A DNA stretch of 64,000 nucleotides, from positions 1-64,000 of the forward strand of contig JAAXHG010000023.1 in assembly GCA_012270995.1 (NCBI GenBank), given 5' to 3'. The stretch is from Vicinamibacteraceae bacterium. Lineage in GTDB: Bacteria; Acidobacteriota; Thermoanaerobaculia; Multivoradales; Multivoraceae. This document shows, piece after piece, positions 1 to 64,000 of the stretch. The notes beneath the pieces are model-generated. The model saw only the letters and a program-made list of their open reading frames with translations. It made no database searches and had not been told where the DNA came from. The first letter of the stretch is position 1, and each line of letters opens with the position of its first letter. A program made the position numbers and the translations under genes.

Positions 1-1316
1 GGCGCCACGACGTCGCGGTCGAGCTGATTCGCCGTGTAGGTCAGGTCGTCCTCCAGCTCGGCCAGGGTCGTCTTGCGGGTGCGGCGGTCGCGCCGGGGGA
101 CGTGGCACCCTGCCTCCACGGTGCTTCCCTTCTCGGAGATCTTCGTCCTGATGCGGTAGACCTCGTAGCCGACGTTGACTCCGTCCGCGACCGCCTTCGC
201 GTGCGAGTAGTCCTGGACGACGTTGTTGTGGAATAAGCCGATCGTCCGCGGGCTCGGCGTGGCGGTCAGCCCGATCAGGAACGCGTCGAAGTACTCGACG
301 ACCTGCCGCCAGACGTTGTAGATCGACCGGTGGCACTCGTCGATGACGATGAAGTCGAACGTCTCGATGGGAAGCTCGGGCGCGTACTCCACCGGAACGG
401 GTTCCGCCCCAGCCGGCCGGCCCGACTCGAACAGGGACTCCTCCTCGTTCTCCGGGTCGTACTCCGCCTCGCCCTTCAGGATGGAGTAGAGCCGCTGGAT
501 CGTCGTGATGACGACCTTGCTCGCCGGGTCGATCGCGTTGCCCCGCAGGCGCTGGACCACGAACTCCTCGGCGAAGGCGTAGGCCGACGACGGATCGCGG
601 AACTGCTGGAACTCGTTCAGCGTCTGACGCCCGAGGTTGTTGCGGTCGACGAGAAACAGGACCCGCTTCGCCTTCGCGTGCTTGAGCAGCCGGTAGCACG
701 CCGAGACGGCCGTGAACGTCTTGCCGCTGCCGGTCGCCATCTGGATGAGGGAGCGCGGCCGGCCGTGAGCGAGCGACTGTTCCAGGTTCCGGATCGCCTC
801 GAACTGGACGGGCCAGAGCCGGCCCCGTTCGAGTTCCGGCAGCCGGCGGAGCATCCCTCGCAGTTGCCCGGGCGCCAGGCCCTGGAGCCGGAGCAACTCC
901 TCCGGACGATGAAACGTGAAGATCTCGCGACTCCGCGGGTCCGGGTCGAGACCGTTCGTGAACTGGGTCACTTCGCCGGTCGATTCGCAGGCGAACGGAA
1001 GCGGACGGCCCCAGGCGGGGACCCACCGGTGCAGCCCTTCGGTGTACTTCTTCGACTGGAGGCTGACGCCCTGCAGGGTGTGGCCGGCGGGCTTGGCTTC
1101 GATGACGCCGATGGCCTTGCCGTCGACGTACAGGAGGTAATCGGCGAACCCGCTCTTCGCCTCTCCGCCATCCTTCCACTTGAGCGGGTACTCCCGGACG
1201 GCCACGCCGAGGCTCGCGTGGATGTCGATGTCGCGGTGGTCCTGGAGCCCCCAGCCCGCCGCCGCCAGCTGGCGGTCGATCTTCTCGCGGGCGCGCTGTT
1301 CGGGGGTCAACGGCAT
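1..1316 (-). CDS. hsdR: Type I restriction endonuclease subunit R (HsdR), 5' part
   Basis: ATP-dependent translocase/nuclease subunit of a type I restriction-modification complex; it cuts DNA lacking the host methylation. The first 438 codons are present; the gene runs off the left edge. The ATG at 1316 opens a typical N-terminal HsdR nuclease domain: Asp59 and the E73-A-K75 pair form a PD-(D/E)xK-type site (GFADYLLYVDGKAIGVIEAK). The SF2 motor follows, with Walker A ATGSGKT at about residues 193-200, DECHRS near 325 and TATPS about 30 residues later. The layout resembles the EcoEI/EcoKI class. No hsdM or hsdS is visible, so they would have to lie to the left. The neighbour on the right is a toxin-antitoxin pair, a common companion of defence loci. 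Identification is firm; completeness cannot be judged. Confidence 0.93.
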   Translation of the reverse strand, partial: MPLTPEQRAREKIDRQLAAAGWGLQDHRDIDIHASLGVAVREYPLKWKDGGEAKSGFADYLLYVDGKAIGVIEAKPAGHTLQGVSLQSKKYTEGLHRWVPAWGRPLPFACESTGEVTQFTNGLDPDPRSREIFTFHRPEELLRLQGLAPGQLRGMLRRLPELERGRLWPVQFEAIRNLEQSLAHGRPRSLIQMATGSGKTFTAVSACYRLLKHAKAKRVLFLVDRNNLGRQTLNEFQQFRDPSSAYAFAEEFVVQRLRGNAIDPASKVVITTIQRLYSILKGEAEYDPENEEESLFESGRPAGAEPVPVEYAPELPIETFDFIVIDECHRSIYNVWRQVVEYFDAFLIGLTATPSPRTIGLFHNNVVQDYSHAKAVADGVNVGYEVYRIRTKISEKGSTVEAGCHVPRRDRRTRKTTLAELEDDLTYTANQLDRDVVA

Positions 1317-1452
1317 TCGGCAGATCCCGGCTGGGTCGGCAGCCGGACGTCGGACTCTTCAGGAGTGCCGGAATGGTAGCGCCCGGCGCCTGAAGCGGGC
1401 TCTCGGGCCGCGTCGAAGCGCCCGAGAAAGCCGGTCGGTCAGTGTGGTTTAC

Positions 1453-1517
1453 TTGACGGGAGAGACACAATCGAGTCACTATCGAGTACACGGTAAATGT
1501 CTCAAGGGTGTGCACAC
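1453..1517 (+). promoter_or_regulatory. Probable promoter/operator of the Phd-PIN toxin-antitoxin operon
   Basis: In the 202 bp between the divergent hsdR and antitoxin genes, a TTGACG box at 1453-1458 resembles a -35 element, but no good -10 follows at the usual distance. A perfect 10-bp palindrome, GTGTGCACAC (1508-1517), ends one base before the antitoxin ATG, and a GTACAC half-site lies at 1486-1491. Phd/YefM antitoxins repress their own operons through palindromes with a TGTACA-type core, so this is a reasonable autoregulatory operator. Binding itself is inference. Confidence 0.4.
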
Positions 1518-1518
1518 A

Positions 1519-1812
1519 ATGGAGTTCATCAGCGTCCGCGACCTTCGCAGCCGCTCCGCGGCGATCTGGGACTCCCTCGCCGAGCAGCAGGACCTGGTCG
1601 TCACGTCGAACGGCAAACCGGTCGCCGTCCTGTCGGCTGCGACCGCGTCGACGCTCGAGGCCACGCTCGACGCTCTCCGGCAGGCCCGAGCACAACTCGC
1701 GGTCGTGGAAATGCAGCGCCGCGCGCGTGAGGCGGGCCTCGACCAATGGAGTCTCGATCAGGTGAACGCCGAGATCCAGGCCGCGCGGCGTGAGCGCCGT
1801 GCTGGCGAATGA
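1519..1812 (+). CDS. Type II antitoxin, Phd/YefM family
   Basis: A 97-residue antitoxin expected to bind and neutralise the PIN toxin encoded immediately downstream and to repress the operon. The N-terminus has the Phd/YefM pattern: short strand MEFISVRDLR, helix, then a DLVVTSNGKPVAVLS hairpin. The C-terminal half (about residues 50-97) is charged and helical, the usual toxin-neutralising tail. The ATG at 1519 was chosen because the Phd fold begins exactly there; the same frame stays open upstream to 1180, but that stretch overlaps hsdR and looks non-coding. The stop overlaps the toxin start by 4 bp (ATGA), implying translational coupling. A palindrome sits directly upstream. Confidence 0.85.
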   Translation: MEFISVRDLRSRSAAIWDSLAEQQDLVVTSNGKPVAVLSAATASTLEATLDALRQARAQLAVVEMQRRAREAGLDQWSLDQVNAEIQAARRERRAGE

Positions 1813-2258
1813 GGATCGTCGTAGACACGAACGTTCTGGTCTCCGGTCTGCTCACGCCCTCTGGTCCGGCAGGCGTCGTCGTAGCCCAGATCGTCTCCGG
1901 CGCCGTCCGCCTCTGCTACGACGGGCGGATTCTCGCCGAGTACGTCGACGTCCTGGGTCGGCGTACGTTTCCTTTCACCGAGGAGTTGGTCGCCGCACTG
2001 CTCCGCGCGATCCAGGCAAAAGGCGAACTGGCGTTTCCCACGCCGCTGCACGTGCGCCTCTCCGATCCCGACGATGAACCGTTCCTCGAAGTCGCGGTCG
2101 CCTCGCTTGCCGACTACCTGGTCACGGGCAACATTCGGCACTTCCCGGCAAGCGCCAGACAAGGCGTAACGGTCGTGTCGCCCCGTCAGTTCATCGATAG
2201 CGCGTTACGACCCGCCGCCCCCGCGAATCGGCCCCGACGCCTGAGCGGCAGTTCCTAG
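1809..2258 (+). CDS. PIN-domain toxin of a type II toxin-antitoxin system
   Basis: A 149-residue putative ribonuclease toxin. The first acidic residue of the PIN active site is in MRIVVDTNVLVSGLL, further conserved acidic residues follow (EYVDVL; DPDDEPFLEVA), and the family's late motif appears as ADYLVTGNIRHFP. This spacing matches the COG1569-type PIN toxins more than classical VapC. PIN toxins cleave RNA using metal ions. The tail after about residue 135 is Pro/Arg-rich and probably outside the fold. It overlaps the antitoxin stop by 4 bp, so the two are one operon. The target RNA cannot be inferred. Confidence 0.88.
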   Translation: MRIVVDTNVLVSGLLTPSGPAGVVVAQIVSGAVRLCYDGRILAEYVDVLGRRTFPFTEELVAALLRAIQAKGELAFPTPLHVRLSDPDDEPFLEVAVASLADYLVTGNIRHFPASARQGVTVVSPRQFIDSALRPAAPANRPRRLSGSS

Positions 2259-2302
2259 AAAGCGCGAGTCGCGAGCGAACGCCGCGGCTCCTTCGGGCTT
2301 GG

Positions 2303-4129
2303 TCAGTACGGTGGAAACGCATCCGCCACCCGGGCGCAGCAGGCCTCCCCGCGTCCATAGCGTTCCAGGTTGCGGCCCAGACGCCGCTCTTCGCCTGCGC
2401 GGCCTTGCCGCCGCGCCTCCTCGACCAGCGTGCGCTGAACGCTGACGGCCTCCTCGAAGCGGCCCACCTCGGCCAGCGCCATCGCGGCGGTCTCGGCGTT
2501 CGGCGCCGCGTCGTCGGCCTGCAGGAGTGCGCCGGCGATGGTCATCGCTCGCGGACCATCGCGAAGCGATGGATCCGGAGCGCCGGCGAGCAGTCGCGCC
2601 AGGGAGTGAGCGGCTCGGCCGTCCGTCGCATCGACTCGCAGCCGCGCTTCGAGCGTCGCCCTGGCGTCGGCGAAACGCCCCAGGCCCATCAGCACGGTCG
2701 CCTCGCGCAGCCAGGCGAGGCTCTGGGTCGGGTCGAGGTCGCGCACCTGGGTGTAGTGCGGGAGCGCCTCCTCGAGCCGCCCCGTGCGAACCAGGGCCTC
2801 GGCGAGGCCGAAGTGAAGGCGGGGTGTCTGCCCACTCTCGGGGACCTGTCGCAAAGCGGCCCGCAGTTCGACGACTGCCTCCTCGAAGTTTCCCGTCTGC
2901 GCCAGCACGGCGCCTAGCCCCAACCGCGCCTCGCCGTTCCCGGGATCGTTCTCCAGCACGCTTCCGAAGGTCGCCGCGGCTTCGTCGAAGCGTCCTGTTC
3001 GGGTCTGGACGTTGCCGAGGGCCACCTGCGCCGGTGCCAGCCCCGGTTCGAGTCCGACCGCCCGGCCGAGGTGCTCCAGTGCCCGGTCGTTTCGTCCCAG
3101 ATCAGCCAGGAGCACGCCGAGGTCGGAGTGGGCCCGGGCGTTCTCCGGCGCCAGCCGCACCGCGACGCCGAAGTGCTCGATTGCCCCCTCCGGATCGCCG
3201 CGGCGCACCAGCAGCGTCGCCAGGCTCTCGTGCGCGCGCACGTTCGTTGCGTCGGCCGCCACCGCCTGCCGGTAGGCGGCTTCCGCATCGGCCAGCCGAC
3301 CCTCGCGGGCGGCGGCATGGCCTCGGTCGAGGTGGGGCAAGGCGCCGATGGCGAGCGTCGTCAACTCGTGCATCAGCGGATCCGCCATCGCGACGCGGTT
3401 CGGTCCGCTGCGCGCCAGCGCTTCCCCGGCCCGGTCGAACTCGCCCAGTTCGCGGTAGGCCTGACCGAGGTGATAGTGGATGACGGAAGCGCGCGGCTGG
3501 AGCGTCAGCGCCCGCTGGAACTGCGCGATGGCTTCCGCGTACTCGCCCCGCTCTTCGGCGACCCGGCCCATCCCGTAGGCCACGGCGGCGGAGTCGTCCA
3601 CCATCGCGGCACGGACGTAGAGGAGTTCCGCCTCGTCAACCCGGCCATGTTCGAGCTCGAGGTCGGCGAGCCGGACGAGCGTCGGCGCGTCATCGGCTCG
3701 AAGATCGAGGGCGCGGCGAAACGCCGGCCGCGCGGTTGCGACGTCGCCGGCGCCAGCCGCGAGAACGCCGACGTAGTAGGCCCAGGCGAATGACTCGGGA
3801 TCCAGCGCGTGGGCTTCCCGGTAGCAGGCGAGCGCCGGTTCCAGCAGGCGGTGGGCCTGGTAGAGCCGGCCCAGGTCGCCGAGCGCCTGGGCCTGGTCGG
3901 CGACGCTGGCTTCCTGATCGGCGAGCAGCGCGTCGAGGCCGGCGCGGCGGGCCTCGAGTTCACGGGCGAGAGGCGGGTCGAGTTCCGCGAGCTCCGGGTG
4001 CGGGATGGCCGGCTCGGGAGCCGGCGCAGAGGCTTGTTCCGCCGGCGAGCACGCCGACAAGGCCACCACGAGGAGCAGCAGGGCAAGCGCGGATGAGCGC
4101 CGGTAGCTCCTCGAATCTGCGACGCTCAT
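2303..4129 (-). CDS. TPR-repeat lipoprotein
   Basis: A 608-residue protein with a lipoprotein signal (LLLLVVALSAC, Cys27), so it should be exported and lipid-anchored. After a proline-rich linker almost the whole chain is tetratricopeptide repeats, with recurrent signatures such as ALACYREAHALDPES, AIAQFQRALTLQPR, AIEHFGVAVRLAPENA and ALEHLGRAVGLEPG, perhaps a dozen repeats. Such proteins act as scaffolds; no catalytic domain is visible. The ATG at 4129 is preferred over upstream in-frame positions because the signal peptide starts there. The gene is divergent from the multiheme cytochrome at 4268, with 138 bp between. In Acidobacteriota, TPR proteins often accompany CRTAC1 and cytochrome genes, but a shared role here is inference. 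Confidence 0.82.
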   Translation of the reverse strand: MSVADSRSYRRSSALALLLLVVALSACSPAEQASAPAPEPAIPHPELAELDPPLARELEARRAGLDALLADQEASVADQAQALGDLGRLYQAHRLLEPALACYREAHALDPESFAWAYYVGVLAAGAGDVATARPAFRRALDLRADDAPTLVRLADLELEHGRVDEAELLYVRAAMVDDSAAVAYGMGRVAEERGEYAEAIAQFQRALTLQPRASVIHYHLGQAYRELGEFDRAGEALARSGPNRVAMADPLMHELTTLAIGALPHLDRGHAAAREGRLADAEAAYRQAVAADATNVRAHESLATLLVRRGDPEGAIEHFGVAVRLAPENARAHSDLGVLLADLGRNDRALEHLGRAVGLEPGLAPAQVALGNVQTRTGRFDEAAATFGSVLENDPGNGEARLGLGAVLAQTGNFEEAVVELRAALRQVPESGQTPRLHFGLAEALVRTGRLEEALPHYTQVRDLDPTQSLAWLREATVLMGLGRFADARATLEARLRVDATDGRAAHSLARLLAGAPDPSLRDGPRAMTIAGALLQADDAAPNAETAAMALAEVGRFEEAVSVQRTLVEEARRQGRAGEERRLGRNLERYGRGEACCARVADAFPPY

Positions 4130-4267
4130 CACTGAATCGTAGCCGCCTGTCGGCACACCTGTCGGTGCGGCTGTCGGTGCGCCGGCCTTCTGGCCGGCAT
4201 CAGGGCGATGCCGCGAAGCGGCGAGCCCGAGAAGTGCACACGGTGTATCGTGATTGTGATCCACCGA

Positions 4268-7195
4268 ATGAAGGCACTCCGCTCTCCCGCAGTCGACCGG
4301 TTCGTGCTGCTCGCCTGGGCGATCGCAACGGCGGCGTCCGGGCCGCTGCAGGCGCAGACCGGCTCCGCAGATCCGCCAGCACCCGTCGTCGCCGGCTACG
4401 AGCACCTCCGCCTCGCCGGCGCCGCAAGCGACGCAGAATTGGGCGAGCTTCTACTCGGCGCACTGAACTGCCTCTCGTGCCACACACCGACCGACGCCGT
4501 GGCCGAGCGGATCCCGACCAGAGCGGCGCCCGACCTCGACCGCATCGCGGAGCGCGCCACCGGCCGATGGCTCAAGGACTACCTGATGGCCCCCCACGCG
4601 AAGAAACCGGGCTCGGCGATGCCGGAGGTGCTCCACTCGCTGGAGCCGGACTACCGGGAAGACGTCGTGCGCACGCTCGTCGGCTACCTCGCGCACCGTG
4701 GAGCGGACACGGAGCCGGAGGAGGGCCCTCCGGACGAAGTCGTCCTCGGTGAGTTCCCGGTCCACCGTTTCCAGGCCACCGTCGAGCGGGGGCGGAGGCT
4801 CTTTCACTCGGTCGGCTGCGTCGCGTGCCACGCACCGGAAGCCACGGAAGGCGAGCCGGCGATCCCCTCCGTGCCGCTTCCCGACCTGAACGCGAAGACG
4901 TCCGTCACCGCGCTCGCGGAGTTCCTGCTCGACCCGCGCGCCGCGCGGCCGGCCGGCCGCATGCCGCCGCTCCACCTGGAGCGGGAGGAGGCGGAGGCCA
5001 TCGGGGTCTACCTGCTGCGCGGTCAGACACCCCTGGTGACCGAGCGCCGACGCGGTTTCGAGTTCGAGTACTACCTGGATCCGGAACAGGACGAAGACGT
5101 GCCCGGCTTCTTCAACCGCCCTGCGCCCGACCTTGACGCGATGCGGCCGGCCGGAGTCGGCCGCATCGCCACCCTCTCGCTGGCTCTGCCGTTCCCGATG
5201 AACAGCGGCAACCATGCGATCCGCTTCAGCGGTCTGGTGCGACTGCCCGCCGCCGCGGAGTACACCTTCACCCTGGCGTCGGACCGGCGATCGGGTTCTT
5301 CGCTGCGGGTCGGCGACGGGATCACCGCCGCCAAGCCCCCCTTCAGCCGACGTGAAACGGAGGTCACAGCCGAACTGGAGGCGGGCGACCATCCCGTGGA
5401 GGTGACCTACTTCACTCGCGGCAGCACGGGCCGACCATTCGTCGACGTGCGGCTCGACGGAGCGGCGCTGCCGGAGCCGACGCGGCTCGAACATTTGAGC
5501 AGCCACGAGAGCGTCCGCCTGCGGCCGGCGAACGGCCCTGCCGCGCCCCAGCGACGCTACGAAGAGGACGGCAGCATCCTCTTCGCACGCTACGGCTGCT
5601 CTTCTTGCCACGCCTCGCCAAGCGTCGATCCCGAGCGTGGCCGGTCCTACGCGGTGTCCCGCGCCAAGGCCCCGGCGCTCGAAGCCCTGGATCCGGAGAA
5701 GGCGCTCGCCGAACCGGCCATGCACGGCGGCGAAACGTCGCCGCGGTACCGGTTGACCAGCCACCAGAAGCAGGCCATCCGGGCGGCCCTCGCGACGCTT
5801 GCGAACCCGCCGCCCGAGCGCCGGCCCGAAGACGAGATCAGTTTCACCATGGCGAGCTTCAACTGCTTCGCGTGCCACCAGCGCCATGTCGGCGAAGTGG
5901 ACGTCGGCGGTCCCGATCCGGTGCGGGCCAGACACTTCCGGGTCGTCGACGACCAGGACCTGGGCGACGAGGGACGGCTGCCACCGCCTCTCCACGGCGT
6001 CGGCGGCAAGCTCAAGCCGGGGGCGCTGCGCTCCACCCTCACGGGCGACCGCCTGCACGTCCGGCGCGACTTCATGGAGGTCAGGATGCCGGGCTTCCCG
6101 GCCGGCGCGGCCGAGCGCCTCGCGGACGCGCTGGAAACGGTCGACGCGTTGCCCGGCGATCTGGATGATCCGCCTCTCTCCGCAGCCGCCACGGAAGATG
6201 GCCTCGAACTGATCGGCACGGGCGGCATGGGCTGCGTGACCTGCCACGACATCCATGTGCATCCGGCGCCCGGGAGCTCCACGATCGACCTCGCGACCGC
6301 CTACGACCGGCTGCGTCCCGGCTGGGTCGAGCGCTTCCTGCGGAATCCGGCGACCATCCGGCCGGGAACGAGGATGCCCGCCTACTGGCCGGAGGGTGAG
6401 GCGAACTTCCCGCACCTCGGCCGCGGCACGACCGGGGGCCAGATCGAGGCGATCTGGGGCTTCCTGTCGCTCGGCGCTTCGATGCCGGCGCCGGAGGGCA
6501 TGGACATCGGTTCCGAGCTGGTCCTGGTTCCGGACCAGCGCCCGCTCGTCTTCCGCACGCACATGATCGACGTCGGCCCCAGGGCGATCGCGATCGGCTA
6601 CCCGGAGAACGTCCACGCCGCCTTCGACGCGAACACCGTCCGCCTGGCGAAGATCTGGCGCGGCGCCTTCTTCGATGCGAAGGGAACCTGGCAGGGCCGG
6701 GCGGGCCAGTTCTTCGGCCCCTACGGTACGGACGTTCTCACCCTGCCGGCGGGTCCGGCCTTCGCCGATCTGGACGACATCGACAGCCCCTGGCCGGCAA
6801 CGGGCCGCTACGACCGCAACGTCGGCGGCCGTTTCCTCGGTTACCGGCTGGACGATCTGGGACGCCCGTCTCTCCGCTACCGTCTCGGGAACGTCGTCAT
6901 CGAGGAAACCCCGACGCCCCTGCCCGGCGCCGGCGGCGCGGATCTCGCGCGTCGCTTCCGGCTCGCCGGCGGCGCCGCGCCGCGTCCTCTCTTCCTGCTG
7001 CTGGCCGAGGGCGAGGAGATCGCGCCCGGCCCGGACCGCACCTGGTCCGTGGACGGCACGCTCGACGTTTCTCTCGCCTCCGAAGAGGACCTCACGCCGA
7101 TCGTCCGTGACTCCCAGGGTGTCCGGCAGCTTCTACAGCGGATCGAGCTTGAACCGCACGGCACCCTCGAACTGGATGTGATCCTGTCCTGGTGA
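4268..7195 (+). CDS. Secreted five-heme c-type cytochrome with PA14-like domain
   Basis: A 975-residue exported cytochrome. A signal peptide ends near AQTG (about residue 31). Five CxxCH heme-attachment motifs lie at about residues 68-72 (CLSCH), 184-188 (CVACH), 444-448 (CSSCH), 533-537 (CFACH) and 656-660 (CVTCH). Between hemes 2 and 3, residues about 260-410 look like a PA14 carbohydrate-binding beta-barrel (EFEYY, TFTLASDRRSGSSLRVG, VEVTYFTRG). The last 300 residues lack heme motifs and are beta-rich. The pattern resembles the cytochrome/PA14 combinations of Planctomycetes and Acidobacteria, thought to couple sugar oxidation to electron transfer. The stop overlaps the next gene's ATG (TGATG), and that gene encodes a sugar-dehydrogenase-like propeller. 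The ATG at 4268 begins the signal peptide; an in-frame upstream ATG at 4208 adds an unlikely extension. Confidence 0.83.
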   Translation: MKALRSPAVDRFVLLAWAIATAASGPLQAQTGSADPPAPVVAGYEHLRLAGAASDAELGELLLGALNCLSCHTPTDAVAERIPTRAAPDLDRIAERATGRWLKDYLMAPHAKKPGSAMPEVLHSLEPDYREDVVRTLVGYLAHRGADTEPEEGPPDEVVLGEFPVHRFQATVERGRRLFHSVGCVACHAPEATEGEPAIPSVPLPDLNAKTSVTALAEFLLDPRAARPAGRMPPLHLEREEAEAIGVYLLRGQTPLVTERRRGFEFEYYLDPEQDEDVPGFFNRPAPDLDAMRPAGVGRIATLSLALPFPMNSGNHAIRFSGLVRLPAAAEYTFTLASDRRSGSSLRVGDGITAAKPPFSRRETEVTAELEAGDHPVEVTYFTRGSTGRPFVDVRLDGAALPEPTRLEHLSSHESVRLRPANGPAAPQRRYEEDGSILFARYGCSSCHASPSVDPERGRSYAVSRAKAPALEALDPEKALAEPAMHGGETSPRYRLTSHQKQAIRAALATLANPPPERRPEDEISFTMASFNCFACHQRHVGEVDVGGPDPVRARHFRVVDDQDLGDEGRLPPPLHGVGGKLKPGALRSTLTGDRLHVRRDFMEVRMPGFPAGAAERLADALETVDALPGDLDDPPLSAAATEDGLELIGTGGMGCVTCHDIHVHPAPGSSTIDLATAYDRLRPGWVERFLRNPATIRPGTRMPAYWPEGEANFPHLGRGTTGGQIEAIWGFLSLGASMPAPEGMDIGSELVLVPDQRPLVFRTHMIDVGPRAIAIGYPENVHAAFDANTVRLAKIWRGAFFDAKGTWQGRAGQFFGPYGTDVLTLPAGPAFADLDDIDSPWPATGRYDRNVGGRFLGYRLDDLGRPSLRYRLGNVVIEETPTPLPGAGGADLARRFRLAGGAAPRPLFLLLAEGEEIAPGPDRTWSVDGTLDVSLASEEDLTPIVRDSQGVRQLLQRIELEPHGTLELDVILSW

Positions 7196-8769
7196 TGTTC
7201 CCCCGCTGCCACCGAACGAAGGCCGGCCACGCCGCCGCCACCGCACTTCTCGCGGCGCTGCTCGCGCTGCCGGCGACCACCCAGGAGCCGCCCGACGAGG
7301 AAGACCGGCGCGACATGGAGAAGGCGCTGCTTGCCAGCCAGCGGGAAGCGCTCGGTTCGCAGACCGCCGCCGAGGAGCAGTACTACCGCGTCCTGACGAT
7401 GCCCCTGCCCGAAGGCATGTCGATGGAAGTCGGTGGCCTGCTGCAGCTCTCCGACGGCCGCATCATGGCGGCGACGCGCCGCGGCGAGATCTTCATCGTC
7501 GAGAACGCGTTCAGCGATCCGCCGGCGCCCGTCTTCAGGCAGTACGCCTTCGGGCTCGGGCAGCCGCTCGGCCTGCTGGAGCTCGACGGCTGGATCTACA
7601 CGTCCCAGCGCGGTGAACTGACCCGGATCAGGGACACCGACGGCGACGACCGGGCCGATGTCTTCGAGACCGTGTCGGACGCCTGGGAGACCAGCGGTGA
7701 CTACCACGAGTACGTCTTCGGCCCGCGGCTGACGCCGGACGGCAGGCTCTGGATCACCCTCAACATTCCGTTCGGCGCCGAGCCGTACGGTCCGGTCGAC
7801 TGGCGCGGCTGGGCGTTCCGGGTCGATCCGGCGACCGGCGCCACCGAGTTCGTCGCCGCCGGGCTCCGCTCGCCGGCCGGAGTCGAGGTCAGCCCCGGGG
7901 GCGACGTCTTCTACACCGACAACCAGGGCGAGTGGAACAACGCCTCGAAGCTGTCGCTAATCGAGGTCGGCGACTTCCACGGCCATCCGCACGGCATGGC
8001 TTCGACCCTGCTGCCCGAGTCCATGGTCGAGCCGCCGCCCGACGGCCAGCCCGAAGGCGGGACGTTCATGAAGGACCTTCCCGGGCTGATCCCCAACTTC
8101 CGCATGCCTTCGGTCTGGTTCCCCTACGTGAAGATGGGCCAGTCGCCGTCCGGCCTCAAGTGGGACACCACCGGAGGGCGCTTCGGACCCTTCGCCGGCC
8201 AGGTCTTCGTCGGCGACCAGCACCACGCGATGGTCATGCGGGTGTTCCTGGAGAAGGTCGGCGGCCACTGGCAGGGCGCCGCGTTCAACTTCCGGCGCGG
8301 CTTCGACAGCGGCGTGATCCGGCTCGCCTTCGCCGACGACGGGTCGCTCTTCGCCGGCCTGTCCGAGCGCGGCTGGGGCAGCATCGGCCCGAAGTCGCAC
8401 GGTCTCCAGCGGATCGTCTGGACCGGCGACACACCCTTCGAGATCCACGAGATGCGGGCGCGGCCGAACGGATTCGAACTCACGTTCACCAAGGCCGTCG
8501 ATCCGGAAACCGCGGGCGATGCCGCGTCCTACTGGATGGAGAGCTACACCTACCGGCTCAGCGAGAACTACGGCGGACCCGAGGAAGACAAACTGGAGAT
8601 CGCCGTTCGTTCGGTGGAGGTGGCCGGCGATGGCATGTCGGCCCGCCTGATCCTCGATCCGCTGCGCGCCGGCTACGTCCATGAACTGCATCTCGACGGC
8701 GTTCGCGGCGGCGACGGCGAGCCGCTGCTTCACCCGGAGGCCTACTACACGCTGATCAATATCCCTTGA
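7195..8769 (+). CDS. Secreted glucose/sorbosone-dehydrogenase-like beta-propeller protein
   Basis: A 524-residue exported protein (signal peptide to about residue 26) built as a beta-propeller of the PQQ-dependent sugar dehydrogenase type. Blade-like segments include LLQLSDGRIMAATRRGEIF, LTRIRDTDGDDRADVFETVS, GPRLTPDGRLWITLNIPFG and VGDQHHAMVMRV. The RDTDGDDRADVFE and GLRSPAGVE segments are typical of the large planctomycete/acidobacterial branch whose members often carry or partner with c-type hemes. No heme motif occurs here; the coupled upstream gene supplies five. A final domain (about residues 420-524) looks like an Ig-like fold (FELTFTKAVDPET). The ATG at 7195 overlaps the previous stop; a GTG just before it is possible. 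Substrate unknown. Confidence 0.75.
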   Translation: MFPRCHRTKAGHAAATALLAALLALPATTQEPPDEEDRRDMEKALLASQREALGSQTAAEEQYYRVLTMPLPEGMSMEVGGLLQLSDGRIMAATRRGEIFIVENAFSDPPAPVFRQYAFGLGQPLGLLELDGWIYTSQRGELTRIRDTDGDDRADVFETVSDAWETSGDYHEYVFGPRLTPDGRLWITLNIPFGAEPYGPVDWRGWAFRVDPATGATEFVAAGLRSPAGVEVSPGGDVFYTDNQGEWNNASKLSLIEVGDFHGHPHGMASTLLPESMVEPPPDGQPEGGTFMKDLPGLIPNFRMPSVWFPYVKMGQSPSGLKWDTTGGRFGPFAGQVFVGDQHHAMVMRVFLEKVGGHWQGAAFNFRRGFDSGVIRLAFADDGSLFAGLSERGWGSIGPKSHGLQRIVWTGDTPFEIHEMRARPNGFELTFTKAVDPETAGDAASYWMESYTYRLSENYGGPEEDKLEIAVRSVEVAGDGMSARLILDPLRAGYVHELHLDGVRGGDGEPLLHPEAYYTLINIP

Positions 8770-8824
8770 GCCGGCCGCGCACTTCGTCTTCGCCGCTTCG
8801 CCACACGCCAACGTGACTTGACGT

Positions 8825-9235
8825 TCAACCCGGGGACGGCTCCGGCTCTCGCGGCACAAACTCGACGTTGACCGCAAGCATCTGAGCGAGTTCGATCCGC
8901 TTCTCACGTTCTCCCGGCCAGCCCACTATGTCGGCGTGAAGCCGATGATGAGTCGTCTCGGGAACGACATCCAGCGGAGACACGGACCGCACAGCAGCAG
9001 CCAGGAAGCGCCCATGTCCTTTGAACGACTCCTTCCGAGATGTCTCAGAAGCAAGCTGGAGCACCTCGCTACCGTCTAGTCCGTCAACTCGGTAGACCGA
9101 TGTCCGCAAATCGTCTGGGGGCATGAAGGCGGCGTACTTCACCGTCCCATTCGAAACGGAGAAGTGGCTCTTCGAGTAGAGGAACCGGGCAAGGGACTCC
9201 CGGTCACGGATCGCCAGCCGTAGCCTCCTTGGCAA
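8825..9235 (-). CDS. Hypothetical protein, third gene of the TIGR04255 operon
   Basis: A 136-residue protein I do not recognise. It has no signal peptide or membrane segment. The C-terminal half contains His- and Asp-rich segments (TTHHRLHADIVGWPGE) and ends in REPEPSPG. It overlaps the preceding gene by 32 bp, so it is translated from the same message. The base composition is lower in G+C than the flanking metabolic genes, as in the two upstream genes. Conservation of this trio elsewhere would be the best evidence that it is one module. Confidence 0.6.
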   Translation of the reverse strand: MPRRLRLAIRDRESLARFLYSKSHFSVSNGTVKYAAFMPPDDLRTSVYRVDGLDGSEVLQLASETSRKESFKGHGRFLAAAVRSVSPLDVVPETTHHRLHADIVGWPGEREKRIELAQMLAVNVEFVPREPEPSPG

Positions 9236-9704
9236 TCCTCAAGAGGTCGGACGGAAGTTGGGCGTAGAAACGACGACGGCCTGTCTCCCGGCGGCCTGGA
9301 ATGTGAACCGCGTAGAAGAGGCCGCCGTCTGGCCCAAAGCTCACGATCAACGACCGCGTCCTGCCGCGTGACCATTGCATGGCCACCCCACCATCAGGCT
9401 CCGGGACGATTTCGGGCATCGGTACATGGGGAGTCAGCGTCCCGAGAGCATCGACCAGGGCGTCCTTCGCCCGCCACGAGAGCGGCCGAGCGTCGCCACC
9501 ATCCCAGCCGGGACTGGACGTCTCTTCAATGATCTCCCGCACTTCTCTCATGGCCGCCTGCCTGGACAACTGCCATGCGGAGACTGCGGATTCCGAAGTC
9601 CCCTCCTCCCTGACGATCCGAAGCGCCTCAGGCCCGACGGCGGTCGAGCGGCGCCTTGCCGGCTGCGCCAACCAGTCCTGCGTTTCTACGGCAGCCAGGC
9701 TCAT
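9204..9704 (-). CDS. Hypothetical protein, second gene of the TIGR04255 operon
   Basis: A 166-residue protein with no family I can name. The N-terminal 60 residues are basic/helical; the C-terminal part alternates strands (GGVAMQWSRGRTRSLIVSF, GGLFYAVHIPG), suggesting a small alpha/beta domain. No signal peptide or transmembrane helix is seen. Its ATG overlaps the TIGR04255 stop by 4 bp, and its 3' end overlaps the next gene by 32 bp. Tight coupling suggests its product works with or is dosed against the TIGR04255 protein, but no function can be assigned. Confidence 0.65.
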   Translation of the reverse strand: MSLAAVETQDWLAQPARRRSTAVGPEALRIVREEGTSESAVSAWQLSRQAAMREVREIIEETSSPGWDGGDARPLSWRAKDALVDALGTLTPHVPMPEIVPEPDGGVAMQWSRGRTRSLIVSFGPDGGLFYAVHIPGRRETGRRRFYAQLPSDLLRIAKEATAGDP

Positions 9705-10474
9705 TCGTACCTCTCGATTCCGTTGGCTGTCAAACTGCTAAAGAAGATCTTGTTCTTCAGGTCGCGAAGTTCGTCGATCCTCTCCCAAACGTCGCCGCTC
9801 TTGAAGGCCCCGTCCGGCGCCACGGCAAAGGCGTCTATGTCGAGGATCACCGCGAAGCCTGCCTTCTCTTCTCTAGCCAAGCGGGTCACTATCGTCCTCT
9901 CGAGGGCGTCCTGACTCGAAACCTGAAGCCGTTCCAGAGACTCCCGAACCTGGCCCTTCTCGAAGCCCAAAGACCGTCTCAATGGCTCCACGAAGATCGT
10001 CTCGAAACCGACACCCAGGGGAACCCAGATCTCGTTGATGTAGCGGACCCCAAGCCTCGTCACCTGAACTTCCGGTAGTAACGACGCGTACTGCGTCCAC
10101 AGGGTCTCGGCCTCAGCCCGGAGTTCCGCCCACGTCGTGTAGGGCCGGAGCTTGTTGAAAGTGAAGCCATCCAACCGGAACTGGACGATCTTGTCGCCCT
10201 CACTGTTCCTGAAGTGGTAGCCGCGCAGCGTCGTCGTCGCGGTTGCGGCAATCGCCGGATCCGTTCCTTTCTTCAACTCGGCAGAGACGTTGGCCGCGAA
10301 GTTACTCTCCTTGTTGGGGAACTCGTCCGCGATACTCTCGTGAGCAGCTTCAAACTCGGCCAAGAGTTCGGCGTCTTGTCCTTCTGGCAACTCGCAGCGC
10401 AGGTCAATCAACGCCTCTCGGATAGGCGCGTTGGTCAGTGTGCGGATGCGATTCAGCCGGGGAGAGTCAGTCAT
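9701..10474 (-). CDS. TIGR04255 family protein
   Basis: A 257-residue cytoplasmic protein. The opening segment TNAPIREALIDLRCELPEG and the later VTRLGVRYINEIWVP, plus the length of about 250 residues, match the sporadically distributed TIGR04255 family, whose function is not established. The ATG at 10474 starts just before the conserved N-terminus. An ATG at 10651 in the same frame would add 59 non-conserved residues and would lie at the predicted transcription start, so I rejected it. It heads a three-gene overlapping operon of lower G+C than its surroundings, which suggests acquisition by transfer. Confidence 0.72.
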   Translation of the reverse strand: MTDSPRLNRIRTLTNAPIREALIDLRCELPEGQDAELLAEFEAAHESIADEFPNKESNFAANVSAELKKGTDPAIAATATTTLRGYHFRNSEGDKIVQFRLDGFTFNKLRPYTTWAELRAEAETLWTQYASLLPEVQVTRLGVRYINEIWVPLGVGFETIFVEPLRRSLGFEKGQVRESLERLQVSSQDALERTIVTRLAREEKAGFAVILDIDAFAVAPDGAFKSGDVWERIDELRDLKNKIFFSSLTANGIERYE

Positions 10475-10655
10475 TGCCGCGAATCCCAATCCGGGGCGCT
10501 GGATGTCCTTCGCCTCTGTAGCGTGACCAGCAGGTCCACACCCCTGCGGGGTCGGGCACGGTATCACCCTCTCCAGCCTAGGAGGACCATCGGAGGGGGT
10601 CGAAGACGTCCCACAAAGGACGCCCAGGCACGGTCTCCTGGCCAAGCACATGCCC

Positions 10656-10686
10656 AGTATACGGTTTCACGCATAAGCCCTGTCAA
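10656..10686 (-). promoter_or_regulatory. Predicted sigma-70-type promoter of the TIGR04255 operon
   Basis: On the minus strand, a consensus TTGACA (10681-10686) is followed after 19 bp by TATACT (10656-10661), which matches five of six -10 bases. The spacer is slightly long. It points into the TIGR04255 gene and would give a leader of about 175 nt. It is among the best promoter-like sequences I found in the window. Confidence 0.55.
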
Positions 10687-10734
10687 TCGTGCGTTCTAGC
10701 CAAGACTAGCCGCACTCCCATCGAAGGAGTCGCC

Positions 10735-12417
10735 ATGCGCCAGACCCCGTTTCTTCTCACTCCAGTGGTGCTGGCCATCGCCTGCGCCCCGGCGCCGCCA
10801 CCCGCCGAAGAAACCGCGTCCGGCACCCACGACGACCTGCTTCAGCTCTTCGAGGACTTCCGCGTCTTCCAAGAGCCGGAGATCGTCGACGGGGTGCCGG
10901 ACTACACCGCGGAGGCGATGGCCCACCAGCGCGACGGTCTTGAGGACTACAAGGGCCGGCTCCACGCGATCGACATCTCGGAATGGACCGTCTCCGACCA
11001 GATCGACCACCACCTGGTCCGCGCCGAGATGAACGGGCTCGACTTCCACCACAGGGTAACCCGGCCCTGGTCGCGCGACCCGGCGTTCTACCTGATGTCC
11101 CAGGGCGGCGCCGGACCGGCGATGGCCGGCTTCCGGTCGCTGTTCCGGTTCGAACCGCCCTTCGACGAAACGGAGCTTGCCGAGTACAGGACGACCCTCC
11201 AGGCGGTGCCGAAGGTCTACGAGCAGGCAAAGTCCAACCTGACCGAGGCGGTGCCCGATCTCGGCGGGATCGCGATCTGGGCCGCTCCGCGGGAGGCGCG
11301 CATCTACGACGAGATCGCGGAACAGCTCGCCGAACATCATCCGGAACTCGTCGCCGACGCCGAGGCCGCCCGCGATGCGGTGCTCGCCTTCGGCGGCTGG
11401 GTCGAGGAGAACAAACCGTCGTGGAGCGGCGCCGCCGGCATCGGCAAGGAGAACTACGACTGGTGGCTGCGCAACGTCCACCTCTCGCCCTACGGCTGGG
11501 AGGAGAGCCGGATGATCGTCGAGCAGGAGTACAACCGGCTCGTCACGTTCCTGGCGCTCGAGGAGCACCGGAACCGCGACCTGCCGCCGTTCGACATCGC
11601 CAACACCCCGCAGAAGTACGCCGACAGCCTGCACGAGGCGCTTCGCTACGTCGTCGACTTCCTGCGCGACGGCGAAGTCATGACCGTGCCGGACTGGGTC
11701 GACCCGACCGACTACAGCGACCCGGACGAGCCGCCGGAGTCCCTGCCGTCCGATACGAGCATCGACCACAAGGCCCGCGAGCGCGAGATCCTGCCCGGCG
11801 AGACGCACGAGTACATCGGCCACATGCTCGACGACCAGCGGCGCCAGCGCGACGACCGGCCGATCCGCGGCGCCGACCGCCGCTTCAACATGGAGTGGAT
11901 GCGGATGGAGGGCTGGGCGGTCGCCCTGGAGGAACTCACGATGCAGGCCGGCGTCCTCGACGAACGGCCCCGCCGCGGCCGCGAGGTCGAATACCTGATG
12001 AACATCTCCCACATGAGCCTGGCGCTGCCCGACCTCGCCATGCACGCGAACCTGATCACCTTCGACGAGTCGCGGGCGCTCTGCGCCGCGCTGATGTCCA
12101 AGGGCTGGTCCCAGGAGGACGAGCGCATGGTCTGGTACGAGATGGAGTCCAACCTCCGCTTCCCCGGCTTCCACACCGGGGTCGTCGTCGGCAAGGCCCA
12201 CTTCATGAAGCTCTTCCGCGAGCGGGCGATGCAACTCGGCGACCAGTTCGTCCTCCGCGACTTCATCGACGAGTTCCTGGCCGGCGGCATCATCCCGATC
12301 TCCCTGATCCGCTGGGAGATGACCGGCTACGACGACGAGATCCGGTTCCTTCTGGGCGAGGACGACGTGCCGAACCGCGTGTTCGATCCGGCGCTACAGC
12401 TCGCGGAACGCATGTAG
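10735..12417 (+). CDS. DUF885 family lipoprotein, putative metallopeptidase
   Basis: A 560-residue exported protein with a short lipoprotein signal (VVLAIAC). It matches the DUF885 family: an all-helical chain with the zinc-peptidase-like signature HEYIGH (His358-Glu359...His362) where DUF885 proteins carry HExxGH, and the conserved downstream region RRFNMEWMRMEGWAVALEE. DUF885 members are distantly related to M3/M32-like helical metallopeptidases; substrate unknown. A clear Shine-Dalgarno AAGGAG (10724-10729) precedes the ATG. The aldo/keto reductase follows after 16 bp on the same strand and may be cotranscribed. Confidence 0.82.
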   Translation: MRQTPFLLTPVVLAIACAPAPPPAEETASGTHDDLLQLFEDFRVFQEPEIVDGVPDYTAEAMAHQRDGLEDYKGRLHAIDISEWTVSDQIDHHLVRAEMNGLDFHHRVTRPWSRDPAFYLMSQGGAGPAMAGFRSLFRFEPPFDETELAEYRTTLQAVPKVYEQAKSNLTEAVPDLGGIAIWAAPREARIYDEIAEQLAEHHPELVADAEAARDAVLAFGGWVEENKPSWSGAAGIGKENYDWWLRNVHLSPYGWEESRMIVEQEYNRLVTFLALEEHRNRDLPPFDIANTPQKYADSLHEALRYVVDFLRDGEVMTVPDWVDPTDYSDPDEPPESLPSDTSIDHKAREREILPGETHEYIGHMLDDQRRQRDDRPIRGADRRFNMEWMRMEGWAVALEELTMQAGVLDERPRRGREVEYLMNISHMSLALPDLAMHANLITFDESRALCAALMSKGWSQEDERMVWYEMESNLRFPGFHTGVVVGKAHFMKLFRERAMQLGDQFVLRDFIDEFLAGGIIPISLIRWEMTGYDDEIRFLLGEDDVPNRVFDPALQLAERM

Positions 12418-12433
12418 CCAGGCTGCCCGCCCG

Positions 12434-13480
12434 ATGAAGTACCGCACGCTCGGACGCACCGGCCTGAAGGTCTCGCCGCTCGGCCTCGGCACGAGCAACT
12501 TCGGGGACGTGACGCCGGAGGACGAGGCGCGGCGAATCATCGAGCGGACCCTCGACGCCGGCGTCAACCTGATCGACCTCGGGCACATCTACGGCGACGG
12601 TCTCGCCGAGCGGATCGTCGGTAGCGTGCTCAAGGAGACCGGCCGGCGTCACGAGGTCGTGATCTCGACCAAGATCTACCCGGGCGAGTTCGATGACGAA
12701 ACGGGCCTGGCGCGCGTAGAGCACGTCCCCGGGCAGAACCCGAACGAGCAGGGGCTGTCACGGGCCGGCATCCTCAACGCCTGCGACGCCGCGTTACGCC
12801 GGCTGCGGACGGACCACATCGACCTCTACCAGACCCACCGGCCGGACTTCGGCATCCCGATCGACGAGACGCTGCGCGCCTTCGACGACCTGGTCCGCGC
12901 CGGCAAGGTGCGGTACATCGGCTGCTCGACCTACCCCGCCTGGGGCGTGATGGAAGCGCTTATGGTGAGCGAGCTGAAGGGCTACGTCCGCTTCGCGTCC
13001 GAGCAGGCACCCTACAACCTGCTCGACCGGCGGATCGAGAACGAGCTGATCCCGCTGTGCCAGAGGCACGGGCTCGGCATCCTGGCGTGGGCGCCGCTCG
13101 GGATGGGGGTGCTCGCCGGTCGGTACTCGGATGCGGCGAACTACCCGGAAGGCTCCCGCGCCGACCTGCTCGGCAAGTACTACGCGCGGCGGGTCACGGA
13201 ACGCGCCGTCCAGGTCGGCCTCGAGTTCGCCGGGCTCGCGGCCGAGGCCGGTATCACGCCGGCCCAGCTTGCGATCCTCTGGTGCAAGGACCAGCCGGGC
13301 ATCACCGCTTCGCTGATCGGTCCGCGGAGAATCGAACACGTCGACGAACTCGTCGCCGTCCAGGAGATGACGCTCGACCCCGGGATCGCCGCCGCCTGCG
13401 ACGCCCTGGTGCCGCCCGGCAGCGCCGTGTCCGACTTCCACAACACGTCGGGCTGGATGAAGACGCGGCTCACCTGGTAG
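12434..13480 (+). CDS. Aldo/keto reductase
   Basis: A 348-residue NAD(P)H-dependent oxidoreductase of the AKR superfamily, cytoplasmic. The (beta/alpha)8 landmarks are present: N-terminal YRTLGRTGLKVSPLGLGT, catalytic Asp48, Tyr53 (LIDLGHIYGDGLAE), Lys80 (VVISTKIYPG) and His135 (IDLYQTHRPD), with C-terminal cofactor-binding segments (TASLIGPRRIEHVDE). The carbonyl substrate cannot be told; the subfamily resembles the Kv-beta/YghZ group. It follows the DUF885 gene by 16 bp. Confidence 0.92.
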   Translation: MKYRTLGRTGLKVSPLGLGTSNFGDVTPEDEARRIIERTLDAGVNLIDLGHIYGDGLAERIVGSVLKETGRRHEVVISTKIYPGEFDDETGLARVEHVPGQNPNEQGLSRAGILNACDAALRRLRTDHIDLYQTHRPDFGIPIDETLRAFDDLVRAGKVRYIGCSTYPAWGVMEALMVSELKGYVRFASEQAPYNLLDRRIENELIPLCQRHGLGILAWAPLGMGVLAGRYSDAANYPEGSRADLLGKYYARRVTERAVQVGLEFAGLAAEAGITPAQLAILWCKDQPGITASLIGPRRIEHVDELVAVQEMTLDPGIAAACDALVPPGSAVSDFHNTSGWMKTRLTW

Positions 13481-13667
13481 CCGGGTCGCGCAACCTCGCC
13501 TCAGCCTGCGCAGTGCTACCGGCTTGGGCCGGCGTGTCATCGCGTCGGCTTGCATGGAACTACTGTTCCCTGCGCGACAGCGCAGCGACAACGCTGCGGA
13601 CGCTGCTAACGTAGTACGAACATCCAACACAGATCGACCAAGCCGCCCGAGTCGGCAAGGAGTTGCC

Positions 13668-15146
13668 ATGACCTCTCGCAACCACCTTCTCTCCCGACGC
13701 GAGGTCCTCGTCTCCGGCGCCGCGGCGACCGCGGCCGCCCTCACCGGCTGCGGCGACGCCCGGATTCCGGGGCCGCGCGCGATCAGGCGGCCGAACATCC
13801 TGCTGCTCATCTCGGACCAGCACCGGTTCGATTGGATGGGGCGGAACCCCGAGATCCCGGTTCCCACGCGGCACCTCGACGCGCTGGCCGCGCGCGGCAC
13901 CGACTTCACGCGGGCGGTCGTGCCGTCGCCGGTGTGCGGACCGTCCCGGTCCTGCCTGGCCTCCGGCATGGAGTACGAGAACTGCACCGTCGAACGGAAC
14001 CGCGACGTGTACGACGCGGCGCTCCGTCCGACCTTCTACAAGCACCTCCACGACAGCGGCTACCACACGATGGGGTGCGGGAAGATCGACCTGCACAAGG
14101 GCCCCGCCGGCCGGCGCCCCGACGGCAAGCTGCACATGGAGGCGTGGGGTTTCTCCGACATGCTGATCACGGGCAGCAAGGCCGGCGGCGACACCGAGCC
14201 CTACGGATTCTGGCTCGACTCGCTCGACCCGCCGCTCAAGGACATCCACAACGCGGACATAGAGGAGCGGCGGGAGCCCCGGCACCTCAACTGGTGGGGG
14301 ATGACGGACCCGACCCCGATCGGCGACCACGCCTACAAGGACAACTACACGGCCCGCACCGGAATGGAGCTGCTGGACGGCGTCCCGGAGGGCAGTCCCT
14401 GGTTCCTGATCGTCAACTTCAACGGGCCCCACCCGCCGATGGACATCACGGAGCGGATGGAGCGCCAGTACCGCGGGCCGGACCGGGTGATCGAGGACTT
14501 CCCGCAGCCGCACAATTACCACGGCATCGCACGGGGCGGCCAACAGCTCGCGCCGCCGTCGCCGTTCACGCCCGATCATCACGTGCGCATCCGCCAGAAC
14601 TACGCGGCGATGATCGAGAACATCGACCGCTGGATCGGGCTCTACGAGGAGCGGCTGGTGGAGCGCGGCGAGCTGGACGACACGATCGTCATCTACACCA
14701 GCGACCACGGCGAGATGCTCGGCGACCACGACTACTGGGGCAAGTCGATTCCCCACGAGGCGTCGTGGAAGGTGCCCCTGGTCATGGCCGGCCCGGGCAT
14801 CGCGAGCGGCACCCGCAGTGACGCGCTCGTCTCCCTGACGGACCTGGCCGCGACCAGCCTGGACTACGCGGAGGTCGACGTCCCCGAGGAGATGCAGAGC
14901 CGATCGCTCAGGCCCCTGCTGGACGCGGGCGCAGGCGAGCACCGCGAGCACGTCCGATCGGCGCTCAGGTCGGAGAGAGCGGCGGCTGGCCGGTTCCGGG
15001 TGGTCCAGGACCACCGCTACAAGCTGGTCGACGGATTCCACGAGGAGCAGGAGCTGTACGACCTCGAGGCCGACCCGTGGGAGGACGAGAACATCGCGGC
15101 CGCACACCCGGACGTCGTGGCGCGGCTGGAGAAGCTGTTGGTTTGA
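13668..15146 (+). CDS. Sulfatase (formylglycine type), Tat-exported lipoprotein
   Basis: A 492-residue arylsulfatase-superfamily hydrolase of sulfate esters. The N-terminus carries a twin-arginine signal (SRREVLVSG) ending in a lipobox (ALTGC). The sulfatase signature PVCGPSRSCLASG places the formylglycine precursor at Cys90, so an FGE maturase is needed. Metal ligands are visible in LLISDQHR and YTSDHGEMLGDH. The ATG at 13668 has AAGGAG at 13657-13662. Its stop (TGA, 15144-15146) directly abuts the stop of the convergent gene, so the two messages end back to back. Substrate is likely a sulfated carbohydrate, by inference. Confidence 0.9.
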   Translation: MTSRNHLLSRREVLVSGAAATAAALTGCGDARIPGPRAIRRPNILLLISDQHRFDWMGRNPEIPVPTRHLDALAARGTDFTRAVVPSPVCGPSRSCLASGMEYENCTVERNRDVYDAALRPTFYKHLHDSGYHTMGCGKIDLHKGPAGRRPDGKLHMEAWGFSDMLITGSKAGGDTEPYGFWLDSLDPPLKDIHNADIEERREPRHLNWWGMTDPTPIGDHAYKDNYTARTGMELLDGVPEGSPWFLIVNFNGPHPPMDITERMERQYRGPDRVIEDFPQPHNYHGIARGGQQLAPPSPFTPDHHVRIRQNYAAMIENIDRWIGLYEERLVERGELDDTIVIYTSDHGEMLGDHDYWGKSIPHEASWKVPLVMAGPGIASGTRSDALVSLTDLAATSLDYAEVDVPEEMQSRSLRPLLDAGAGEHREHVRSALRSERAAAGRFRVVQDHRYKLVDGFHEEQELYDLEADPWEDENIAAAHPDVVARLEKLLV

Positions 15147-17291
15147 TCAGCGGAGCAGGATGAGCTCCGTCTGCGGCGGCGAGAGGTACTCGATGCCGTC
15201 CTCGCCGGCGAGCGCCTCTTCGTGCGCCCACCAGAACAGGTACTGGTCCTCGCCCTCCGGGGCCGGGGAAGGCATGTAGAAGAAGTACTCGATGACGAAG
15301 TGGTGGTACGGCGCGAGCGGGATGTCCTTCGACCAGTCCGGGCCCAGGGAGCCGATCCGGGGGCCGAAGTAGGTCTCGACCGAGGCGGGCCGGGCGCCCA
15401 ACGTCTGCCCGTGGGAGTCCATGGAAATGTGTGTCTTCGACGTGTCGAAGCCGGCGGCGTAGGCCGGGAAGTCGTTCTTCGGCGTCACCATGTGGAGCTG
15501 GTTGTCGCGCACGACGATGCCGGCTTCCTCGAACATCTGTTCGTAGTCGCGAATGATCTCGCGCGGCGTGAGTCCGGCCTTGATCGTCTCCGCCAGGATC
15601 GCCTCGACGCGCAGGTACTCGGCCCAGAGGTCCTGGATCTCCGGCGGCGGTTCCGTCTCGCCGTCGCGTAGCACGTAGGCGTACAGGCCGATGCTCGGGT
15701 TCGTGAGGATGTCCCCGCCCTGGACGACCGCGTCCTCCCAGCCCTCGCTGCGGCCGCGCTGCGACTGGCCGGTCCGCATGCGGCGCATCACGGTGAGCCG
15801 CGCCTCGTCGACTCTCGTGACGCCCGGCTCGATCGCGTCCAGCGCGTCCTCGAACAGCCAGAGTTCGTCGCGCCGCAGCCGCTTGAGCAGTTCGACCTCG
15901 CTCGGCACCTGGTGGTTGATGTAGTCCATCATCAGCCATTCGGACGAGATCAGCCGGCTCGCGTACCTGTCGCCTAATTCCTCGGAAAGCAACAGGTAGT
16001 CGGTGTGCGAAAGGCCGTCGATCTCGCCCCGGTAGGTCGGCCACGGGCCCAGCTCGTGCTTGAAGTTGACCGCGATGACGTCCGGGTCGCGCTCGGCGAC
16101 GAAGTCCCGGAGGCCCTCGAAGCGATAGTCGTACTCCGTCAACGGGCCGCCGACCGGCTCCTGGACCCGGACCGCGGGCGCCACGATGTCGTAGGCGCCG
16201 CTCTCTTCGACAAACCGGTAGTCCGTCTCGCCCCAGCCGCGCTGGGTGGAACCCCAGCGCCGTCCGAGGATGGCCCGCTCGATCCGGTCGCCGCCACGGT
16301 CCGTGAACACGAAGACGCCTGAGGCGCTGCCGAGTTCGTCGATGCCGAACGAGTCGGGGATCGACTCCCGCATGACGTGGATCCACATGTCGACGCCGCG
16401 TTCCCTCATGATTTCCGGGAGAACGAGATCGAACTTGTCGCGGCGGATCTTCCGGTTCGCCGCTTCGTACGGCGAACGGAACTCGTACGGCTCGATCTCC
16501 AGAGGCGCGCCCTCGTACTTGCCGTCCGGGATGACCATCGGGATCCGGTACTCGGGATCGTTCAGGATCTCGTACAGGACGGGTTCCCCCTCTTGCAGTT
16601 TCTCGGGCGTGTTGAGCGGCCACTCGTGCCCGATCTGCTCGAGCCGTCCGGGCAGGTCCTGCGCCCCGATCATCGACGTGTAGACCCAGTAGATGTACTC
16701 GGAGGCCATGCAGCCGTAGTCGCAGGTCACGTCGTCGTAGGTGTACCAGGCGCCCTCCGGATACTCGTCCGGCGGTCCGTCGAAGGCGCCGCCGCGAGCG
16801 ATGTCCATCGCGTCGGTGAGCGCCGTGCCCGGCTCCGTCCCGAACACGTCCGGGTAGGCCACGCCGTAGCCGTTGTCCGTGACCATGTGCCAGACCTCTT
16901 CGATTGCCGCGTCGAACACGCCGCGGGCGCGGGCGTCGATCTGGGTTTCTTCGTCGTACAGGCCCTGGCCGCGGGGCGCGTTGGCCCAGTCCATGTATTC
17001 GGCTTCCCGCTGCGTGCCGGTCATGACGATCGTGCCGCCGGTGTCCAGCATCGCCTGGTGGACCTTCGGGTTGTCGATCTCGCCGTCCTCGTCGTTGTCG
17101 AGGAACTGGGCGAGGACGCCCGCGGCGTGCAGGAGCTTGTCGTCGCCGGTCGTGTTCGTGGCGTAGATCGGCACGCCGTGGACCATCACCTTCTTGACCC
17201 AGGCGATCTCGGTCGCCGGCTCGCCCGCGTCGGGCGCACCGGCGCAGTCGACGACGATCAGCGAACCCAGCAGAGCAAGAGCGGTCTTCAT
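15147..17291 (-). CDS. Secreted EEVWH-domain protein fused to an M24-like (aminopeptidase P-like) region
   Basis: A 714-residue exported protein (signal peptide, possibly lipidated at Cys16). Residues about 30-250 contain VAQFLDNDEDGEIDN-type acidic motifs and EEVWHMVTDNGYGVAYPDVFG, which aligns by eye with the EEIWHLIHDYGIKPTLP segment of the two lipoproteins at 20577-23189. From about residue 290 the chain looks like aminopeptidase P/creatinase (M24): PEIMRERGVDMWIHVMRES at the start and HEEALAGEDGIEYLSPPQTEL at the end, but not all five usual metal ligands are obvious. I read it as a two-domain fusion. It ends exactly against the sulfatase stop. Function unknown; a divergent or inactive peptidase is possible. 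Confidence 0.68.
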   Translation of the reverse strand: MKTALALLGSLIVVDCAGAPDAGEPATEIAWVKKVMVHGVPIYATNTTGDDKLLHAAGVLAQFLDNDEDGEIDNPKVHQAMLDTGGTIVMTGTQREAEYMDWANAPRGQGLYDEETQIDARARGVFDAAIEEVWHMVTDNGYGVAYPDVFGTEPGTALTDAMDIARGGAFDGPPDEYPEGAWYTYDDVTCDYGCMASEYIYWVYTSMIGAQDLPGRLEQIGHEWPLNTPEKLQEGEPVLYEILNDPEYRIPMVIPDGKYEGAPLEIEPYEFRSPYEAANRKIRRDKFDLVLPEIMRERGVDMWIHVMRESIPDSFGIDELGSASGVFVFTDRGGDRIERAILGRRWGSTQRGWGETDYRFVEESGAYDIVAPAVRVQEPVGGPLTEYDYRFEGLRDFVAERDPDVIAVNFKHELGPWPTYRGEIDGLSHTDYLLLSEELGDRYASRLISSEWLMMDYINHQVPSEVELLKRLRRDELWLFEDALDAIEPGVTRVDEARLTVMRRMRTGQSQRGRSEGWEDAVVQGGDILTNPSIGLYAYVLRDGETEPPPEIQDLWAEYLRVEAILAETIKAGLTPREIIRDYEQMFEEAGIVVRDNQLHMVTPKNDFPAYAAGFDTSKTHISMDSHGQTLGARPASVETYFGPRIGSLGPDWSKDIPLAPYHHFVIEYFFYMPSPAPEGEDQYLFWWAHEEALAGEDGIEYLSPPQTELILLR

Positions 17292-17325
17292 GGTTCGTCC
17301 TCCTGGCCGCCACAGTGCGACGAAC

Positions 17326-17931
17326 TCAAGGAGCCAGGAGTTCGCGCCGGACGGCGTCTTCGATCAGTTCCTCGGCGTAGCGCCAGAGCTCGGGCGCGCC
17401 GTCCTCGATGCAGCCGTTGATCTCGCGCACCTGGTCGGCCCGGACGCCGTGCTCCCGCCAGGGTCCGCCGCCGTTGACGTAGTTGAGGACCATCGGCTGC
17501 AGGCGATCCAGCGCCCTCGCGAACTTCGCCTCGGGGCTCTCCCGCGCCTCGAATTCGTCCCAGATGGCGCGCAGCTCGGCCCCGCTCTCGGCCGGCAGCA
17601 GGCCGAAGATCCGCTCCGCCGCCCGCTGTTCGCGCTCCGCCTGGTCCTCCAGGCGAGCCTGGTCGTAGACGAACGTGTCGCCGGCGTCGATCTCGACCAG
17701 ATCATGCACGATCAGCATCTTCAGCACCTTGAGCTGATCGAGGCCGGCGGCGGCCGCGTGCTCCGACAGCACCAGCGCCATCAGCGTCAGGTGCCACGAG
17801 TGTTCCGCAGAGTTCTCGAGGCGCACGTTGCCGACGATCGAGGTGCGCCGCAACACCTGCTTGAGCTGGTCGACTTCGAGCAGAAAGCACATCTGTTGAG
17901 CTAGACGCAGATCAGTCCTCCACAGCAGCAT
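17326..17931 (-). CDS. HD-domain phosphohydrolase (YfbR/HDDC2-like)
   Basis: A 201-residue cytoplasmic metal-dependent phosphohydrolase. Ligands of the HD fold are visible: AEHSWH (first His), MLIVHDLVEIDAGD (the HD pair) and a later Asp (RALDRLQPMVLNY). The family includes 5'-deoxynucleotidases that hydrolyse nucleoside monophosphates. The start is uncertain: the ATG at 17931 overlaps the upstream gene by 31 bp, while an ATG at 17892 lies just before FLLEVDQLK. Family-like residues RLAQQ before that ATG favour the longer form. It is high in G+C, unlike the two genes upstream. Confidence 0.83.
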   Translation of the reverse strand: MLLWRTDLRLAQQMCFLLEVDQLKQVLRRTSIVGNVRLENSAEHSWHLTLMALVLSEHAAAAGLDQLKVLKMLIVHDLVEIDAGDTFVYDQARLEDQAEREQRAAERIFGLLPAESGAELRAIWDEFEARESPEAKFARALDRLQPMVLNYVNGGGPWREHGVRADQVREINGCIEDGAPELWRYAEELIEDAVRRELLAP

Positions 17932-19121
17932 TGCGGACGTACCGACACAGATTGCCGAACTCGAAGCTCATCCCGGTCCACTTCGACCACGGCATAGACC
18001 AGGACCCGATGCTGGTCATCTGACTGGATCGACATGGAGGCCTGCAACCTATCCAGCCAGCCTGCCAAGACAGGGCGTTCACTCCAGAGCACCTTAGCCT
18101 GGCGCTCTAGACCAAGGGCATCTCTGTCATCAAGCTCGACCGCGAAGCTCCAAGTCGTACGAGCAAGATCCGCTGGCCCTTCAACGAGCGACTCATCTCG
18201 CGCGAGGATACGCTCCTGGAACGGTGCCGAGGGCAAGAGAATAGGGCCGTCGAAGTTGATCGCCGGCGGAGGAGAAGGATAGTCCGGTTGGTGCCTTGCC
18301 ACTCTGATGGCCAAAACGCGCTCTGGACTGATCTTCCGGTAGGGGGTACTCGCCTCTACTGCTTCGATTGCCTCGGCGACTTGCGTAGTTCCAACAGAGG
18401 AGGCCGCAGAGTAGTAGGCGCCAGTGATCGGGTTCTTCTCGGCGACTACGTACTCGTTGACGAAGAAGTCTTGATCTCCTACCGTTTCGGAGTTCGACAA
18501 GGGGATCAACTGCGGTTGATGGGCCGCGTTGTTCATGGCCGAGACACGCCCGTCAAGCGGCAGGATCAGTATCTGCGCTCCATCTGGACCGGCGCTGCAA
18601 GGTGGCGGTGGTGGTGGCGGAGGCGGCGGACTCCAGCACCCGGTCTGCCCGCCATCTCCGGCCGTGTCTCGAGTCCAGTTCAGATACCCGCGTTGAGTGC
18701 GTACCTCAGCATCGCCTTCCCAATGGAGTCGAGCGGGGCACCTAGGCTTCACGTAGTACGCACTGCCGCCACACTTGAACGGGTTTAGTCCAGCTTGCGG
18801 ACCACACACAAAGACTAGGTTCTGGTAGAAAGGTGGTCGTATCGTGTGTCCTTCTCGCGCACTCTCGCTTCCGCCGATACGGATCTGATTCTCTTGCACG
18901 GCCTGACGATCGCGATGATACTGGCCAAGCGTGTGGTAGTAGGCCCTCGACGTGATGGAAAGTGCTGCTGGATATGGCTTGTTGGGATGGTCGCCTGGTC
19001 CAGGGGCTACGGTGATCGTGTTCGCGTCGTGGCGAAAGAAGAACTGTGCGTGGCTTGGCACGGCCTCGATACCCATTACAGCACCGAGAAGCAAGCCGAG
19101 ACAGAAGTTGCGGCGGCTCAC
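17901..19121 (-). CDS. Secreted protein of unknown function with a polyproline linker
   Basis: A 406-residue protein with a signal peptide ending near SHAQ (about residue 25). Residues 1-165 contain several Cys (VFVCGPQAG, KCGGSAYY, KPRCPARLHW) and seem to form one extracellular domain; a run of ten prolines (near 18600-18630) separates it from a C-terminal domain of about 230 residues that ends CCCGGLICV. I do not recognise either domain. It starts inside the stop of the upstream secreted gene (4-bp overlap). Base composition is clearly less G+C-rich than flanking genes, suggesting transfer. The polyproline run would probably need EF-P for smooth translation. Confidence 0.7.
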   Translation of the reverse strand: MSRRNFCLGLLLGAVMGIEAVPSHAQFFFRHDANTITVAPGPGDHPNKPYPAALSITSRAYYHTLGQYHRDRQAVQENQIRIGGSESAREGHTIRPPFYQNLVFVCGPQAGLNPFKCGGSAYYVKPRCPARLHWEGDAEVRTQRGYLNWTRDTAGDGGQTGCWSPPPPPPPPPPCSAGPDGAQILILPLDGRVSAMNNAAHQPQLIPLSNSETVGDQDFFVNEYVVAEKNPITGAYYSAASSVGTTQVAEAIEAVEASTPYRKISPERVLAIRVARHQPDYPSPPPAINFDGPILLPSAPFQERILARDESLVEGPADLARTTWSFAVELDDRDALGLERQAKVLWSERPVLAGWLDRLQASMSIQSDDQHRVLVYAVVEVDRDELRVRQSVSVRPQCCCGGLICV

Positions 19122-20053
19122 TGAAGATCTCCTCTCACACGCGGGCGGAAAGAGTCAAAGGACTGGAAGTTAGGACAGTCCAGTAGGGAGTATTCTGCCG
19201 TCCTACGGTCACCGACATTCTTCGAGAGATGCCGCCGCAACGTCAACCAGTCTCCCGAGGACAACTCTCGGCGCAGACGAGGCAAGTATAGCTCGAACGT
19301 CTCCTCTAGAGGCTTGGCTTTCGCCGCTTCTAGCCACGTCGACCAATCCGAGTAGCTTCCGTCCATGATCCCAGAGAGAGCTAGAGCGTCTCCGCGGCCC
19401 GTGAAGATGTCGTCCACGAGGCGAAAGCGCTCAAGATACTGGTGATCTTCGGCACTGAGACTCGCAGCAGACCGAGCTGCTATGGCGGAAGCCAAGTGCT
19501 CGTGGGGAAGCGGTGGATTCTCACCCTCGAACTTAGAGACGGCATCGCGCATGGGCTTCGTCGCATCATCCAGAAGTTCCTGACGACGACCCATCTCCCA
19601 CGTCACCTCTCGGAGGAAGTGACCCAAGGTCTCCGCCCCTCTTTGCGACAGGTTCGCTTCGCGGAGCAGATTCTCTCGGTCCGACTCAGGCTGGCTCGAC
19701 TGTTCCGCAAGCGACCAGGGCCAACGAACAGTGAACTCGAGGGCGTACCAGAGAGGTACGATCTCTGGATTGGCGCCGCTGTCTCTGAATCTGTGTGGTA
19801 CGTACCCCGGGTTGCACTCTGGTGCTCGACCTGATTCGACTGCGGCCGCGTAGAGTCTCTCAATGGCATCTTCCTGGTGTTCCGCACGCAACTCGTCGGC
19901 CGTGATGCCATCGAACAGCGGCCACCATAGCGGTGAATCGGGTGGCGTGTCGGGTGGCGTGTACTGTGCGGATGCAGTCGCAGCCACGAGCAGCACAAGC
20001 AGGAGAGCACCCACTGGCGCGCCCCTACTCTGGCGGTGTTGAACCGTCTCCAT
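19118..20053 (-). CDS. Secreted protein of unknown function
   Basis: A 311-residue protein with a clear signal peptide (GALLLVLLVAATASAQ) from the ATG at 20053; an ATG at 20113 in the same frame would put 20 residues before it and is less likely. The mature part is largely alpha-helical and charged, Cys-poor, with the short Pro-rich segment YTPPDTPPDSPLWWP at its N-terminus. I do not recognise the family. It is coupled to the next secreted unknown by ATGA. Both have lower G+C than the rest of the window, so they likely arrived together. A TTGACA-containing promoter candidate lies about 100 bp upstream. Confidence 0.68.
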   Translation of the reverse strand: METVQHRQSRGAPVGALLLVLLVAATASAQYTPPDTPPDSPLWWPLFDGITADELRAEHQEDAIERLYAAAVESGRAPECNPGYVPHRFRDSGANPEIVPLWYALEFTVRWPWSLAEQSSQPESDRENLLREANLSQRGAETLGHFLREVTWEMGRRQELLDDATKPMRDAVSKFEGENPPLPHEHLASAIAARSAASLSAEDHQYLERFRLVDDIFTGRGDALALSGIMDGSYSDWSTWLEAAKAKPLEETFELYLPRLRRELSSGDWLTLRRHLSKNVGDRRTAEYSLLDCPNFQSFDSFRPRVRGDLQ

Positions 20054-20152
20054 ACGTAGTCGCTCTTCCGTCTGGCTAGGTCGCTTACAGCCCGCCAGAG
20101 CGCGAATACACACGCGACGATTCCGACTGTAGCGTTGTGATGAACATGAGAT

Positions 20153-20182
20153 ACGCTAACTGCGCGTGTCTCCCGTTGTCAA
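20153..20182 (-). promoter_or_regulatory. Candidate promoter of the two-gene secreted-protein operon
   Basis: On the minus strand, TTGACA (20177-20182) is followed after 18 bp by TAGCGT (20153-20158), a weak -10. It is correctly oriented, about 100 bp before the ATG at 20053. The -35 box is perfect, the -10 is poor, so this is tentative. Confidence 0.35.
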
Positions 20183-20576
20183 GAGACAGACCTTGGCAAT
20201 TCCGTGACGGTACTGTCGGCGGTGGCTCGCTACGGCCCTAGCAGCCCGTGGTAGAAGTGCGCGTCGCACCGAGAGCGGTCAGGCGCCCGTCCAGCAAGGC
20301 GCGACGAGGAAGCATATCGGGCCATATTCGACCGAGGAGCAACGATGCTGGGCGGGATGCATGTCCGCTCGAATGCAGCGCGACTTCTGCCACGGGCTGC
20401 TAGCAGCATTCCGCGTAGGGTTGTGATGAACGCCTCCACCACCGTTGCGCCCCGGTAGCGGTTCACCCCTGCGCTGAGGAAGAGGACGGCGGTCCACTTG
20501 ACGCTGCCCACGAATCAGCTAGAGACATCTGTTCCGTTCCTGCATCCCGCAACCGTATCCAACCCCTGCGGTAGCT
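20183..20576. other. Intergenic stretch without a supported gene
   Basis: About 390 bp of intermediate G+C. A 93-codon frame on the minus strand (20230-20511) is open, but its translation resembles no family I know, it has no visible ribosome binding site and its composition is not distinctive. It could be a decayed gene end or a boundary of the lower-GC segment to its left. I see no terminator, tRNA or mobile-element end. Confidence 0.4.
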
Positions 20577-21836
20577 CTACTGTTCCGACTGTTCCAGTTG
20601 CACGACGCCATCGCTGAACTGCAGGGACTCCACGCCCCGCAGCGTGTCGACGCCGTCCCGGTCGGCCTGCGAGTCGGTCACCGTCGCTCCGTCGCCGTCC
20701 CGGGTCACCTCGTAGTCGGCCGCCGGGCCGCTGAACACCGCGGTGTCATCGCCGTCGCCGCCGTCCAGCGTGTCGTTGCCGCCGCCGCCCTCGAGCCGGT
20801 TCGCGCCCCCGTTGCCGGTGAGCACGTTGTCGTGAGCATTGCCGCGCAGGTCCGCGTCACGGTCACCGGTGAGCGCGACGTTCCGCAGATGCTGCGTCTT
20901 CATCGTGTACCGCACCTCCGGATCGAACGTCATCGAGAAGGTACCGCTGAAGTCGAGCGGCAGCTCTGGCGTGTAGGCCAGGTGCGGCGGCACGAACTTC
21001 TGGATCAGGTCGAAGCCCAGTGGATCCTCCTGCTCCATCCGGGATCGGCTGGCGGCGAAGTAGCGCCCAAAGTGGGACTGCCCCTCGGGGATCTCGCCGG
21101 GTTCGATGTCGACTGCTTCGTACATGGTCGGAGGCACGGTCCAGAGGTCGTAGTAGTTGTCGATCAGCACGCCAACGTACTCGTTCGGGTGCTCCTGCGG
21201 CTCGTCGTCGGGCCAGCCTCGCCAGCCGTTCGCCTCGGCGACATCGTTCGCGGCCCGCATCTCGGCGATCATCCCCGGCAGCGTCGGCTTGATCCCGTAG
21301 TCGTGGATCAGGTGCCAGATCTCCTCGTAGGAGGCGTCGCGGGTGACGTGGCCCATGTAGTCCGCGTCGCCCGGGGCCGGGCACTCGTTCGCGCGCAGAT
21401 CCTGCATGCTGAGATCGGTCGCCCTCCCCAGCCCGGATCGCATCGCGGCGTTCAGCTCCTCTTCCGTGTTGAAGAAGACCATCGTCGCCTTGCGGTCCGC
21501 CATCGCGGCGGCGATGCCGCTCTTGTCGTCGCCGTAGGCCGAGCCCGGGAAGTCGGCCAGCAGGTGCTCCATTACGTTCAGGCCGTGCTTGATCTGGTCG
21601 CGGGTCCAGACGTCCGAGACAAGGAAGTGGATCCGCCTCCCGTCCGGCGTCGGGACGTAGGCGTACCGGTTGAAGTGCTCACGGAACACCTCGGGCACGT
21701 CGGCCGGCAGATCGACGATGCCGTCGGGCGAACCCGACGTGTCGATGTCCGGCAGGGTGACGAGTTCTTGGGGCGCGCATGAGACCGCCAGCAGCGCGAG
21801 AACCGCAATCAGAACGCATGTGCGAGTGAGCTTCAT
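20577..21836 (-). CDS. RTX-tailed EEIWH-domain lipoprotein, copy 1
   Basis: A 419-residue lipoprotein (LLAVSC lipobox). The central domain (about residues 45-300) has acidic and aromatic motifs including YEEIWHLIHDYGIKPTLP, seen also in the neighbouring paralog and, more distantly, in the fusion gene at 15147-17291. The C-terminus (about 320-419) carries hemolysin-type calcium-binding nonapeptides (GNGGANRLEGGGGNDTLDG, GGDGDDTAVF), which fold into a parallel beta-roll when calcium is bound outside the cell. The central domain's clustered His/Glu hints at a metal site, but I cannot name its family. It lies 9 bp after the paralog in the same direction. Confidence 0.72.
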   Translation of the reverse strand: MKLTRTCVLIAVLALLAVSCAPQELVTLPDIDTSGSPDGIVDLPADVPEVFREHFNRYAYVPTPDGRRIHFLVSDVWTRDQIKHGLNVMEHLLADFPGSAYGDDKSGIAAAMADRKATMVFFNTEEELNAAMRSGLGRATDLSMQDLRANECPAPGDADYMGHVTRDASYEEIWHLIHDYGIKPTLPGMIAEMRAANDVAEANGWRGWPDDEPQEHPNEYVGVLIDNYYDLWTVPPTMYEAVDIEPGEIPEGQSHFGRYFAASRSRMEQEDPLGFDLIQKFVPPHLAYTPELPLDFSGTFSMTFDPEVRYTMKTQHLRNVALTGDRDADLRGNAHDNVLTGNGGANRLEGGGGNDTLDGGDGDDTAVFSGPAADYEVTRDGDGATVTDSQADRDGVDTLRGVESLQFSDGVVQLEQSEQ

Positions 21837-21845
21837 CTGTTTCTC

Positions 21846-23189
21846 CTACTGTTCCAGTTGGACGGTCCCGTCGCTGAACTGCAGGGACTCCACGCCCCGC
21901 AGCGTGTCGACGCCGTCCCGGTCCACCTGCGAGTCGGTCACCGTCGTTCCGTCCGCGTCGGTGATCACTTCGTAGTCGGCGGCCGGCCCGCTGAAAACGG
22001 CCGTGTCGCTGCCTTCGCCGCCGTCAAGCGTGTCGTTGCCGCCTCCGCCCTCCAGCACGTTCGCGCCGGCGTTGCCGGTGAGCACGTTGTCGTGAGCGTT
22101 GCCTTGCAGATCCGCGTCGCCGTCCCCCGTCAGCGCGACGTTCCGCAGATGTTGCGTCTTCATCGTGTACCGCACCTCCGGATCGAACGTCATCGAGAAC
22201 GTCCCGCTGAAGTCCAGCGGCAGTTCCGGCGTGTAGGTCAGATACGGCCCGACGAAGTTCGTGACCAGCGCGTAGCCGAGCGGGTCCTTCTCCGGCATGG
22301 CCGCGCGACTGCCGGCGAAGTACTGGCCGAAGTGCGAGTAGCCCTCAGGGATCTCGTCCGGCTCGATGGGACGCCCCTCGTACACGGTCGGCGGCACGGT
22401 CCAGAGGTCGTAGTGGTTGTCGATCAGGGCGCCCACGTACTCGTTCGGATGGTCGTCAGGCACGTCCCGGGGCCATGCGTACCATCCCTTCTCCGCCGCC
22501 GCGTCGTTCGCCGTTCTCATCTCGGCGATCATCTCCGGCAGCGTCGGCTTGATCCCGTAGTCGTGGATCAGGTGCCAGATCTCCTCGTAGGCCGCGTCCC
22601 TGGTGACGTGGCCCATGTAGTCCGCGTCGCCCGGTGCCGGACACTCGTTCGCGCGGAGGTCCTGCATGCTGAGGTCGGTCGCGTCGGGCAACCCCTCGCT
22701 CATCGCCTGGCGCATGTCGGGTTCGGTGTCGAAGAAGACCATCGTCGCCTTGCGGTCCGCCATCGCGGCGGCGATGCCGGATTTGTCGTCGCCGTAGACC
22801 GAGCCCGGGTGGTCCGCCAGCAGATGCTCCATCACGTTCAGGCCGTGCTTGATCTGGTCGCGGGTCCAGCCGGAAGAGACCAGGAAGTGGATCCGCCTGC
22901 CGTCCGGCGTCGGGTGGTAGGCGTACCGGTTGAAGTACTTGTGGAAGACCTCCGGCACGTCGGCCGGCAGGTCGACGATGCCGTCGGGCGAGGCGGAGGT
23001 GTCGATGTCGGGGAGGGTGACGAGTTCCCGCGGGGCGCAGGCGATCAGGAGGAGGCAGCCGGCGATGAACGCGAGTGTTGTCGAGGCGGAACCACGGAAG
23101 GCCGACGCTTCGCGCCGGATGCCGGCGAGGACGCCGGCGCACCCAGTTTGTGCCGCGCGCGTTCCCTGCAACGTCCTGGGTTGCCCCAT
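21846..23189 (-). CDS. RTX-tailed EEIWH-domain lipoprotein, copy 2
   Basis: A 447-residue paralog of the next gene. The lipobox is LLLIAC, preceded by an unusually long N-terminal stretch of about 48 residues; no better in-frame start is visible. The same central domain (YEEIWHLIHDYGIKPTLPEM) and the same RTX tail (GNAGANVLEGGGGNDTLDG) follow. Many stretches of about 30-60 bp are identical between the copies, notably around the FSMTFDPEVRYTMKTQHLRN segment and the EEIWH region, so the duplication is fairly recent. The amidohydrolase at 23203 ends 13 bp upstream, and all four genes could be one transcript. Confidence 0.72.
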   Translation of the reverse strand: MGQPRTLQGTRAAQTGCAGVLAGIRREASAFRGSASTTLAFIAGCLLLIACAPRELVTLPDIDTSASPDGIVDLPADVPEVFHKYFNRYAYHPTPDGRRIHFLVSSGWTRDQIKHGLNVMEHLLADHPGSVYGDDKSGIAAAMADRKATMVFFDTEPDMRQAMSEGLPDATDLSMQDLRANECPAPGDADYMGHVTRDAAYEEIWHLIHDYGIKPTLPEMIAEMRTANDAAAEKGWYAWPRDVPDDHPNEYVGALIDNHYDLWTVPPTVYEGRPIEPDEIPEGYSHFGQYFAGSRAAMPEKDPLGYALVTNFVGPYLTYTPELPLDFSGTFSMTFDPEVRYTMKTQHLRNVALTGDGDADLQGNAHDNVLTGNAGANVLEGGGGNDTLDGGEGSDTAVFSGPAADYEVITDADGTTVTDSQVDRDGVDTLRGVESLQFSDGTVQLEQ

Positions 23190-23202
23190 CTACTTCTCTC
23201 CC

Positions 23203-24519
23203 TCAGTCCTGCAGGTACAGCTCCCAGAAGCTGGCCTGACCCTCATCCTCCGAGCGGTTCACGATCTTCCCGTCCTTGATCACCATGGACAGGCTGCGCA
23301 GGTGCGAGATGTGCTCGAGCGGGTTCTTCTCGAGCACGATCAGGTCGGCGAGCTTGCCGACCTCGACCGTGCCCAGGTCGTCGAGCATGCCCATCATCTC
23401 GGCGCTGTTGCGGGTCGCCGCCTGGATGGCGCCCATCGCCGGAATGCCGTGGAAGACGAACTGCTCGATCTCCAGGATGCCGATCTCCGAGATCGGGTTC
23501 GAGTCGCTGCCCGTGGTCAGGCGGATGCCCGCGGCGTAGGCCTTGTTGATCACGTCGCGCGCGTGGTTCGCGTAGTCCGGGCTCCGCTCGTCGGCGCGGG
23601 AGACCCGCACCCGGCCTTCGATGACTTCCGGTGGCGCCACGTACCCGGCCTCCGCGATCAGCCGTTCCCGCTCGACGATGAACTCGTCGCTCAGGTTGCA
23701 CTGGATCGTCGGGTCGAGGAACATCCCCGCCTCAGCCATCATCCGGATCGTGTCGTCGGAGAGGTCGTTGCCGTGCTCCATGCTTTCGGCGCCGGTCATG
23801 GCGGCGATCCGGGCCGTGCTGTCCCCGCCGTGGATGGTGACCGGAACGCCGTGCCGATGCGCTTCCTCGATCCCGGCGATCAACTCCTCGGGCGGCATCC
23901 GGCTGCCCAGAAACTTGATGAGCTGGGCGCCCTTCGCGATGTTGTCGGCGACGATCGCCCGGATCCCCTCCGGCCCCTTGCCGGTCCGCACCAGCCAGTC
24001 GGTGTCGCCGTCGGTCGAGAGCGGCGGGCCGCCGGCGACGATCCGCGGCCCGACGAAGGCGCCGGAATCGAACGCCTCCTTCCAGGCGACGTCGATGAAG
24101 TCGCGGTCGCCGGTGATCCGCAGCGTCGTGAAGCCGGCCTTCAGCGCGTCAATCGCATTGCGGCCGGCCCGGATCATGGCCCGCGGCAGCGGTTCGTCCT
24201 CGAGCAGGCCCTTCGGGTCCGGCAGCAGGTCGCCGAGGTGAGAGTGGTTGTTCCACAGCCCCGGCAGGACGTAGGCGCCGCCCAGGTCGATGACGCGGCC
24301 GTCATCGCCGGGGTCGGGCGCGGAGGACGACGGCGTATGGATCGCAGTGATCCGGTTGCCCTCGATGACCACCGCGGCGTCCTCGATCGGCGGCGCGCCG
24401 GTGGCGTCGATGACCGTGGCGTTGGTGAGGACCGTCGTCTGGGCGACGGCCCCGATGGGCAGGAGCAGAACGAGAGTTGTCAGAAGAACTCCACGGCTCC
24501 TGTTCGTGTTCCGCTTCAT
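23203..24519 (-). CDS. Secreted amidohydrolase (metal-dependent, imidazolonepropionase-like)
   Basis: A 438-residue exported hydrolase (signal peptide ending GAVAQ). The amidohydrolase fold is marked by the beta-sandwich start (TVLTNATVIDATG), the metal-binding pair HSH in LWNNHSHLGD, a lysine candidate for carbamylation (AQLIKFLG), two His (VTIHGG; SMEHGND) and the final Asp (TTGSDSNP). These ligands are complete, so it should be active on C-N bonds of cyclic amides or peptides; the substrate is unknown. It is the downstream member of a tandem pair with the gene at 24550. Confidence 0.87.
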   Translation of the reverse strand: MKRNTNRSRGVLLTTLVLLLPIGAVAQTTVLTNATVIDATGAPPIEDAAVVIEGNRITAIHTPSSSAPDPGDDGRVIDLGGAYVLPGLWNNHSHLGDLLPDPKGLLEDEPLPRAMIRAGRNAIDALKAGFTTLRITGDRDFIDVAWKEAFDSGAFVGPRIVAGGPPLSTDGDTDWLVRTGKGPEGIRAIVADNIAKGAQLIKFLGSRMPPEELIAGIEEAHRHGVPVTIHGGDSTARIAAMTGAESMEHGNDLSDDTIRMMAEAGMFLDPTIQCNLSDEFIVERERLIAEAGYVAPPEVIEGRVRVSRADERSPDYANHARDVINKAYAAGIRLTTGSDSNPISEIGILEIEQFVFHGIPAMGAIQAATRNSAEMMGMLDDLGTVEVGKLADLIVLEKNPLEHISHLRSLSMVIKDGKIVNRSEDEGQASFWELYLQD

Positions 24520-24549
24520 CCCTCGCCCTCCTGCGATCTGTCGATCGCG

Positions 24550-25941
24550 CTACCCATCCGTTGCCGTGTTGCCGCGCTGGAAGCCGGCCGCCTCCTCGGA
24601 CTCCGCCAGGAAACCCTCGGGCAGTTCCATCGATCCGTAGTAGTCCCAGTAGGTCGACGTTCCGAGCTGTGCGTCGAGGTCGACTACGACGCCGCCCTTG
24701 AGCACCATCACGGTCTCGCGGATGTTCGAGATGTTCTCGAGCGGGTTGGCCCCCAGGACGACCAGGTCGGCCAGCTTCCCCTCCTCGACCGTGCCGAGAT
24801 CGTCGAGCACGCCCTGCATCTCGGCCCCGTTGCGGGTGGCAGCGATGATCGTGTCCATCTCGCTGACGCCGGAGATGACGAACTGCTCCATTTCCAGGAA
24901 GCCCATCTCACCGACCGGCATCGAGTCCGAGCCAATCAGCAGCTTGACTCCCGCCTTGTTCGCCTTGGTCAGGATCTCCCGCTGTTCGCGGGCGAACTCC
25001 GGCGACCGTTCGTCGGCGAAGGCAACCATCGTCCGCAGCCGCACGATCTCCTCGTCCTCCGCGTAGCCCAACTCGGCCAGCCGCGCCTCCCGCTCGGCGA
25101 TGTACTCGGCGCTCAGGTTGCAGATGATCGTCGGGTCGTAGAACGTCCCCTTCTCCGCCATCAGCTCGATCGTCTCGTCGGTCAGCCCGTAGCCGTGCTC
25201 GAGGCAGTCCACTCCGGCCGCGACCGCGGCGTACGCACCCGGCTCGCGGACATGGGAGGTCACGTGAACCCCCAGGTTGTCGGCGGTCTCGACGGCCGCC
25301 TCGAGTTCGTCCGGGAGCATCTCGACGCTGAACAGCTTGATCACCCGGGCGCCGTTCTGAACCCGCTTCCGCACCTCCTTGCGGATCGCGGCCACGCCGT
25401 CGGCGCCCTCCGCCACGGAGCCGCGGTGGCCCGCGGTCGGGCTCACGGGTTCGCCGCTGCCGAACACCCGCGGACCAAGGAAGAACCCCTGGTCGAATGC
25501 CAGTCCCCAGGCGACGTCGATGTAGTCCTGCTCGCCCACCGAGCGGATACTGGTGAAGCCGTGCCGCAGCCCGTCGATCGCGTTCAGCCCCGCGCGGATG
25601 ACCTTGGACGGCGCCAGTTCGTCGTCCAGAGCGTGGTTGTGCGGGAACATCACGCTGAGATGCACGTGCATGTTCCAGAACCCGGGCAGCACCCAGGCGC
25701 CGTCGAGGTCGTGGACGTCGGCTGCGTCGGCGCCGTCGGTGGCTTCGTAGGCACCCTCGGTGATCGAGGTGATCCGCTGGCCCTCGATGACGATCGTCAT
25801 CCCCTCCTGGACCGGACCGCCGTTGCCGTCGATGATGTTGACGTCCGTCAGGACGATCGTCTGCGCGGCGAGGCCGGCCGGCAGGAAACCGGCGAGGAGT
25901 ATCGGCAGCGCCCGAACCAAACTAATCCGGAGCTTTTTCAT
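24550..25941 (-). CDS. Secreted amidohydrolase, paralog
   Basis: A 463-residue exported amidohydrolase (signal peptide ending GLAAQ). Ligands: HVH in FWNMHVHLSV, Lys in ARVIKLFS, His in VTSHVRE and LEHGYG, and Asp in LIGSDSMP, all in family order. It aligns along its full length with the downstream gene, which starts 30 bp later, so the pair arose by duplication. About 25 extra residues at the C-terminus (MELPEGFLAESEEAAGF) are absent from the paralog. Substrate unknown; other secreted hydrolases in the window suggest peptide or amide scavenging. Confidence 0.87.
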   Translation of the reverse strand: MKKLRISLVRALPILLAGFLPAGLAAQTIVLTDVNIIDGNGGPVQEGMTIVIEGQRITSITEGAYEATDGADAADVHDLDGAWVLPGFWNMHVHLSVMFPHNHALDDELAPSKVIRAGLNAIDGLRHGFTSIRSVGEQDYIDVAWGLAFDQGFFLGPRVFGSGEPVSPTAGHRGSVAEGADGVAAIRKEVRKRVQNGARVIKLFSVEMLPDELEAAVETADNLGVHVTSHVREPGAYAAVAAGVDCLEHGYGLTDETIELMAEKGTFYDPTIICNLSAEYIAEREARLAELGYAEDEEIVRLRTMVAFADERSPEFAREQREILTKANKAGVKLLIGSDSMPVGEMGFLEMEQFVISGVSEMDTIIAATRNGAEMQGVLDDLGTVEEGKLADLVVLGANPLENISNIRETVMVLKGGVVVDLDAQLGTSTYWDYYGSMELPEGFLAESEEAAGFQRGNTATDG

Positions 25942-26004
25942 CGAAGGAAAGCCAATCGCCTACTGTACACGGCCAGGGCCTACCAGCAAGGCGTGGTGCT
26001 TCCG

Positions 26005-27882
26005 TCAGTTCGGCGGTTCGTAGTCGACCTCGATCACCCGGTCGAAACTGTCCACTTCGACCGCCTGCCGAGCGCCGTCGGGCCAGAGTACTTCGACCCG
26101 CTCCAGCTCGTCGACCGACGCCGCACCCAGGCCGATCGTCACGAGCGGTTCGACCTGGCTCTGGTAGCTGCGAGTCGGCATGACGCGGCGCCGCTGGACG
26201 ACCGGGCCGGCCGCGGTCCGCTGCTCGACCTCGACCCAGGCGCCGATGGCGTCCCGGTTCACGCGCTCGCCGTCGCCGCGCAGCAGAAAGCGCAGCCAGT
26301 GGTGCCCGGTCTCCTGGTCGTTGCGCAGCAACAGCGGCCGATCGCCGGTCTGTAGCAGCAGAACGTCCACGTCGCCATCGCCGTCGATGTCGGCGTAGCT
26401 CGATCCGCGGCCGACCAGCTCGCGGGTCAGTCCATCGCCGGGTGCCGGCTCAACCGGCACGAAGGTCGCCGGCGCGTCGGGGCCCGCGTTCCAGAACAAC
26501 TGGGGCGCCTGGCGGTACTGCTGGCTGGGCTCGACCACCTCGATGTCGTCCTCCAGGTGGCCGTTGACCTGCAGCAGGTCGAGGCGGCCATCCAGGTCGT
26601 AGTCGAAGAAGAACAGCCCGAAGCTGAGCACCCGGCGGCTCGGCGCGCCGATGCCGGCGGTGATCGCTTCGTCGCTCCACAGCGTGGGGTCGCCCTGGGA
26701 GACATAGAGAGACGTCATCTCGTTGGCGAAGTTCGCGATCGCGAAGCCGAGCTCGCCGTCGTTGCGGAAGTCGGCGGCGTCGGCGCCCATCGCGCCGGTC
26801 GCCGCGCCCTCCCGGCTGTAGGCCAGGCCGTAGCTGCCACCCTCCTCGGTGAAGACACCGCTGCCGTCGTTCACGAGCAGGAAGTTCCTCACCGTGTCGT
26901 TGGCGATCAGCACGTCGACATCGCCGTCGCCCTCCACGTCCACGGGCGCCAGGCCCAGCGTCTTGGCCACCGGCGTGTCGGTGGCCGGGTTCAGGATGTG
27001 CATCCCGGCCTCCTCGGAGACATCGGTGAAGGAACCGGAGCCGTCATTGCGGTAGAAGTCCATCGTCGTGCCGCCGTAGTTGAGCGGCGGTCCGTAGGCC
27101 CGCCCCACGCCGGTCAACTGGTAGCCAACCTCGATGTCGATCTCGCGCGACCAGCGGACGTAGTTGCCGACCAGCAGGTCGATGTCGCCGTCCCCGTCGG
27201 CGTCGAAGAAGGCGCTGCTGCTGCTCCACTCGGTATCGGCTCCGACCACGCCCGCGGAAGCGGTCACGTCCTCGAAGCGGCCGCCCTCCATGTTCCGAAA
27301 CAGGCGGTTCGGCCCCACCGCGGAGACGAACAGGTCGACCCAGCCGTCATTGTCCACGTCGCCGACGGCGACGCCGGTGCCGTAGAAGCTCGTCGCCAGG
27401 CCGAGTGAGGCGGTGCGGTCGGCAAAGCGGCCGGCGCCGTCGTTCTCGTAGAGCGCCATCGTCGGGCCGGCGTCCGCCCTGGCGTTCCAGGTGGTCGAGT
27501 TGACCAGCAGCAGATCCTGGTCGCCGTCCCGGTCGAAGTCGAAGAAGGCCGCGCCCGCGCCCATCGTCTCCGGCAGCAGAGCCTCGCCCTCGGCGCCGTT
27601 GACGTGGACGAAGTCGATCCCCGCTTCCGCCGTGATGTCCGTGAAGGCAATAGCGGGCACGTCCGGCGTCGCCGCCACGGCGCGCGGCGCGGCGACCGGT
27701 ATCTCCCGAGCCTCCTCAGGCGCCGCCCTGAACACGTAGCGGAGCGCGACGACGATCAGGGCGGCAGCGGCCAGCGCGGCCAGCACCTTGAGCGAGCGAG
27801 CGAACGCACGGCCGATGACCGCGTCGTCCTCGGCTACCAGTTCGTCTTCCGGGGGCTCGCCGCCCGGCGGATCCGGCTTCAA
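26005..27882 (-). CDS. CRTAC1/ASPIC-UnbV family FG-GAP repeat protein
   Basis: A 625-residue protein with one N-terminal membrane helix (about residues 30-49), so it is anchored with its bulk outside. The body is a beta-propeller of FG-GAP/VCBS repeats with repeated calcium-binding loops (FFDFDRDGDQDLLLVN, VGDVDNDGWVDLFVS, FFDADGDGDIDLLVGN, DVEGDGDVDVLIAND, FDYDLDGRLDLLQVNG). The C-terminus is the ASPIC/UnbV domain (VNRDAIGAWVEVEQ ... VEVLWPDGARQAVEVD). The precise role of bacterial members is not established. Its start overlaps the multiheme cytochrome stop by 4 bp, making it the last gene of a coupled operon. Confidence 0.88.
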   Translation of the reverse strand: MKPDPPGGEPPEDELVAEDDAVIGRAFARSLKVLAALAAAALIVVALRYVFRAAPEEAREIPVAAPRAVAATPDVPAIAFTDITAEAGIDFVHVNGAEGEALLPETMGAGAAFFDFDRDGDQDLLLVNSTTWNARADAGPTMALYENDGAGRFADRTASLGLATSFYGTGVAVGDVDNDGWVDLFVSAVGPNRLFRNMEGGRFEDVTASAGVVGADTEWSSSSAFFDADGDGDIDLLVGNYVRWSREIDIEVGYQLTGVGRAYGPPLNYGGTTMDFYRNDGSGSFTDVSEEAGMHILNPATDTPVAKTLGLAPVDVEGDGDVDVLIANDTVRNFLLVNDGSGVFTEEGGSYGLAYSREGAATGAMGADAADFRNDGELGFAIANFANEMTSLYVSQGDPTLWSDEAITAGIGAPSRRVLSFGLFFFDYDLDGRLDLLQVNGHLEDDIEVVEPSQQYRQAPQLFWNAGPDAPATFVPVEPAPGDGLTRELVGRGSSYADIDGDGDVDVLLLQTGDRPLLLRNDQETGHHWLRFLLRGDGERVNRDAIGAWVEVEQRTAAGPVVQRRRVMPTRSYQSQVEPLVTIGLGAASVDELERVEVLWPDGARQAVEVDSFDRVIEVDYEPPN

Positions 27883-30710
27883 CCGCCAACCTCGGCGACA
27901 CCCGCGCGGTCGCCCTCGAAGCGGCCGGGCCGATGCAGGTCGTAGATCACGATCGCCTCCGCCGCATGATCGGCGGCCGGGTCGGCGCGGCGCGCGATCG
28001 CGATCGCCCGGTCGCGGGCGTTGTCGTCCGGCTTGTACTTCGCATGGAGCGCCTGGTGCCGGTCGGACGCCTCGCGGTCACCGAGCTGGGAGTAGATCAG
28101 ACCCAGGTTGTAGTGCGCCGTCACGTTCTCCGGGTCGATGGCCAGTCCACGCTCGAACGACTCCCGCGCCTCGTGCAGGCGCTCGGCACGCGCATCGGCC
28201 CGCGCCGGGCCCCTCTCCCGCTTCGCCCGTTCGAAGAGGGCCAGGCCGAGCTGGTTCTGGAGCCGCACGTCGCGGCTGAAGTCGAAGCCGCGCCGCCGCA
28301 TCTCCTCGCTGTCGGCCTCCAGGATCGAGCGGAAGTTCGCGATCGCTTCGTCCACGGCGCCGTTCTGGAAGTTGACCAGCCCACTGAACCAAGCCACCGA
28401 CCACGCCGGCGCCGGCGGCTCGAAGGTGGCGGCCCGCTCGAGCGCCGCGATCGCGTCGTCGGTGACCGTGCCCTGGGCCAGGTAGACGCGGGCGAGGTTG
28501 AGCGGTCCGTCGGGCCGGCCCAACTCCTCCACGTGCGTGAAGGCCTCGATCGCCTGCCGCAACTCGCCGCGGCCGGTGCCGCCCTTGCGCAGCAGACCGA
28601 TGCCGTAGTCGTTCCAGCGCTGCCACTCGGGTTTCACGGGCTGCCGGACGCGCGCTCCCGATGCCTCCGCGGGGCCGACCGGGAAGGTCACCGTGTCCCG
28701 GGCCAGGTCGAGGATCGGCAGTTCGTTCACCGTCTCCTCGCCGTAGATGTACCGCAGGTACTTCGTGTCGAACTTGCGGTAGCGGAGCACCGCCTCGACC
28801 GTCAGGCTCGTCGTGGCTCCCGCACGCGGCGCCACCAGCCGGTAGTGGACCACGTCGGCGGACCCCGGCGGAATCTGGTGGTCGTAGAGGGGCACGAAGA
28901 TGTCCTCCGCGTTGCGGCGGTCGATGCGCGCCCCTTCCCGGTCGAGCATGTACACGTTGACGAAGTGCGACCAGGGGTCCACCCGGTTGCCCTCGCCCAG
29001 GCCGCCGCTGCGGCCCAGCAGCCGGCCCGCGGCGTCGCGCACGGCGACGTCCAGCCAGAGCTGGTTCGAGTCCGCCGTCCCCTGGGTCAGGTGGTGGCCC
29101 AGGCCGAGCGTCCGCACCACGACTTCCAGCAGGTAGTCTCCGCCGGGCTCAAGCTCCGGGATCTGGGGCCGGACCGGAGCGATCAGCTCGTCCTCGATCC
29201 CGCCGCCCGGCTTGACGCCGAAGATGTCCACGTCGACGACGCCCTCGTTGAACTCCCGGTGCGCCTCGATCACCCAGTCCGGAAAGCCGAGCAGATGCGG
29301 GATGCCGGTGTTGGCCGAAGGGAACAGGTGGTCGTGGACCTGGGTGAGGTTCGGTTGCTCGCTCTCCGGGTAGCGCCGGGAACCGAAGTCCTCCGACGGC
29401 AACAGCTCCATGTGGCAGCCGTTGCAGTTCGGTTCGGCCTCCGGCGGGTAGTAGAAGCTCGCCACGCCGTGCCCGGAGACGCCGGAGAGCAGGTGCGAGT
29501 CGTAGTGATTCTGACCGCGCAGGAACTTGTAGTGGTTCAGCTCCTCCGGCAGGTGGACCTTGTGACACGTGCCGCAGAACTCCGACGTCTTGTGCAGGGG
29601 TTTGAGGAAGGTCCGCTTGTGCAGCTCCGGCTTGGCCTTGACGAGCTGGTGGTTGACGAACTTGAGGAACCGTGAGTCCGAGAAGGCGAACGGGTAGTGC
29701 TGGGGCTCCTCGATCGTGTAGTCGGCGTTGCCGCGGGGACTGTTGACGTGGGTGATCGCGTGGCAGGACGTGCAGGTGATCCCGGCGTGGGCCGCGGACT
29801 GGTCGATGTCGAAGTCCGGATCGTCGAAGGCGCCGGAGAAGAAGACGACCGGGTCGTGGCAGCCGGCGCAGAACCTCGACGCCTGCACGTCGCCCGAGCG
29901 CTCGTAGGCCTTCTCGCGGGTCTGCTGCACGGAGAAGCTGTAGGCCGGGTTGTTGAAGGAACTGAAGCGGTGCATGCTGTAGGCCCAGCGGCCGTGAACG
30001 TCGGCGTGGCAGTCGCCGCAGTAGGCGTCGTTCGAGAGCGCCTGCTCGGGAATGAAGCCGCCGCTCGCGGTCCTCGCCAGGGAGGGGAAGAAGTACTGCT
30101 CGCCCGACTCCGGGCCCTCCACGTTCCAGGCCCGCGGATCCTGAAACTGGAGCACGAGCGCCACCCCGACCAGAACCACGGCGGCGACCGCGACGCGCCC
30201 GCCGATCCGCCAGTTGATCCGCTTGCCGGCGAGCCGGTGCAGCACGAAGAGCCAAGCCGCAACCAGCGGCGCGAGGACGTGGAGCCAGTAGGCGACGCCG
30301 CGCACCGCCGGGTCGTTCACGGTGATCACGCCCTCGATCCGGGTCAGGACGATGCCGCTGAACAGGAGGACCAGCGCCGTACCGAACAGCGCGTAGCCGA
30401 CCTTCACCGCGCGCCGGTTCGGTCGCGTCCGCGCGTTCCGCATGTGGGCCAGGCCGAACCAGATCACCGGCAGCACGAACAGCGCCCCCACCGCCAGGTG
30501 CAGCAGGAACATCGAGATGTAGAACCAGTTCTGGTAGGTCTCGCCCGTCGCCGCCTCGGCCACGCGGACGCCCGAGAGGTAGAACGAGTTCACCGCCAGC
30601 AGCGCGAAGAGCCCGAAAACCACCCAGAGGAGCGGCTTCAGCCTGGGGCCGATCGCCGGCCGGTAGCGCCGGCGAGCGGGCCGCTCCCCGCCGCCCGCGC
30701 CCGTCGTCAC
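27879..30710 (-). CDS. Membrane-anchored five-heme cytochrome with C-terminal TPR repeats
   Basis: A 943-residue protein. Five predicted membrane helices occupy about residues 26-190. The following periplasmic part has CxxCH motifs at about 231 (CGDCH), 281 (CAGCH), 313 (CTSCH), 379 (CGTCH) and 429 (CNGCH), with many extra His that could be distal heme ligands. Residues about 500-680 are beta-rich, and the last 230 contain TPR-like repeats (AIAALERAATFEP, AIANFRSILEAD, SFERGLAIDPENVTAHYNLG). This fits a quinol-linked or extracellular redox carrier, but the partner is unknown. It overlaps both neighbours by 4 bp: PBP upstream, CRTAC1 downstream. Confidence 0.85.
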   Translation of the reverse strand: MTTGAGGGERPARRRYRPAIGPRLKPLLWVVFGLFALLAVNSFYLSGVRVAEAATGETYQNWFYISMFLLHLAVGALFVLPVIWFGLAHMRNARTRPNRRAVKVGYALFGTALVLLFSGIVLTRIEGVITVNDPAVRGVAYWLHVLAPLVAAWLFVLHRLAGKRINWRIGGRVAVAAVVLVGVALVLQFQDPRAWNVEGPESGEQYFFPSLARTASGGFIPEQALSNDAYCGDCHADVHGRWAYSMHRFSSFNNPAYSFSVQQTREKAYERSGDVQASRFCAGCHDPVVFFSGAFDDPDFDIDQSAAHAGITCTSCHAITHVNSPRGNADYTIEEPQHYPFAFSDSRFLKFVNHQLVKAKPELHKRTFLKPLHKTSEFCGTCHKVHLPEELNHYKFLRGQNHYDSHLLSGVSGHGVASFYYPPEAEPNCNGCHMELLPSEDFGSRRYPESEQPNLTQVHDHLFPSANTGIPHLLGFPDWVIEAHREFNEGVVDVDIFGVKPGGGIEDELIAPVRPQIPELEPGGDYLLEVVVRTLGLGHHLTQGTADSNQLWLDVAVRDAAGRLLGRSGGLGEGNRVDPWSHFVNVYMLDREGARIDRRNAEDIFVPLYDHQIPPGSADVVHYRLVAPRAGATTSLTVEAVLRYRKFDTKYLRYIYGEETVNELPILDLARDTVTFPVGPAEASGARVRQPVKPEWQRWNDYGIGLLRKGGTGRGELRQAIEAFTHVEELGRPDGPLNLARVYLAQGTVTDDAIAALERAATFEPPAPAWSVAWFSGLVNFQNGAVDEAIANFRSILEADSEEMRRRGFDFSRDVRLQNQLGLALFERAKRERGPARADARAERLHEARESFERGLAIDPENVTAHYNLGLIYSQLGDREASDRHQALHAKYKPDDNARDRAIAIARRADPAADHAAEAIVIYDLHRPGRFEGDRAGVAEVGG

Positions 30711-32401
30711 TTGCTCGCCCCGGTCGCCCCGGTCAACCGCGGCGAAACGCGTGAAGCCGTCTCGATCTCCTCGCCGACCAGCCGGTCGAGCGCCCGCAGG
30801 AGACGGAAGGTGACGGCGTAACCGGCGCGTCGAACGCGCGCCGAGGTCGGTTGGCCGGTGACCCGAACCGCGAAGGCGTAGCGCGGCGGCTGCCTCTCGT
30901 CGGACGGGAAGAAACCGACGTAGTTCACGTGGAACGGCTTGTCCGGATCGCGCGCCGTGCCCGTCTTCATCGCCACCCGGAGCCGCTTCGGCGCCACCCG
31001 GTTCGCCGTGCCGCCCGGCGACACGACGGCGCGCATCGACTCGTGCAGCATCGGCAGCCAGGACGGGTCGAGAACCTCGCGGCCCTGGCGCGGACCGTCG
31101 CCGGCCGGCTTCCTCGGCGAGATGCCCAGGAGCCCGTCCGCCTGCAGCACGAAGCTCGGCTCGTGCCGGCGGCCGTCCGAGAGGGTGGCGGCGAAAAGGG
31201 CCGCCCCCAGCGGCGTGATCGAAGCCTCCTCGAGGCCGATGGAGAGCTCGCCGAGCCGCTTGCCCGGGTGACGGAACTCATGCACCACGCCGACCGCGTT
31301 CCGCGGCACCGGCTCGCCGGCCCTGCCGCCGATGACGAAGCCGTAGCGTTCGTACTCCTCGACCAGCGCCCGGTCGCCGACATCGATCGCGAGCCTGGCG
31401 AAGGCGACGTTGCAGCTACTGGCCATCGCGTCGGAGAGCCCTCTGAGCCGGCCGTTGATCGCGGCGCAGTAGAGCCGCTCTCCGTCCATCAGCACCGAGC
31501 CGCGGCACGTCATGTCGGCGATCTTCTGATCGGGGTCGAGGCCGGCCCTCATCGCCGCGGTCGTGGTGATCAGCTTGGAGATGGACGCCGGCTCCCTCGG
31601 ATCGAGGACACTGTCGCCGTTCGACCGCCAGCGGCGGCTCCGGCTGCGATTACTCACCGCGGCCAGCACCCTGCCGGAGGGCAGCTCCACGATCGCGATC
31701 GCTCCCTCCTCCCGGCCCAGCGCCTCGTCGGCCGCACGGCTCCAGGCCCGGTCGATCGTCAGGCGCAGCGCCCGCGCCCCGGCGGCTCCGCTCATCGCCC
31801 CCGGCCCGGCGGCGGCGAGACCCGGCGGCTGAAGGGCCGGAGGCAGCAGATGGGTCGCCAGCTCGACCGGCACCAGGCCCACGGGCAAATCCGGCTCCAG
31901 CGTCAACGACCGGTCATCGCCGATCGATCCCAGCGGACGGCCCCGCCGGTCGAAGAGCAGTTGCTGCACCCCCGAGGCGTCGACCTCCTGCGCCCGACGC
32001 AGACGCCGCTCGAACGCGGACGCGGGCGGCGGTTCCTCGGGCGTCTCTTCGCCGACTGCGCGGTTCAGCCCGAGTTCCACCTCCGCCGCGGCCAGCAGCG
32101 CCGGCGGAAGGTGCTCGGCGTGCTCTTCGTAGAGCGACGCCACTTCGCGCCAGCGGCCCTCGCCGGCCGCCTGCCGGGCCGCGAGACCGAGAAGCTCCGG
32201 CGCCTGCTCGGCCACGCTCGCGAACTCCTCGCCCGCCGTCGCCACTTCCGCCAGCCGGAACTCCAGCCGCGCCTGGCCGACGTGCCGCTCTACCCTCCAG
32301 GCCGCGAAGCCGGCCACCAGGAGTGCCGCCGCCAGCGCGGCCAGCACCCTGCGGCGCGGAGGCCAGATGCCGCGCTCAGCGTTCTTCGGGTGTCCGCTCA
32401 T
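30707..32401 (-). CDS. Penicillin-binding protein transpeptidase domain protein
   Basis: A 564-residue protein with one N-terminal membrane helix (about 19-36). The transpeptidase triad is present: SISK (acylating Ser273, Lys276), SCN (329-331) and KTG (479-481). A helical, TPR-like stretch precedes it (about 40-120). No glycosyltransferase domain is present, so it is a class B-like or penicillin-interacting peptidoglycan enzyme. The ATG at 32401 is preferred over a TTG one codon earlier. Its stop overlaps the start of the multiheme cytochrome by 4 bp, an odd pairing for a cell-wall enzyme. Whether it crosslinks peptidoglycan or acts on another substrate is open. Confidence 0.85.
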   Translation of the reverse strand: MSGHPKNAERGIWPPRRRVLAALAAALLVAGFAAWRVERHVGQARLEFRLAEVATAGEEFASVAEQAPELLGLAARQAAGEGRWREVASLYEEHAEHLPPALLAAAEVELGLNRAVGEETPEEPPPASAFERRLRRAQEVDASGVQQLLFDRRGRPLGSIGDDRSLTLEPDLPVGLVPVELATHLLPPALQPPGLAAAGPGAMSGAAGARALRLTIDRAWSRAADEALGREEGAIAIVELPSGRVLAAVSNRSRSRRWRSNGDSVLDPREPASISKLITTTAAMRAGLDPDQKIADMTCRGSVLMDGERLYCAAINGRLRGLSDAMASSCNVAFARLAIDVGDRALVEEYERYGFVIGGRAGEPVPRNAVGVVHEFRHPGKRLGELSIGLEEASITPLGAALFAATLSDGRRHEPSFVLQADGLLGISPRKPAGDGPRQGREVLDPSWLPMLHESMRAVVSPGGTANRVAPKRLRVAMKTGTARDPDKPFHVNYVGFFPSDERQPPRYAFAVRVTGQPTSARVRRAGYAVTFRLLRALDRLVGEEIETASRVSPRLTGATGASK

Positions 32402-32493
32402 CAACTCGCCGCGCCAGCCCCCAGCTCACCATGACCTCGCACCTGCGGAACTCGCTTCGCCGCGTTCCGCGGCGCAAGCTCCTGGAAGGCGGC

Positions 32494-34014
32494 TCAGAAT
32501 ACCAACTGCACCCACTCTCCATCGATCTGGGTGATCGTCGAGCGCACTCCGGGCAGGATCGACTCGGAGAGCAGCGTGCCGCGCCAGGAATCGAGTTCCG
32601 CTTCCAGCCGCGCAACGACGTCCGGCTGCTCCGAGGCCAGGTTGTGGAGTTCGCCCACGTCCGCGTCGAGGTCGTAGAGCAGGGTGAGCTGGCCGTGCGG
32701 CGAGTCGGTCGGCCAGCCGCCCTCCGGCGGCTGCAGGCGGCCGTCCCCGCGCAGGTTGTCGGGCCGGAAGTCCGTCCGGTTGAGCTTGATCAGCTTGTGC
32801 CGCGCGTCCCGGATCGCCAGGCTCGCGCCGGCCCGCCAGTAGAGGTACTCGTGGGGCGCGCCGTCGGCTTCTCCCGTCATGTACGGCAGCAGGTTCACGC
32901 TGTCTTCCGTTTCCGCCTCTTCGCCCGCGGCTGCGGTGAAGGTCGCTACGTAGTCGAGCGTGATCACCGGATGGCTGAACTCCTGCCCGCCTTCGACCTC
33001 TGCCGGCCAGCTCACGATGAACGGGATCCGCACGCCGCCCTCGTGGTGGTAGCGCTTGAAACCGAACAGCGGACCGTTCGAGCAGGCGTTGCCGATGTAG
33101 CCGGCGCAGCCGTTGTCGCTGGCGAAGGCGATCAGCGTGTTCTCGTACACGCCCTGAGCCTTCAGCGTCTCGACCACCCGCCGCACGCTCTCGTCGAGCG
33201 AAGCGACCATCGCCGCGTAGACCCGCGTCCGCTGATCCTCGATGTGGCGGTACCCCTCGAGGTACTCGGCCGTCGCCTGCAGCGGGGTGTGCGGCGTGGT
33301 GTGGCTGAGGTAGAGGAAGAACGGCTCGTCACCCGCCGCGCTGCGTTCGATGAAGCCCGTCGCCTCGTCGGTGAAGACGTCGGTCAGGTAGCGCTCGACC
33401 TTCTCTTCCTCGAAGCCGCGCAGGACCTTGTTCCGGCGCGTGGTCGGCCCTTCCTCACCGCGAAGCGAGCCGTACTCGACGCCCGGCAGGCTGGAGTCGA
33501 TGAAGATGCTGCCGCCTTCGAGGACACCGAAGTACTCGTCGAAGCCGCGGCTCATCGGGTGGTGGGGCTCCTCGTGGCCGAGATGCCACTTGCCGACCAT
33601 ACCGGTGCGGTAGCCGAGCGCCTTCAGGCGGTCGGCGAGGGTCGCCTCGTCGAGGCTCATGCCGGCGTTCACATCGCGGCCGGCCGGGTTGAACTCCCAG
33701 CCGTGCCGCTGCTGGTAGCGGCCCGTGATCAGGCCGGCCCGCGATGGGCTGCACACCGGGTGGCTGACGTAGCCGGCGGTGAACATCACGCCGCTCGCCG
33801 CCAGGGCGTCGATGTGCGGCGTCGAGATGATCTCGCTGCCGTAGATGCCGATGTCGGCGTAGCCGAGATCGTCGGCGAGGATCAGGACGATGTTCGGTGG
33901 ACCGGCGCCCGAGTCCGCGGCTGGGGCGTCGGCTTCTGGCGCGCCGCAGGCCCAGGCAAGCGCCGCGGCCGCCCCCAAGGCAATGATCCTGGAGCTTCGG
34001 GTCGTCATCTCCAT
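32494..34014 (-). CDS. Arylsulfatase-type sulfatase lipoprotein
   Basis: A 506-residue sulfatase with a lipoprotein signal (AAALAWAC, Cys23). Opening motif PNIVLILADDLGYADIG gives the metal-binding Asp pair, and HPVCSPSRAGLITGRYQQR is the canonical signature with the formylglycine precursor at Cys88; IAFASDNGC supplies the later Asp-Asn pair. The domain is full length. The second sulfatase in the window (with 13668-15146) is more typical of arylsulfatase A/GALNS-like enzymes. A start two codons downstream (34008) is equally possible. Divergent from the TraB-like gene, with about 165 bp between. Confidence 0.92.
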   Translation of the reverse strand: MEMTTRSSRIIALGAAAALAWACGAPEADAPAADSGAGPPNIVLILADDLGYADIGIYGSEIISTPHIDALAASGVMFTAGYVSHPVCSPSRAGLITGRYQQRHGWEFNPAGRDVNAGMSLDEATLADRLKALGYRTGMVGKWHLGHEEPHHPMSRGFDEYFGVLEGGSIFIDSSLPGVEYGSLRGEEGPTTRRNKVLRGFEEEKVERYLTDVFTDEATGFIERSAAGDEPFFLYLSHTTPHTPLQATAEYLEGYRHIEDQRTRVYAAMVASLDESVRRVVETLKAQGVYENTLIAFASDNGCAGYIGNACSNGPLFGFKRYHHEGGVRIPFIVSWPAEVEGGQEFSHPVITLDYVATFTAAAGEEAETEDSVNLLPYMTGEADGAPHEYLYWRAGASLAIRDARHKLIKLNRTDFRPDNLRGDGRLQPPEGGWPTDSPHGQLTLLYDLDADVGELHNLASEQPDVVARLEAELDSWRGTLLSESILPGVRSTITQIDGEWVQLVF

Positions 34015-34180
34015 GGGAACCTCCCTACTGGTTCAAGACCGCTCTGGAGCCAAAGAGCGTACCGGAAGCAGACCCCGCGGGCGCGGTTCGTGGACCAGGC
34101 AGTCTGCGCGGCAGAAACTGGGTGCGCCCGGCGTCCCCGCCGGCATCCGGCCGTTCTGCCGCGCTAGGCTCCGCGCTGCC

Positions 34181-35350
34181 ATGACCTCCGCTCTTCCCGC
34201 ATCGGTCCAGCGACTCGAGCTGGAAGACCGCGAAGTCTTCCTGGTCGGCACGGCCCACGTCTCGCCCCAGAGCGTGCGGGACACGAACGAGACGATCGAG
34301 GCGATCGAGCCCGACACCGTCTGCGTCGAACTGTGCGAAGCGCGCTACCAGAACCTGGAGAACCAGGACTCCTGGCGCAAGCTCGACATCTTCCAGGTCC
34401 TGCGCGAGGGCAAGGCGGCGCTCCTGCTGAGTTCCTTCCTGATGCACTCCTTCCAACGCCGCATCGCGCAGCGCTTCGGCATCGAACCCGGCGCCGAGAT
34501 GCGGGCGGCGATCGCCCAGGCGAGGGACCGGGGCGCCCGGCTGGAGCTGATCGACCGCGACATTCAGGTTTCGCTGAAGCGGACCTGGGCTTCGCTCGGG
34601 TTCTGGCAGCGGATGAAGGTGATGACCCAGTTGACCGGCAGCGTCTTCGTCGGCGACGACCTGAAGGAAGAGGACATCGAGAAGCTCCGCGACAGTGCGA
34701 ACCTGACGGACCTGATGTCCGCCCTCGCCGAAGCGCTACCCAGCGTCAAGGACGCGCTGATCGACGAGCGCGACGCCTACATGGCGGAGAAGCTTCGCCA
34801 GTCGGCGGGGCCGCGGACCGTCGCCGTCGTCGGGGCCGGGCACCTGCCCGGCATCACCGGCCTCGCCGGCTCCACCTGCGACCTCGAGGAGCTCGAACAG
34901 GTGCCCGATCCGCCCGTGTGGCCCCGCGTCGTCGCCTGGCTCGTGCCGATCCTCATCGTCGCTCTCTTCGCCTACGGCCTGGTCTGGGGCGACCGGGAGC
35001 GCACCGTCGAATCGGTGTACATCTGGGTCGGGCTCAACGGCGGCCTGGCAGCCCTCGGCGCGGCCATCGCCCTCGCCCACCCGGTCACGATCCTGACCGC
35101 GTTCGCCGCCGCGCCCCTGACCAGCCTGAACCCTCTGATGGCCGCCGGCTGGGTCGCGGGCCTCGTCCAGGCACTGCTTCGCAAGCCCCTGGTTGCCGAC
35201 ATGGAGAACCTGGCGGACAGCCTAGGCTCGGTCCGCGGCTTCTGGAGCAATCGCCTCACCCGCATCCTCCTGGTCGTCGTCCTGTGCAACCTGGGCAGCG
35301 TCCTGGCCACCTTCGTAGCGGGCGCGTGGATCGCCGCGAGGACCATCTGA
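34181..35350 (+). CDS. TraB-family integral membrane protein
   Basis: A 389-residue protein. The N-terminal half is a TraB/PrgY-type domain: FLVGTAHVSPQSV with the conserved GTAH, then VCVELCEARY, and late GAGHLPGI. These conserved His/Glu residues resemble the TIKI/GumN superfamily, where they form a metal-dependent protease site. The C-terminal 130 residues carry about four membrane helices (LVPILIVALFAYGLVW, ILTAFAAAPLTSLNPLMAAGW, RILLVVVLCNLGSVLATF). In Enterococcus TraB shuts down pheromone activity; the role in free-living bacteria is not known. The ATG at 34181 was chosen because the conserved domain starts there; the open frame upstream overlaps the divergent sulfatase. Confidence 0.85.
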   Translation: MTSALPASVQRLELEDREVFLVGTAHVSPQSVRDTNETIEAIEPDTVCVELCEARYQNLENQDSWRKLDIFQVLREGKAALLLSSFLMHSFQRRIAQRFGIEPGAEMRAAIAQARDRGARLELIDRDIQVSLKRTWASLGFWQRMKVMTQLTGSVFVGDDLKEEDIEKLRDSANLTDLMSALAEALPSVKDALIDERDAYMAEKLRQSAGPRTVAVVGAGHLPGITGLAGSTCDLEELEQVPDPPVWPRVVAWLVPILIVALFAYGLVWGDRERTVESVYIWVGLNGGLAALGAAIALAHPVTILTAFAAAPLTSLNPLMAAGWVAGLVQALLRKPLVADMENLADSLGSVRGFWSNRLTRILLVVVLCNLGSVLATFVAGAWIAARTI

Positions 35351-35431
35351 GGTTCCTCGCATCCCTCAGGGTTCCGCGACGGAGTTCTGCCGACACTCTG
35401 AAGGCACCGCCAAAGACGATGCGAGCGGCTG

Positions 35432-35476
35432 AGATTGTCGCAGATCTCACGTCTGTAGGTGGATAAGCGACAATCT
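35432..35476. repeat. Perfect 10-bp inverted repeat upstream of the HTH-ImmA/IrrE gene
   Basis: AGATTGTCGC (35432-35441) and its exact complement GCGACAATCT (35467-35476) flank 25 bp. The repeat lies in the 231-bp gap between the TraB-like gene and the HTH-protease gene, about 35 bp upstream of a candidate promoter. It could be an operator for the adjacent XRE-type regulator or a transcription-stop hairpin for the gene before it; there is no T tract. Confidence 0.5.
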
Positions 35477-35510
35477 TCCATCACCGCGCTGAGCTTGAAG
35501 CAACATGATC

Positions 35511-35540
35511 TTGCATCTTGTGCTTCGCAAGAGCTACACT
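35511..35540 (+). promoter_or_regulatory. Candidate promoter of the HTH-ImmA/IrrE-PIN pair
   Basis: TTGCAT (35511-35516), 18 bp, TACACT (35535-35540), 41 bp before the ATG at 35582. Each box matches consensus only partly. A weak AGG ribosome-binding element lies at 35571-35573. Confidence 0.35.
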
Positions 35541-35581
35541 TCCTCCGTCTGACACCGACCCTGGAGTAGCAGGTCGACACC

Positions 35582-36712
35582 ATGCCCAAATCACCGATCG
35601 GCGCGCGCATCAAGGCACTGCGCGAGCAACACGAACTCACCCAGGAAGACCTCGCTCTCCTCTTCGGCTTCAAGGACCGCCAGACCGTCTCTGCCATCGA
35701 GAACGGGACGCGCCGCCTGACGGCCGACGAGCTGCTGCTGGTCGTGGAGAGGTTTCCCGTCTCGCTTGACTACTTCACCGATCCCTTCGTGCTTGTCGGC
35801 GAAGGGAAGTTCTCGTGGCGCCACTCGGGGCTGACCGAGCAGACGCTCTGCGAGTACGAGCAGCGCGCCGGCCGCTGGATCGCCGCCTATCGCCACCTCG
35901 CGACCCAGGTCGGCGTTGCCTCGCCGCTGCTCCGCCGCTCGCTCCCGCTCAAACTCCGGTCCAGCTACGAAGCGGCCATGGAGGCCGGGGAACGCTTCGC
36001 GACCGAGTTCAAGATCGGCTCGACCCCAGCGGAGGGCCTCGCGCGGGTCATGGAAGAGGAACTCGGGATCCTCGTCCTGATGGTGGATGCCGAGCCGGGA
36101 ATCTCCGGCGCAGCCTGCCGTCTCCCGGAACTCGATGTCGCGCTCATCGCTCGCGGAGAAGTCGCCGGCCGGCGCCACTTCGACCTCGCCCACGAGCTGT
36201 TCCATCTCCTCACCTGGCGGGCCATGCCGCCAGCCTATTCGGAACGGGCAACCACTACCGGAGGCAGCCGGGCAGAGCACCTGGCGAACAACTTTGCCGG
36301 CGCCCTGCTGATGCCGGCGGACATCATCAGGCAGCATGGCCCCTGGTCCGGACTCGATGAGTCGGCCCTCGTCGTGAGGCTGAACCGCGTAGCGGATGAA
36401 CTGCTGGTCACCTCGTCCGCCCTTCGTTGGCGTCTGGTCGCGCTCAAGGAACTCAGCAAGAGTGCCGGCGAGTCGCTACCCGAGACCGCGCTCAGGAACA
36501 ACGGCCGCCCGATCGTCGAGATGAGGGACGGAGCGATTCAGGCGGAGAAGCCGCCGCCCAGATTCTCAAGGCGCTTCGCAGAAGTCATGGCCCGCGCCGT
36601 CGACAGGGGCCTCGTCTCGCTTCGCCGCACCGCCTCTTTGCTCGAATGCCCAGTCGAAGGCGTCGGCGACCTGTTCGCCGAACATGGTCTCAACCGCCCC
36701 GTCGAACTGTGA
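35582..36712 (+). CDS. XRE-type regulator fused to ImmA/IrrE metallopeptidase
   Basis: A 376-residue two-domain protein. Residues 5-65 are an XRE helix-turn-helix (IKALREQHELTQEDLALLFG, TVSAIENGTRRL). The second domain has the COG2856 zinc-peptidase motif HELFH (204-208) and the third-ligand segment EHLANNFAGALLMP (from Glu232). Such fusions cleave or regulate a partner repressor or antitoxin, as ImmA does in ICEBs1 and IrrE in Deinococcus. The next gene begins 6 bp after the stop and encodes a PIN-like protein, so this protein is probably its regulator or antitoxin. A conserved inverted repeat lies upstream. Confidence 0.88.
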   Translation: MPKSPIGARIKALREQHELTQEDLALLFGFKDRQTVSAIENGTRRLTADELLLVVERFPVSLDYFTDPFVLVGEGKFSWRHSGLTEQTLCEYEQRAGRWIAAYRHLATQVGVASPLLRRSLPLKLRSSYEAAMEAGERFATEFKIGSTPAEGLARVMEEELGILVLMVDAEPGISGAACRLPELDVALIARGEVAGRRHFDLAHELFHLLTWRAMPPAYSERATTTGGSRAEHLANNFAGALLMPADIIRQHGPWSGLDESALVVRLNRVADELLVTSSALRWRLVALKELSKSAGESLPETALRNNGRPIVEMRDGAIQAEKPPPRFSRRFAEVMARAVDRGLVSLRRTASLLECPVEGVGDLFAEHGLNRPVEL

Positions 36713-36718
36713 TTCGCG

Positions 36719-37225
36719 ATGCCTCCTCACTCCGGTCCCGTTCTGGTGGACACGAACGTCATCTTCGAGTGCCACCGCACGGATACGTGGCGCGCGTTGA
36801 CCGGCGGCTACCGCCTGGAGACGACGGAAGACTGCGTGGTCGAGACCCAAGGCGGGAAGCAGAACCGTGAACGGCGCACGGAAGTAGACGAAACCCGACT
36901 GCGCCAGGCGCTGAGCGCCGTCCACAGCGTCAGCGACCGACAATTGGCCCAGTTGCTCCTCCGCCAGGGACCCACCCTGGATCGTGGCGAGGAGTCTCTC
37001 TGGGCCCACGCGATGGACCGCGAGGACGACACCTGGCTGCTCGCCGGGCCCGACAAGGCGAGCCTCCGCTGCGGGGTCCTTCTGGGGTATCGCGACCGCC
37101 TCGTGTCGCTGGAACGCCTTCTGGGAGACCTCGGTCACAGAGTTCGCAACAGACTTCGTGAGGCTTACACCGAAGCCTGGCACCGGCGAGCGATGAATGA
37201 ACTGGTGATCGAACTCGGACCGTAG
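36719..37225 (+). CDS. PIN-like protein paired with the HTH-ImmA/IrrE protein
   Basis: A 168-residue protein starting PVLVDTNVIFECHRTDTW, which has the PIN-type first-strand Asp-Thr-Asn. Later acidic residues occur in RGEESLWAHAM and in LLAGPDKASLR, where PIN proteins place their last Asp. It is more divergent than the two other PIN toxins in this window and lacks VapC's usual length and middle motif. Pairing of a HTH-ImmA protein with a PIN protein such as DUF4411 is known; this one seems to be a relative or a separate branch. Ribonuclease toxin is the best guess, not established. Confidence 0.65.
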   Translation: MPPHSGPVLVDTNVIFECHRTDTWRALTGGYRLETTEDCVVETQGGKQNRERRTEVDETRLRQALSAVHSVSDRQLAQLLLRQGPTLDRGEESLWAHAMDREDDTWLLAGPDKASLRCGVLLGYRDRLVSLERLLGDLGHRVRNRLREAYTEAWHRRAMNELVIELGP

Positions 37226-37277
37226 AAGATCCGCGAGATCGGGTGACAAACTGAGGGAGCGATGAAGGAGCTGATTG

Positions 37278-37970
37278 ATGACTGAACCCACCACCTACGA
37301 ACAGGTCGGCGACGTGGCTCTGGTCACGATGAACGACGGCAAGGCCAACGTCTTCGGACCGCCCATGATCGCCGCCGTCAACGCCATGCTCGACCGTGCG
37401 GCGCACGAGGCCAGGGCCGTCGTACTGACCGGCCGGCCCGGCGTGTTCTCGGGCGGGTTCGATCTCAACGTGTTTCGCGACGGTGGCCCGGCGGAGGCTC
37501 GCGCCATGGGTCTCGCCGGAGCGCGTCTGATGATGCGCCTGTACGGATGGCCGCAGCCACTGGTGGTCGCCGCCACCGGACACGCCATCGCGCTCGGCTC
37601 GCTCTGTGTGCTCACCGGCGATCATCGCTTGGCCGCGGGCGGTGAGTTCCGGTTCGGTCTGAACGAGGTCGCGATCGGCAGGACGCTGCCGCCGTTCGCC
37701 TGGCTGCTGGCCAGGGAGCGGCTCTCCAAGCGCGCTCTGACGCAGGCCGCGCTGACCGCGAAGATGTACGGCCCCGAGGGCGCGCGGGATGCTGGCTTCG
37801 TGGACGAAGTCGCGGCAGGCGGCGAGTTGCGCGACATCGCCCTCGAGCGCGCGGCGCAACTGGCCGAGTTCGACGCCAACGCGTTCTCGATGATGAAGCA
37901 GGGCCTGCGGGGCGAAGGCATCGACGCCGTCCTCGCGGGTCTCGGGGAGGCGCCGTCCAATGGCTCTTGA
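37278..37970 (+). CDS. Enoyl-CoA hydratase/isomerase (crotonase) family protein
   Basis: A 230-residue crotonase-fold enzyme acting on acyl-CoA thioesters. The two oxyanion-hole regions are recognisable (RPGVFSGGFDLNVF and TGHAIALGSLCVLTGDHRLA), and EVAIGRTLPPF follows in the position of the catalytic loop. It is slightly short for the family (about 255), with the loss at the C-terminus. AAGGAG at 37265-37270 supports the ATG at 37278 over a TTG one codon earlier. It overlaps the next gene by 11 bp. The exact reaction, hydration, isomerisation or hydrolysis, cannot be assigned. Confidence 0.88.
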   Translation: MTEPTTYEQVGDVALVTMNDGKANVFGPPMIAAVNAMLDRAAHEARAVVLTGRPGVFSGGFDLNVFRDGGPAEARAMGLAGARLMMRLYGWPQPLVVAATGHAIALGSLCVLTGDHRLAAGGEFRFGLNEVAIGRTLPPFAWLLARERLSKRALTQAALTAKMYGPEGARDAGFVDEVAAGGELRDIALERAAQLAEFDANAFSMMKQGLRGEGIDAVLAGLGEAPSNGS

Positions 37971-38691
37971 CGTCTACTTCAGCGCGACGCCCAACGGGTG
38001 GAAGATCTCGATCATGCTTGAGGAGCTGCGGGAGGCCGGAGTCGAACTTCCCGAGACGCGCATCCACATGGTCGATCTCTCCGCAGGCGACCAGTTCACG
38101 CCCGCGTTCACCGCCATCAACCCGAACCAGAAGCTCCCGGCCCTGGTCGACGACGGTCGCGCCATCATGGAGAGTTGCGCCATCCTGCAGTACCTCGGGG
38201 AGAAGTACCCGACCCCGCTCTTCCCGACCGACGAGCGGCGCTGGGACGTGCTTCCCTGGCTCTACTGGCAGGCCGCCAATCTCGGCCCGGCGTTCGGCAA
38301 CAAGCTGAGCTACACCCGCTACATCGACGTGCCGGACGAAGAGAAGGCCCATCCGCTGGAACGATTCGGCAGGGAGTCGCTTCGCCTCGTGGCGATTCTC
38401 GGCCGCCGGTTCGAGAAGCATCCCTACATCTGCGGCGACACCTTCACGGTTGCCGACATCTCCGTGTTCCCCTGGATCCGGGCGTACAAGTGGGCCAAGG
38501 TGGACATCACGACCCAGCCCAAAGTGGTGGAGTGGATGAAACGCGTTCGCGCCCGCCCGGGCGTGGATCGCGGAGTCGCCTACGGCGTGCCGAAGGACGA
38601 GGTCGACAGCTTCAGCAAGGAGCGCCGGGAGCGCTACCAGGCACGCGGCGCGAAAATCGCCGCCAACGAGAACCTCAGGACCTCGATCTGA
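37960..38691 (+). CDS. Glutathione S-transferase family protein (YfcG/Nu-like)
   Basis: A 243-residue cytoplasmic thiol-transfer enzyme. The thioredoxin-like N-terminal domain has VYFSATPNGWKISIML, resembling the NGxK active-site start of YfcG-type disulfide-bond reductases, and the cis-Pro region NQKLPALVDDG followed by MESCAILQYLGEKYP, where GSH binds. The helical C-terminal domain contains the conserved FTVADISVFPW motif. Its start lies inside the crotonase 3' end, so the two are coupled. Substrate unknown. Confidence 0.9.
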   Translation: MALDVYFSATPNGWKISIMLEELREAGVELPETRIHMVDLSAGDQFTPAFTAINPNQKLPALVDDGRAIMESCAILQYLGEKYPTPLFPTDERRWDVLPWLYWQAANLGPAFGNKLSYTRYIDVPDEEKAHPLERFGRESLRLVAILGRRFEKHPYICGDTFTVADISVFPWIRAYKWAKVDITTQPKVVEWMKRVRARPGVDRGVAYGVPKDEVDSFSKERRERYQARGAKIAANENLRTSI

Positions 38692-38751
38692 TCTCAGGCC
38701 CGGAACGCTTGCACCGCGTACAATTCTCGAAACTCCCCGATCGAGCCAGTG

Positions 38752-39009
38752 ATGAGCCAGGAAGCCACAGTCCAGCAGGTCCAGCTCATGGGCCACCGGA
38801 TCCGGCGCCTGCGGCGGAAGAACAAGCTGACGCAGCCGGCCCTGGCCGAGCGTGTCGGGATTCCGGCCTCGGATCTCTCACGTATCGAGCGGGACGAGCT
38901 CCGCGTCAGCCTCGACGTCCTGATCCGCATCGTCGCCGAGTTCAACGTCGGGCTCGACGAACTGATGGGCAAGCCGGCCGGCGGACCTCGAGGCGGACGG
39001 CGGCGCTAG
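38752..39009 (+). CDS. Small XRE-family transcriptional regulator
   Basis: An 85-residue DNA-binding protein that is essentially one helix-turn-helix domain: MGHRIRRLRRKNKLTQPALAERVG, then ASDLSRIERDELRVSLDVLIRI. The Arg/Gly-rich C-terminus (GGPRGGRRR) may add nonspecific DNA contact. Start ambiguous between a GTG at 38749 and the ATG at 38752. It lies 80 bp upstream of the seven-gene secreted hydrolase run and could control it; this is inferred only from position. Confidence 0.82.
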   Translation: MSQEATVQQVQLMGHRIRRLRRKNKLTQPALAERVGIPASDLSRIERDELRVSLDVLIRIVAEFNVGLDELMGKPAGGPRGGRRR

Positions 39010-39088
39010 GGCGCCCTTCGGCGATTCTTGGGGGATCCTTAGCCGAGACTTGAGGACTTGGCGGGACCTCGTCGGCAGCATCGCTGCC

Positions 39089-40366
39089 ATGGGCCCGGTC
39101 AGGAGACGGCGTTGGGCTTGCCGGGACTGGTCCGCGGCGCGCGTATCGGGTCCGTGGCGGGCCTTCGTCCTGGCAGCGGTGACGATCGCCGCGATGTCGA
39201 GCGAGGACGCGTCGGCCCAGCGGGTGGCCGTCGTGGCGAAGACCGTGAACACGATCTCGCACGGCTCCCTGTCTCCAGGGGTGGTCCTGATCGCCGACGG
39301 CAAGATCGAAGAAGTGCGCGCCGGCACCGAAACGCCGCCGGGCTACTCGGTGATCGACGCCTCCGACCGGATCGTGATGCCCGGTCTCGTCGACGCGCAC
39401 ACCCACTACGGACTGCGCAACGTCCATCTGACTCCGGGACGTTTCGACATGGCCGAGAGCAGCCAGCCGTTCACGCCCCAGGCCGATGTCCGGGACGCCC
39501 TGGATCCGGACGATCCGGTTTTCGACAAGGTCCGCGGGCTCGGCGCGACGACGCTGCTCGTGCTTCCCGGAAGCAGCAACCTGGTGAGCGGGCTGGGCTG
39601 GGTGCTCAAGAACCGCGACGGCGGCCTCGACCGGATGCTGATCGGGTCGCGGCCGGTGCTGAAGATGGCGCTCGGCATGAACCCCAAGTCAGCTCACGGT
39701 CGCAGGGAGCGCTCGCCGAAGACCCGCATGGGCTCCAGCGCGATGCTGAGGGCGCGCTTCGAGGAGGCCGCGAGGCTGGTGCGCCAGGGGGAGCCGAGGC
39801 AGGCCGGGGAGGTCGACCGGGAGCTCGAGGTGCTGGCGGCGGCCGTGGCCGGCGAGGCCCTGGTTCACATCCACGCGGTCCGCGCCGACGACATCCTGAC
39901 CGCCCTTCGCCTCATGCGCAGCTATGGGCTCGAGGGCTCCCTCGGTCATGTCTACGAGGGCTACCTGGTGGCCGACGAGATCGCCCGCAGCGGAGTTCCG
40001 GTCGTCGTCGGGCCGAAGCTCGACGGCTGGTACCGCGGCCGGAATCCGCCACGGCCGGTCGACGTCTCCGGCCGGCTGGGCAAGGCGGGAGTCGAGGTGT
40101 CGATCATGACCGACAGTTACGTGCCGGACCTGTTCCTGCAGGCCTGCTTCGCGGTGCATCTGGGAATGGAAGAGGAGGAGGCCCTGCGCGCCATCACCCT
40201 GAACCCCGCTCGCGCCATCGGCCTCGCGGATCGGGTCGGCAGCCTGGAGCCCGGCAAGGACGCCGACCTCATCGTGCTGGACGGCGAGCCGCTGGCGCTG
40301 TCGACGAACGTCGTCCGCGTCCTGATCGAGGGAGAAACCGTCTATGAGCGTGCAGCGACTGAGTAG
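39089..40366 (+). CDS. Secreted amidohydrolase, first gene of the hydrolase operon
   Basis: A 425-residue exported amidohydrolase. From the ATG at 39089 an Arg-rich n-region leads into FVLAAVTIAAMSSEDASAQ, a signal peptide; a TTG at 39050 in the same frame is less likely. Metal ligands: H104-T-H106 (LVDAHTHYG), His in LVHIHAVRADDI and in GSLGHVYEG, and Asp in IMTDSYVP, giving a plausible active site. The C-terminal segment PARAIGLADRVGSLEPGKDADLIVLDG is standard. Its 3' end overlaps the next gene by 23 bp; that gene is a homolog without most of these ligands. Substrate unknown. Confidence 0.87.
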   Translation: MGPVRRRRWACRDWSAARVSGPWRAFVLAAVTIAAMSSEDASAQRVAVVAKTVNTISHGSLSPGVVLIADGKIEEVRAGTETPPGYSVIDASDRIVMPGLVDAHTHYGLRNVHLTPGRFDMAESSQPFTPQADVRDALDPDDPVFDKVRGLGATTLLVLPGSSNLVSGLGWVLKNRDGGLDRMLIGSRPVLKMALGMNPKSAHGRRERSPKTRMGSSAMLRARFEEAARLVRQGEPRQAGEVDRELEVLAAAVAGEALVHIHAVRADDILTALRLMRSYGLEGSLGHVYEGYLVADEIARSGVPVVVGPKLDGWYRGRNPPRPVDVSGRLGKAGVEVSIMTDSYVPDLFLQACFAVHLGMEEEEALRAITLNPARAIGLADRVGSLEPGKDADLIVLDGEPLALSTNVVRVLIEGETVYERAATE

Positions 40367-41582
40367 CTGGTGCATCCCGGTCCTGGCCGGGATGCTGTGG
40401 TCGGGACCGTCGGTCGGTCAGGAACTCGTCCCCGACCAGCCGGCCGGCTGGCTCGTACGCGCGGGAACGCTGTGGAGCGACGGGGACGGCTTCGTCGCCG
40501 GCGGCGGGGTGCTGCTCCGGGACGGCAGGATCACGGCAGTCGGGCCCGACCTGGAAGCCCCGGACGACGTCGAGGTGATCGACGTCCCCGACGGGTTCAT
40601 CCTGCCCGGCTTGATCGAGGCGCACTCCCAGACCGGCCTTCACGGCGACGGCGTCGGCTGGGACACCGACGAGGACACCAGGCCGATCACGGCCGACCTC
40701 CACGCCCTCGACGCCTTCTACGCCTTCGCCGCGGACGTGGCGTCCGCGCGACGCTCCGGCATCACCACCCTGCTGGCGACCCCCGGCGGCAAGAACCTGA
40801 TCGGCGGCAGCGGCGTCCTGATCAAGACGGCGCCGGCCGTCGGCGACGAGAACGTCGTGCGGCAACCGGCGGTCCTGAAGATGAGCCTCGGTGACGAGCC
40901 GAAGCGCACGAACGCGGCGCCGAAGACCCGCATGGGCGAGGTCGCCCTGCTGCGCGAGCATCTGACCCGCGCGCGCAAGTACGAAGAGGATCGCAACCAG
41001 GCCGAACAGAACGGCGAACGGCCGGCCGTCGACGCCGAGTTCGAGACCACCGCCGCGCTGCTCCGCCGTGAGCTGCCGGCGCTGGTGCAGGCCTACACGA
41101 CGAAGGACATCGCCAACGCGCTGCGGCTGAGCGATGAGTTCGGCTTCGACGTGATCCTCGCCTACGCTACCCAGGCGCACCTGATCGCCGGGGAACTCGC
41201 GCGTCGCGACGTGCCGGTCGTTTTGGCCTCGATCAAGGGGCTCTGGTACCGGTACGAAAAGGAGAGCTTCAACGAACGGAACGCGGCGCAACTGCTCGAC
41301 GCGGGGGTGCGCATCGCGCTGCAGCTCGGCGAAGGCAATCCCTACGGCAGCGGCGACCTCCTGTTCAACGCCGGCTATCTGCTCAAGCACGGACTCGCCC
41401 GGGAGGACGCGCTGCGGGCGGTCACGTCCTGGCCGGCAGAGCTCCTCGGCGTAGCCGACCGGCTGGGACGCCTGCGACCCGGGATGGACGGCGATGTCGT
41501 CGTCCTGTCAGGTCCGCCGTTCGATCCTCGTTCCCGGGTCCTCCACGTGTTCATCAACGGCCAACGGATGCCGGGCGAGTGA
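40344..41582 (+). CDS. Amidohydrolase-like protein lacking most metal ligands
   Basis: A 412-residue exported homolog of the preceding gene (signal peptide to about VGQE). The fold is intact, with a family-like end (GVADRLGRLRPGMDGDVVVLSG), but ligand positions have changed: HTH became H94-S-Q96 (EAHSQTG), the HIHAVRADDI segment is VQAYTTKDI, and the GSLGHVYEG and IMTDSYV segments are VILAYATQAHL and ALQLGEGNPYG. It is therefore probably a non-catalytic partner, perhaps forming a heterodimer with the active enzyme. Its 5' end overlaps that gene by 23 bp and its stop overlaps the following GTG, so the stoichiometry of the two is translationally linked. Confidence 0.78.
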   Translation: MSVQRLSSWCIPVLAGMLWSGPSVGQELVPDQPAGWLVRAGTLWSDGDGFVAGGGVLLRDGRITAVGPDLEAPDDVEVIDVPDGFILPGLIEAHSQTGLHGDGVGWDTDEDTRPITADLHALDAFYAFAADVASARRSGITTLLATPGGKNLIGGSGVLIKTAPAVGDENVVRQPAVLKMSLGDEPKRTNAAPKTRMGEVALLREHLTRARKYEEDRNQAEQNGERPAVDAEFETTAALLRRELPALVQAYTTKDIANALRLSDEFGFDVILAYATQAHLIAGELARRDVPVVLASIKGLWYRYEKESFNERNAAQLLDAGVRIALQLGEGNPYGSGDLLFNAGYLLKHGLAREDALRAVTSWPAELLGVADRLGRLRPGMDGDVVVLSGPPFDPRSRVLHVFINGQRMPGE

Positions 41583-43726
41583 CCGGATCCCGTTCCGCGA
41601 TCCTCGCACTCGCCGCCGCGGCCCTCCCGGCGGTCGCCGCGGCCCAGTCGTCGAGCCTCCTCGACGAGCGTGTCGCCGGCCTCATCCACCGCGAGCTCTC
41701 CGGGGTGGAGGCGAAGCGGTACGTCGTCCGCCTGACCGCCTGGGACCGGATCTCGGCGTCGCCCGGCTTCCACGACGCCGCGGTCTGGCTGCTCGCGCAA
41801 CTGAAGGACCTTGGCATCACGAACGCTGAACTGGAGCGCTACGACGCCGACCAGCCCTCGCGCTACCGCAGGGGTTCCCCCTATCCCCTGCCGCGCTGGG
41901 TGGTGCGCGCGGCCGAGCTACGCGTCGTCGAGCCGTTCGAGCATCTCGTCGCCTCGTACGAACAGGTGCCGATCACGCTCGCCCGTTACTCCCGGCCCGC
42001 CTCCGTCACGGCCGAACTTGTCGACGTCGGCCGAGGCACCAGCCCGGACGACTACGACGGTCTCGACGTCCGCGGCAAGCTGGTGCTGGCGACCGGCTTC
42101 TCGAGCGCCGTGGAGGCGCTGGCCGTCGGGCGCTACGGCGCCGCCGGTGTCGTGGTGAGCGGCGGCGAGTCGTACAACGTCCACAAGGGCTGGGGTTACC
42201 CCCAGATGGTCACCTGGCAGGTGCTGGGCCCGCGCCCGGTGGACGGCCGCGAGCCGACCTTCGCGTTCTCGATCTCCGCGTCGGAGGGAGAGCGACTGAG
42301 GCGGGACCTGCGGGCGGGCCGACGCCTGCGGGTCAGCGCCCTGATCGACGCCGAGCTGGCGCCAGGCGCTCAGGAAGTGGTGACGGCCGTGATCCCCGGT
42401 GCCAGCCGGAGCGAGGAGGAGATCCTGCTCCTCGCCCACATCGACCACGTCCGGCCCAGCGCCAACGACAACGGCAGTGGCAGCGGACTCCTGCTGGAGA
42501 TCGCCCGCACCCTCCACCGCCTGATCGACGCCGGGTTGATCGAACCTCCGGCGCGCACGATCCGCTTCCTGTGGATGACCGAGGGCGCCGGAACCTACGC
42601 CTTCTTCGATGCTCATCCCGATCTGCCCGACCGGGTGGTCGCGGCGATCAACCTCGACATGGTGGGAGAGGGTCCCCATCCCGGCAACGGACCGTTCAAC
42701 ATCCGCCGTCCACCGGACTCCGTGCCCTCCTACTTTCTCGATGTCGTGACCAACCTGATCCGGTGGCTGGACGGCGTGCCGCTCCGCGCCCCGACCGGCT
42801 CGGACTCGGTGATGAACGTCCGCGTGAAACCGTGGAGTCCGGACAGCGACCACTACATCCTCAACGACGGCGCCCTGGCCATTCCGACCGTGTTCCTCCA
42901 TTCGGGGCCGGATCCCTTCCACCACACCAATCTGGACGCACCGGACAAGGTCGACCCCACCAACCTGGAGCGCGCCGGGATCATCGCCGCCGGGGCCGCC
43001 TACCTGCTGGCGACGGCGGGCGAAACGGAGGCGCGACGGATCGCGTGGGAGGTGCTCGCCGAGGGAACGGGCCGGCTGGCCGGGGCCGCCCGAGAGGGAT
43101 TGGCCCTCCTCGGCTCGGTGCGTGAGGACCAGCTCACGGAGGCGTACTGGCTCGCCGAGCGGAAACTGGTTCACTACGGCGTCCGGGAGCGAAGCGCGCT
43201 CCGCGCGGTCTCCGAGTTGGCGGGCGGGCTCGACCCGCACGTCGAGGACCTCGCCGCCGCCGTCGACCGGCAGCTCGAGGCCATGGGCGGCGCCCTCGCC
43301 CAAGCCTACGAGACACTCACCGGCGAGCCTCCGGGAGCGCGCCCCCTCGACGCGGACGAGCTGGCGGCCGCCGACCTGGTGCCGCGACGGGCGAGGCGGC
43401 TCCTCAACGAACGATGGCGCGACGAGCTCCTGCAGGAAGGCGTGGAGGAGACCGACCGGGAGTGGATCGAGGACCTGAGGCGCCGCCTGCCCTACTCCTA
43501 CATCCGCATTCCGGAACTCCTCAACTTCATGGACGGCAAGCGCTCCCTGCTCGACATCCGGGACGCGCTGAGCGCCGAAGCGTTCGACTTCGGGCTCGAC
43601 GCCCACGGCGTCGGGAGGGTCGAGGACTTCTCACTGGATTCCCGCCGCATCCCGATGAGCGACGTCCTGCGTCTGGTGCGGATTCTGGAGCGCCACGGCC
43701 TGGTCGCGGTAGAGAGACGGTCGTGA
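41579..43726 (+). CDS. Secreted M28 family aminopeptidase with C-terminal winged-helix-like domain
   Basis: A 715-residue exported zinc peptidase beginning with GTG (GTGA overlap with the previous stop) and signal peptide ALPAVAAAQ. A PA-type insert (about residues 130-230) precedes the M28 core: His287 and Asp in LAHIDHVRPSANDNGSGSG, catalytic Glu in WMTEGAGTYAFF, Asp in INLDMVGEG and the last His in PFHHTNLDAPD. The last 85 residues (LNFMDGKRSLLDIRDALSAE ... VLRLVRILERHGLVAV) look like a winged-helix or PqqD-like domain, also at the end of the other large M28 at 46273. It should remove N-terminal residues from extracellular peptides. Confidence 0.85.
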   Translation: MTGSRSAILALAAAALPAVAAAQSSSLLDERVAGLIHRELSGVEAKRYVVRLTAWDRISASPGFHDAAVWLLAQLKDLGITNAELERYDADQPSRYRRGSPYPLPRWVVRAAELRVVEPFEHLVASYEQVPITLARYSRPASVTAELVDVGRGTSPDDYDGLDVRGKLVLATGFSSAVEALAVGRYGAAGVVVSGGESYNVHKGWGYPQMVTWQVLGPRPVDGREPTFAFSISASEGERLRRDLRAGRRLRVSALIDAELAPGAQEVVTAVIPGASRSEEEILLLAHIDHVRPSANDNGSGSGLLLEIARTLHRLIDAGLIEPPARTIRFLWMTEGAGTYAFFDAHPDLPDRVVAAINLDMVGEGPHPGNGPFNIRRPPDSVPSYFLDVVTNLIRWLDGVPLRAPTGSDSVMNVRVKPWSPDSDHYILNDGALAIPTVFLHSGPDPFHHTNLDAPDKVDPTNLERAGIIAAGAAYLLATAGETEARRIAWEVLAEGTGRLAGAAREGLALLGSVREDQLTEAYWLAERKLVHYGVRERSALRAVSELAGGLDPHVEDLAAAVDRQLEAMGGALAQAYETLTGEPPGARPLDADELAAADLVPRRARRLLNERWRDELLQEGVEETDREWIEDLRRRLPYSYIRIPELLNFMDGKRSLLDIRDALSAEAFDFGLDAHGVGRVEDFSLDSRRIPMSDVLRLVRILERHGLVAVERRS

Positions 43727-46191
43727 GGCGATCGGGAGCCCGCAAGACCGCGGCGGCGCTCGGCGCCGCCCTGGGCGTCTGCCTGCTCGCGCCGGAGGCT
43801 CGCTCCCAGCCGAGCGGCGGCACCGCCGCCGAGCCGATCACCCTCGAGCGGATCGCGTCCGACCTGGACTGGCTGGGCAACGCGCCCGAAAGGGCCTACT
43901 GGGCGGAGGACGGCGCCTCCGTCTTCTACTTCCGGAAGCGTACGGGCGACCGGAGCCGCGATCTCGTGGAGCTCGAGATCGAAACCGGAGAGACGCGCGT
44001 GGTGGCGCTCGGCGAGCGGGGCGGCGTCGACGCCGGGGGCGGCAGGCTCAGCCGCGATCGACGCCTCAAGGTCTACGCCAGAGAAGGGGACATCTGGGCC
44101 CACGACCTCGTCAGCGGGCAAAGACGGCAGCTCACCCGCACGCACGAAACCGAGAGCGACCCGCGGCCGCTCGCCGAGGGACGGGTCGCCTATCGCCGGG
44201 GCGCTCGCCTGTTCGTGCGCGATCTCGTGAGCGGCCTGGAAGAGGAGCCGTTCGTCCTGCTGCTCGAACGCGATCCCGCGGAGGTCGAGCGAGAAGAAGA
44301 GCAGCAGGCCGGGCACGTGGAGCGCCAGCAGCGACGGCTGTTCGATGTGCTCCGGGTCGAACGGGACGAGAGGAAGCTGGCGCGCGACCGCGACCTGGAC
44401 GAACGACGCAAGGATCCCACGCTGGCCGATCCCGCCTGGTATCTGGGAGACGACGTCGAGGTGCGCCGCCTCTCGATCTCACCGGCCGAACGGTGGCTCC
44501 TCCTCACCACGGCCGGGAAGGCCGCCAGGCCAGGCATGCCGGAAGTCGTCCCGCGCTACGTGACCGACAGCGGCCACGTCGCCCCCGATCCGGGGCGTCC
44601 GAAGGCAGAGGACTTCGAGGAACGGGAAGAGACGCTGTGGCTGCTCGACCGCTCCACGCACGAGCGGGTCGCCCTCGACCTGAGCGCGCTCCCCGGCATG
44701 GACGAGGACCCGCTGGCGGACCTGCGGCGAGCGGCGACCGAGCGCGGCGGGCCGGACGAGGGAGCGCAGACCGTCGCCGCCGGTGACGAACCGGCGGCGG
44801 CCGCTCCAGAGCGACCGGTCCACTTCTGGAACATCCTCTGGTCCGACGACGGCCAGCGAGTGGCGGTGCAGTTGTTCTCCCTCGACTGCAAGGACCGCTG
44901 GATCGCCGAGATCGACTTCGAGTCGCGTCGAATCGTCCCGATCGTGCGAATGCACGATCCGGCGTGGGTGACCCGCGTGTTCCGGGACGTCGGCTGGCTG
45001 CGGGACGGTCGCACCCTGTTCTATCTCTCCGAGGAGACCGGCTACTCCCATCTGGTCCTGCACCCGCTCGACGGGGGCGAGCGGCGGAGGCTCACGGAGG
45101 GGCAGTACACCGTCTCGAGACCCACTCTCAGCCGCGACGGCCGCCACCTCTACTTCACCGCCAATCGCGAGCACCCCGGCGTCTGGGAGGTCTACCGCGC
45201 CGACGTGTCCAGCGGGGAGGTCGAACGCCTGACCGGTTTCGGCGGCGTGACCACCTTCGCCGTCTCGCCGGACGGCCAGCGGCTCCTTCTCACCGTGACC
45301 CGCTCCAACCGCCCGGCGGAGCTGTACGTGCAACCAGCCGAGGCCGGCGCCGCCGCGCGTCAACTGACCCACACGACCAGCCAGGCGTTCCTCGAGACGC
45401 CGTGGGTCGTGCCGGAGCTGGTGGCGATTCCCTCGCCGCACACCGAGCGTCCCATCTACGCCCGGCTCTACCGCTCCGAACAGCCCGCGAGCGCCTCTCC
45501 CCGTCCAGCCGTGTTCCTCGTGCACGCGGCCGGCTACTTCCAGAACGCGCATGCGGGCTGGGAACCGTGGTACGCGAGGGAGTTCATGTTCCACAGTCTG
45601 CTGGTCCAGCGCGGCTACGTGGTGCTCGAGATGGACTACCGGGCGTCAAGGGGCTACGGCCGCGACTGGCGCACGGCGATCTACCGCCACATGGGTGAGC
45701 CGGAGATCCAGGATCTCGAGGTCGGCGTCGACTGGCTCGTCCGCAACCATGGGGTCGACCGCCGGCGAGTCGGCCTCTACGGGGACTCGTACGGCGGCTT
45801 CCTGACGCTCATGGCCCTGTTCAAGAGGCCCCGGCTCTTCGCCGCGGGAGTGGCGATCAACCCCGTGACCGACTGGGGCCACTACAACTATCCGTGGACC
45901 TCCGACATCCTCAACCCGCCGGATCTCGACCCGGAGGCCTACCGCCGGAGCTCCCCGATCGAGTACGCCGCGGGACTGGAGAGCGCGCTCCTGATCAGTC
46001 ACGGGATGGTGGACCGCACCGTTCACTTCCAAGACACCATCCAGTTGGTGCAGCGCCTGATCGAGCTCGAGAAGAAGGACTGGGATCTGGCCGTCTACCC
46101 GCTGGAGTCTCACGGCTTCGTCCACCCAAGCAGTTGGCTCGATCGACTCCGGCGCATTCTCGGACTGTTCGAGACCCACCTGGAGCGCTAG
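43723..46191 (+). CDS. Secreted S9 family prolyl oligopeptidase/dipeptidyl peptidase-like enzyme
   Basis: An 822-residue exported serine peptidase starting at GTG 43723, which overlaps the previous stop by 4 bp. Residues about 50-560 form a beta-propeller (WAEDGASVFYF, VSPDGQRLLLTV), with an unusual highly charged, coiled-coil-like insert around residues 185-230 (EVEREEEQQAGHVERQQRR). The C-terminal alpha/beta hydrolase carries the triad Ser689 (YGDSYGGF), Asp764 (HGMVDRTVHF) and His797 (ESHGFVHP). Likely a dipeptidyl- or oligopeptidase acting on peptide products. The insert is larger than in typical S9C members. Confidence 0.89.
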   Translation: MRRSGARKTAAALGAALGVCLLAPEARSQPSGGTAAEPITLERIASDLDWLGNAPERAYWAEDGASVFYFRKRTGDRSRDLVELEIETGETRVVALGERGGVDAGGGRLSRDRRLKVYAREGDIWAHDLVSGQRRQLTRTHETESDPRPLAEGRVAYRRGARLFVRDLVSGLEEEPFVLLLERDPAEVEREEEQQAGHVERQQRRLFDVLRVERDERKLARDRDLDERRKDPTLADPAWYLGDDVEVRRLSISPAERWLLLTTAGKAARPGMPEVVPRYVTDSGHVAPDPGRPKAEDFEEREETLWLLDRSTHERVALDLSALPGMDEDPLADLRRAATERGGPDEGAQTVAAGDEPAAAAPERPVHFWNILWSDDGQRVAVQLFSLDCKDRWIAEIDFESRRIVPIVRMHDPAWVTRVFRDVGWLRDGRTLFYLSEETGYSHLVLHPLDGGERRRLTEGQYTVSRPTLSRDGRHLYFTANREHPGVWEVYRADVSSGEVERLTGFGGVTTFAVSPDGQRLLLTVTRSNRPAELYVQPAEAGAAARQLTHTTSQAFLETPWVVPELVAIPSPHTERPIYARLYRSEQPASASPRPAVFLVHAAGYFQNAHAGWEPWYAREFMFHSLLVQRGYVVLEMDYRASRGYGRDWRTAIYRHMGEPEIQDLEVGVDWLVRNHGVDRRRVGLYGDSYGGFLTLMALFKRPRLFAAGVAINPVTDWGHYNYPWTSDILNPPDLDPEAYRRSSPIEYAAGLESALLISHGMVDRTVHFQDTIQLVQRLIELEKKDWDLAVYPLESHGFVHPSSWLDRLRRILGLFETHLER

Positions 46192-46272
46192 TAGCGAGGG
46201 CCCGGGCTGTTCGACGATCCTTTGTGGTTCTTTCGACGCGCCTTAGAGACTTGTGGACAGGGCGCCGTCACC

Positions 46273-48354
46273 ATGTCATGCATGGCCTCGGCGCAACGAC
46301 GGGCGCGCGTGGGCCCGGTCCTCGCCGTGCTCCCGGCGCTGCTGTTCGCACCGCTGCCCTTCGCCCCGGCGGAGGGGGCGGACGGCTCGCCGGTCTCGGC
46401 GGAGGCTCGTCGTCTGATTCGCGACGAGCTCCAGGGGCAGGTGGCGCTCGATCACGTGTGGCAGCTCTCCACCTGGGACCGCACGTCCACGACCGAGGGC
46501 TTCCACCGGGCCGTGGAGTACATGCGCGCCGAGGCGGCGAAGGCGGGCCTCGAGGACATCCAGGTCATCCGCTACCCGGCGGACGGAAAGAGCCGGATCC
46601 TCGACACCTACACCGCCTCCTGGGCGTGGCGCCTGGGCGGGGGCTCGCTCACGTACGCGGACAGCGGCGAGCCGGTCTGCCGCTACCTCGACGTCCCGAC
46701 CTGCATCGTCAAGTACTCCTCCGGCGTCGACGCGGCGGCCGAGCTGGTGGATGTCGGCACCGGGCTGGATGAGGCCGAGTGGGCCGGCAAGGACGTGGAC
46801 GGGAAGCTCGTTCTCGCCTCCTCCACCGCTTCGTCCGTGTTCGCCTTCGCCGAGGGGCGCTTCGACATCCTGGGAGTCGTCTCCCACTGGGGAAACTACC
46901 TCCCCGACCGCAGCCCGTTCCCCGACCAGGTGGCCTGGCAGGCGGTGCCGCAGAGCCTGGAGCCCCGGCACAGCGCCTTCTCGATCTCGAAGCGGATGGC
47001 CGCGGAGCTCAAGCGCCGGCTGGAGCGCGGACCGGTGCGGCTGCACGCCCGGATCGATGCCGACCTGGAGAACGGAGAGTACGAGATCCTCAGCGCGGCC
47101 ATTCGCGGCACCGACCTCGCCGAGGAGGAGGTGCTGGTCATCGCGCACCTCAACCACCGCCGCCCCGGCGCCAACGACAACGCGAGCGGCTCCGGCCTCA
47201 GCCTGGAGGTCGCCAGGGTGCTGCGCAGCCTGATCGAGCGGAACCTGCTGGCGCCCCGTCGCACCATCCGGTTTCTCTGGGTCCCCGAGCACCGCGGCAC
47301 GCAGATCTTCCTCCACCTCGACCGGGAGTGGGGCAGGCGCGGCGTCGCGGTCCTCAACAACGACATGGTGGGAGCGGACCAGGCGGAATCGGGGGCGATC
47401 TTCCAGCTCACGCGAACGCCGGGCTTTCGACCCTCCTACCTGCCGGACCTGGTGAAGAGCCTGCTCGAGGAGGTGGCCCGCGAGCAGTACCGGTCGCGCT
47501 GGGGCTCGCGCAATCCGTTCCACTTCGAAGAGGTGGCGTACAGCGGCGTGATCAGTGACCACGCGCACTTCGTCGACAGCACGGTGGCCGTGCCGGCCGT
47601 CATGCTGGGCACCTTCCCCGACAACTTCTACCACTCCAACGAGGACACCGCCGATCACGTCGACGCGACGACCCTGATGCGGGCCGGCTACGTCACCGCC
47701 GCCGCGGCCGCCTTCCTCGCCGACGCCGGGGCCGGGGACACGGTTCCCCTCGCGCAGCTCGTCTGGGGAGCGTCGGCAGCGCGATTCAGCACCGCGCTGG
47801 CCACCGCGCTCAACCGGCTTGGGACCGCGACCGAGCCGGACGCGGTCTGGCGCGTCGAGGACAACCGCCTGCGCCACATGGCGCGGCACGCGGTCGAGTC
47901 GGTGGGCTCGGTACGGCGCCTGGGGACGAGCCCCGCCGGCGAGCGGCGGATCTCGGGCCTCGAGGAGGCACTGCGGCAGCAGGCGGTCGCCGGTCGCGGC
48001 CTGCTGCGTCGCGCCTACGTCGACGAGGCGACGCAGCGTGGCTTGCCGGCCGCGTCGGAGGCCGCTCCGACGGCCACCGCGGCGGCCAGCCGGGTGCCGG
48101 TGCGCACGTTCTTCGGCACGCTGCGCTTCGCCTTCGTTCTGGAGCGCCTCCCCGAATCGCGCCGGGAGTGGTACGAACAGGGCGGCCTCGACGCCATGCG
48201 ACGGGACGCGATCCTCAACTACGCCGACGGCCGACGCACGGCGGCGGAGATCCGGGACGCGGCGGCCGCCGACGTCGGCGCGGTCGAGCTGGCCGGCGTC
48301 CTGCGTTTTCTGGACGACCTGGTGTCTGTCGATCTGATGCGGTGGAGGGACTGA
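46273..48354 (+). CDS. Secreted M28 family peptidase with C-terminal winged-helix-like domain, paralog
   Basis: A 693-residue exported zinc peptidase, paralogous to the gene at 41579. Ligands: His and Asp in VIAHLNHRRPGANDNASGSG, Glu in WVPEHRGTQ, Asp in LNNDMVGAD and His in FYHSNEDTADH. The catalytic Glu sits in PEH rather than the usual TEG, so activity is likely but altered. The C-terminal tail (ILNYADGRRTAAEIRDAAA ... VLRFLDDL) again has a winged-helix-like pattern. The ATG at 46273 is preferred; a TTG at 46222 opens the same frame. A gap of about 80 bp precedes it, the largest break in this operon. Confidence 0.84.
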   Translation: MSCMASAQRRARVGPVLAVLPALLFAPLPFAPAEGADGSPVSAEARRLIRDELQGQVALDHVWQLSTWDRTSTTEGFHRAVEYMRAEAAKAGLEDIQVIRYPADGKSRILDTYTASWAWRLGGGSLTYADSGEPVCRYLDVPTCIVKYSSGVDAAAELVDVGTGLDEAEWAGKDVDGKLVLASSTASSVFAFAEGRFDILGVVSHWGNYLPDRSPFPDQVAWQAVPQSLEPRHSAFSISKRMAAELKRRLERGPVRLHARIDADLENGEYEILSAAIRGTDLAEEEVLVIAHLNHRRPGANDNASGSGLSLEVARVLRSLIERNLLAPRRTIRFLWVPEHRGTQIFLHLDREWGRRGVAVLNNDMVGADQAESGAIFQLTRTPGFRPSYLPDLVKSLLEEVAREQYRSRWGSRNPFHFEEVAYSGVISDHAHFVDSTVAVPAVMLGTFPDNFYHSNEDTADHVDATTLMRAGYVTAAAAAFLADAGAGDTVPLAQLVWGASAARFSTALATALNRLGTATEPDAVWRVEDNRLRHMARHAVESVGSVRRLGTSPAGERRISGLEEALRQQAVAGRGLLRRAYVDEATQRGLPAASEAAPTATAAASRVPVRTFFGTLRFAFVLERLPESRREWYEQGGLDAMRRDAILNYADGRRTAAEIRDAAAADVGAVELAGVLRFLDDLVSVDLMRWRD

Positions 48355-48355
48355 G

Positions 48356-50323
48356 ATGAACCCGAAGCGCCCCGAACTGCTGCTGGTCGCGTTGCTCGCG
48401 ACCTTGCCCTCCGCCTGCCAACAACAGAGCGGGGAGTTCGACGCCGCACGCGCCCACGCCTGGGTCGAGACGCTGGCGGCCGACCGGCTCGACGGCCGGC
48501 GGACCGGCACCGCCGGGGGCGACGAAGCGGCGCGGCTGATCGCCGAGGCCTTCGAGCAGTCGGGGCTCGCTCCGGCCGGCGACGACGGCTCGTATCTGCA
48601 CCGCTTCACCTTTCCCTTCTACCGCTTCGTGCAGCCCGTCCGGCTCGCCATCGACTCGGCCGCTCCCGGCGTGGCGCAAGGCGCCGCCGACGCGCAAGGA
48701 AAGTCGAGCCCGGGCGGGAAGGAACTCGTCTACGGCGAGGACTACTTCTTCCTCAACGGCTCCTCGGCGACGAGCGGCGAAGCGGAGGTGGTGTTCGTCG
48801 GCTACGGCCTGGCGACCTCGAAGCTCGACGAACTCGAGGGCGTCGACATCCGGGGCAAGGTGCTGCTGGCGATCGAGGGCATGCCGCCGCAGAGCCGGCT
48901 CGAACGTCGCCTCGCCGCCAACATCAACAAGGCGAAGCGGGCTCGGGAACTCGGCGCCGCGGGCCTGCTCTTCGTCTCAAATCCGGGCGGGGACGCGGAG
49001 CTGGACCGGATGCGGATCTGGGTCTTTCGTCCCGACAACTACCTTCCCGGCTTCTTCCTCGCCAAGGTGAGCGTTGACGTGGCCGAGGCGCTGCTTGACG
49101 GCCGGGGCGTCGCGCTGAAGCAGCGGCTCGACCGGGGGGAGCACGCGTCGTACCCCACCGGCAGGACGGTGGCCTGGCAGGTGAGCGTCGACTACGTCAC
49201 CGAGAAGGTCGGCGCGAACGTCCTTGGTCTGCTCGAGGGCAGCGATCCCGAGCTCGCCGACGAACTCGTGCTGGTGGGGGCCCACTACGACGGCGGCGGC
49301 GAGGATCCGGACGGCACCATCTACAACGGCGCCGAGGACAACGCGTCGGGGACCGCGGCCGTACTCGAGCTGGCCAGGGTGATGGCGGCCGAGGGACCTT
49401 CCGCCCGCTCGGTGATGTTCGCCCTGTGGGGCGCCGAGGAGCAGGGGCTCTGGGGGTCCAGCCGCTTCATGGAACAGGCTCGATGGCCGCGGGACAAGAT
49501 CGTCTTCACCCTGACCCTGGACAACGTAGGCGTCGGCGAGGACCGCTTCCGTCTCTTCGGCGCGCACAACTTCCCGGAGGAACTCGCGCTGGTGCGCGCG
49601 GGCGTTGCGGAGGACCTCTTCAGCCACTTCAGGATGCGCGGCGCCGGAGGCAGTGACGGCTGGAGCTTCCAGGTTCACGGCATTCCCGCCCTCTTCGCCC
49701 ATGCCGACGCCCCGCAGCCGTACGTGCATACGCCGGAGGACGACGCCGGCACGATCTCGCCCGAGATGCTGCGGGTCGTAGGACTCTTCTCCGCGCAGGC
49801 GCTGCGCGCGGCCGCCGACGTTCCGGCCGGTTCCTACGACACCACCGACCGCCTGGCGCGCTACCTGTGGCGTTACGGCGTCGTCGCCGGCATCGTCAAG
49901 CCCGGCGACGGGCCGGTCGCCTGGGAGACCCTGCGGACCCGTGGCTTCGATCTCGTGCTCGTCGAGCCGGGCGTCGAGCGGCAGACGCAAGCTCTGCGAG
50001 CGAGCGTGCCGGCGTCCGTCAGGGTGGTGAGCACGCCGGCCGAGCTGTCCAACCGGGAGGAGGGGACGCCTCTACGCGTCCTGTTCCTCGGTCCCGGCGA
50101 CCTGGAGGAGGCTCCGGAGTTGGTGCGCGTGACGGCGGCGAGCGAACTCTCCGAGCGTCTCCTCGACCCCGCCGCCGACATCGCCCTCGTGTTCGACGCC
50201 GGCGAGTCGCAGCCGCGCGAGTTCATCCGCCGGCTGGTCGAGGCCGGCGTCGAGCGGGAGCGCGTCGAGGCGCTCCTCGACCGTCTCCGCGGCCACCTCG
50301 CGCTGCGCATCGGGGCCTCATGA
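48356..50323 (+). CDS. M28 family peptidase lipoprotein with PA domain
   Basis: A 655-residue zinc aminopeptidase with a lipoprotein signal (ATLPSAC). PA insert about 130-250; M28 ligands at His310 (VGAHYDGGG), Asp328 (AEDNASG), Glu361-Glu362 (GAEEQGLWG), Asp in TLDNVGVG and His in YVHTPEDD, all canonical, unlike its upstream relative. The last 150 residues form an extra alpha/beta domain without a family name. GGAGGGA at 48344-48350 serves the ATG. Upstream stop is 1 bp before the start. It is likely membrane-tethered and active on peptides. Confidence 0.9.
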   Translation: MNPKRPELLLVALLATLPSACQQQSGEFDAARAHAWVETLAADRLDGRRTGTAGGDEAARLIAEAFEQSGLAPAGDDGSYLHRFTFPFYRFVQPVRLAIDSAAPGVAQGAADAQGKSSPGGKELVYGEDYFFLNGSSATSGEAEVVFVGYGLATSKLDELEGVDIRGKVLLAIEGMPPQSRLERRLAANINKAKRARELGAAGLLFVSNPGGDAELDRMRIWVFRPDNYLPGFFLAKVSVDVAEALLDGRGVALKQRLDRGEHASYPTGRTVAWQVSVDYVTEKVGANVLGLLEGSDPELADELVLVGAHYDGGGEDPDGTIYNGAEDNASGTAAVLELARVMAAEGPSARSVMFALWGAEEQGLWGSSRFMEQARWPRDKIVFTLTLDNVGVGEDRFRLFGAHNFPEELALVRAGVAEDLFSHFRMRGAGGSDGWSFQVHGIPALFAHADAPQPYVHTPEDDAGTISPEMLRVVGLFSAQALRAAADVPAGSYDTTDRLARYLWRYGVVAGIVKPGDGPVAWETLRTRGFDLVLVEPGVERQTQALRASVPASVRVVSTPAELSNREEGTPLRVLFLGPGDLEEAPELVRVTAASELSERLLDPAADIALVFDAGESQPREFIRRLVEAGVERERVEALLDRLRGHLALRIGAS

Positions 50324-52827
50324 ACACGAAGCCGAGCACCCTGGCGTTCGCCTTCGCCTGGGCTCTGGGCGGCGCCATCGCCGGCGGGCCCGCCGCGCAG
50401 GAGCCGAGCCACGAGCGGCTCGACGCTGATCTCAGGCAGGCCCTCGAGGACACCGGGAACGAGATCCCGCTGTTCGTGCTCCTGGAGGAGCAGTCCGGGC
50501 TGGACGAGCGGAGCTGGCGGCGGGAGACCGAATTCCGGAAGGAGACCTGGCGCCGGTCGGTGATCGACGAACTCCAGACCCTTGCCGGCCGGTCGCAGGC
50601 CGCGCTCCTGGACGAACTCGAAGCCGCCGGGCACCGCTCCGCGGAAACGCGCCGCTTCTGGATCGTCAACGGACTCGGTTTGAAGCTCGACCGGCCCGGG
50701 ATCGAGTGGCTCGGACGATCGCCGCGCGTGGCGAGGGTCTACCTGCGCACCGAGAAGCCCGACGACCTGATCGCCACCGAGGGCAAGTACACGCGGTCCT
50801 TCGAGCAGCCGGCGGGCGACGCCTTGACGATCGACGACGTGCTGGCCCACGAGGTGCTGTCGTGGAACCTCACCAGTATTCAGGCGGACCAGGTGTGGTC
50901 GCGGCTCGGGCTGCTCGGGCGCGGCGTCGTCGTCGGGATCATGGACAGCGGCGTCAACTACCGCCACAGCGACTTCCGCTACCACCTGTGGCGCAACGAG
51001 GGAGAGATCGAGCGCAACCTCAAGGACGACGACGGCAACGGCTACGTCGACGACATCTACGGCTTCAACTTCGCCAACGGCAACGGCAACATCGAGGACG
51101 ACTTCTTCCACGGCAACTCGTCGGCCAGCGTGATGGTGGGCGACGGCCGCGGAGGCATGCTCACCGGCATCGCCCCCGGGGCCCGTTTGATGACGCTGCG
51201 CATGTACGACCAGCGCACCCGCCACGACAACCGCACCCTCTGGCAGGCGTTTCAGTACGACGCCTTCGAGGCGCTCCAGTACGCCGTGGCCGAGGGAGCG
51301 CACGTCATCAACATGAGCTTCAGTTGGGAGCCGGCCGAGAAACCGCTCGACGCCGCCTGGCGCCACGCCGCCACGAACGCGGTCGCGGCCGGAGTCGTGA
51401 TGGTCGCGGGAACCGGCAACTGGCGCGGCGCCTATTCCGTGCCGCGCCAGATCCTGCCGCCGGCGAACGTGCCGGCCGTGATCGCCACGGGAGGCCTGAT
51501 GAAGGACGGCTCCCTGCCGCCGCTGAGCAGCCGCGGACCGGTGACCTGGAGCGACGTGCCGCCGTTCAACGACTATCCGCTACCCGAGGGCGTGCCGGAA
51601 GTCGTGGCGCTCAGCGCGCCGTGGGGCAACTTCCCCACCGTCCACTTCCGGCTGCGCGGGTACGAGGTGCTCGGCAACCAGGCGGGCAGCTCGCTCACCT
51701 CGCCCCACGTGGCCGGGGTCGTCGCCCTGCTGCTGGAGCACGAGCCGGAACTGATGCCCGATCAGATTCGCGATCGCCTGATCCGCAGCAGTCTGGACAT
51801 CGGCGAGATCGGCGCCGACCCCTACACCGGGGCCGGCCTGGTACAGGCGTACGACGCCATCATGCTGGGGAGCGTGCCGCTGCCGCGTCTGACGGCGGTC
51901 CGCTTCCGGCAGCCCGAGACGGTTGGGACGAGCGCCGGCGAGTCCGATGACGCCGGGAGCGCCGGGCTGCTCCATCCCGGCAGTCGGGTGGTCGTGGAAC
52001 TCGATGTCGAGAATCCCGGTGCCCCCGACCGCGGCACGGAGCTGGAGCTTCTCGCCGCCGGCGACGCGGTTTCGATCCCGCGGCCGCGCCAGCGGCTCGA
52101 AGCGCTCGGCGCGCGCCAGGCGGTGTCCTTCACGCTGGACATCGCCGCCGAAGCGGAGCCCGGCTCACGATTCCCGTTGACCCTGGTCGTGAACCTCGGC
52201 ACGGCGGGACGCCGGGAGCTGGAGCTCGAGCTTCCGGTGTGGGGCAGCCGGGTCCTCCTGGTGGATGACGACGGCGGAGGCTTCTACGAGACGGAGTGGA
52301 AGAACAGCCTGGAGCGTCTCGGCATGCCGTTCGACCTGCTGTCCCACTGGCCGGAGCCCCGCGCACCCCTCCCCGACCTGGCGCACTACGACACCGTCGT
52401 GTGGATCAAGGGCGAAGAGGCCTACCGGACACTGTCCGAGACCGAAGAGCGCCTGCTGAGCCGGTTCCTTGAATCGGGGCGCCTGATCCTGGCCGGGCAG
52501 AACCTGGCCCGGGACCTCGAAGGGCGTGACTTTCTTCGCCGGCTGAGCGCCAGCTTCGTTCAGGACCGCGTACGACCGGGCCGACTCGTCGGCGCCACCG
52601 GCTCGCTGCTCGACGGCCTCGACCTCGGCTTCTCCACCGGCGCCACGCTACCCGACGCCGTCGCGGCCACGGGCGCCGGCGAGCTTCTGCTGCCGGTGGA
52701 GGATCCGGCGGACAGCGGCGTCGCCGTCGGCACCGAGCACAGCGTGCTGATCACCGTCGAGATCGGTGGGGTGGGCAGCAACGCGGACCGCGATCAGCTG
52801 GTCTCCCGCCTGCTCGGCGGCGCCTGA
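50320..52827 (+). CDS. Secreted subtilisin-like serine peptidase (S8) with atypical His motif
   Basis: An 835-residue exported protease, last in the run, ATGA-coupled to the M28 gene. Signal peptide ends near PAAQ. A prodomain-like N-terminus is followed by the S8 core: Asp209 (GIMDSGVNYRHSD), His264 in FFHGNSSASVMVG, where HGTHVAG is usual, and Ser458 in GSSLTSPHVAG for GTSMAxPH. DDDGNGYVDDIYGFNF is a calcium-binding-like loop. C-terminal 300 residues hold an Ig-like domain and a DUF4350/GATase-like alpha/beta domain (LLVDDDGGGFYETEWKNSLE). The triad is present, but its surroundings differ from standard subtilisins. Confidence 0.85.
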   Translation: MNTKPSTLAFAFAWALGGAIAGGPAAQEPSHERLDADLRQALEDTGNEIPLFVLLEEQSGLDERSWRRETEFRKETWRRSVIDELQTLAGRSQAALLDELEAAGHRSAETRRFWIVNGLGLKLDRPGIEWLGRSPRVARVYLRTEKPDDLIATEGKYTRSFEQPAGDALTIDDVLAHEVLSWNLTSIQADQVWSRLGLLGRGVVVGIMDSGVNYRHSDFRYHLWRNEGEIERNLKDDDGNGYVDDIYGFNFANGNGNIEDDFFHGNSSASVMVGDGRGGMLTGIAPGARLMTLRMYDQRTRHDNRTLWQAFQYDAFEALQYAVAEGAHVINMSFSWEPAEKPLDAAWRHAATNAVAAGVVMVAGTGNWRGAYSVPRQILPPANVPAVIATGGLMKDGSLPPLSSRGPVTWSDVPPFNDYPLPEGVPEVVALSAPWGNFPTVHFRLRGYEVLGNQAGSSLTSPHVAGVVALLLEHEPELMPDQIRDRLIRSSLDIGEIGADPYTGAGLVQAYDAIMLGSVPLPRLTAVRFRQPETVGTSAGESDDAGSAGLLHPGSRVVVELDVENPGAPDRGTELELLAAGDAVSIPRPRQRLEALGARQAVSFTLDIAAEAEPGSRFPLTLVVNLGTAGRRELELELPVWGSRVLLVDDDGGGFYETEWKNSLERLGMPFDLLSHWPEPRAPLPDLAHYDTVVWIKGEEAYRTLSETEERLLSRFLESGRLILAGQNLARDLEGRDFLRRLSASFVQDRVRPGRLVGATGSLLDGLDLGFSTGATLPDAVAATGAGELLLPVEDPADSGVAVGTEHSVLITVEIGGVGSNADRDQLVSRLLGGA

Positions 52828-52850
52828 TCCCCGTCCGGGTCGCCCGCGCG

Positions 52851-55640
52851 TTAGTGCCGGTACTTGATGCCGAGCTGGACCGTGCGCGGCAGCTTGAACG
52901 AGGTCGGTTCGGAGTAGCCGGCAAACGTGATGATCTGGTTCACGGAGCGCACGTTGTCGCGGTCGGTGACGTTGAACACGTCGCCGTAGATCTCGATCTC
53001 CTGGTCGTTGCCGAACCTGAACGCCTTGGCCAGCCGCACATCCCACTGGAACTCGTCCGGCAGGTTGCGGGCGTTGATTCCCTCGGGCGCGATGAAGTAC
53101 GCGAACGGGGTGCCGATCCGCTCCTCGGGCGTCCACGGCCTTCCGGTCCGGTACTTGGCCACCGTCGAGACGTTGACGCCCCACGGCAGCAGGAAGACGC
53201 CAGAGGCCTTCAGCGCGTGCTCGACCTCGTAGTCCGCCGGATGCCGTCGCTCGGCCTGACTCTCCGCCTCGACGATCGAGTTGACCACCGTCTCGTTACG
53301 AGCCGCCACCTCCTGGGAGGTGTTGCCCGCGGTGTCCTCGAAGGTGTAGTTGACGTTGAAGTAGGCGCCGCGGGAGAAGCGCTTGCGGAACACCACCTCG
53401 AGGAGCTGGTCCTCCAGGTAGCCGAAGTTGCCGATCAGCTTGGAGTTGACGGGAATCGAAGGATCGGTGGGCACGCCCTCGATCGACCGCTTGTTGATGA
53501 TCTCGGTCCACACCAGATCCTCGAAGTCCTTGTAGATGTAGTTGGCTCCGAAGATGTAGCTGTTGCCCAGGTCGTACTCGAAACCGATGTTCGCCTGGTT
53601 GGTGATCGGCGAGTTGAAGTTGTCGGTCAGGAACACGTTGTCGTCCGGCAGCACGTTCGGGTTGGAGCGCGGCATGCCGGTGGCCTTGTTCCAACTGATG
53701 CCGCGCGAGCGGACCACGGTGTCCTCTTCCGTGGAGAGCAGAGTGGAGCGATCGCGGAAGATCCCGGCACCACCCCGGATCACCAGCCGCGGACTGGCGG
53801 AGTACGCGGTGTGGATCCGCGGTGAGAACTCGTGGTTCTCGAGGAAGTCGTCGTAGTCGTACCGCAGGCCGTAGCTCAGGGTCCAGCGAGGGTTGATGTT
53901 CCAGTCGTCGAGGCCGAAGGCGGAGTAGGTGTTGAGGGCCACGTTGGCCTGCTGGTCGATCGGCGTGCCGGTCGAGAAGAAGATGAACAGCGATTCCGGC
54001 GGCGCCACCGGCCCGCTGACCGGGATGACGTTGCCCTCGGCGTCGACGTTGTGCGACACGTACAGCTCGCGCGCCGGCACCAACAGGTCCTCTTCGAAGC
54101 GCTCCCAGTCGAAGCCGAACTTGGCGCCGTGGCTCTCCGTCAGCCAGGTCACGGTCTCCTTCCACTCGAGCACGTCGAGCTGGGCATCGAGCACCTCGCC
54201 GAACGCGCCGGTGACGTAGTAGTCGATGAACCTCCCCGCATCGTTGACGATGATCGGCTGGTAGCCGTCGACGCCGAGTTCGGAACGGCTCGTGCGGTCC
54301 GTCTCGCCGTAGCGCAGCAGGCTATGGACGAAGATCCGGTCGGAGAGGGTGTGGTAGTCGTTGAGAAGCAGGCTGAAGCTGTCGTTGGCGCCGTGCCGGG
54401 GCTCGATCTGGTCGACCGAGGGGCGGTTGATCGCCTGGTTGAAGAGCGACGTCTCCTCGTTGAGGTTGACGGTCAGGTTCAGGAGGTTGTCGTCGTTGAT
54501 CTGGAACGAGAACTTCGAGGCGAAGCGATCCTGGCTGGTGTCGCTCTGCAGGAGGTTGGTGTCGAGCACGAACGAGCGGATCTTCGCGCCGTGCGGTTCG
54601 CCCGGATATGCGATGCGCCGGTGGTCGAAGCCCACTTCGTAGTCGTCCCGCTCATAGCTGACGAAGTACCAGTTCCGGCCCCGGACCATCGGGCCTCCCA
54701 GCGAGAAGGAAACCTGGGTGCGCCCAAGCGAGTCGAACGACTCGTCGTCGTTCAGCGACTCGTCCTGGTAGTTGAGCGTGACGCCGCCCTTCAACTGGTC
54801 GGTGCCCGCCCGGGTGATGAGGTTGATCACCCCGCCGGAGCCCTGCCCGAACTCGGCCGAGTAGGCGGAGGTGACGACCTGGATGTCGGCGATGGCGTCC
54901 AGGTTGTACGACTGCAGGTTGAAACCGGTCTGCAGGCCCACGGTCGGATCGTCGGGGTTCTGAGAGGCGACGATGAAGTAGACGCTCCGACTGAAGCGCT
55001 CCGACGTGCCGCTCAGATCGTTGTTGCGCGCGCCGTCGATCAGGAAGATGTTCTGGTTGGCGCGGGAGCCGGCGATGTTGAAGTTCGCCCCCGTCTTGGT
55101 GACGCCGGGCAGGATGTCCACGACCTCCTGGAAGTTGCGGCTGAGCACCGGCAGCCGGTCGAACTCCTCGTAGGAGACGCTGCTCTTGATCGCCGCCTCG
55201 GTCGTCTCGATCGCCGGGGCGCGGGCGCTCACCGTCACCGTCTCCCGCACCTCCAACTGCGGCTCCATCTCGAACTCGAAGCGAAGCCGGGCGTTGGGGC
55301 CGGCGTCGATGTCCTCGTAGACCATCTCCTGGTGGCCGTCGAGGGTGAGCGTGAGGGAGTACAGCCCCGGGCTGGCGTTCGGGAGCACGAAGTAGCCGCT
55401 CTGGTCCGTCATGCGGGTAATGCTCACGCCGCGTTCGACATCCTCGATCAGGACGGAGACGCCGGGCAGAGAGTCCCCACCGGCGTTCGTGACGTAGCCC
55501 GAGATGCTCGCCGTGTCCGGCGTGGTCTGGCCGGCCGCCGGCAGGACAGGCGCCAGCAAGAGCAGGACGGGCGCCAGTGCGCGAAGCGGCAGCGGGCGCG
55601 AGTGGGGGGTCGAAGAGCAGCGACGCGGTGAGACCTTCAT
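52851..55640 (-). CDS. Oar-like TonB-dependent receptor
   Basis: A 929-residue outer membrane receptor. Signal peptide to about AAGQ; residues 45-130 are a carboxypeptidase-regulatory-like domain (ISGYVTNAGGDSLPGVSVLIEDVERG); the plug follows (ETVTVSARAPAIETTEA, AGSRANQNIFLIDGARNND, YSAEFGQGSGGVINLITRAGTD); the remainder is a 22-strand barrel ending in an aromatic-flanked strand (LGIKYRH). This type takes up or exports peptides and proteins in Acidobacteria and Myxococcus. A very strong ribosome binding site (AAGGAGGAG) precedes the ATG. It converges with the subtilisin gene and may import products of the hydrolase operon. Confidence 0.92.
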   Translation of the reverse strand: MKVSPRRCSSTPHSRPLPLRALAPVLLLLAPVLPAAGQTTPDTASISGYVTNAGGDSLPGVSVLIEDVERGVSITRMTDQSGYFVLPNASPGLYSLTLTLDGHQEMVYEDIDAGPNARLRFEFEMEPQLEVRETVTVSARAPAIETTEAAIKSSVSYEEFDRLPVLSRNFQEVVDILPGVTKTGANFNIAGSRANQNIFLIDGARNNDLSGTSERFSRSVYFIVASQNPDDPTVGLQTGFNLQSYNLDAIADIQVVTSAYSAEFGQGSGGVINLITRAGTDQLKGGVTLNYQDESLNDDESFDSLGRTQVSFSLGGPMVRGRNWYFVSYERDDYEVGFDHRRIAYPGEPHGAKIRSFVLDTNLLQSDTSQDRFASKFSFQINDDNLLNLTVNLNEETSLFNQAINRPSVDQIEPRHGANDSFSLLLNDYHTLSDRIFVHSLLRYGETDRTSRSELGVDGYQPIIVNDAGRFIDYYVTGAFGEVLDAQLDVLEWKETVTWLTESHGAKFGFDWERFEEDLLVPARELYVSHNVDAEGNVIPVSGPVAPPESLFIFFSTGTPIDQQANVALNTYSAFGLDDWNINPRWTLSYGLRYDYDDFLENHEFSPRIHTAYSASPRLVIRGGAGIFRDRSTLLSTEEDTVVRSRGISWNKATGMPRSNPNVLPDDNVFLTDNFNSPITNQANIGFEYDLGNSYIFGANYIYKDFEDLVWTEIINKRSIEGVPTDPSIPVNSKLIGNFGYLEDQLLEVVFRKRFSRGAYFNVNYTFEDTAGNTSQEVAARNETVVNSIVEAESQAERRHPADYEVEHALKASGVFLLPWGVNVSTVAKYRTGRPWTPEERIGTPFAYFIAPEGINARNLPDEFQWDVRLAKAFRFGNDQEIEIYGDVFNVTDRDNVRSVNQIITFAGYSEPTSFKLPRTVQLGIKYRH

Positions 55641-55832
55641 GGTGCCTCCTCCTTGACCGGGCCACCGCGACGGAACCTGGCGGGCACGATGACCCTGCAG
55701 TTCTCGGGAGCTTCTGTTCTCCCGCCAGTACGCTATGCAGCGTCCGGCCGCCAGTCCTGAAGCCGGCTCGAAGAAGACGGGAAACTTGCGCTAAGGAGTT
55801 TCGAAGCGCCGGAGAGGCACGCCACTCACGGA

Positions 55833-58013
55833 TCAGCCCGGGATCAGCGAGGCGCCGTCGGTGACCAGGTGCAGCGTGTTCGGCCGGACCGATTGCTGCC
55901 GCTTGCCCACCAGCAGGCGCCGGCCTTCCGGACCCACGGCGAAGAACGAGTTGCTGTTGGGGATGTCGAGGACGCGGCGCGGCGCTCCCACCCGAAACGG
56001 CGACGCCGACTCGATCGTGACCGCCATCAGGGTCTCGCCGACGGCGAAGAACAGCTCGTCTCCCGACGGCGACCACTGGGGAGAACTGCCGCCCCGGGTG
56101 GAGACCTGATAGCGCGGACCCGGTTGTGGGAACGGCTGCACGAACACCTCGAAGGTGCCGGGCTCGTTGGAGACGAAGGCGACCCAGCTTCCGTCCGGTG
56201 AGAAGCTCGCCTGCGATTCGTCGAAGCCGGTCCGCAGCAGCGGCCGCGCCTCTCCGGCCTCAGGCATCGGCAGCAACCACAGGTCACGCCCGGTATCCGG
56301 GTGAATCTCGGTGTAGGCGAGCCAGCGGCCGTCCGAGGACCAGGAATCGGCCAGCTTGGGGTAGGCGCTGCGGAGCAGGACGGCCTCCGCGCCCGTTCCG
56401 TCGACCGGCTTGATGAAGAGGTGGAGGGGTCCCTCGCGGTTCGACGAGAAGACCAGACTGGCGCCGTCGCTCGCCCACAGCGGCAGCAGCTCGCCCGCTT
56501 CGTCGGTGGTGAAACGGGTCAGGGCGTCGCGCTCGAGATCGTAGGTCCAGATGTCTCCGTCGATTTCCAGCGCCAGGAACCGGTGGTCCGGCGAGAGTCT
56601 GTGGCGCCCGAACGTACCCTCCAGGAGCGGCATCTCCTCGGCGTCCTCTCCGCCGACCCACTGCAGCGTGCTGGCGAGGGCGTCCCCCGGCACGTAGGCC
56701 AGCACTCCGGCCGCGCTCACCGCGAACTGGCCGGCGCCCCGGCTGAGCGTCATCACGTTCTGCACGATGGGCAGCGCCGGGCCGGTCACTTCGGGTCCAC
56801 CCGGGTCGAACGGCGCCGCGAAGAGGGAGCCGCGGCGGGCGAAGACGAGCTGCCCGGTTCCCAGCCGGCGAGGCTGCATGCCCCCACCCACCTCCAGCCG
56901 GCGCACCTCTCCGGTCTCAAGCGACAGGCTTGCCAGTCTGAAGTCCTCGACTCCGGCGACGCCCACCGGCTCGACCGTGAACAGCACCCATTCGCTGCCG
57001 GGAAGGACCTCGGGCCAGAGGTAGCCGTTCTCGCCGGTGCTGGGGTCGGGCGCCGCCAGCAACGTCGGGCGGCCACCCTCGGCCGAAACCCGCCACAGCA
57101 TCGAGCGCGGACCCTTGGCGAACACGATCGTCCCGTCGTCCGCCCAACTGGCGCCGCTCACCGGACCCTCGGTCGCCCTGGCCACCTCCACCGGCGGCCC
57201 GCCGCTCAGGAAGATCTTCCACAGGCGGCCCTCTTCGTTGAAGTAGCCGACCCACTGGCCATCGGGGGAGAAGAAGGGTCCGAAGCCGCCCTCGGTGCCT
57301 TCGAGCGCACGTTCGTTGCGGCGGTCGAGGTGGAGAACGAAGAGACCGTCGCCGCGGTCGAATGCGGCCCGGTAGACCAGGCGGGTGCCGTCGGGAGAGA
57401 GCGCCACGCTGGTCGGCGTGGCGGGCAGGACCGGATGGGGGAGCGCGACCGGCAGGTGGAGGACCGGAGCCGGCGGCTCCTCGGCACCCCGGGAGATCCA
57501 GACCGAGAGCCCGACCCCGGCGGCGAGCAGCACCGGGGCGGCGACCGCGAGGATCGCCGGCCTCAGGAGCCTCGGACGAACCGGCTCGGCCGGCGCAAGA
57601 GTGAGCACTCCGCGCGAGTCGACGGGACCGACCACCTCGGGTCCGGCGGGCGGGACCTCGGCGTCATCGGCTTCCACCTCGGCGATGAAGCGGTAGCCGC
57701 GCCGGTGGACCGTCTGGATGAACGTCGGCTGGTGGCAGTCGTCACCCAGTACCTCCCGCACCACTCCGATCGCTTCGGCGGGCGACTGGTCGGTGACCGT
57801 GACGTCGTGCCAGACGGCCTCGACCAACTCGTCCTTGGACACCACCTCGCCGCTCCGGTCCACGAGAACCTGAAGCACATTGAGCGCCCGCGGCGGCAGA
57901 TAGAGCTCCTCATCGCCGCGATAGAGGATTCCCGAGGCACGGTCGAACCGAAACGGTCCGAAACGAACCGATTCCGGCCGAAGCAGAGAGACGGAGGAAC
58001 TCGCTAGCGTCAT
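55833..58013 (-). CDS. CadC-like winged-helix regulator fused to a TolB-type propeller
   Basis: A 726-residue one-component membrane regulator. Residues about 15-105 are an OmpR/PhoB-type winged helix (RFDRASGILYRGDEELYLPP, LQVLVDRSGEVVSKDELV, TVHRRGYRF), residues about 160-180 a membrane helix, and about 200-720 a TolB/WD40-like propeller outside the membrane (VALSPDGTRLVYRA, FSPDGQWVGYF, WSPSGDELFFAVG). Such proteins sense an external ligand through the propeller and regulate DNA inside. The ATG at 58013 with GAGGAGG is preferred over a TTG at 58040. It lies upstream of the TonB receptor gene in the same direction, 192 bp apart, and could control it. Confidence 0.87.
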   Translation of the reverse strand: MTLASSSVSLLRPESVRFGPFRFDRASGILYRGDEELYLPPRALNVLQVLVDRSGEVVSKDELVEAVWHDVTVTDQSPAEAIGVVREVLGDDCHQPTFIQTVHRRGYRFIAEVEADDAEVPPAGPEVVGPVDSRGVLTLAPAEPVRPRLLRPAILAVAAPVLLAAGVGLSVWISRGAEEPPAPVLHLPVALPHPVLPATPTSVALSPDGTRLVYRAAFDRGDGLFVLHLDRRNERALEGTEGGFGPFFSPDGQWVGYFNEEGRLWKIFLSGGPPVEVARATEGPVSGASWADDGTIVFAKGPRSMLWRVSAEGGRPTLLAAPDPSTGENGYLWPEVLPGSEWVLFTVEPVGVAGVEDFRLASLSLETGEVRRLEVGGGMQPRRLGTGQLVFARRGSLFAAPFDPGGPEVTGPALPIVQNVMTLSRGAGQFAVSAAGVLAYVPGDALASTLQWVGGEDAEEMPLLEGTFGRHRLSPDHRFLALEIDGDIWTYDLERDALTRFTTDEAGELLPLWASDGASLVFSSNREGPLHLFIKPVDGTGAEAVLLRSAYPKLADSWSSDGRWLAYTEIHPDTGRDLWLLPMPEAGEARPLLRTGFDESQASFSPDGSWVAFVSNEPGTFEVFVQPFPQPGPRYQVSTRGGSSPQWSPSGDELFFAVGETLMAVTIESASPFRVGAPRRVLDIPNSNSFFAVGPEGRRLLVGKRQQSVRPNTLHLVTDGASLIPG

Positions 58014-58214
58014 GGCCTCCTCGCAGAAGACCCTTCCCAACCGTCAGTACCGCCGGGGAACCTCGCTGTGCCACGGGGACACCACCATGCGGTACTCGCT
58101 GTCCGCCCAGACAGCCTTCCTCGCGTGGTAGGAGTTCAGGACTCTACCACACCGCTAGCGTGCGGCGGCGGTAGCAATTGCGCGCTGGCAACACGGCGTC
58201 GTCGGTTCCTCGAT
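58014..58214. other. Intergenic region upstream of the CadC-like regulator
   Basis: About 200 bp between the vapC stop and the regulator start; both genes read leftward, so it should hold the regulator's promoter. I see no clear -35/-10 pair and no operator-like repeat. Confidence 0.4.
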
Positions 58215-58604
58215 CTACGGGACCAACGCGAGATCCGTCAGCGAGAAGTCCTCGCCCTTGCAGAGCAGCGGTTCGCCGAGCTGGCGGGCAAGCGCGTAGA
58301 CGAAGCAGTCCCCATAGTGGAGTCCGGCCGGGTGGCGCCCCTTCCCAAAGTCGGCAAAGGCCTGACGCGCGATTCTGGCTTGAGCCAAATCAAGCGGCAC
58401 CACGTCGACGCCGGCCGACTCAATCAGTAGGTCGAGCAGTCGAACACCTTCCGCTCCGTGACGCGACTCGAGGACCATCGAGGCCTCCACAAAGCTCGCC
58501 GCCGCGATCCGGCACACGGCCGCCGCCGCGATCTTCTCGGCGAAGGAGCCACGTTCCGGCTCATCCTGCAGGATCGCGAGTATTGCTGAGGTATCGAGGA
58601 CCAT
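58215..58604 (-). CDS. vapC: VapC-type PIN toxin
   Basis: A 129-residue ribonuclease toxin with the typical VapC profile: MVLDTSAILAILQDEPE (first Asp), the central VEASMVLESRHG (Glu), and HYGDCFVYALARQLGEPLLCKGEDFSLTD, bearing the remaining Asp residues. Full length for the family. Its ATG shares one base with the antitoxin stop (TGATG). VapC toxins usually cut tRNA-fMet, other tRNAs or 23S rRNA; the target here is unknown. Confidence 0.92.
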   Translation of the reverse strand: MVLDTSAILAILQDEPERGSFAEKIAAAAVCRIAAASFVEASMVLESRHGAEGVRLLDLLIESAGVDVVPLDLAQARIARQAFADFGKGRHPAGLHYGDCFVYALARQLGEPLLCKGEDFSLTDLALVP

Positions 58605-58858
58605 CAGCGAGGAAGGCCGTCCTCGTCGTACCCGAGGATCTCATCCACGGACCGCTGGTCGCGCACTGGCAGCTTCGCGCACCGGCGTCCGATCTCGCTG
58701 AGTTCGCCTGCCAGGGTCCGGCCGGACTGTTCGCGCCGGCACCGTTCCAGGTGGTTCCGCAACGCCTCGGTGACCGCTTGTGTCTTGGTCTGTCCGGTCA
58801 GCCGCGCCAACTCGCCGGCCAGCCGCTCTGTTTCCGCGTTTCTGATGTTGAGTGCCAT
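58604..58858 (-). CDS. vapB: VapB-type antitoxin (Rv0623-like)
   Basis: An 84-residue antitoxin. The N-terminus MALNIRNAETERLAGELARLTGQTKTQAVTEAL is the Rv0623/VapB ribbon-helix-helix-like DNA-binding domain, and the C-terminus (RDQRSVDEILGYDEDGLP) is the toxin-binding tail with the conserved DEILGYDE. The ATG at 58858 starts the conserved domain; the frame is open 45 bp further upstream into the operator. Together with VapC it forms an autoregulated operon. Confidence 0.92.
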   Translation of the reverse strand: MALNIRNAETERLAGELARLTGQTKTQAVTEALRNHLERCRREQSGRTLAGELSEIGRRCAKLPVRDQRSVDEILGYDEDGLPR

Positions 58859-58860
58859 TA

Positions 58861-58890
58861 CTACATGTATAACACGAAAGCTACACGTAT
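58861..58890 (-). promoter_or_regulatory. Probable VapB autoregulatory operator and promoter
   Basis: Two near-identical 10-mers, CTACATGTAT (58861-58870) and CTACACGTAT (58881-58890), 20 bp apart (two helical turns), each containing a palindromic or near-palindromic core (TACATGTA). They begin 2 bp upstream of the vapB start. A minus-strand TTATAC-like -10 overlaps the proximal copy, so the mRNA may be nearly leaderless. Binding by VapB is inferred from the location and symmetry. Confidence 0.5.
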
Positions 58891-58921
58891 CGGAGTGTTG
58901 CACCGGTAGCGGCGGGGACTC

Positions 58922-60556
58922 CTAGGCCACAGCATCGATCAAGCGGCGCAGGCTGGCTTCGACGTCACCGTCGATATGGACAGCGAGGATCCGGCGGTCC
59001 CGTTCGACCAGCACCTCGCAGTCGCCCCATGCCTGTGCGAGCTGGACCTGGCCGAAAGTCAGGTCCTGGCCCGGCACCAGGATGTCGTCAGCCGGCGGAT
59101 CGGCGGTGAGCTGCAGGAACAGACCGCGATTCGGGCCGCCTTTGTGGGCCTGCCCGGTCGAGTGCAGGAAGCTCGGCCCGAAACCGAGCACGGACGCGCC
59201 GCCGATACGCTGGGCGAGGCCACGACGCAGGGCATCGAGCAGCTCGCGGTTGCGGTGACTGCGGTCCAGGTAGGCCGAGACGACAGCGTAGCCGCGGTCC
59301 GGAAACGTCGCGAGGTGGGTGCCCAGGAGCTGGGCCAGCCCGAGCTCGCTGACCTCGCTTAGCCGGACGACGCCGACAGGCACCTGAGCATCGCCGGCCT
59401 TCATCCGCTCGACGTAACGCCGCGTGACGACCTTGGACGATTCCACGTCCGGCTGGTCGAAGGGGTTGACGCCCAGCAGTGCGCCGGCCACCGCCGTGGC
59501 GAACTGCCAGCGGAAGAGCTCGCCGCCGAGGTCGGCGGGATCGAGTTCGATGTCGAGGCGGTCAGGCGCAGGGTCCGCCGGCAAGCCCGCCGCCGCGACC
59601 GGCAGCAGCAGCACGTCGCCCTTGCCGAGGGACTCGGCAATCAGTTGCTCGACCCAGGCGACGATCTCCGCGGATCCATCCGGCGCATGCAGGTAGAGCT
59701 TGTCGCGGCCGCAGTCGTGCGCCGCGGCGAGCAGCAGGCCCAGTTCGACACCCGGATTCGTCGCTTGCTCCTCTCCGTCGACGCGGCAAGCGTCGGCCAT
59801 CGCGCGGGCGCTCGCCAGCAGCGGCTCCGGATCGATCCCGGCGACCGCGGCCGGAGTCAGGCCGAACGCGGAGAGCACGGAGTACCGGCCGCCGACGTCA
59901 GGCTGGCCGAAGCCGACCGGGACTCGGGCAGTTCGGGCGCGCGCCTCCAACGCCGAACCCTGGTCGGTGATCGCCAGGGCGGCCCGGGGCACGGCTTCGC
60001 CCAACCGGTCGAGCATCAACTCGAACGCCAGCCGGGTTTCGAGCGTGCCGCCCGACTTCGACGCCGCGATGACCCGCAGCGCCGACGGATCGACTCCGTC
60101 CAGCGCCCTGGCGATCTCGCGAGGGTCCGTCGTGTCGAGGACGATGAACTCGGCATCGACCCGCCCCGGCACCGCCCGCCACAGCAGATCCGCGCCCAGC
60201 GCCGAGCCGCCCATGCCGAGCAGCAGGCAGCGGTCGAACGGTGGCCCGGCGAGGTGCTCGGCGAGCTTCCCGGCCTCCGTGTCGACACGCATGCCGTCGA
60301 CGTCGACGAACGTCAGGCCACTCAGGCGTTCGACATCAAGCCAGCCGAGCCACTCCTCCTCGCCCGAGTCGGTCCACAACGAGCCGTCGCCGGACCAGAG
60401 GCGGGCGGTGCCATCGAGGTCACGCCACTGTCGGCGGCGGCGCTCCAGAGCCGCCGTGAGTTCAGGGTCGAACGACGTCAGGGCTCGAAGCGCTCGGAGT
60501 AGTTCTCCGGGCCCTCCTCGCGAATGTCGCTGAGCCAGTCGCCTTCGTAGGGCCAT
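58922..60556 (-). CDS. pgi: Glucose-6-phosphate isomerase
   Basis: A cytoplasmic glycolytic enzyme, up to 544 residues, interconverting glucose- and fructose-6-phosphate. Two SIS domains with the family landmarks: LLLGMGGSALGADLLWR, then AASKSGGTLETRLAFE for phosphate binding, and a C-terminal SFLHSTGQAHKGGPNRGLF with the sugar-binding His and Lys. It matches the isomerase half of bifunctional transaldolase-Pgi proteins, but no transaldolase half is present. The true start is unsettled: the ATG at 60556 lies in the redoxin 3' end; a CTG at 60481 overlapping the redoxin stop (CTGA) is nearer the conserved sequence. Confidence 0.85.
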   Translation of the reverse strand: MALRRRLAQRHSRGGPGELLRALRALTSFDPELTAALERRRRQWRDLDGTARLWSGDGSLWTDSGEEEWLGWLDVERLSGLTFVDVDGMRVDTEAGKLAEHLAGPPFDRCLLLGMGGSALGADLLWRAVPGRVDAEFIVLDTTDPREIARALDGVDPSALRVIAASKSGGTLETRLAFELMLDRLGEAVPRAALAITDQGSALEARARTARVPVGFGQPDVGGRYSVLSAFGLTPAAVAGIDPEPLLASARAMADACRVDGEEQATNPGVELGLLLAAAHDCGRDKLYLHAPDGSAEIVAWVEQLIAESLGKGDVLLLPVAAAGLPADPAPDRLDIELDPADLGGELFRWQFATAVAGALLGVNPFDQPDVESSKVVTRRYVERMKAGDAQVPVGVVRLSEVSELGLAQLLGTHLATFPDRGYAVVSAYLDRSHRNRELLDALRRGLAQRIGGASVLGFGPSFLHSTGQAHKGGPNRGLFLQLTADPPADDILVPGQDLTFGQVQLAQAWGDCEVLVERDRRILAVHIDGDVEASLRRLIDAVA

Positions 60557-61581
60557 GCCTCGGGATCCTCTTCGCTCGGGCCCTGCCAGAAGCGCGCGAA
60601 CGAACCCTCGGCGCCACCTTCGAGCGACCAGGCCTGGCGGCGGAAGGACCAACTGTCGGGGACCAGGCGGTGCGCCTCGCGGAAGTGGCGGATCGCCGCC
60701 TCGTGGTGACCCTCGAGCTCCAGGTGTGAGGCGAGCTCGAAGTGGGCGTGCCCGAGGGACACGTCCGCGTCGCGAGGTCTCGACCGTTCAACGACTTCTT
60801 CCGGCGAAAGCGCGAATCGACTCGCCGCGCCCTTCTCCACCCAATCGCGCAGCGCCCGGTGGTAGGCGTCGGTGTCGACCGGGATCTTCGCCGCCTCCTC
60901 CAGCATCTCGCCGAAGCGCCCCGGAATCCCGGAGCTTGAGCCGAGCCTGGGCATCCCGTCGCTGGGCGGTGCCGGCGCTGCCTCCGCCGGCCGGACGATC
61001 GTGCCCGACTCGTCGATCCAGACCGAACTGGGGATGTTGATCACGCCGAAGAGCCGGGCCAGCAGGTGATGCCGGTCGACAAGGGAGGGGTGCTTCGGCT
61101 CAGCGGCCTCGATGAACCGGCCGCAGCCTTCAGCCCCCAGCGTGTCGAGACCGACCGTGACCAGTTCGAAGCCCTGAGGATGAAGCTCGTCGCGCAACGC
61201 CTGCCACCCGGGCAGGTGGGCCGAGCAGCCTCAGTAGGGCGCCCAGGCGTAGACGACGACCTTCTGCCCGCGCAGACTGGACAATCGAAACGGCTTCCCG
61301 TCCAGATCGGGCAGTTCGAAGTCGGCGTCCTCGGCCGACACCAGGGCTCGTGAGCCGATCGACTCTGGGCCCACGGCCCACACACGTTGCTCCTCGTCGT
61401 GAACGACGGGGAGACCGATGGACTCGGCAACGGCAACCGCGTCCACCTGGCTCGACGACGCCGGGGCACGGTCGAAGAGGGGCACGCACGCTGAGCCCTT
61501 GCACGCGCCCTCGGGCTTCAACTGCCAGCCCGTGCCGTCCTCGAATTCCGCTCTGGACACCTTCTTCTCTGTGAGGATCAT
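60478..61581 (-). CDS. Predicted selenoprotein: redoxin (thioredoxin-fold) with UGC active site
   Basis: A 367-residue protein if the in-frame TGA at 61231-61233 is read as selenocysteine 117. The sequence around it, KVVVYAWAPY-U-GCSAHLPGWQ, is the strand-plus-active-site start of an AhpC/TSA or TlpA-type redoxin (upstream PDLDGKPFRLSSLRGQ is the usual lead-in), with U at the peroxidatic/nucleophilic Cys position and Cys at +2. The fold continues without other stops: FELVTVGLDT, HPSLVDRHHLLARLFGVINIPSSVWIDESG with the cis-Pro. Residues about 245-340 are helical, TPR-like. The N-terminus has a CX4C pair (GACKGSAC). The ATG at 61581 begins conserved-looking sequence. It overlaps pgi downstream. 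Selenocysteine usage is inferred; a pseudogene or sequencing error is the alternative. Confidence 0.8.
61201..61233 (-). promoter_or_regulatory. Candidate bacterial SECIS element after the in-frame TGA
   Basis: Immediately 3' of the TGA on the minus strand, CCACC (61219-61215) pairs with GGTGG (61208-61204) around a 6-nt loop TGCCCG. The loop begins 17 nt after the TGA and has G at its second position (61213). CTG/CAG (61228-61226 with 61203-61201) can add a lower helix across an asymmetric bulge. This meets the known bacterial SECIS rules: short stem, small loop 16-37 nt from UGA, and G in the first two loop bases. Confidence 0.65.
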
Positions 61582-61635
61582 GCGTCGAGTGTAGCTCCGG
61601 AACAAACCCCGCCCGCGGCCTGTTAGTTTCAACCC

Positions 61636-62769
61636 ATGCCCTACTCAGCCTCACGCGGCCCGACGGAACGGCCGCGGATCGCCACCGCAGCGGGCCTGAT
61701 GGTCCTCGCCGGGCTCGCCTTCCTGCTGGCTGCCCGGTGGCAGGGAAACGTGCTCCAGGCGGACAGCCGCGGAGAGCCCAGGCCGGTAGCGCCGAGCGCC
61801 GGGCTCCTGCCCGAGGAACGCTCAACCGTCGAACTGTTCCGGCGGGCGTCGCCGTCCGTCGTCAACATCACGACCGTGACGAACCGCCGCAACCTCTTCT
61901 CTCGCCGCATCGACCGCGTTCCGGAAGGTAGCGGCACCGGCTTCATCTGGGATGCACAGGGTCACGTCGTGACCAACTTCCACGTCCTGCTCAGTGGCCA
62001 CGAGGCCGTGGTCACTCTGGACGATCAGAGCACCTGGCCGGCCAAGGTTGTGGGTCAGGATCCGCACGTCGATCTCGCCGTCCTCAAGATCGAGGCCCCG
62101 GTGGAAAAGCTGCGACCGCTGGCAGTCGGCACCTCGCGCGACCTCGAGGTAGGCCAATCCGTCCTCGCGATCGGCAATCCGTTCGGACTCGACCACACGC
62201 TGACCACGGGCGTCATCAGCGCACTCGACCGCGAAGTACCCTCGCTCACCAAACGCCTGATCCGCGGCGCAATCCAGACCGACGCGGCCATCAATCCCGG
62301 AAACTCTGGCGGGCCGCTGCTGGACTCCAGCGGACGGCTGATCGGCGTGAACACGCAGATCGTCCCGTCGGCAGCCGGCGCATGGGCAGGCATCGGATTC
62401 GCCATTCCGGTCGATACCGTGAACTGGGTCGTCCCCGAGCTCATCGCGCACGGCCAGGTCGAACGGCCCCTGATCGGTGTCGAACTGAACGATTCCCTGC
62501 TGCGTTCGCGTGGAATCCGGGGAGCGCTGATCACCAGCGTGGTGCCCGGCTCCGGTGCCGAGAGGGCCGGAATGCGGGCAAGCCGGCGCACCCGCGGCGG
62601 CATCATCCTCGGCGATCTGATCACCTCCATCGAGGGTCGATCCGTCGCAACGATCAACGACGTCCACACCATTCTGGAGAGCTATCGCGTCGGGGACGTG
62701 GTCGCCGTGACCGTTGTACGGGGCGACGGCGAAGAGGAACTGGAAGTCCGGCTCTCCTCTTCGCGCTGA
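61636..62769 (+). CDS. HtrA/DegP-type S1C serine protease with PDZ domain
   Basis: A 377-residue envelope protease/quality-control factor with one N-terminal membrane helix (about 15-34). Catalytic triad His116 (VTNFHVLL), Asp146 (DPHVDLAVLKI) and Ser224 (NPGNSGGPLLD). One PDZ domain follows (about 270-375; RGALITSVVPGSGAERAGM, GGIILGDLITSIEG). One PDZ makes it DegS-like in layout. It is divergent from the selenoprotein gene with only 54 bp between, so the two may share a regulatory region, which fits a link to envelope or oxidative stress, by inference. Confidence 0.93.
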   Translation: MPYSASRGPTERPRIATAAGLMVLAGLAFLLAARWQGNVLQADSRGEPRPVAPSAGLLPEERSTVELFRRASPSVVNITTVTNRRNLFSRRIDRVPEGSGTGFIWDAQGHVVTNFHVLLSGHEAVVTLDDQSTWPAKVVGQDPHVDLAVLKIEAPVEKLRPLAVGTSRDLEVGQSVLAIGNPFGLDHTLTTGVISALDREVPSLTKRLIRGAIQTDAAINPGNSGGPLLDSSGRLIGVNTQIVPSAAGAWAGIGFAIPVDTVNWVVPELIAHGQVERPLIGVELNDSLLRSRGIRGALITSVVPGSGAERAGMRASRRTRGGIILGDLITSIEGRSVATINDVHTILESYRVGDVVAVTVVRGDGEEELEVRLSSSR

Positions 62770-62818
62770 CTGCAGATCCTCCTGCGAGCGTACGAACGGC
62801 TAACATCCGGCGCCGACC

Positions 62819-64000
62819 ATGCGCCAGCACGACTTCCTGCCGGCAGCGGCACTTGCCGCCACCCTTCTGACGTTCATCCCTGACGTCCCGGTCGCCGAAG
62901 CACAGTCGGCGCCCGAACCGGAACGCGGCGACATCGTCCCGGTCACGGACGCCATGCTCCAGAACCCGAGCGACGACGACTGGCTGATGTGGCGCCGGAC
63001 GCTCGACGGCTGGGGCTACAGCCCGCTCGACCAGATCACGCCCGAGAACGTCGACGACCTGCGGCTGGTCTGGTCCCGCGGCATGAGCGAGGGCCGCCAG
63101 CAGGGGACGCCGCTCGTCTACGACGGCGTGATGTACATGCCGAACCCCATCGACGTCATCCAGGCCATCGACGCGGTGACCGGAGACCTCATCTGGGAGT
63201 ACCGTCGCGAGCACCCGGACAACATCCTCCAGCAAGTCGGCGGCCTCGCCGCGAACAACCGCAACATCGCGATCCACGGCGGCCTGATCATCGACACCAG
63301 CGTCGACAACTTCGTCTTCGCGCTCGATGCCGTGACGGGCGAGCTGGTCTGGGAGACGATGATCCTCGACTACAAGACGCAGCCGGCAATGCAGAGCTCC
63401 GGCCCTATCATCGCCGACGGCAAGGTGATCTCGGGCCGAAGCTGCCTGCCCCGCGGCGGGCCCGACTCCTGCGTCATCGTCGCCCACGACGCGGAGACCG
63501 GCGCCGAACTCTGGCGCCGCCGCACGGTCCCGGCGCCGGGAGAGCCGGGCGACGAAACCTGGGGCGACATCCCGTTCGAGGACCGCACTCACGTCGGCAC
63601 CTGGATGGTGCCGAGCTACGACCCGGGCCTGGAGCTCATCTACATCGGCACCTCGGTGACCTCGCCGGCGCCGAAGTTCCTGCTCGGCGGCCGCGACCTC
63701 CGGCACCTGTACCACAACTCGACGCTCGCGCTCGACGCGAACACCGGCGAGATCGCCTGGCACTACCAGCATCTCAACGACCACTGGGACCTTGACCATC
63801 CCTTCGAGCGCATGCTCGTCGACACCGTCACGGCCCCCGACAAGGGCGAAGTCGACTGGATCAACCCCCGCCTCGAACCGGGCGAGACGCGCAAGGTGAT
63901 CACCGGCGTCCCCGGCAAGACGGGCATCGTCTACACCCTCGACCGCGAGACTGGCGAGTTCCTCTGGGCGCGGCCAACCATCCCCCAGAACGTGATCGCC
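62819..64000 (+). CDS. PQQ-dependent alcohol dehydrogenase, 5' part
   Basis: The first 394 residues of a secreted quinoprotein dehydrogenase; the gene runs off the right edge. Signal peptide ends near VAEAQ. The eight-bladed propeller begins with WLMWRRTLDGWGYSPLDQIT, and family motifs follow: YMPNPIDVIQAIDAVTGDLIWEYRR, EPGDETWGDIPFEDRTHVGTW, DPGLELIYIG and WHYQHLNDHWDLDHP. These bind PQQ and calcium in methanol/ethanol dehydrogenases. Whether a C-terminal cytochrome c domain exists cannot be seen. It oxidises small alcohols or sugars in the periplasm, feeding electrons to c-type cytochromes. Confidence 0.92.
   Translation, partial: MRQHDFLPAAALAATLLTFIPDVPVAEAQSAPEPERGDIVPVTDAMLQNPSDDDWLMWRRTLDGWGYSPLDQITPENVDDLRLVWSRGMSEGRQQGTPLVYDGVMYMPNPIDVIQAIDAVTGDLIWEYRREHPDNILQQVGGLAANNRNIAIHGGLIIDTSVDNFVFALDAVTGELVWETMILDYKTQPAMQSSGPIIADGKVISGRSCLPRGGPDSCVIVAHDAETGAELWRRRTVPAPGEPGDETWGDIPFEDRTHVGTWMVPSYDPGLELIYIGTSVTSPAPKFLLGGRDLRHLYHNSTLALDANTGEIAWHYQHLNDHWDLDHPFERMLVDTVTAPDKGEVDWINPRLEPGETRKVITGVPGKTGIVYTLDRETGEFLWARPTIPQNVIA

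Follow-up and report, generated by a model that had tools for sequence, protein, structure and literature searches.

A ResA/TlpA-like protein of 367 residues with a probable selenocysteine in an uncultured acidobacterial lineage

Results and discussion

The minus strand of the analysed window (the whole 64,000-nucleotide stretch of contig JAAXHG010000023.1) carries a gene for a 367-aa ResA/TlpA-like protein with one in-frame TGA, which is very probably read as selenocysteine. The whole reading is that of a selenoprotein into which SelB and tRNA-Sec would insert selenocysteine at a UGA, steered by a hairpin, and which would then work as a redox enzyme; we hold it with near certainty. It draws on the open frame, the conservation of its TGA, the exchange of Cys and Sec among homologs, the conservation of the hairpin, the machinery of the genome and the membership of a family. 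The insertion itself, the redox cycle, the cytosolic location and any role of a second cysteine pair, Cys27 and Cys32, are inferred. As a selenoprotein of an acidobacterial lineage not yet cultured, the locus is well supported. It is also one more member of a family already named by NCBI, with low novelty, and it leaves the knowledge of selenocysteine use unchanged.

A frame with a single internal TGA

The frame opens with the ATG at 61581 and, translated down to its stop codon ending at 60478, holds 367 codons, of which codon 117 (61233-61231) is the sole internal TGA. Its context is WAPY-U-GCSAHLPGW, with the motif WAPYUGC at residues 113-119.

60478..61581, minus strand: complete predicted selenoprotein gene, 367 aa plus stop, of the NF041054 WAxxUGC_long family
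61231..61233, minus strand: in-frame TGA, probable selenocysteine 117 of the W-A-P-Y-U-G-C motif
61225..61227, minus strand: Cys119 codon; this residue pairs with Sec117 and does not vary in the alignments

A sequence-only reading of this DNA had proposed a minus-strand frame with a lone TGA at 61231-61233, located at the catalytic position of a thioredoxin-fold redoxin. Both points are borne out, with a fold of the ResA/TlpA type around WAPY-U-GC. The same reading had stated that gene calling splits the frame into genes of 133 and 239 codons, and exactly these pieces were recovered: ordinary ORF calling gives one of 133 aa (61231-61632) and one of 239 aa (60478-61197). Annotation made in this way therefore needs correcting.

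Residues 86-196, which span the TGA, match the Pfam family AhpC-TSA at 8e-15. Judged by this match, by a full-length NCBIfam match and by the conservation of the frame in dozens of genomes, the read-through frame is not a product of chance. The gene closes with a final TGA (60480-60478). Several homologs and congeners carry TAA or TAG at the same place, and this final TGA is therefore the true stop.

Conservation of the TGA and cysteine homologs

The GTDB genome scan returned 38 loci. Relatives were found in 22 genomes of a 297-genome sample of the phylum, and a second sample of 396 genomes, searched with the model NF041054, had 23 positive genomes. In this second sample, the gene is present in 12 of the 14 genomes of the genus (own genome included), with one TGA in each, and is absent from the other two, G184 and G342. 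Overall identity among congeners is 88-91%. The TGA is also found in relatives at 34-69% identity from elsewhere in the Acidobacteriota, from Proteobacteria and from one Acidimicrobiales MAG; the MAGs bear the names of their deposits, among which there may be incorrect taxon labels. It is kept both in the relatives from Gammaproteobacteria, Burkholderiales, Alphaproteobacteria and the Acidimicrobiales MAG, at 54-69% identity, and in the more distant acidobacterial ones, at 35-41%.

At the active site, 49 distinct regions were compared: 47 have TGA and 2 have TGC, in a count whose motif filter let through TGA, TGC or TGT only. The unfiltered whole-protein alignment has TGA or TGC only at this position. 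The family members with TGC, thus with Cys, are L050 (a gammaproteobacterial MAG) and L070 (from another acidobacterial family). Both read WASWCGC, which agrees with the W-x-x-WCGC homologs that the sequence-only reading had mentioned. Two extra TGC rows of the whole-protein alignment correspond to a distant CPPC-type redoxin (L055) and to a spurious match on the opposite strand (L060). That reading had also named two places to look, the TGA in related genomes and the residue at position 117 in homologs. The TGA is present in 12/12 gene-bearing genomes of the genus and in distant relatives, and no residue other than Sec or Cys occurs at position 117 among the family members aligned.

These observations bear on a rival explanation, in which a Cys-encoding gene has its TGA through nonsense mutation or faulty sequencing and the locus is a decayed pseudogene or two genes. 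In its favour stand the two ORFs from ordinary gene calling. However, the identical TGA appears in independent assemblies of the 12 genus genomes and in other phyla, and the part after the TGA is conserved as well as the part before it (88-91% overall in congeners, 60-69% in Proteobacteria). Because the TGA is conserved across genomes, this explanation is refuted, and we give it practically no weight.

SECIS-like hairpin

61200..61216, minus strand: bacterial SECIS-like hairpin CCUGCC-CGGGU-GGCAGG

Counted downstream from the T of the TGA, the hairpin (CCTGCC-CGGGT-GGCAGG as DNA, 61216-61200) has its first stem base at 17 nt and its loop at 23 nt. The loop is small, contains G and lies just downstream of the UGA, as in bacterial SECIS elements. 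Across 24 distinct Sec stems, which are not 24 independent tests because the rows are related, 138 of 144 pairs form. When codons are drawn anew according to the usage of each gene, with the protein unchanged, the null expectation is 117.9 +/- 3.7 pairs, and the highest of 2000 trials reached 130. The hairpin is conserved in Sec homologs beyond what codon usage leads one to expect.

A joint change from CUG/CAG to UUG/CAA (Leu CTG and Gln CAG to TTG and CAA) is seen in three homologs, L052, L069 and L123. In the two Cys homologs only 4 of the 6 stem pairs are left, and the hairpin is disrupted. As for covariation, it lies above all slid versions and exceeds most shuffled ones, though only moderately, with 9-16 of 500 shuffles reaching the main measures of the pair counter (9 for the score). 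Taken by itself, the folding energy is what one would expect of a sequence so rich in GC (z +0.58), and when the window was scanned against Rfam with gathering thresholds, no catalogued RNA family reached its cut-off.

Selenocysteine machinery

The genome (G000) contains a tRNA-Sec with a UCA anticodon, an intact SelB of 635 aa and a SelD above the cut-off. SelA is found in two pieces flanking a run of 8 N (L017:1493-1500, G000 C189). A broken SelA in the host was considered and rejected, as the split falls at the N run and selA is intact in 28/28 other genomes tested. All of selA, selB, selC and selD, which the sequence-only reading had expected in the host, were found, selA across the N run. 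Its selenoprotein reading is upheld by the conserved TGA, the Cys of L050 and L070, the conserved SECIS-like hairpin and this machinery.

Matches to tRNA-Sec and SelA are present in 29/29 genomes tested, whether they bear the redoxin or not, so the machinery is independent of the redoxin gene. It was confirmed in G184, a congener that lacks the redoxin. Separately, SelD (G000:C87:25089-26012) sits in an open frame of 917 aa without TGA, an arrangement like that of the published Ndh-SelD fusions.

The UGA could in principle be read as another amino acid, such as Trp, or reflect a change of code. No support was found for this, and three observations speak against it: the gene's own stop is TGA where homologs use TAA or TAG, homologs without the TGA have Cys at the active-site position, and the genome has the full Sec machinery. 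We regard it as highly improbable. With selenocysteine as the preferred reading, the ribosome would insert it at the UGA of codon 117 by means of SelB and tRNA-Sec, and the hairpin just downstream would direct the insertion.

Family membership

The protein scores 494.3 bits (cut-off 300) with the NCBIfam equivalog NF041054, 'ResA-like WAxxUGC motif-containing protein', and its WAPYUGC is an instance of that motif. The alignment runs end to end, from protein 1-366 to model 1-353 of 354. The sequence-only reading was made without knowledge of this catalogued family. No feature sets the protein apart from NF041054; it has WAPY whereas more distant members have WASW. The cut-off is also passed by L035 (Gammaproteobacteria), L047 (Acidimicrobiales), the Cys form L050 and the distant acidobacterial L069, with L054 falling below it.

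A 2008 survey of GOS data described a Prx-like (UGC-containing) selenoprotein family of pfam00578, for which it counted 46 sequences with Sec and 855 homologs with Cys (PMC2398784). Later reviews list it as a UGC-containing Prx-like or TlpA disulfide reductase family (PMC9312934, PMC13188914). Our protein has in common with it a thioredoxin fold of the pfam00578 type and a UGC Sec motif. Compared by motif, fold and Pfam family only, NF041054 would be this same family, very probably first listed in 2008. The term 'WAxxUGC' is not mentioned in the literature searched, and we came across no substrate assigned to this family.

Fold and predicted function

60985..61326, minus strand: thioredoxin-fold (AhpC-TSA/ResA-like) domain, residues ~86-199
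61486..61503, minus strand: invariant N-terminal pair Cys27 and Cys32 (KPEGAC-x4-C)
60481..60921, minus strand: C-terminal all-helical region, with a TPR-like segment at residues 279-309

The AF2 model has a mean pLDDT of 89. Its best match among solved folds is ResA, with TlpA and StoA among the next ones, and the ResA alignment covers 115-125 residues at about 2 A with 21-26% identity. The thioredoxin fold is common to all of these. However, ResA, TlpA and StoA have CxxC where our protein has U-x-C, and it adds an N-terminal region that carries the invariant Cys pair, as well as a helical region at the C-terminus. The CxxC/UxxC active site of ResA and TlpA proper is not present, with one residue between U and C instead of two; by this spacing the protein is therefore ResA-like and not ResA. 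The alignments show no variation at four reactive residues, Cys27, Cys32, Sec/Cys117 and Cys119. Pro184 is conserved as well and probably corresponds to the cis-proline typical of thioredoxin folds.

Most likely, the protein is a thiol(selenol)-disulfide oxidoreductase acting through a U117-C119 selenenylsulfide. Sec117, immediately before the active-site helix (119-136), would attack the substrate, Cys119 would resolve the adduct to give the U-G-C selenenylsulfide, and a cellular reductant would recycle it. Inspection by eye shows no signal sequence at the N-terminus, and a cytosolic location is predicted.

A selenoprotein that is instead a peroxidase of the peroxiredoxin type is a less likely outcome, which we consider improbable though worth weighing. 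Its top Pfam family is AhpC-TSA, and the 2008 survey gave the UGC-motif family the name Prx-like (PMC2398784). On the other hand, the peroxiredoxin motif PxxxTxxC/U is absent, with WAPYUGCSAH in its place, the reactive pair is U-G-C, and the NCBIfam, profile and fold matches favour ResA, TlpA and StoA.

Within the oxidoreductase reading, the Cys27-x4-Cys32 pair might pass electrons to or from Sec117 and Cys119, making this long form a self-contained two-centre redox enzyme, a ResA-like selenoenzyme of the cytosol that contains its own relay. We raise this because all four residues are strictly conserved, and consider it improbable.

Genomic neighbourhood

In the genus, the gene is flanked by pgi and htrA. 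These two are direct neighbours in G184 and G342, where the matching stretches lie some 150-200 bases apart and no remnant of the selenoprotein gene is detectable (positions 60471-61598 of the window against L132 and L133). From this adjacency, the gene was therefore gained or lost as a unit. Having the gene cleanly present or absent at a single syntenic site among congeners could be of use in studying selenoprotein gain or loss. The pgi and htrA flanks are not shared outside the genus, and the neighbours there give no functional hint.

The HtrA-like protease (61636-62769), compared with L018-L030 and L044, falls into identity classes of about 65-67% or 78-100% among congeners. These classes are out of step with the identity of the selenoprotein, as in L044, where the redoxin has 98% and HtrA 66%. 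This suggests allele exchange at htrA.

Lastly, at 60473-60480, the frame of pgi (glucose-6-phosphate isomerase) follows the redoxin stop, and the region around its conserved N-terminus offers no ATG, GTG or TTG. A possible pgi start is a CTG that overlaps the TGA (CTGA) and is common to L018 and L027.
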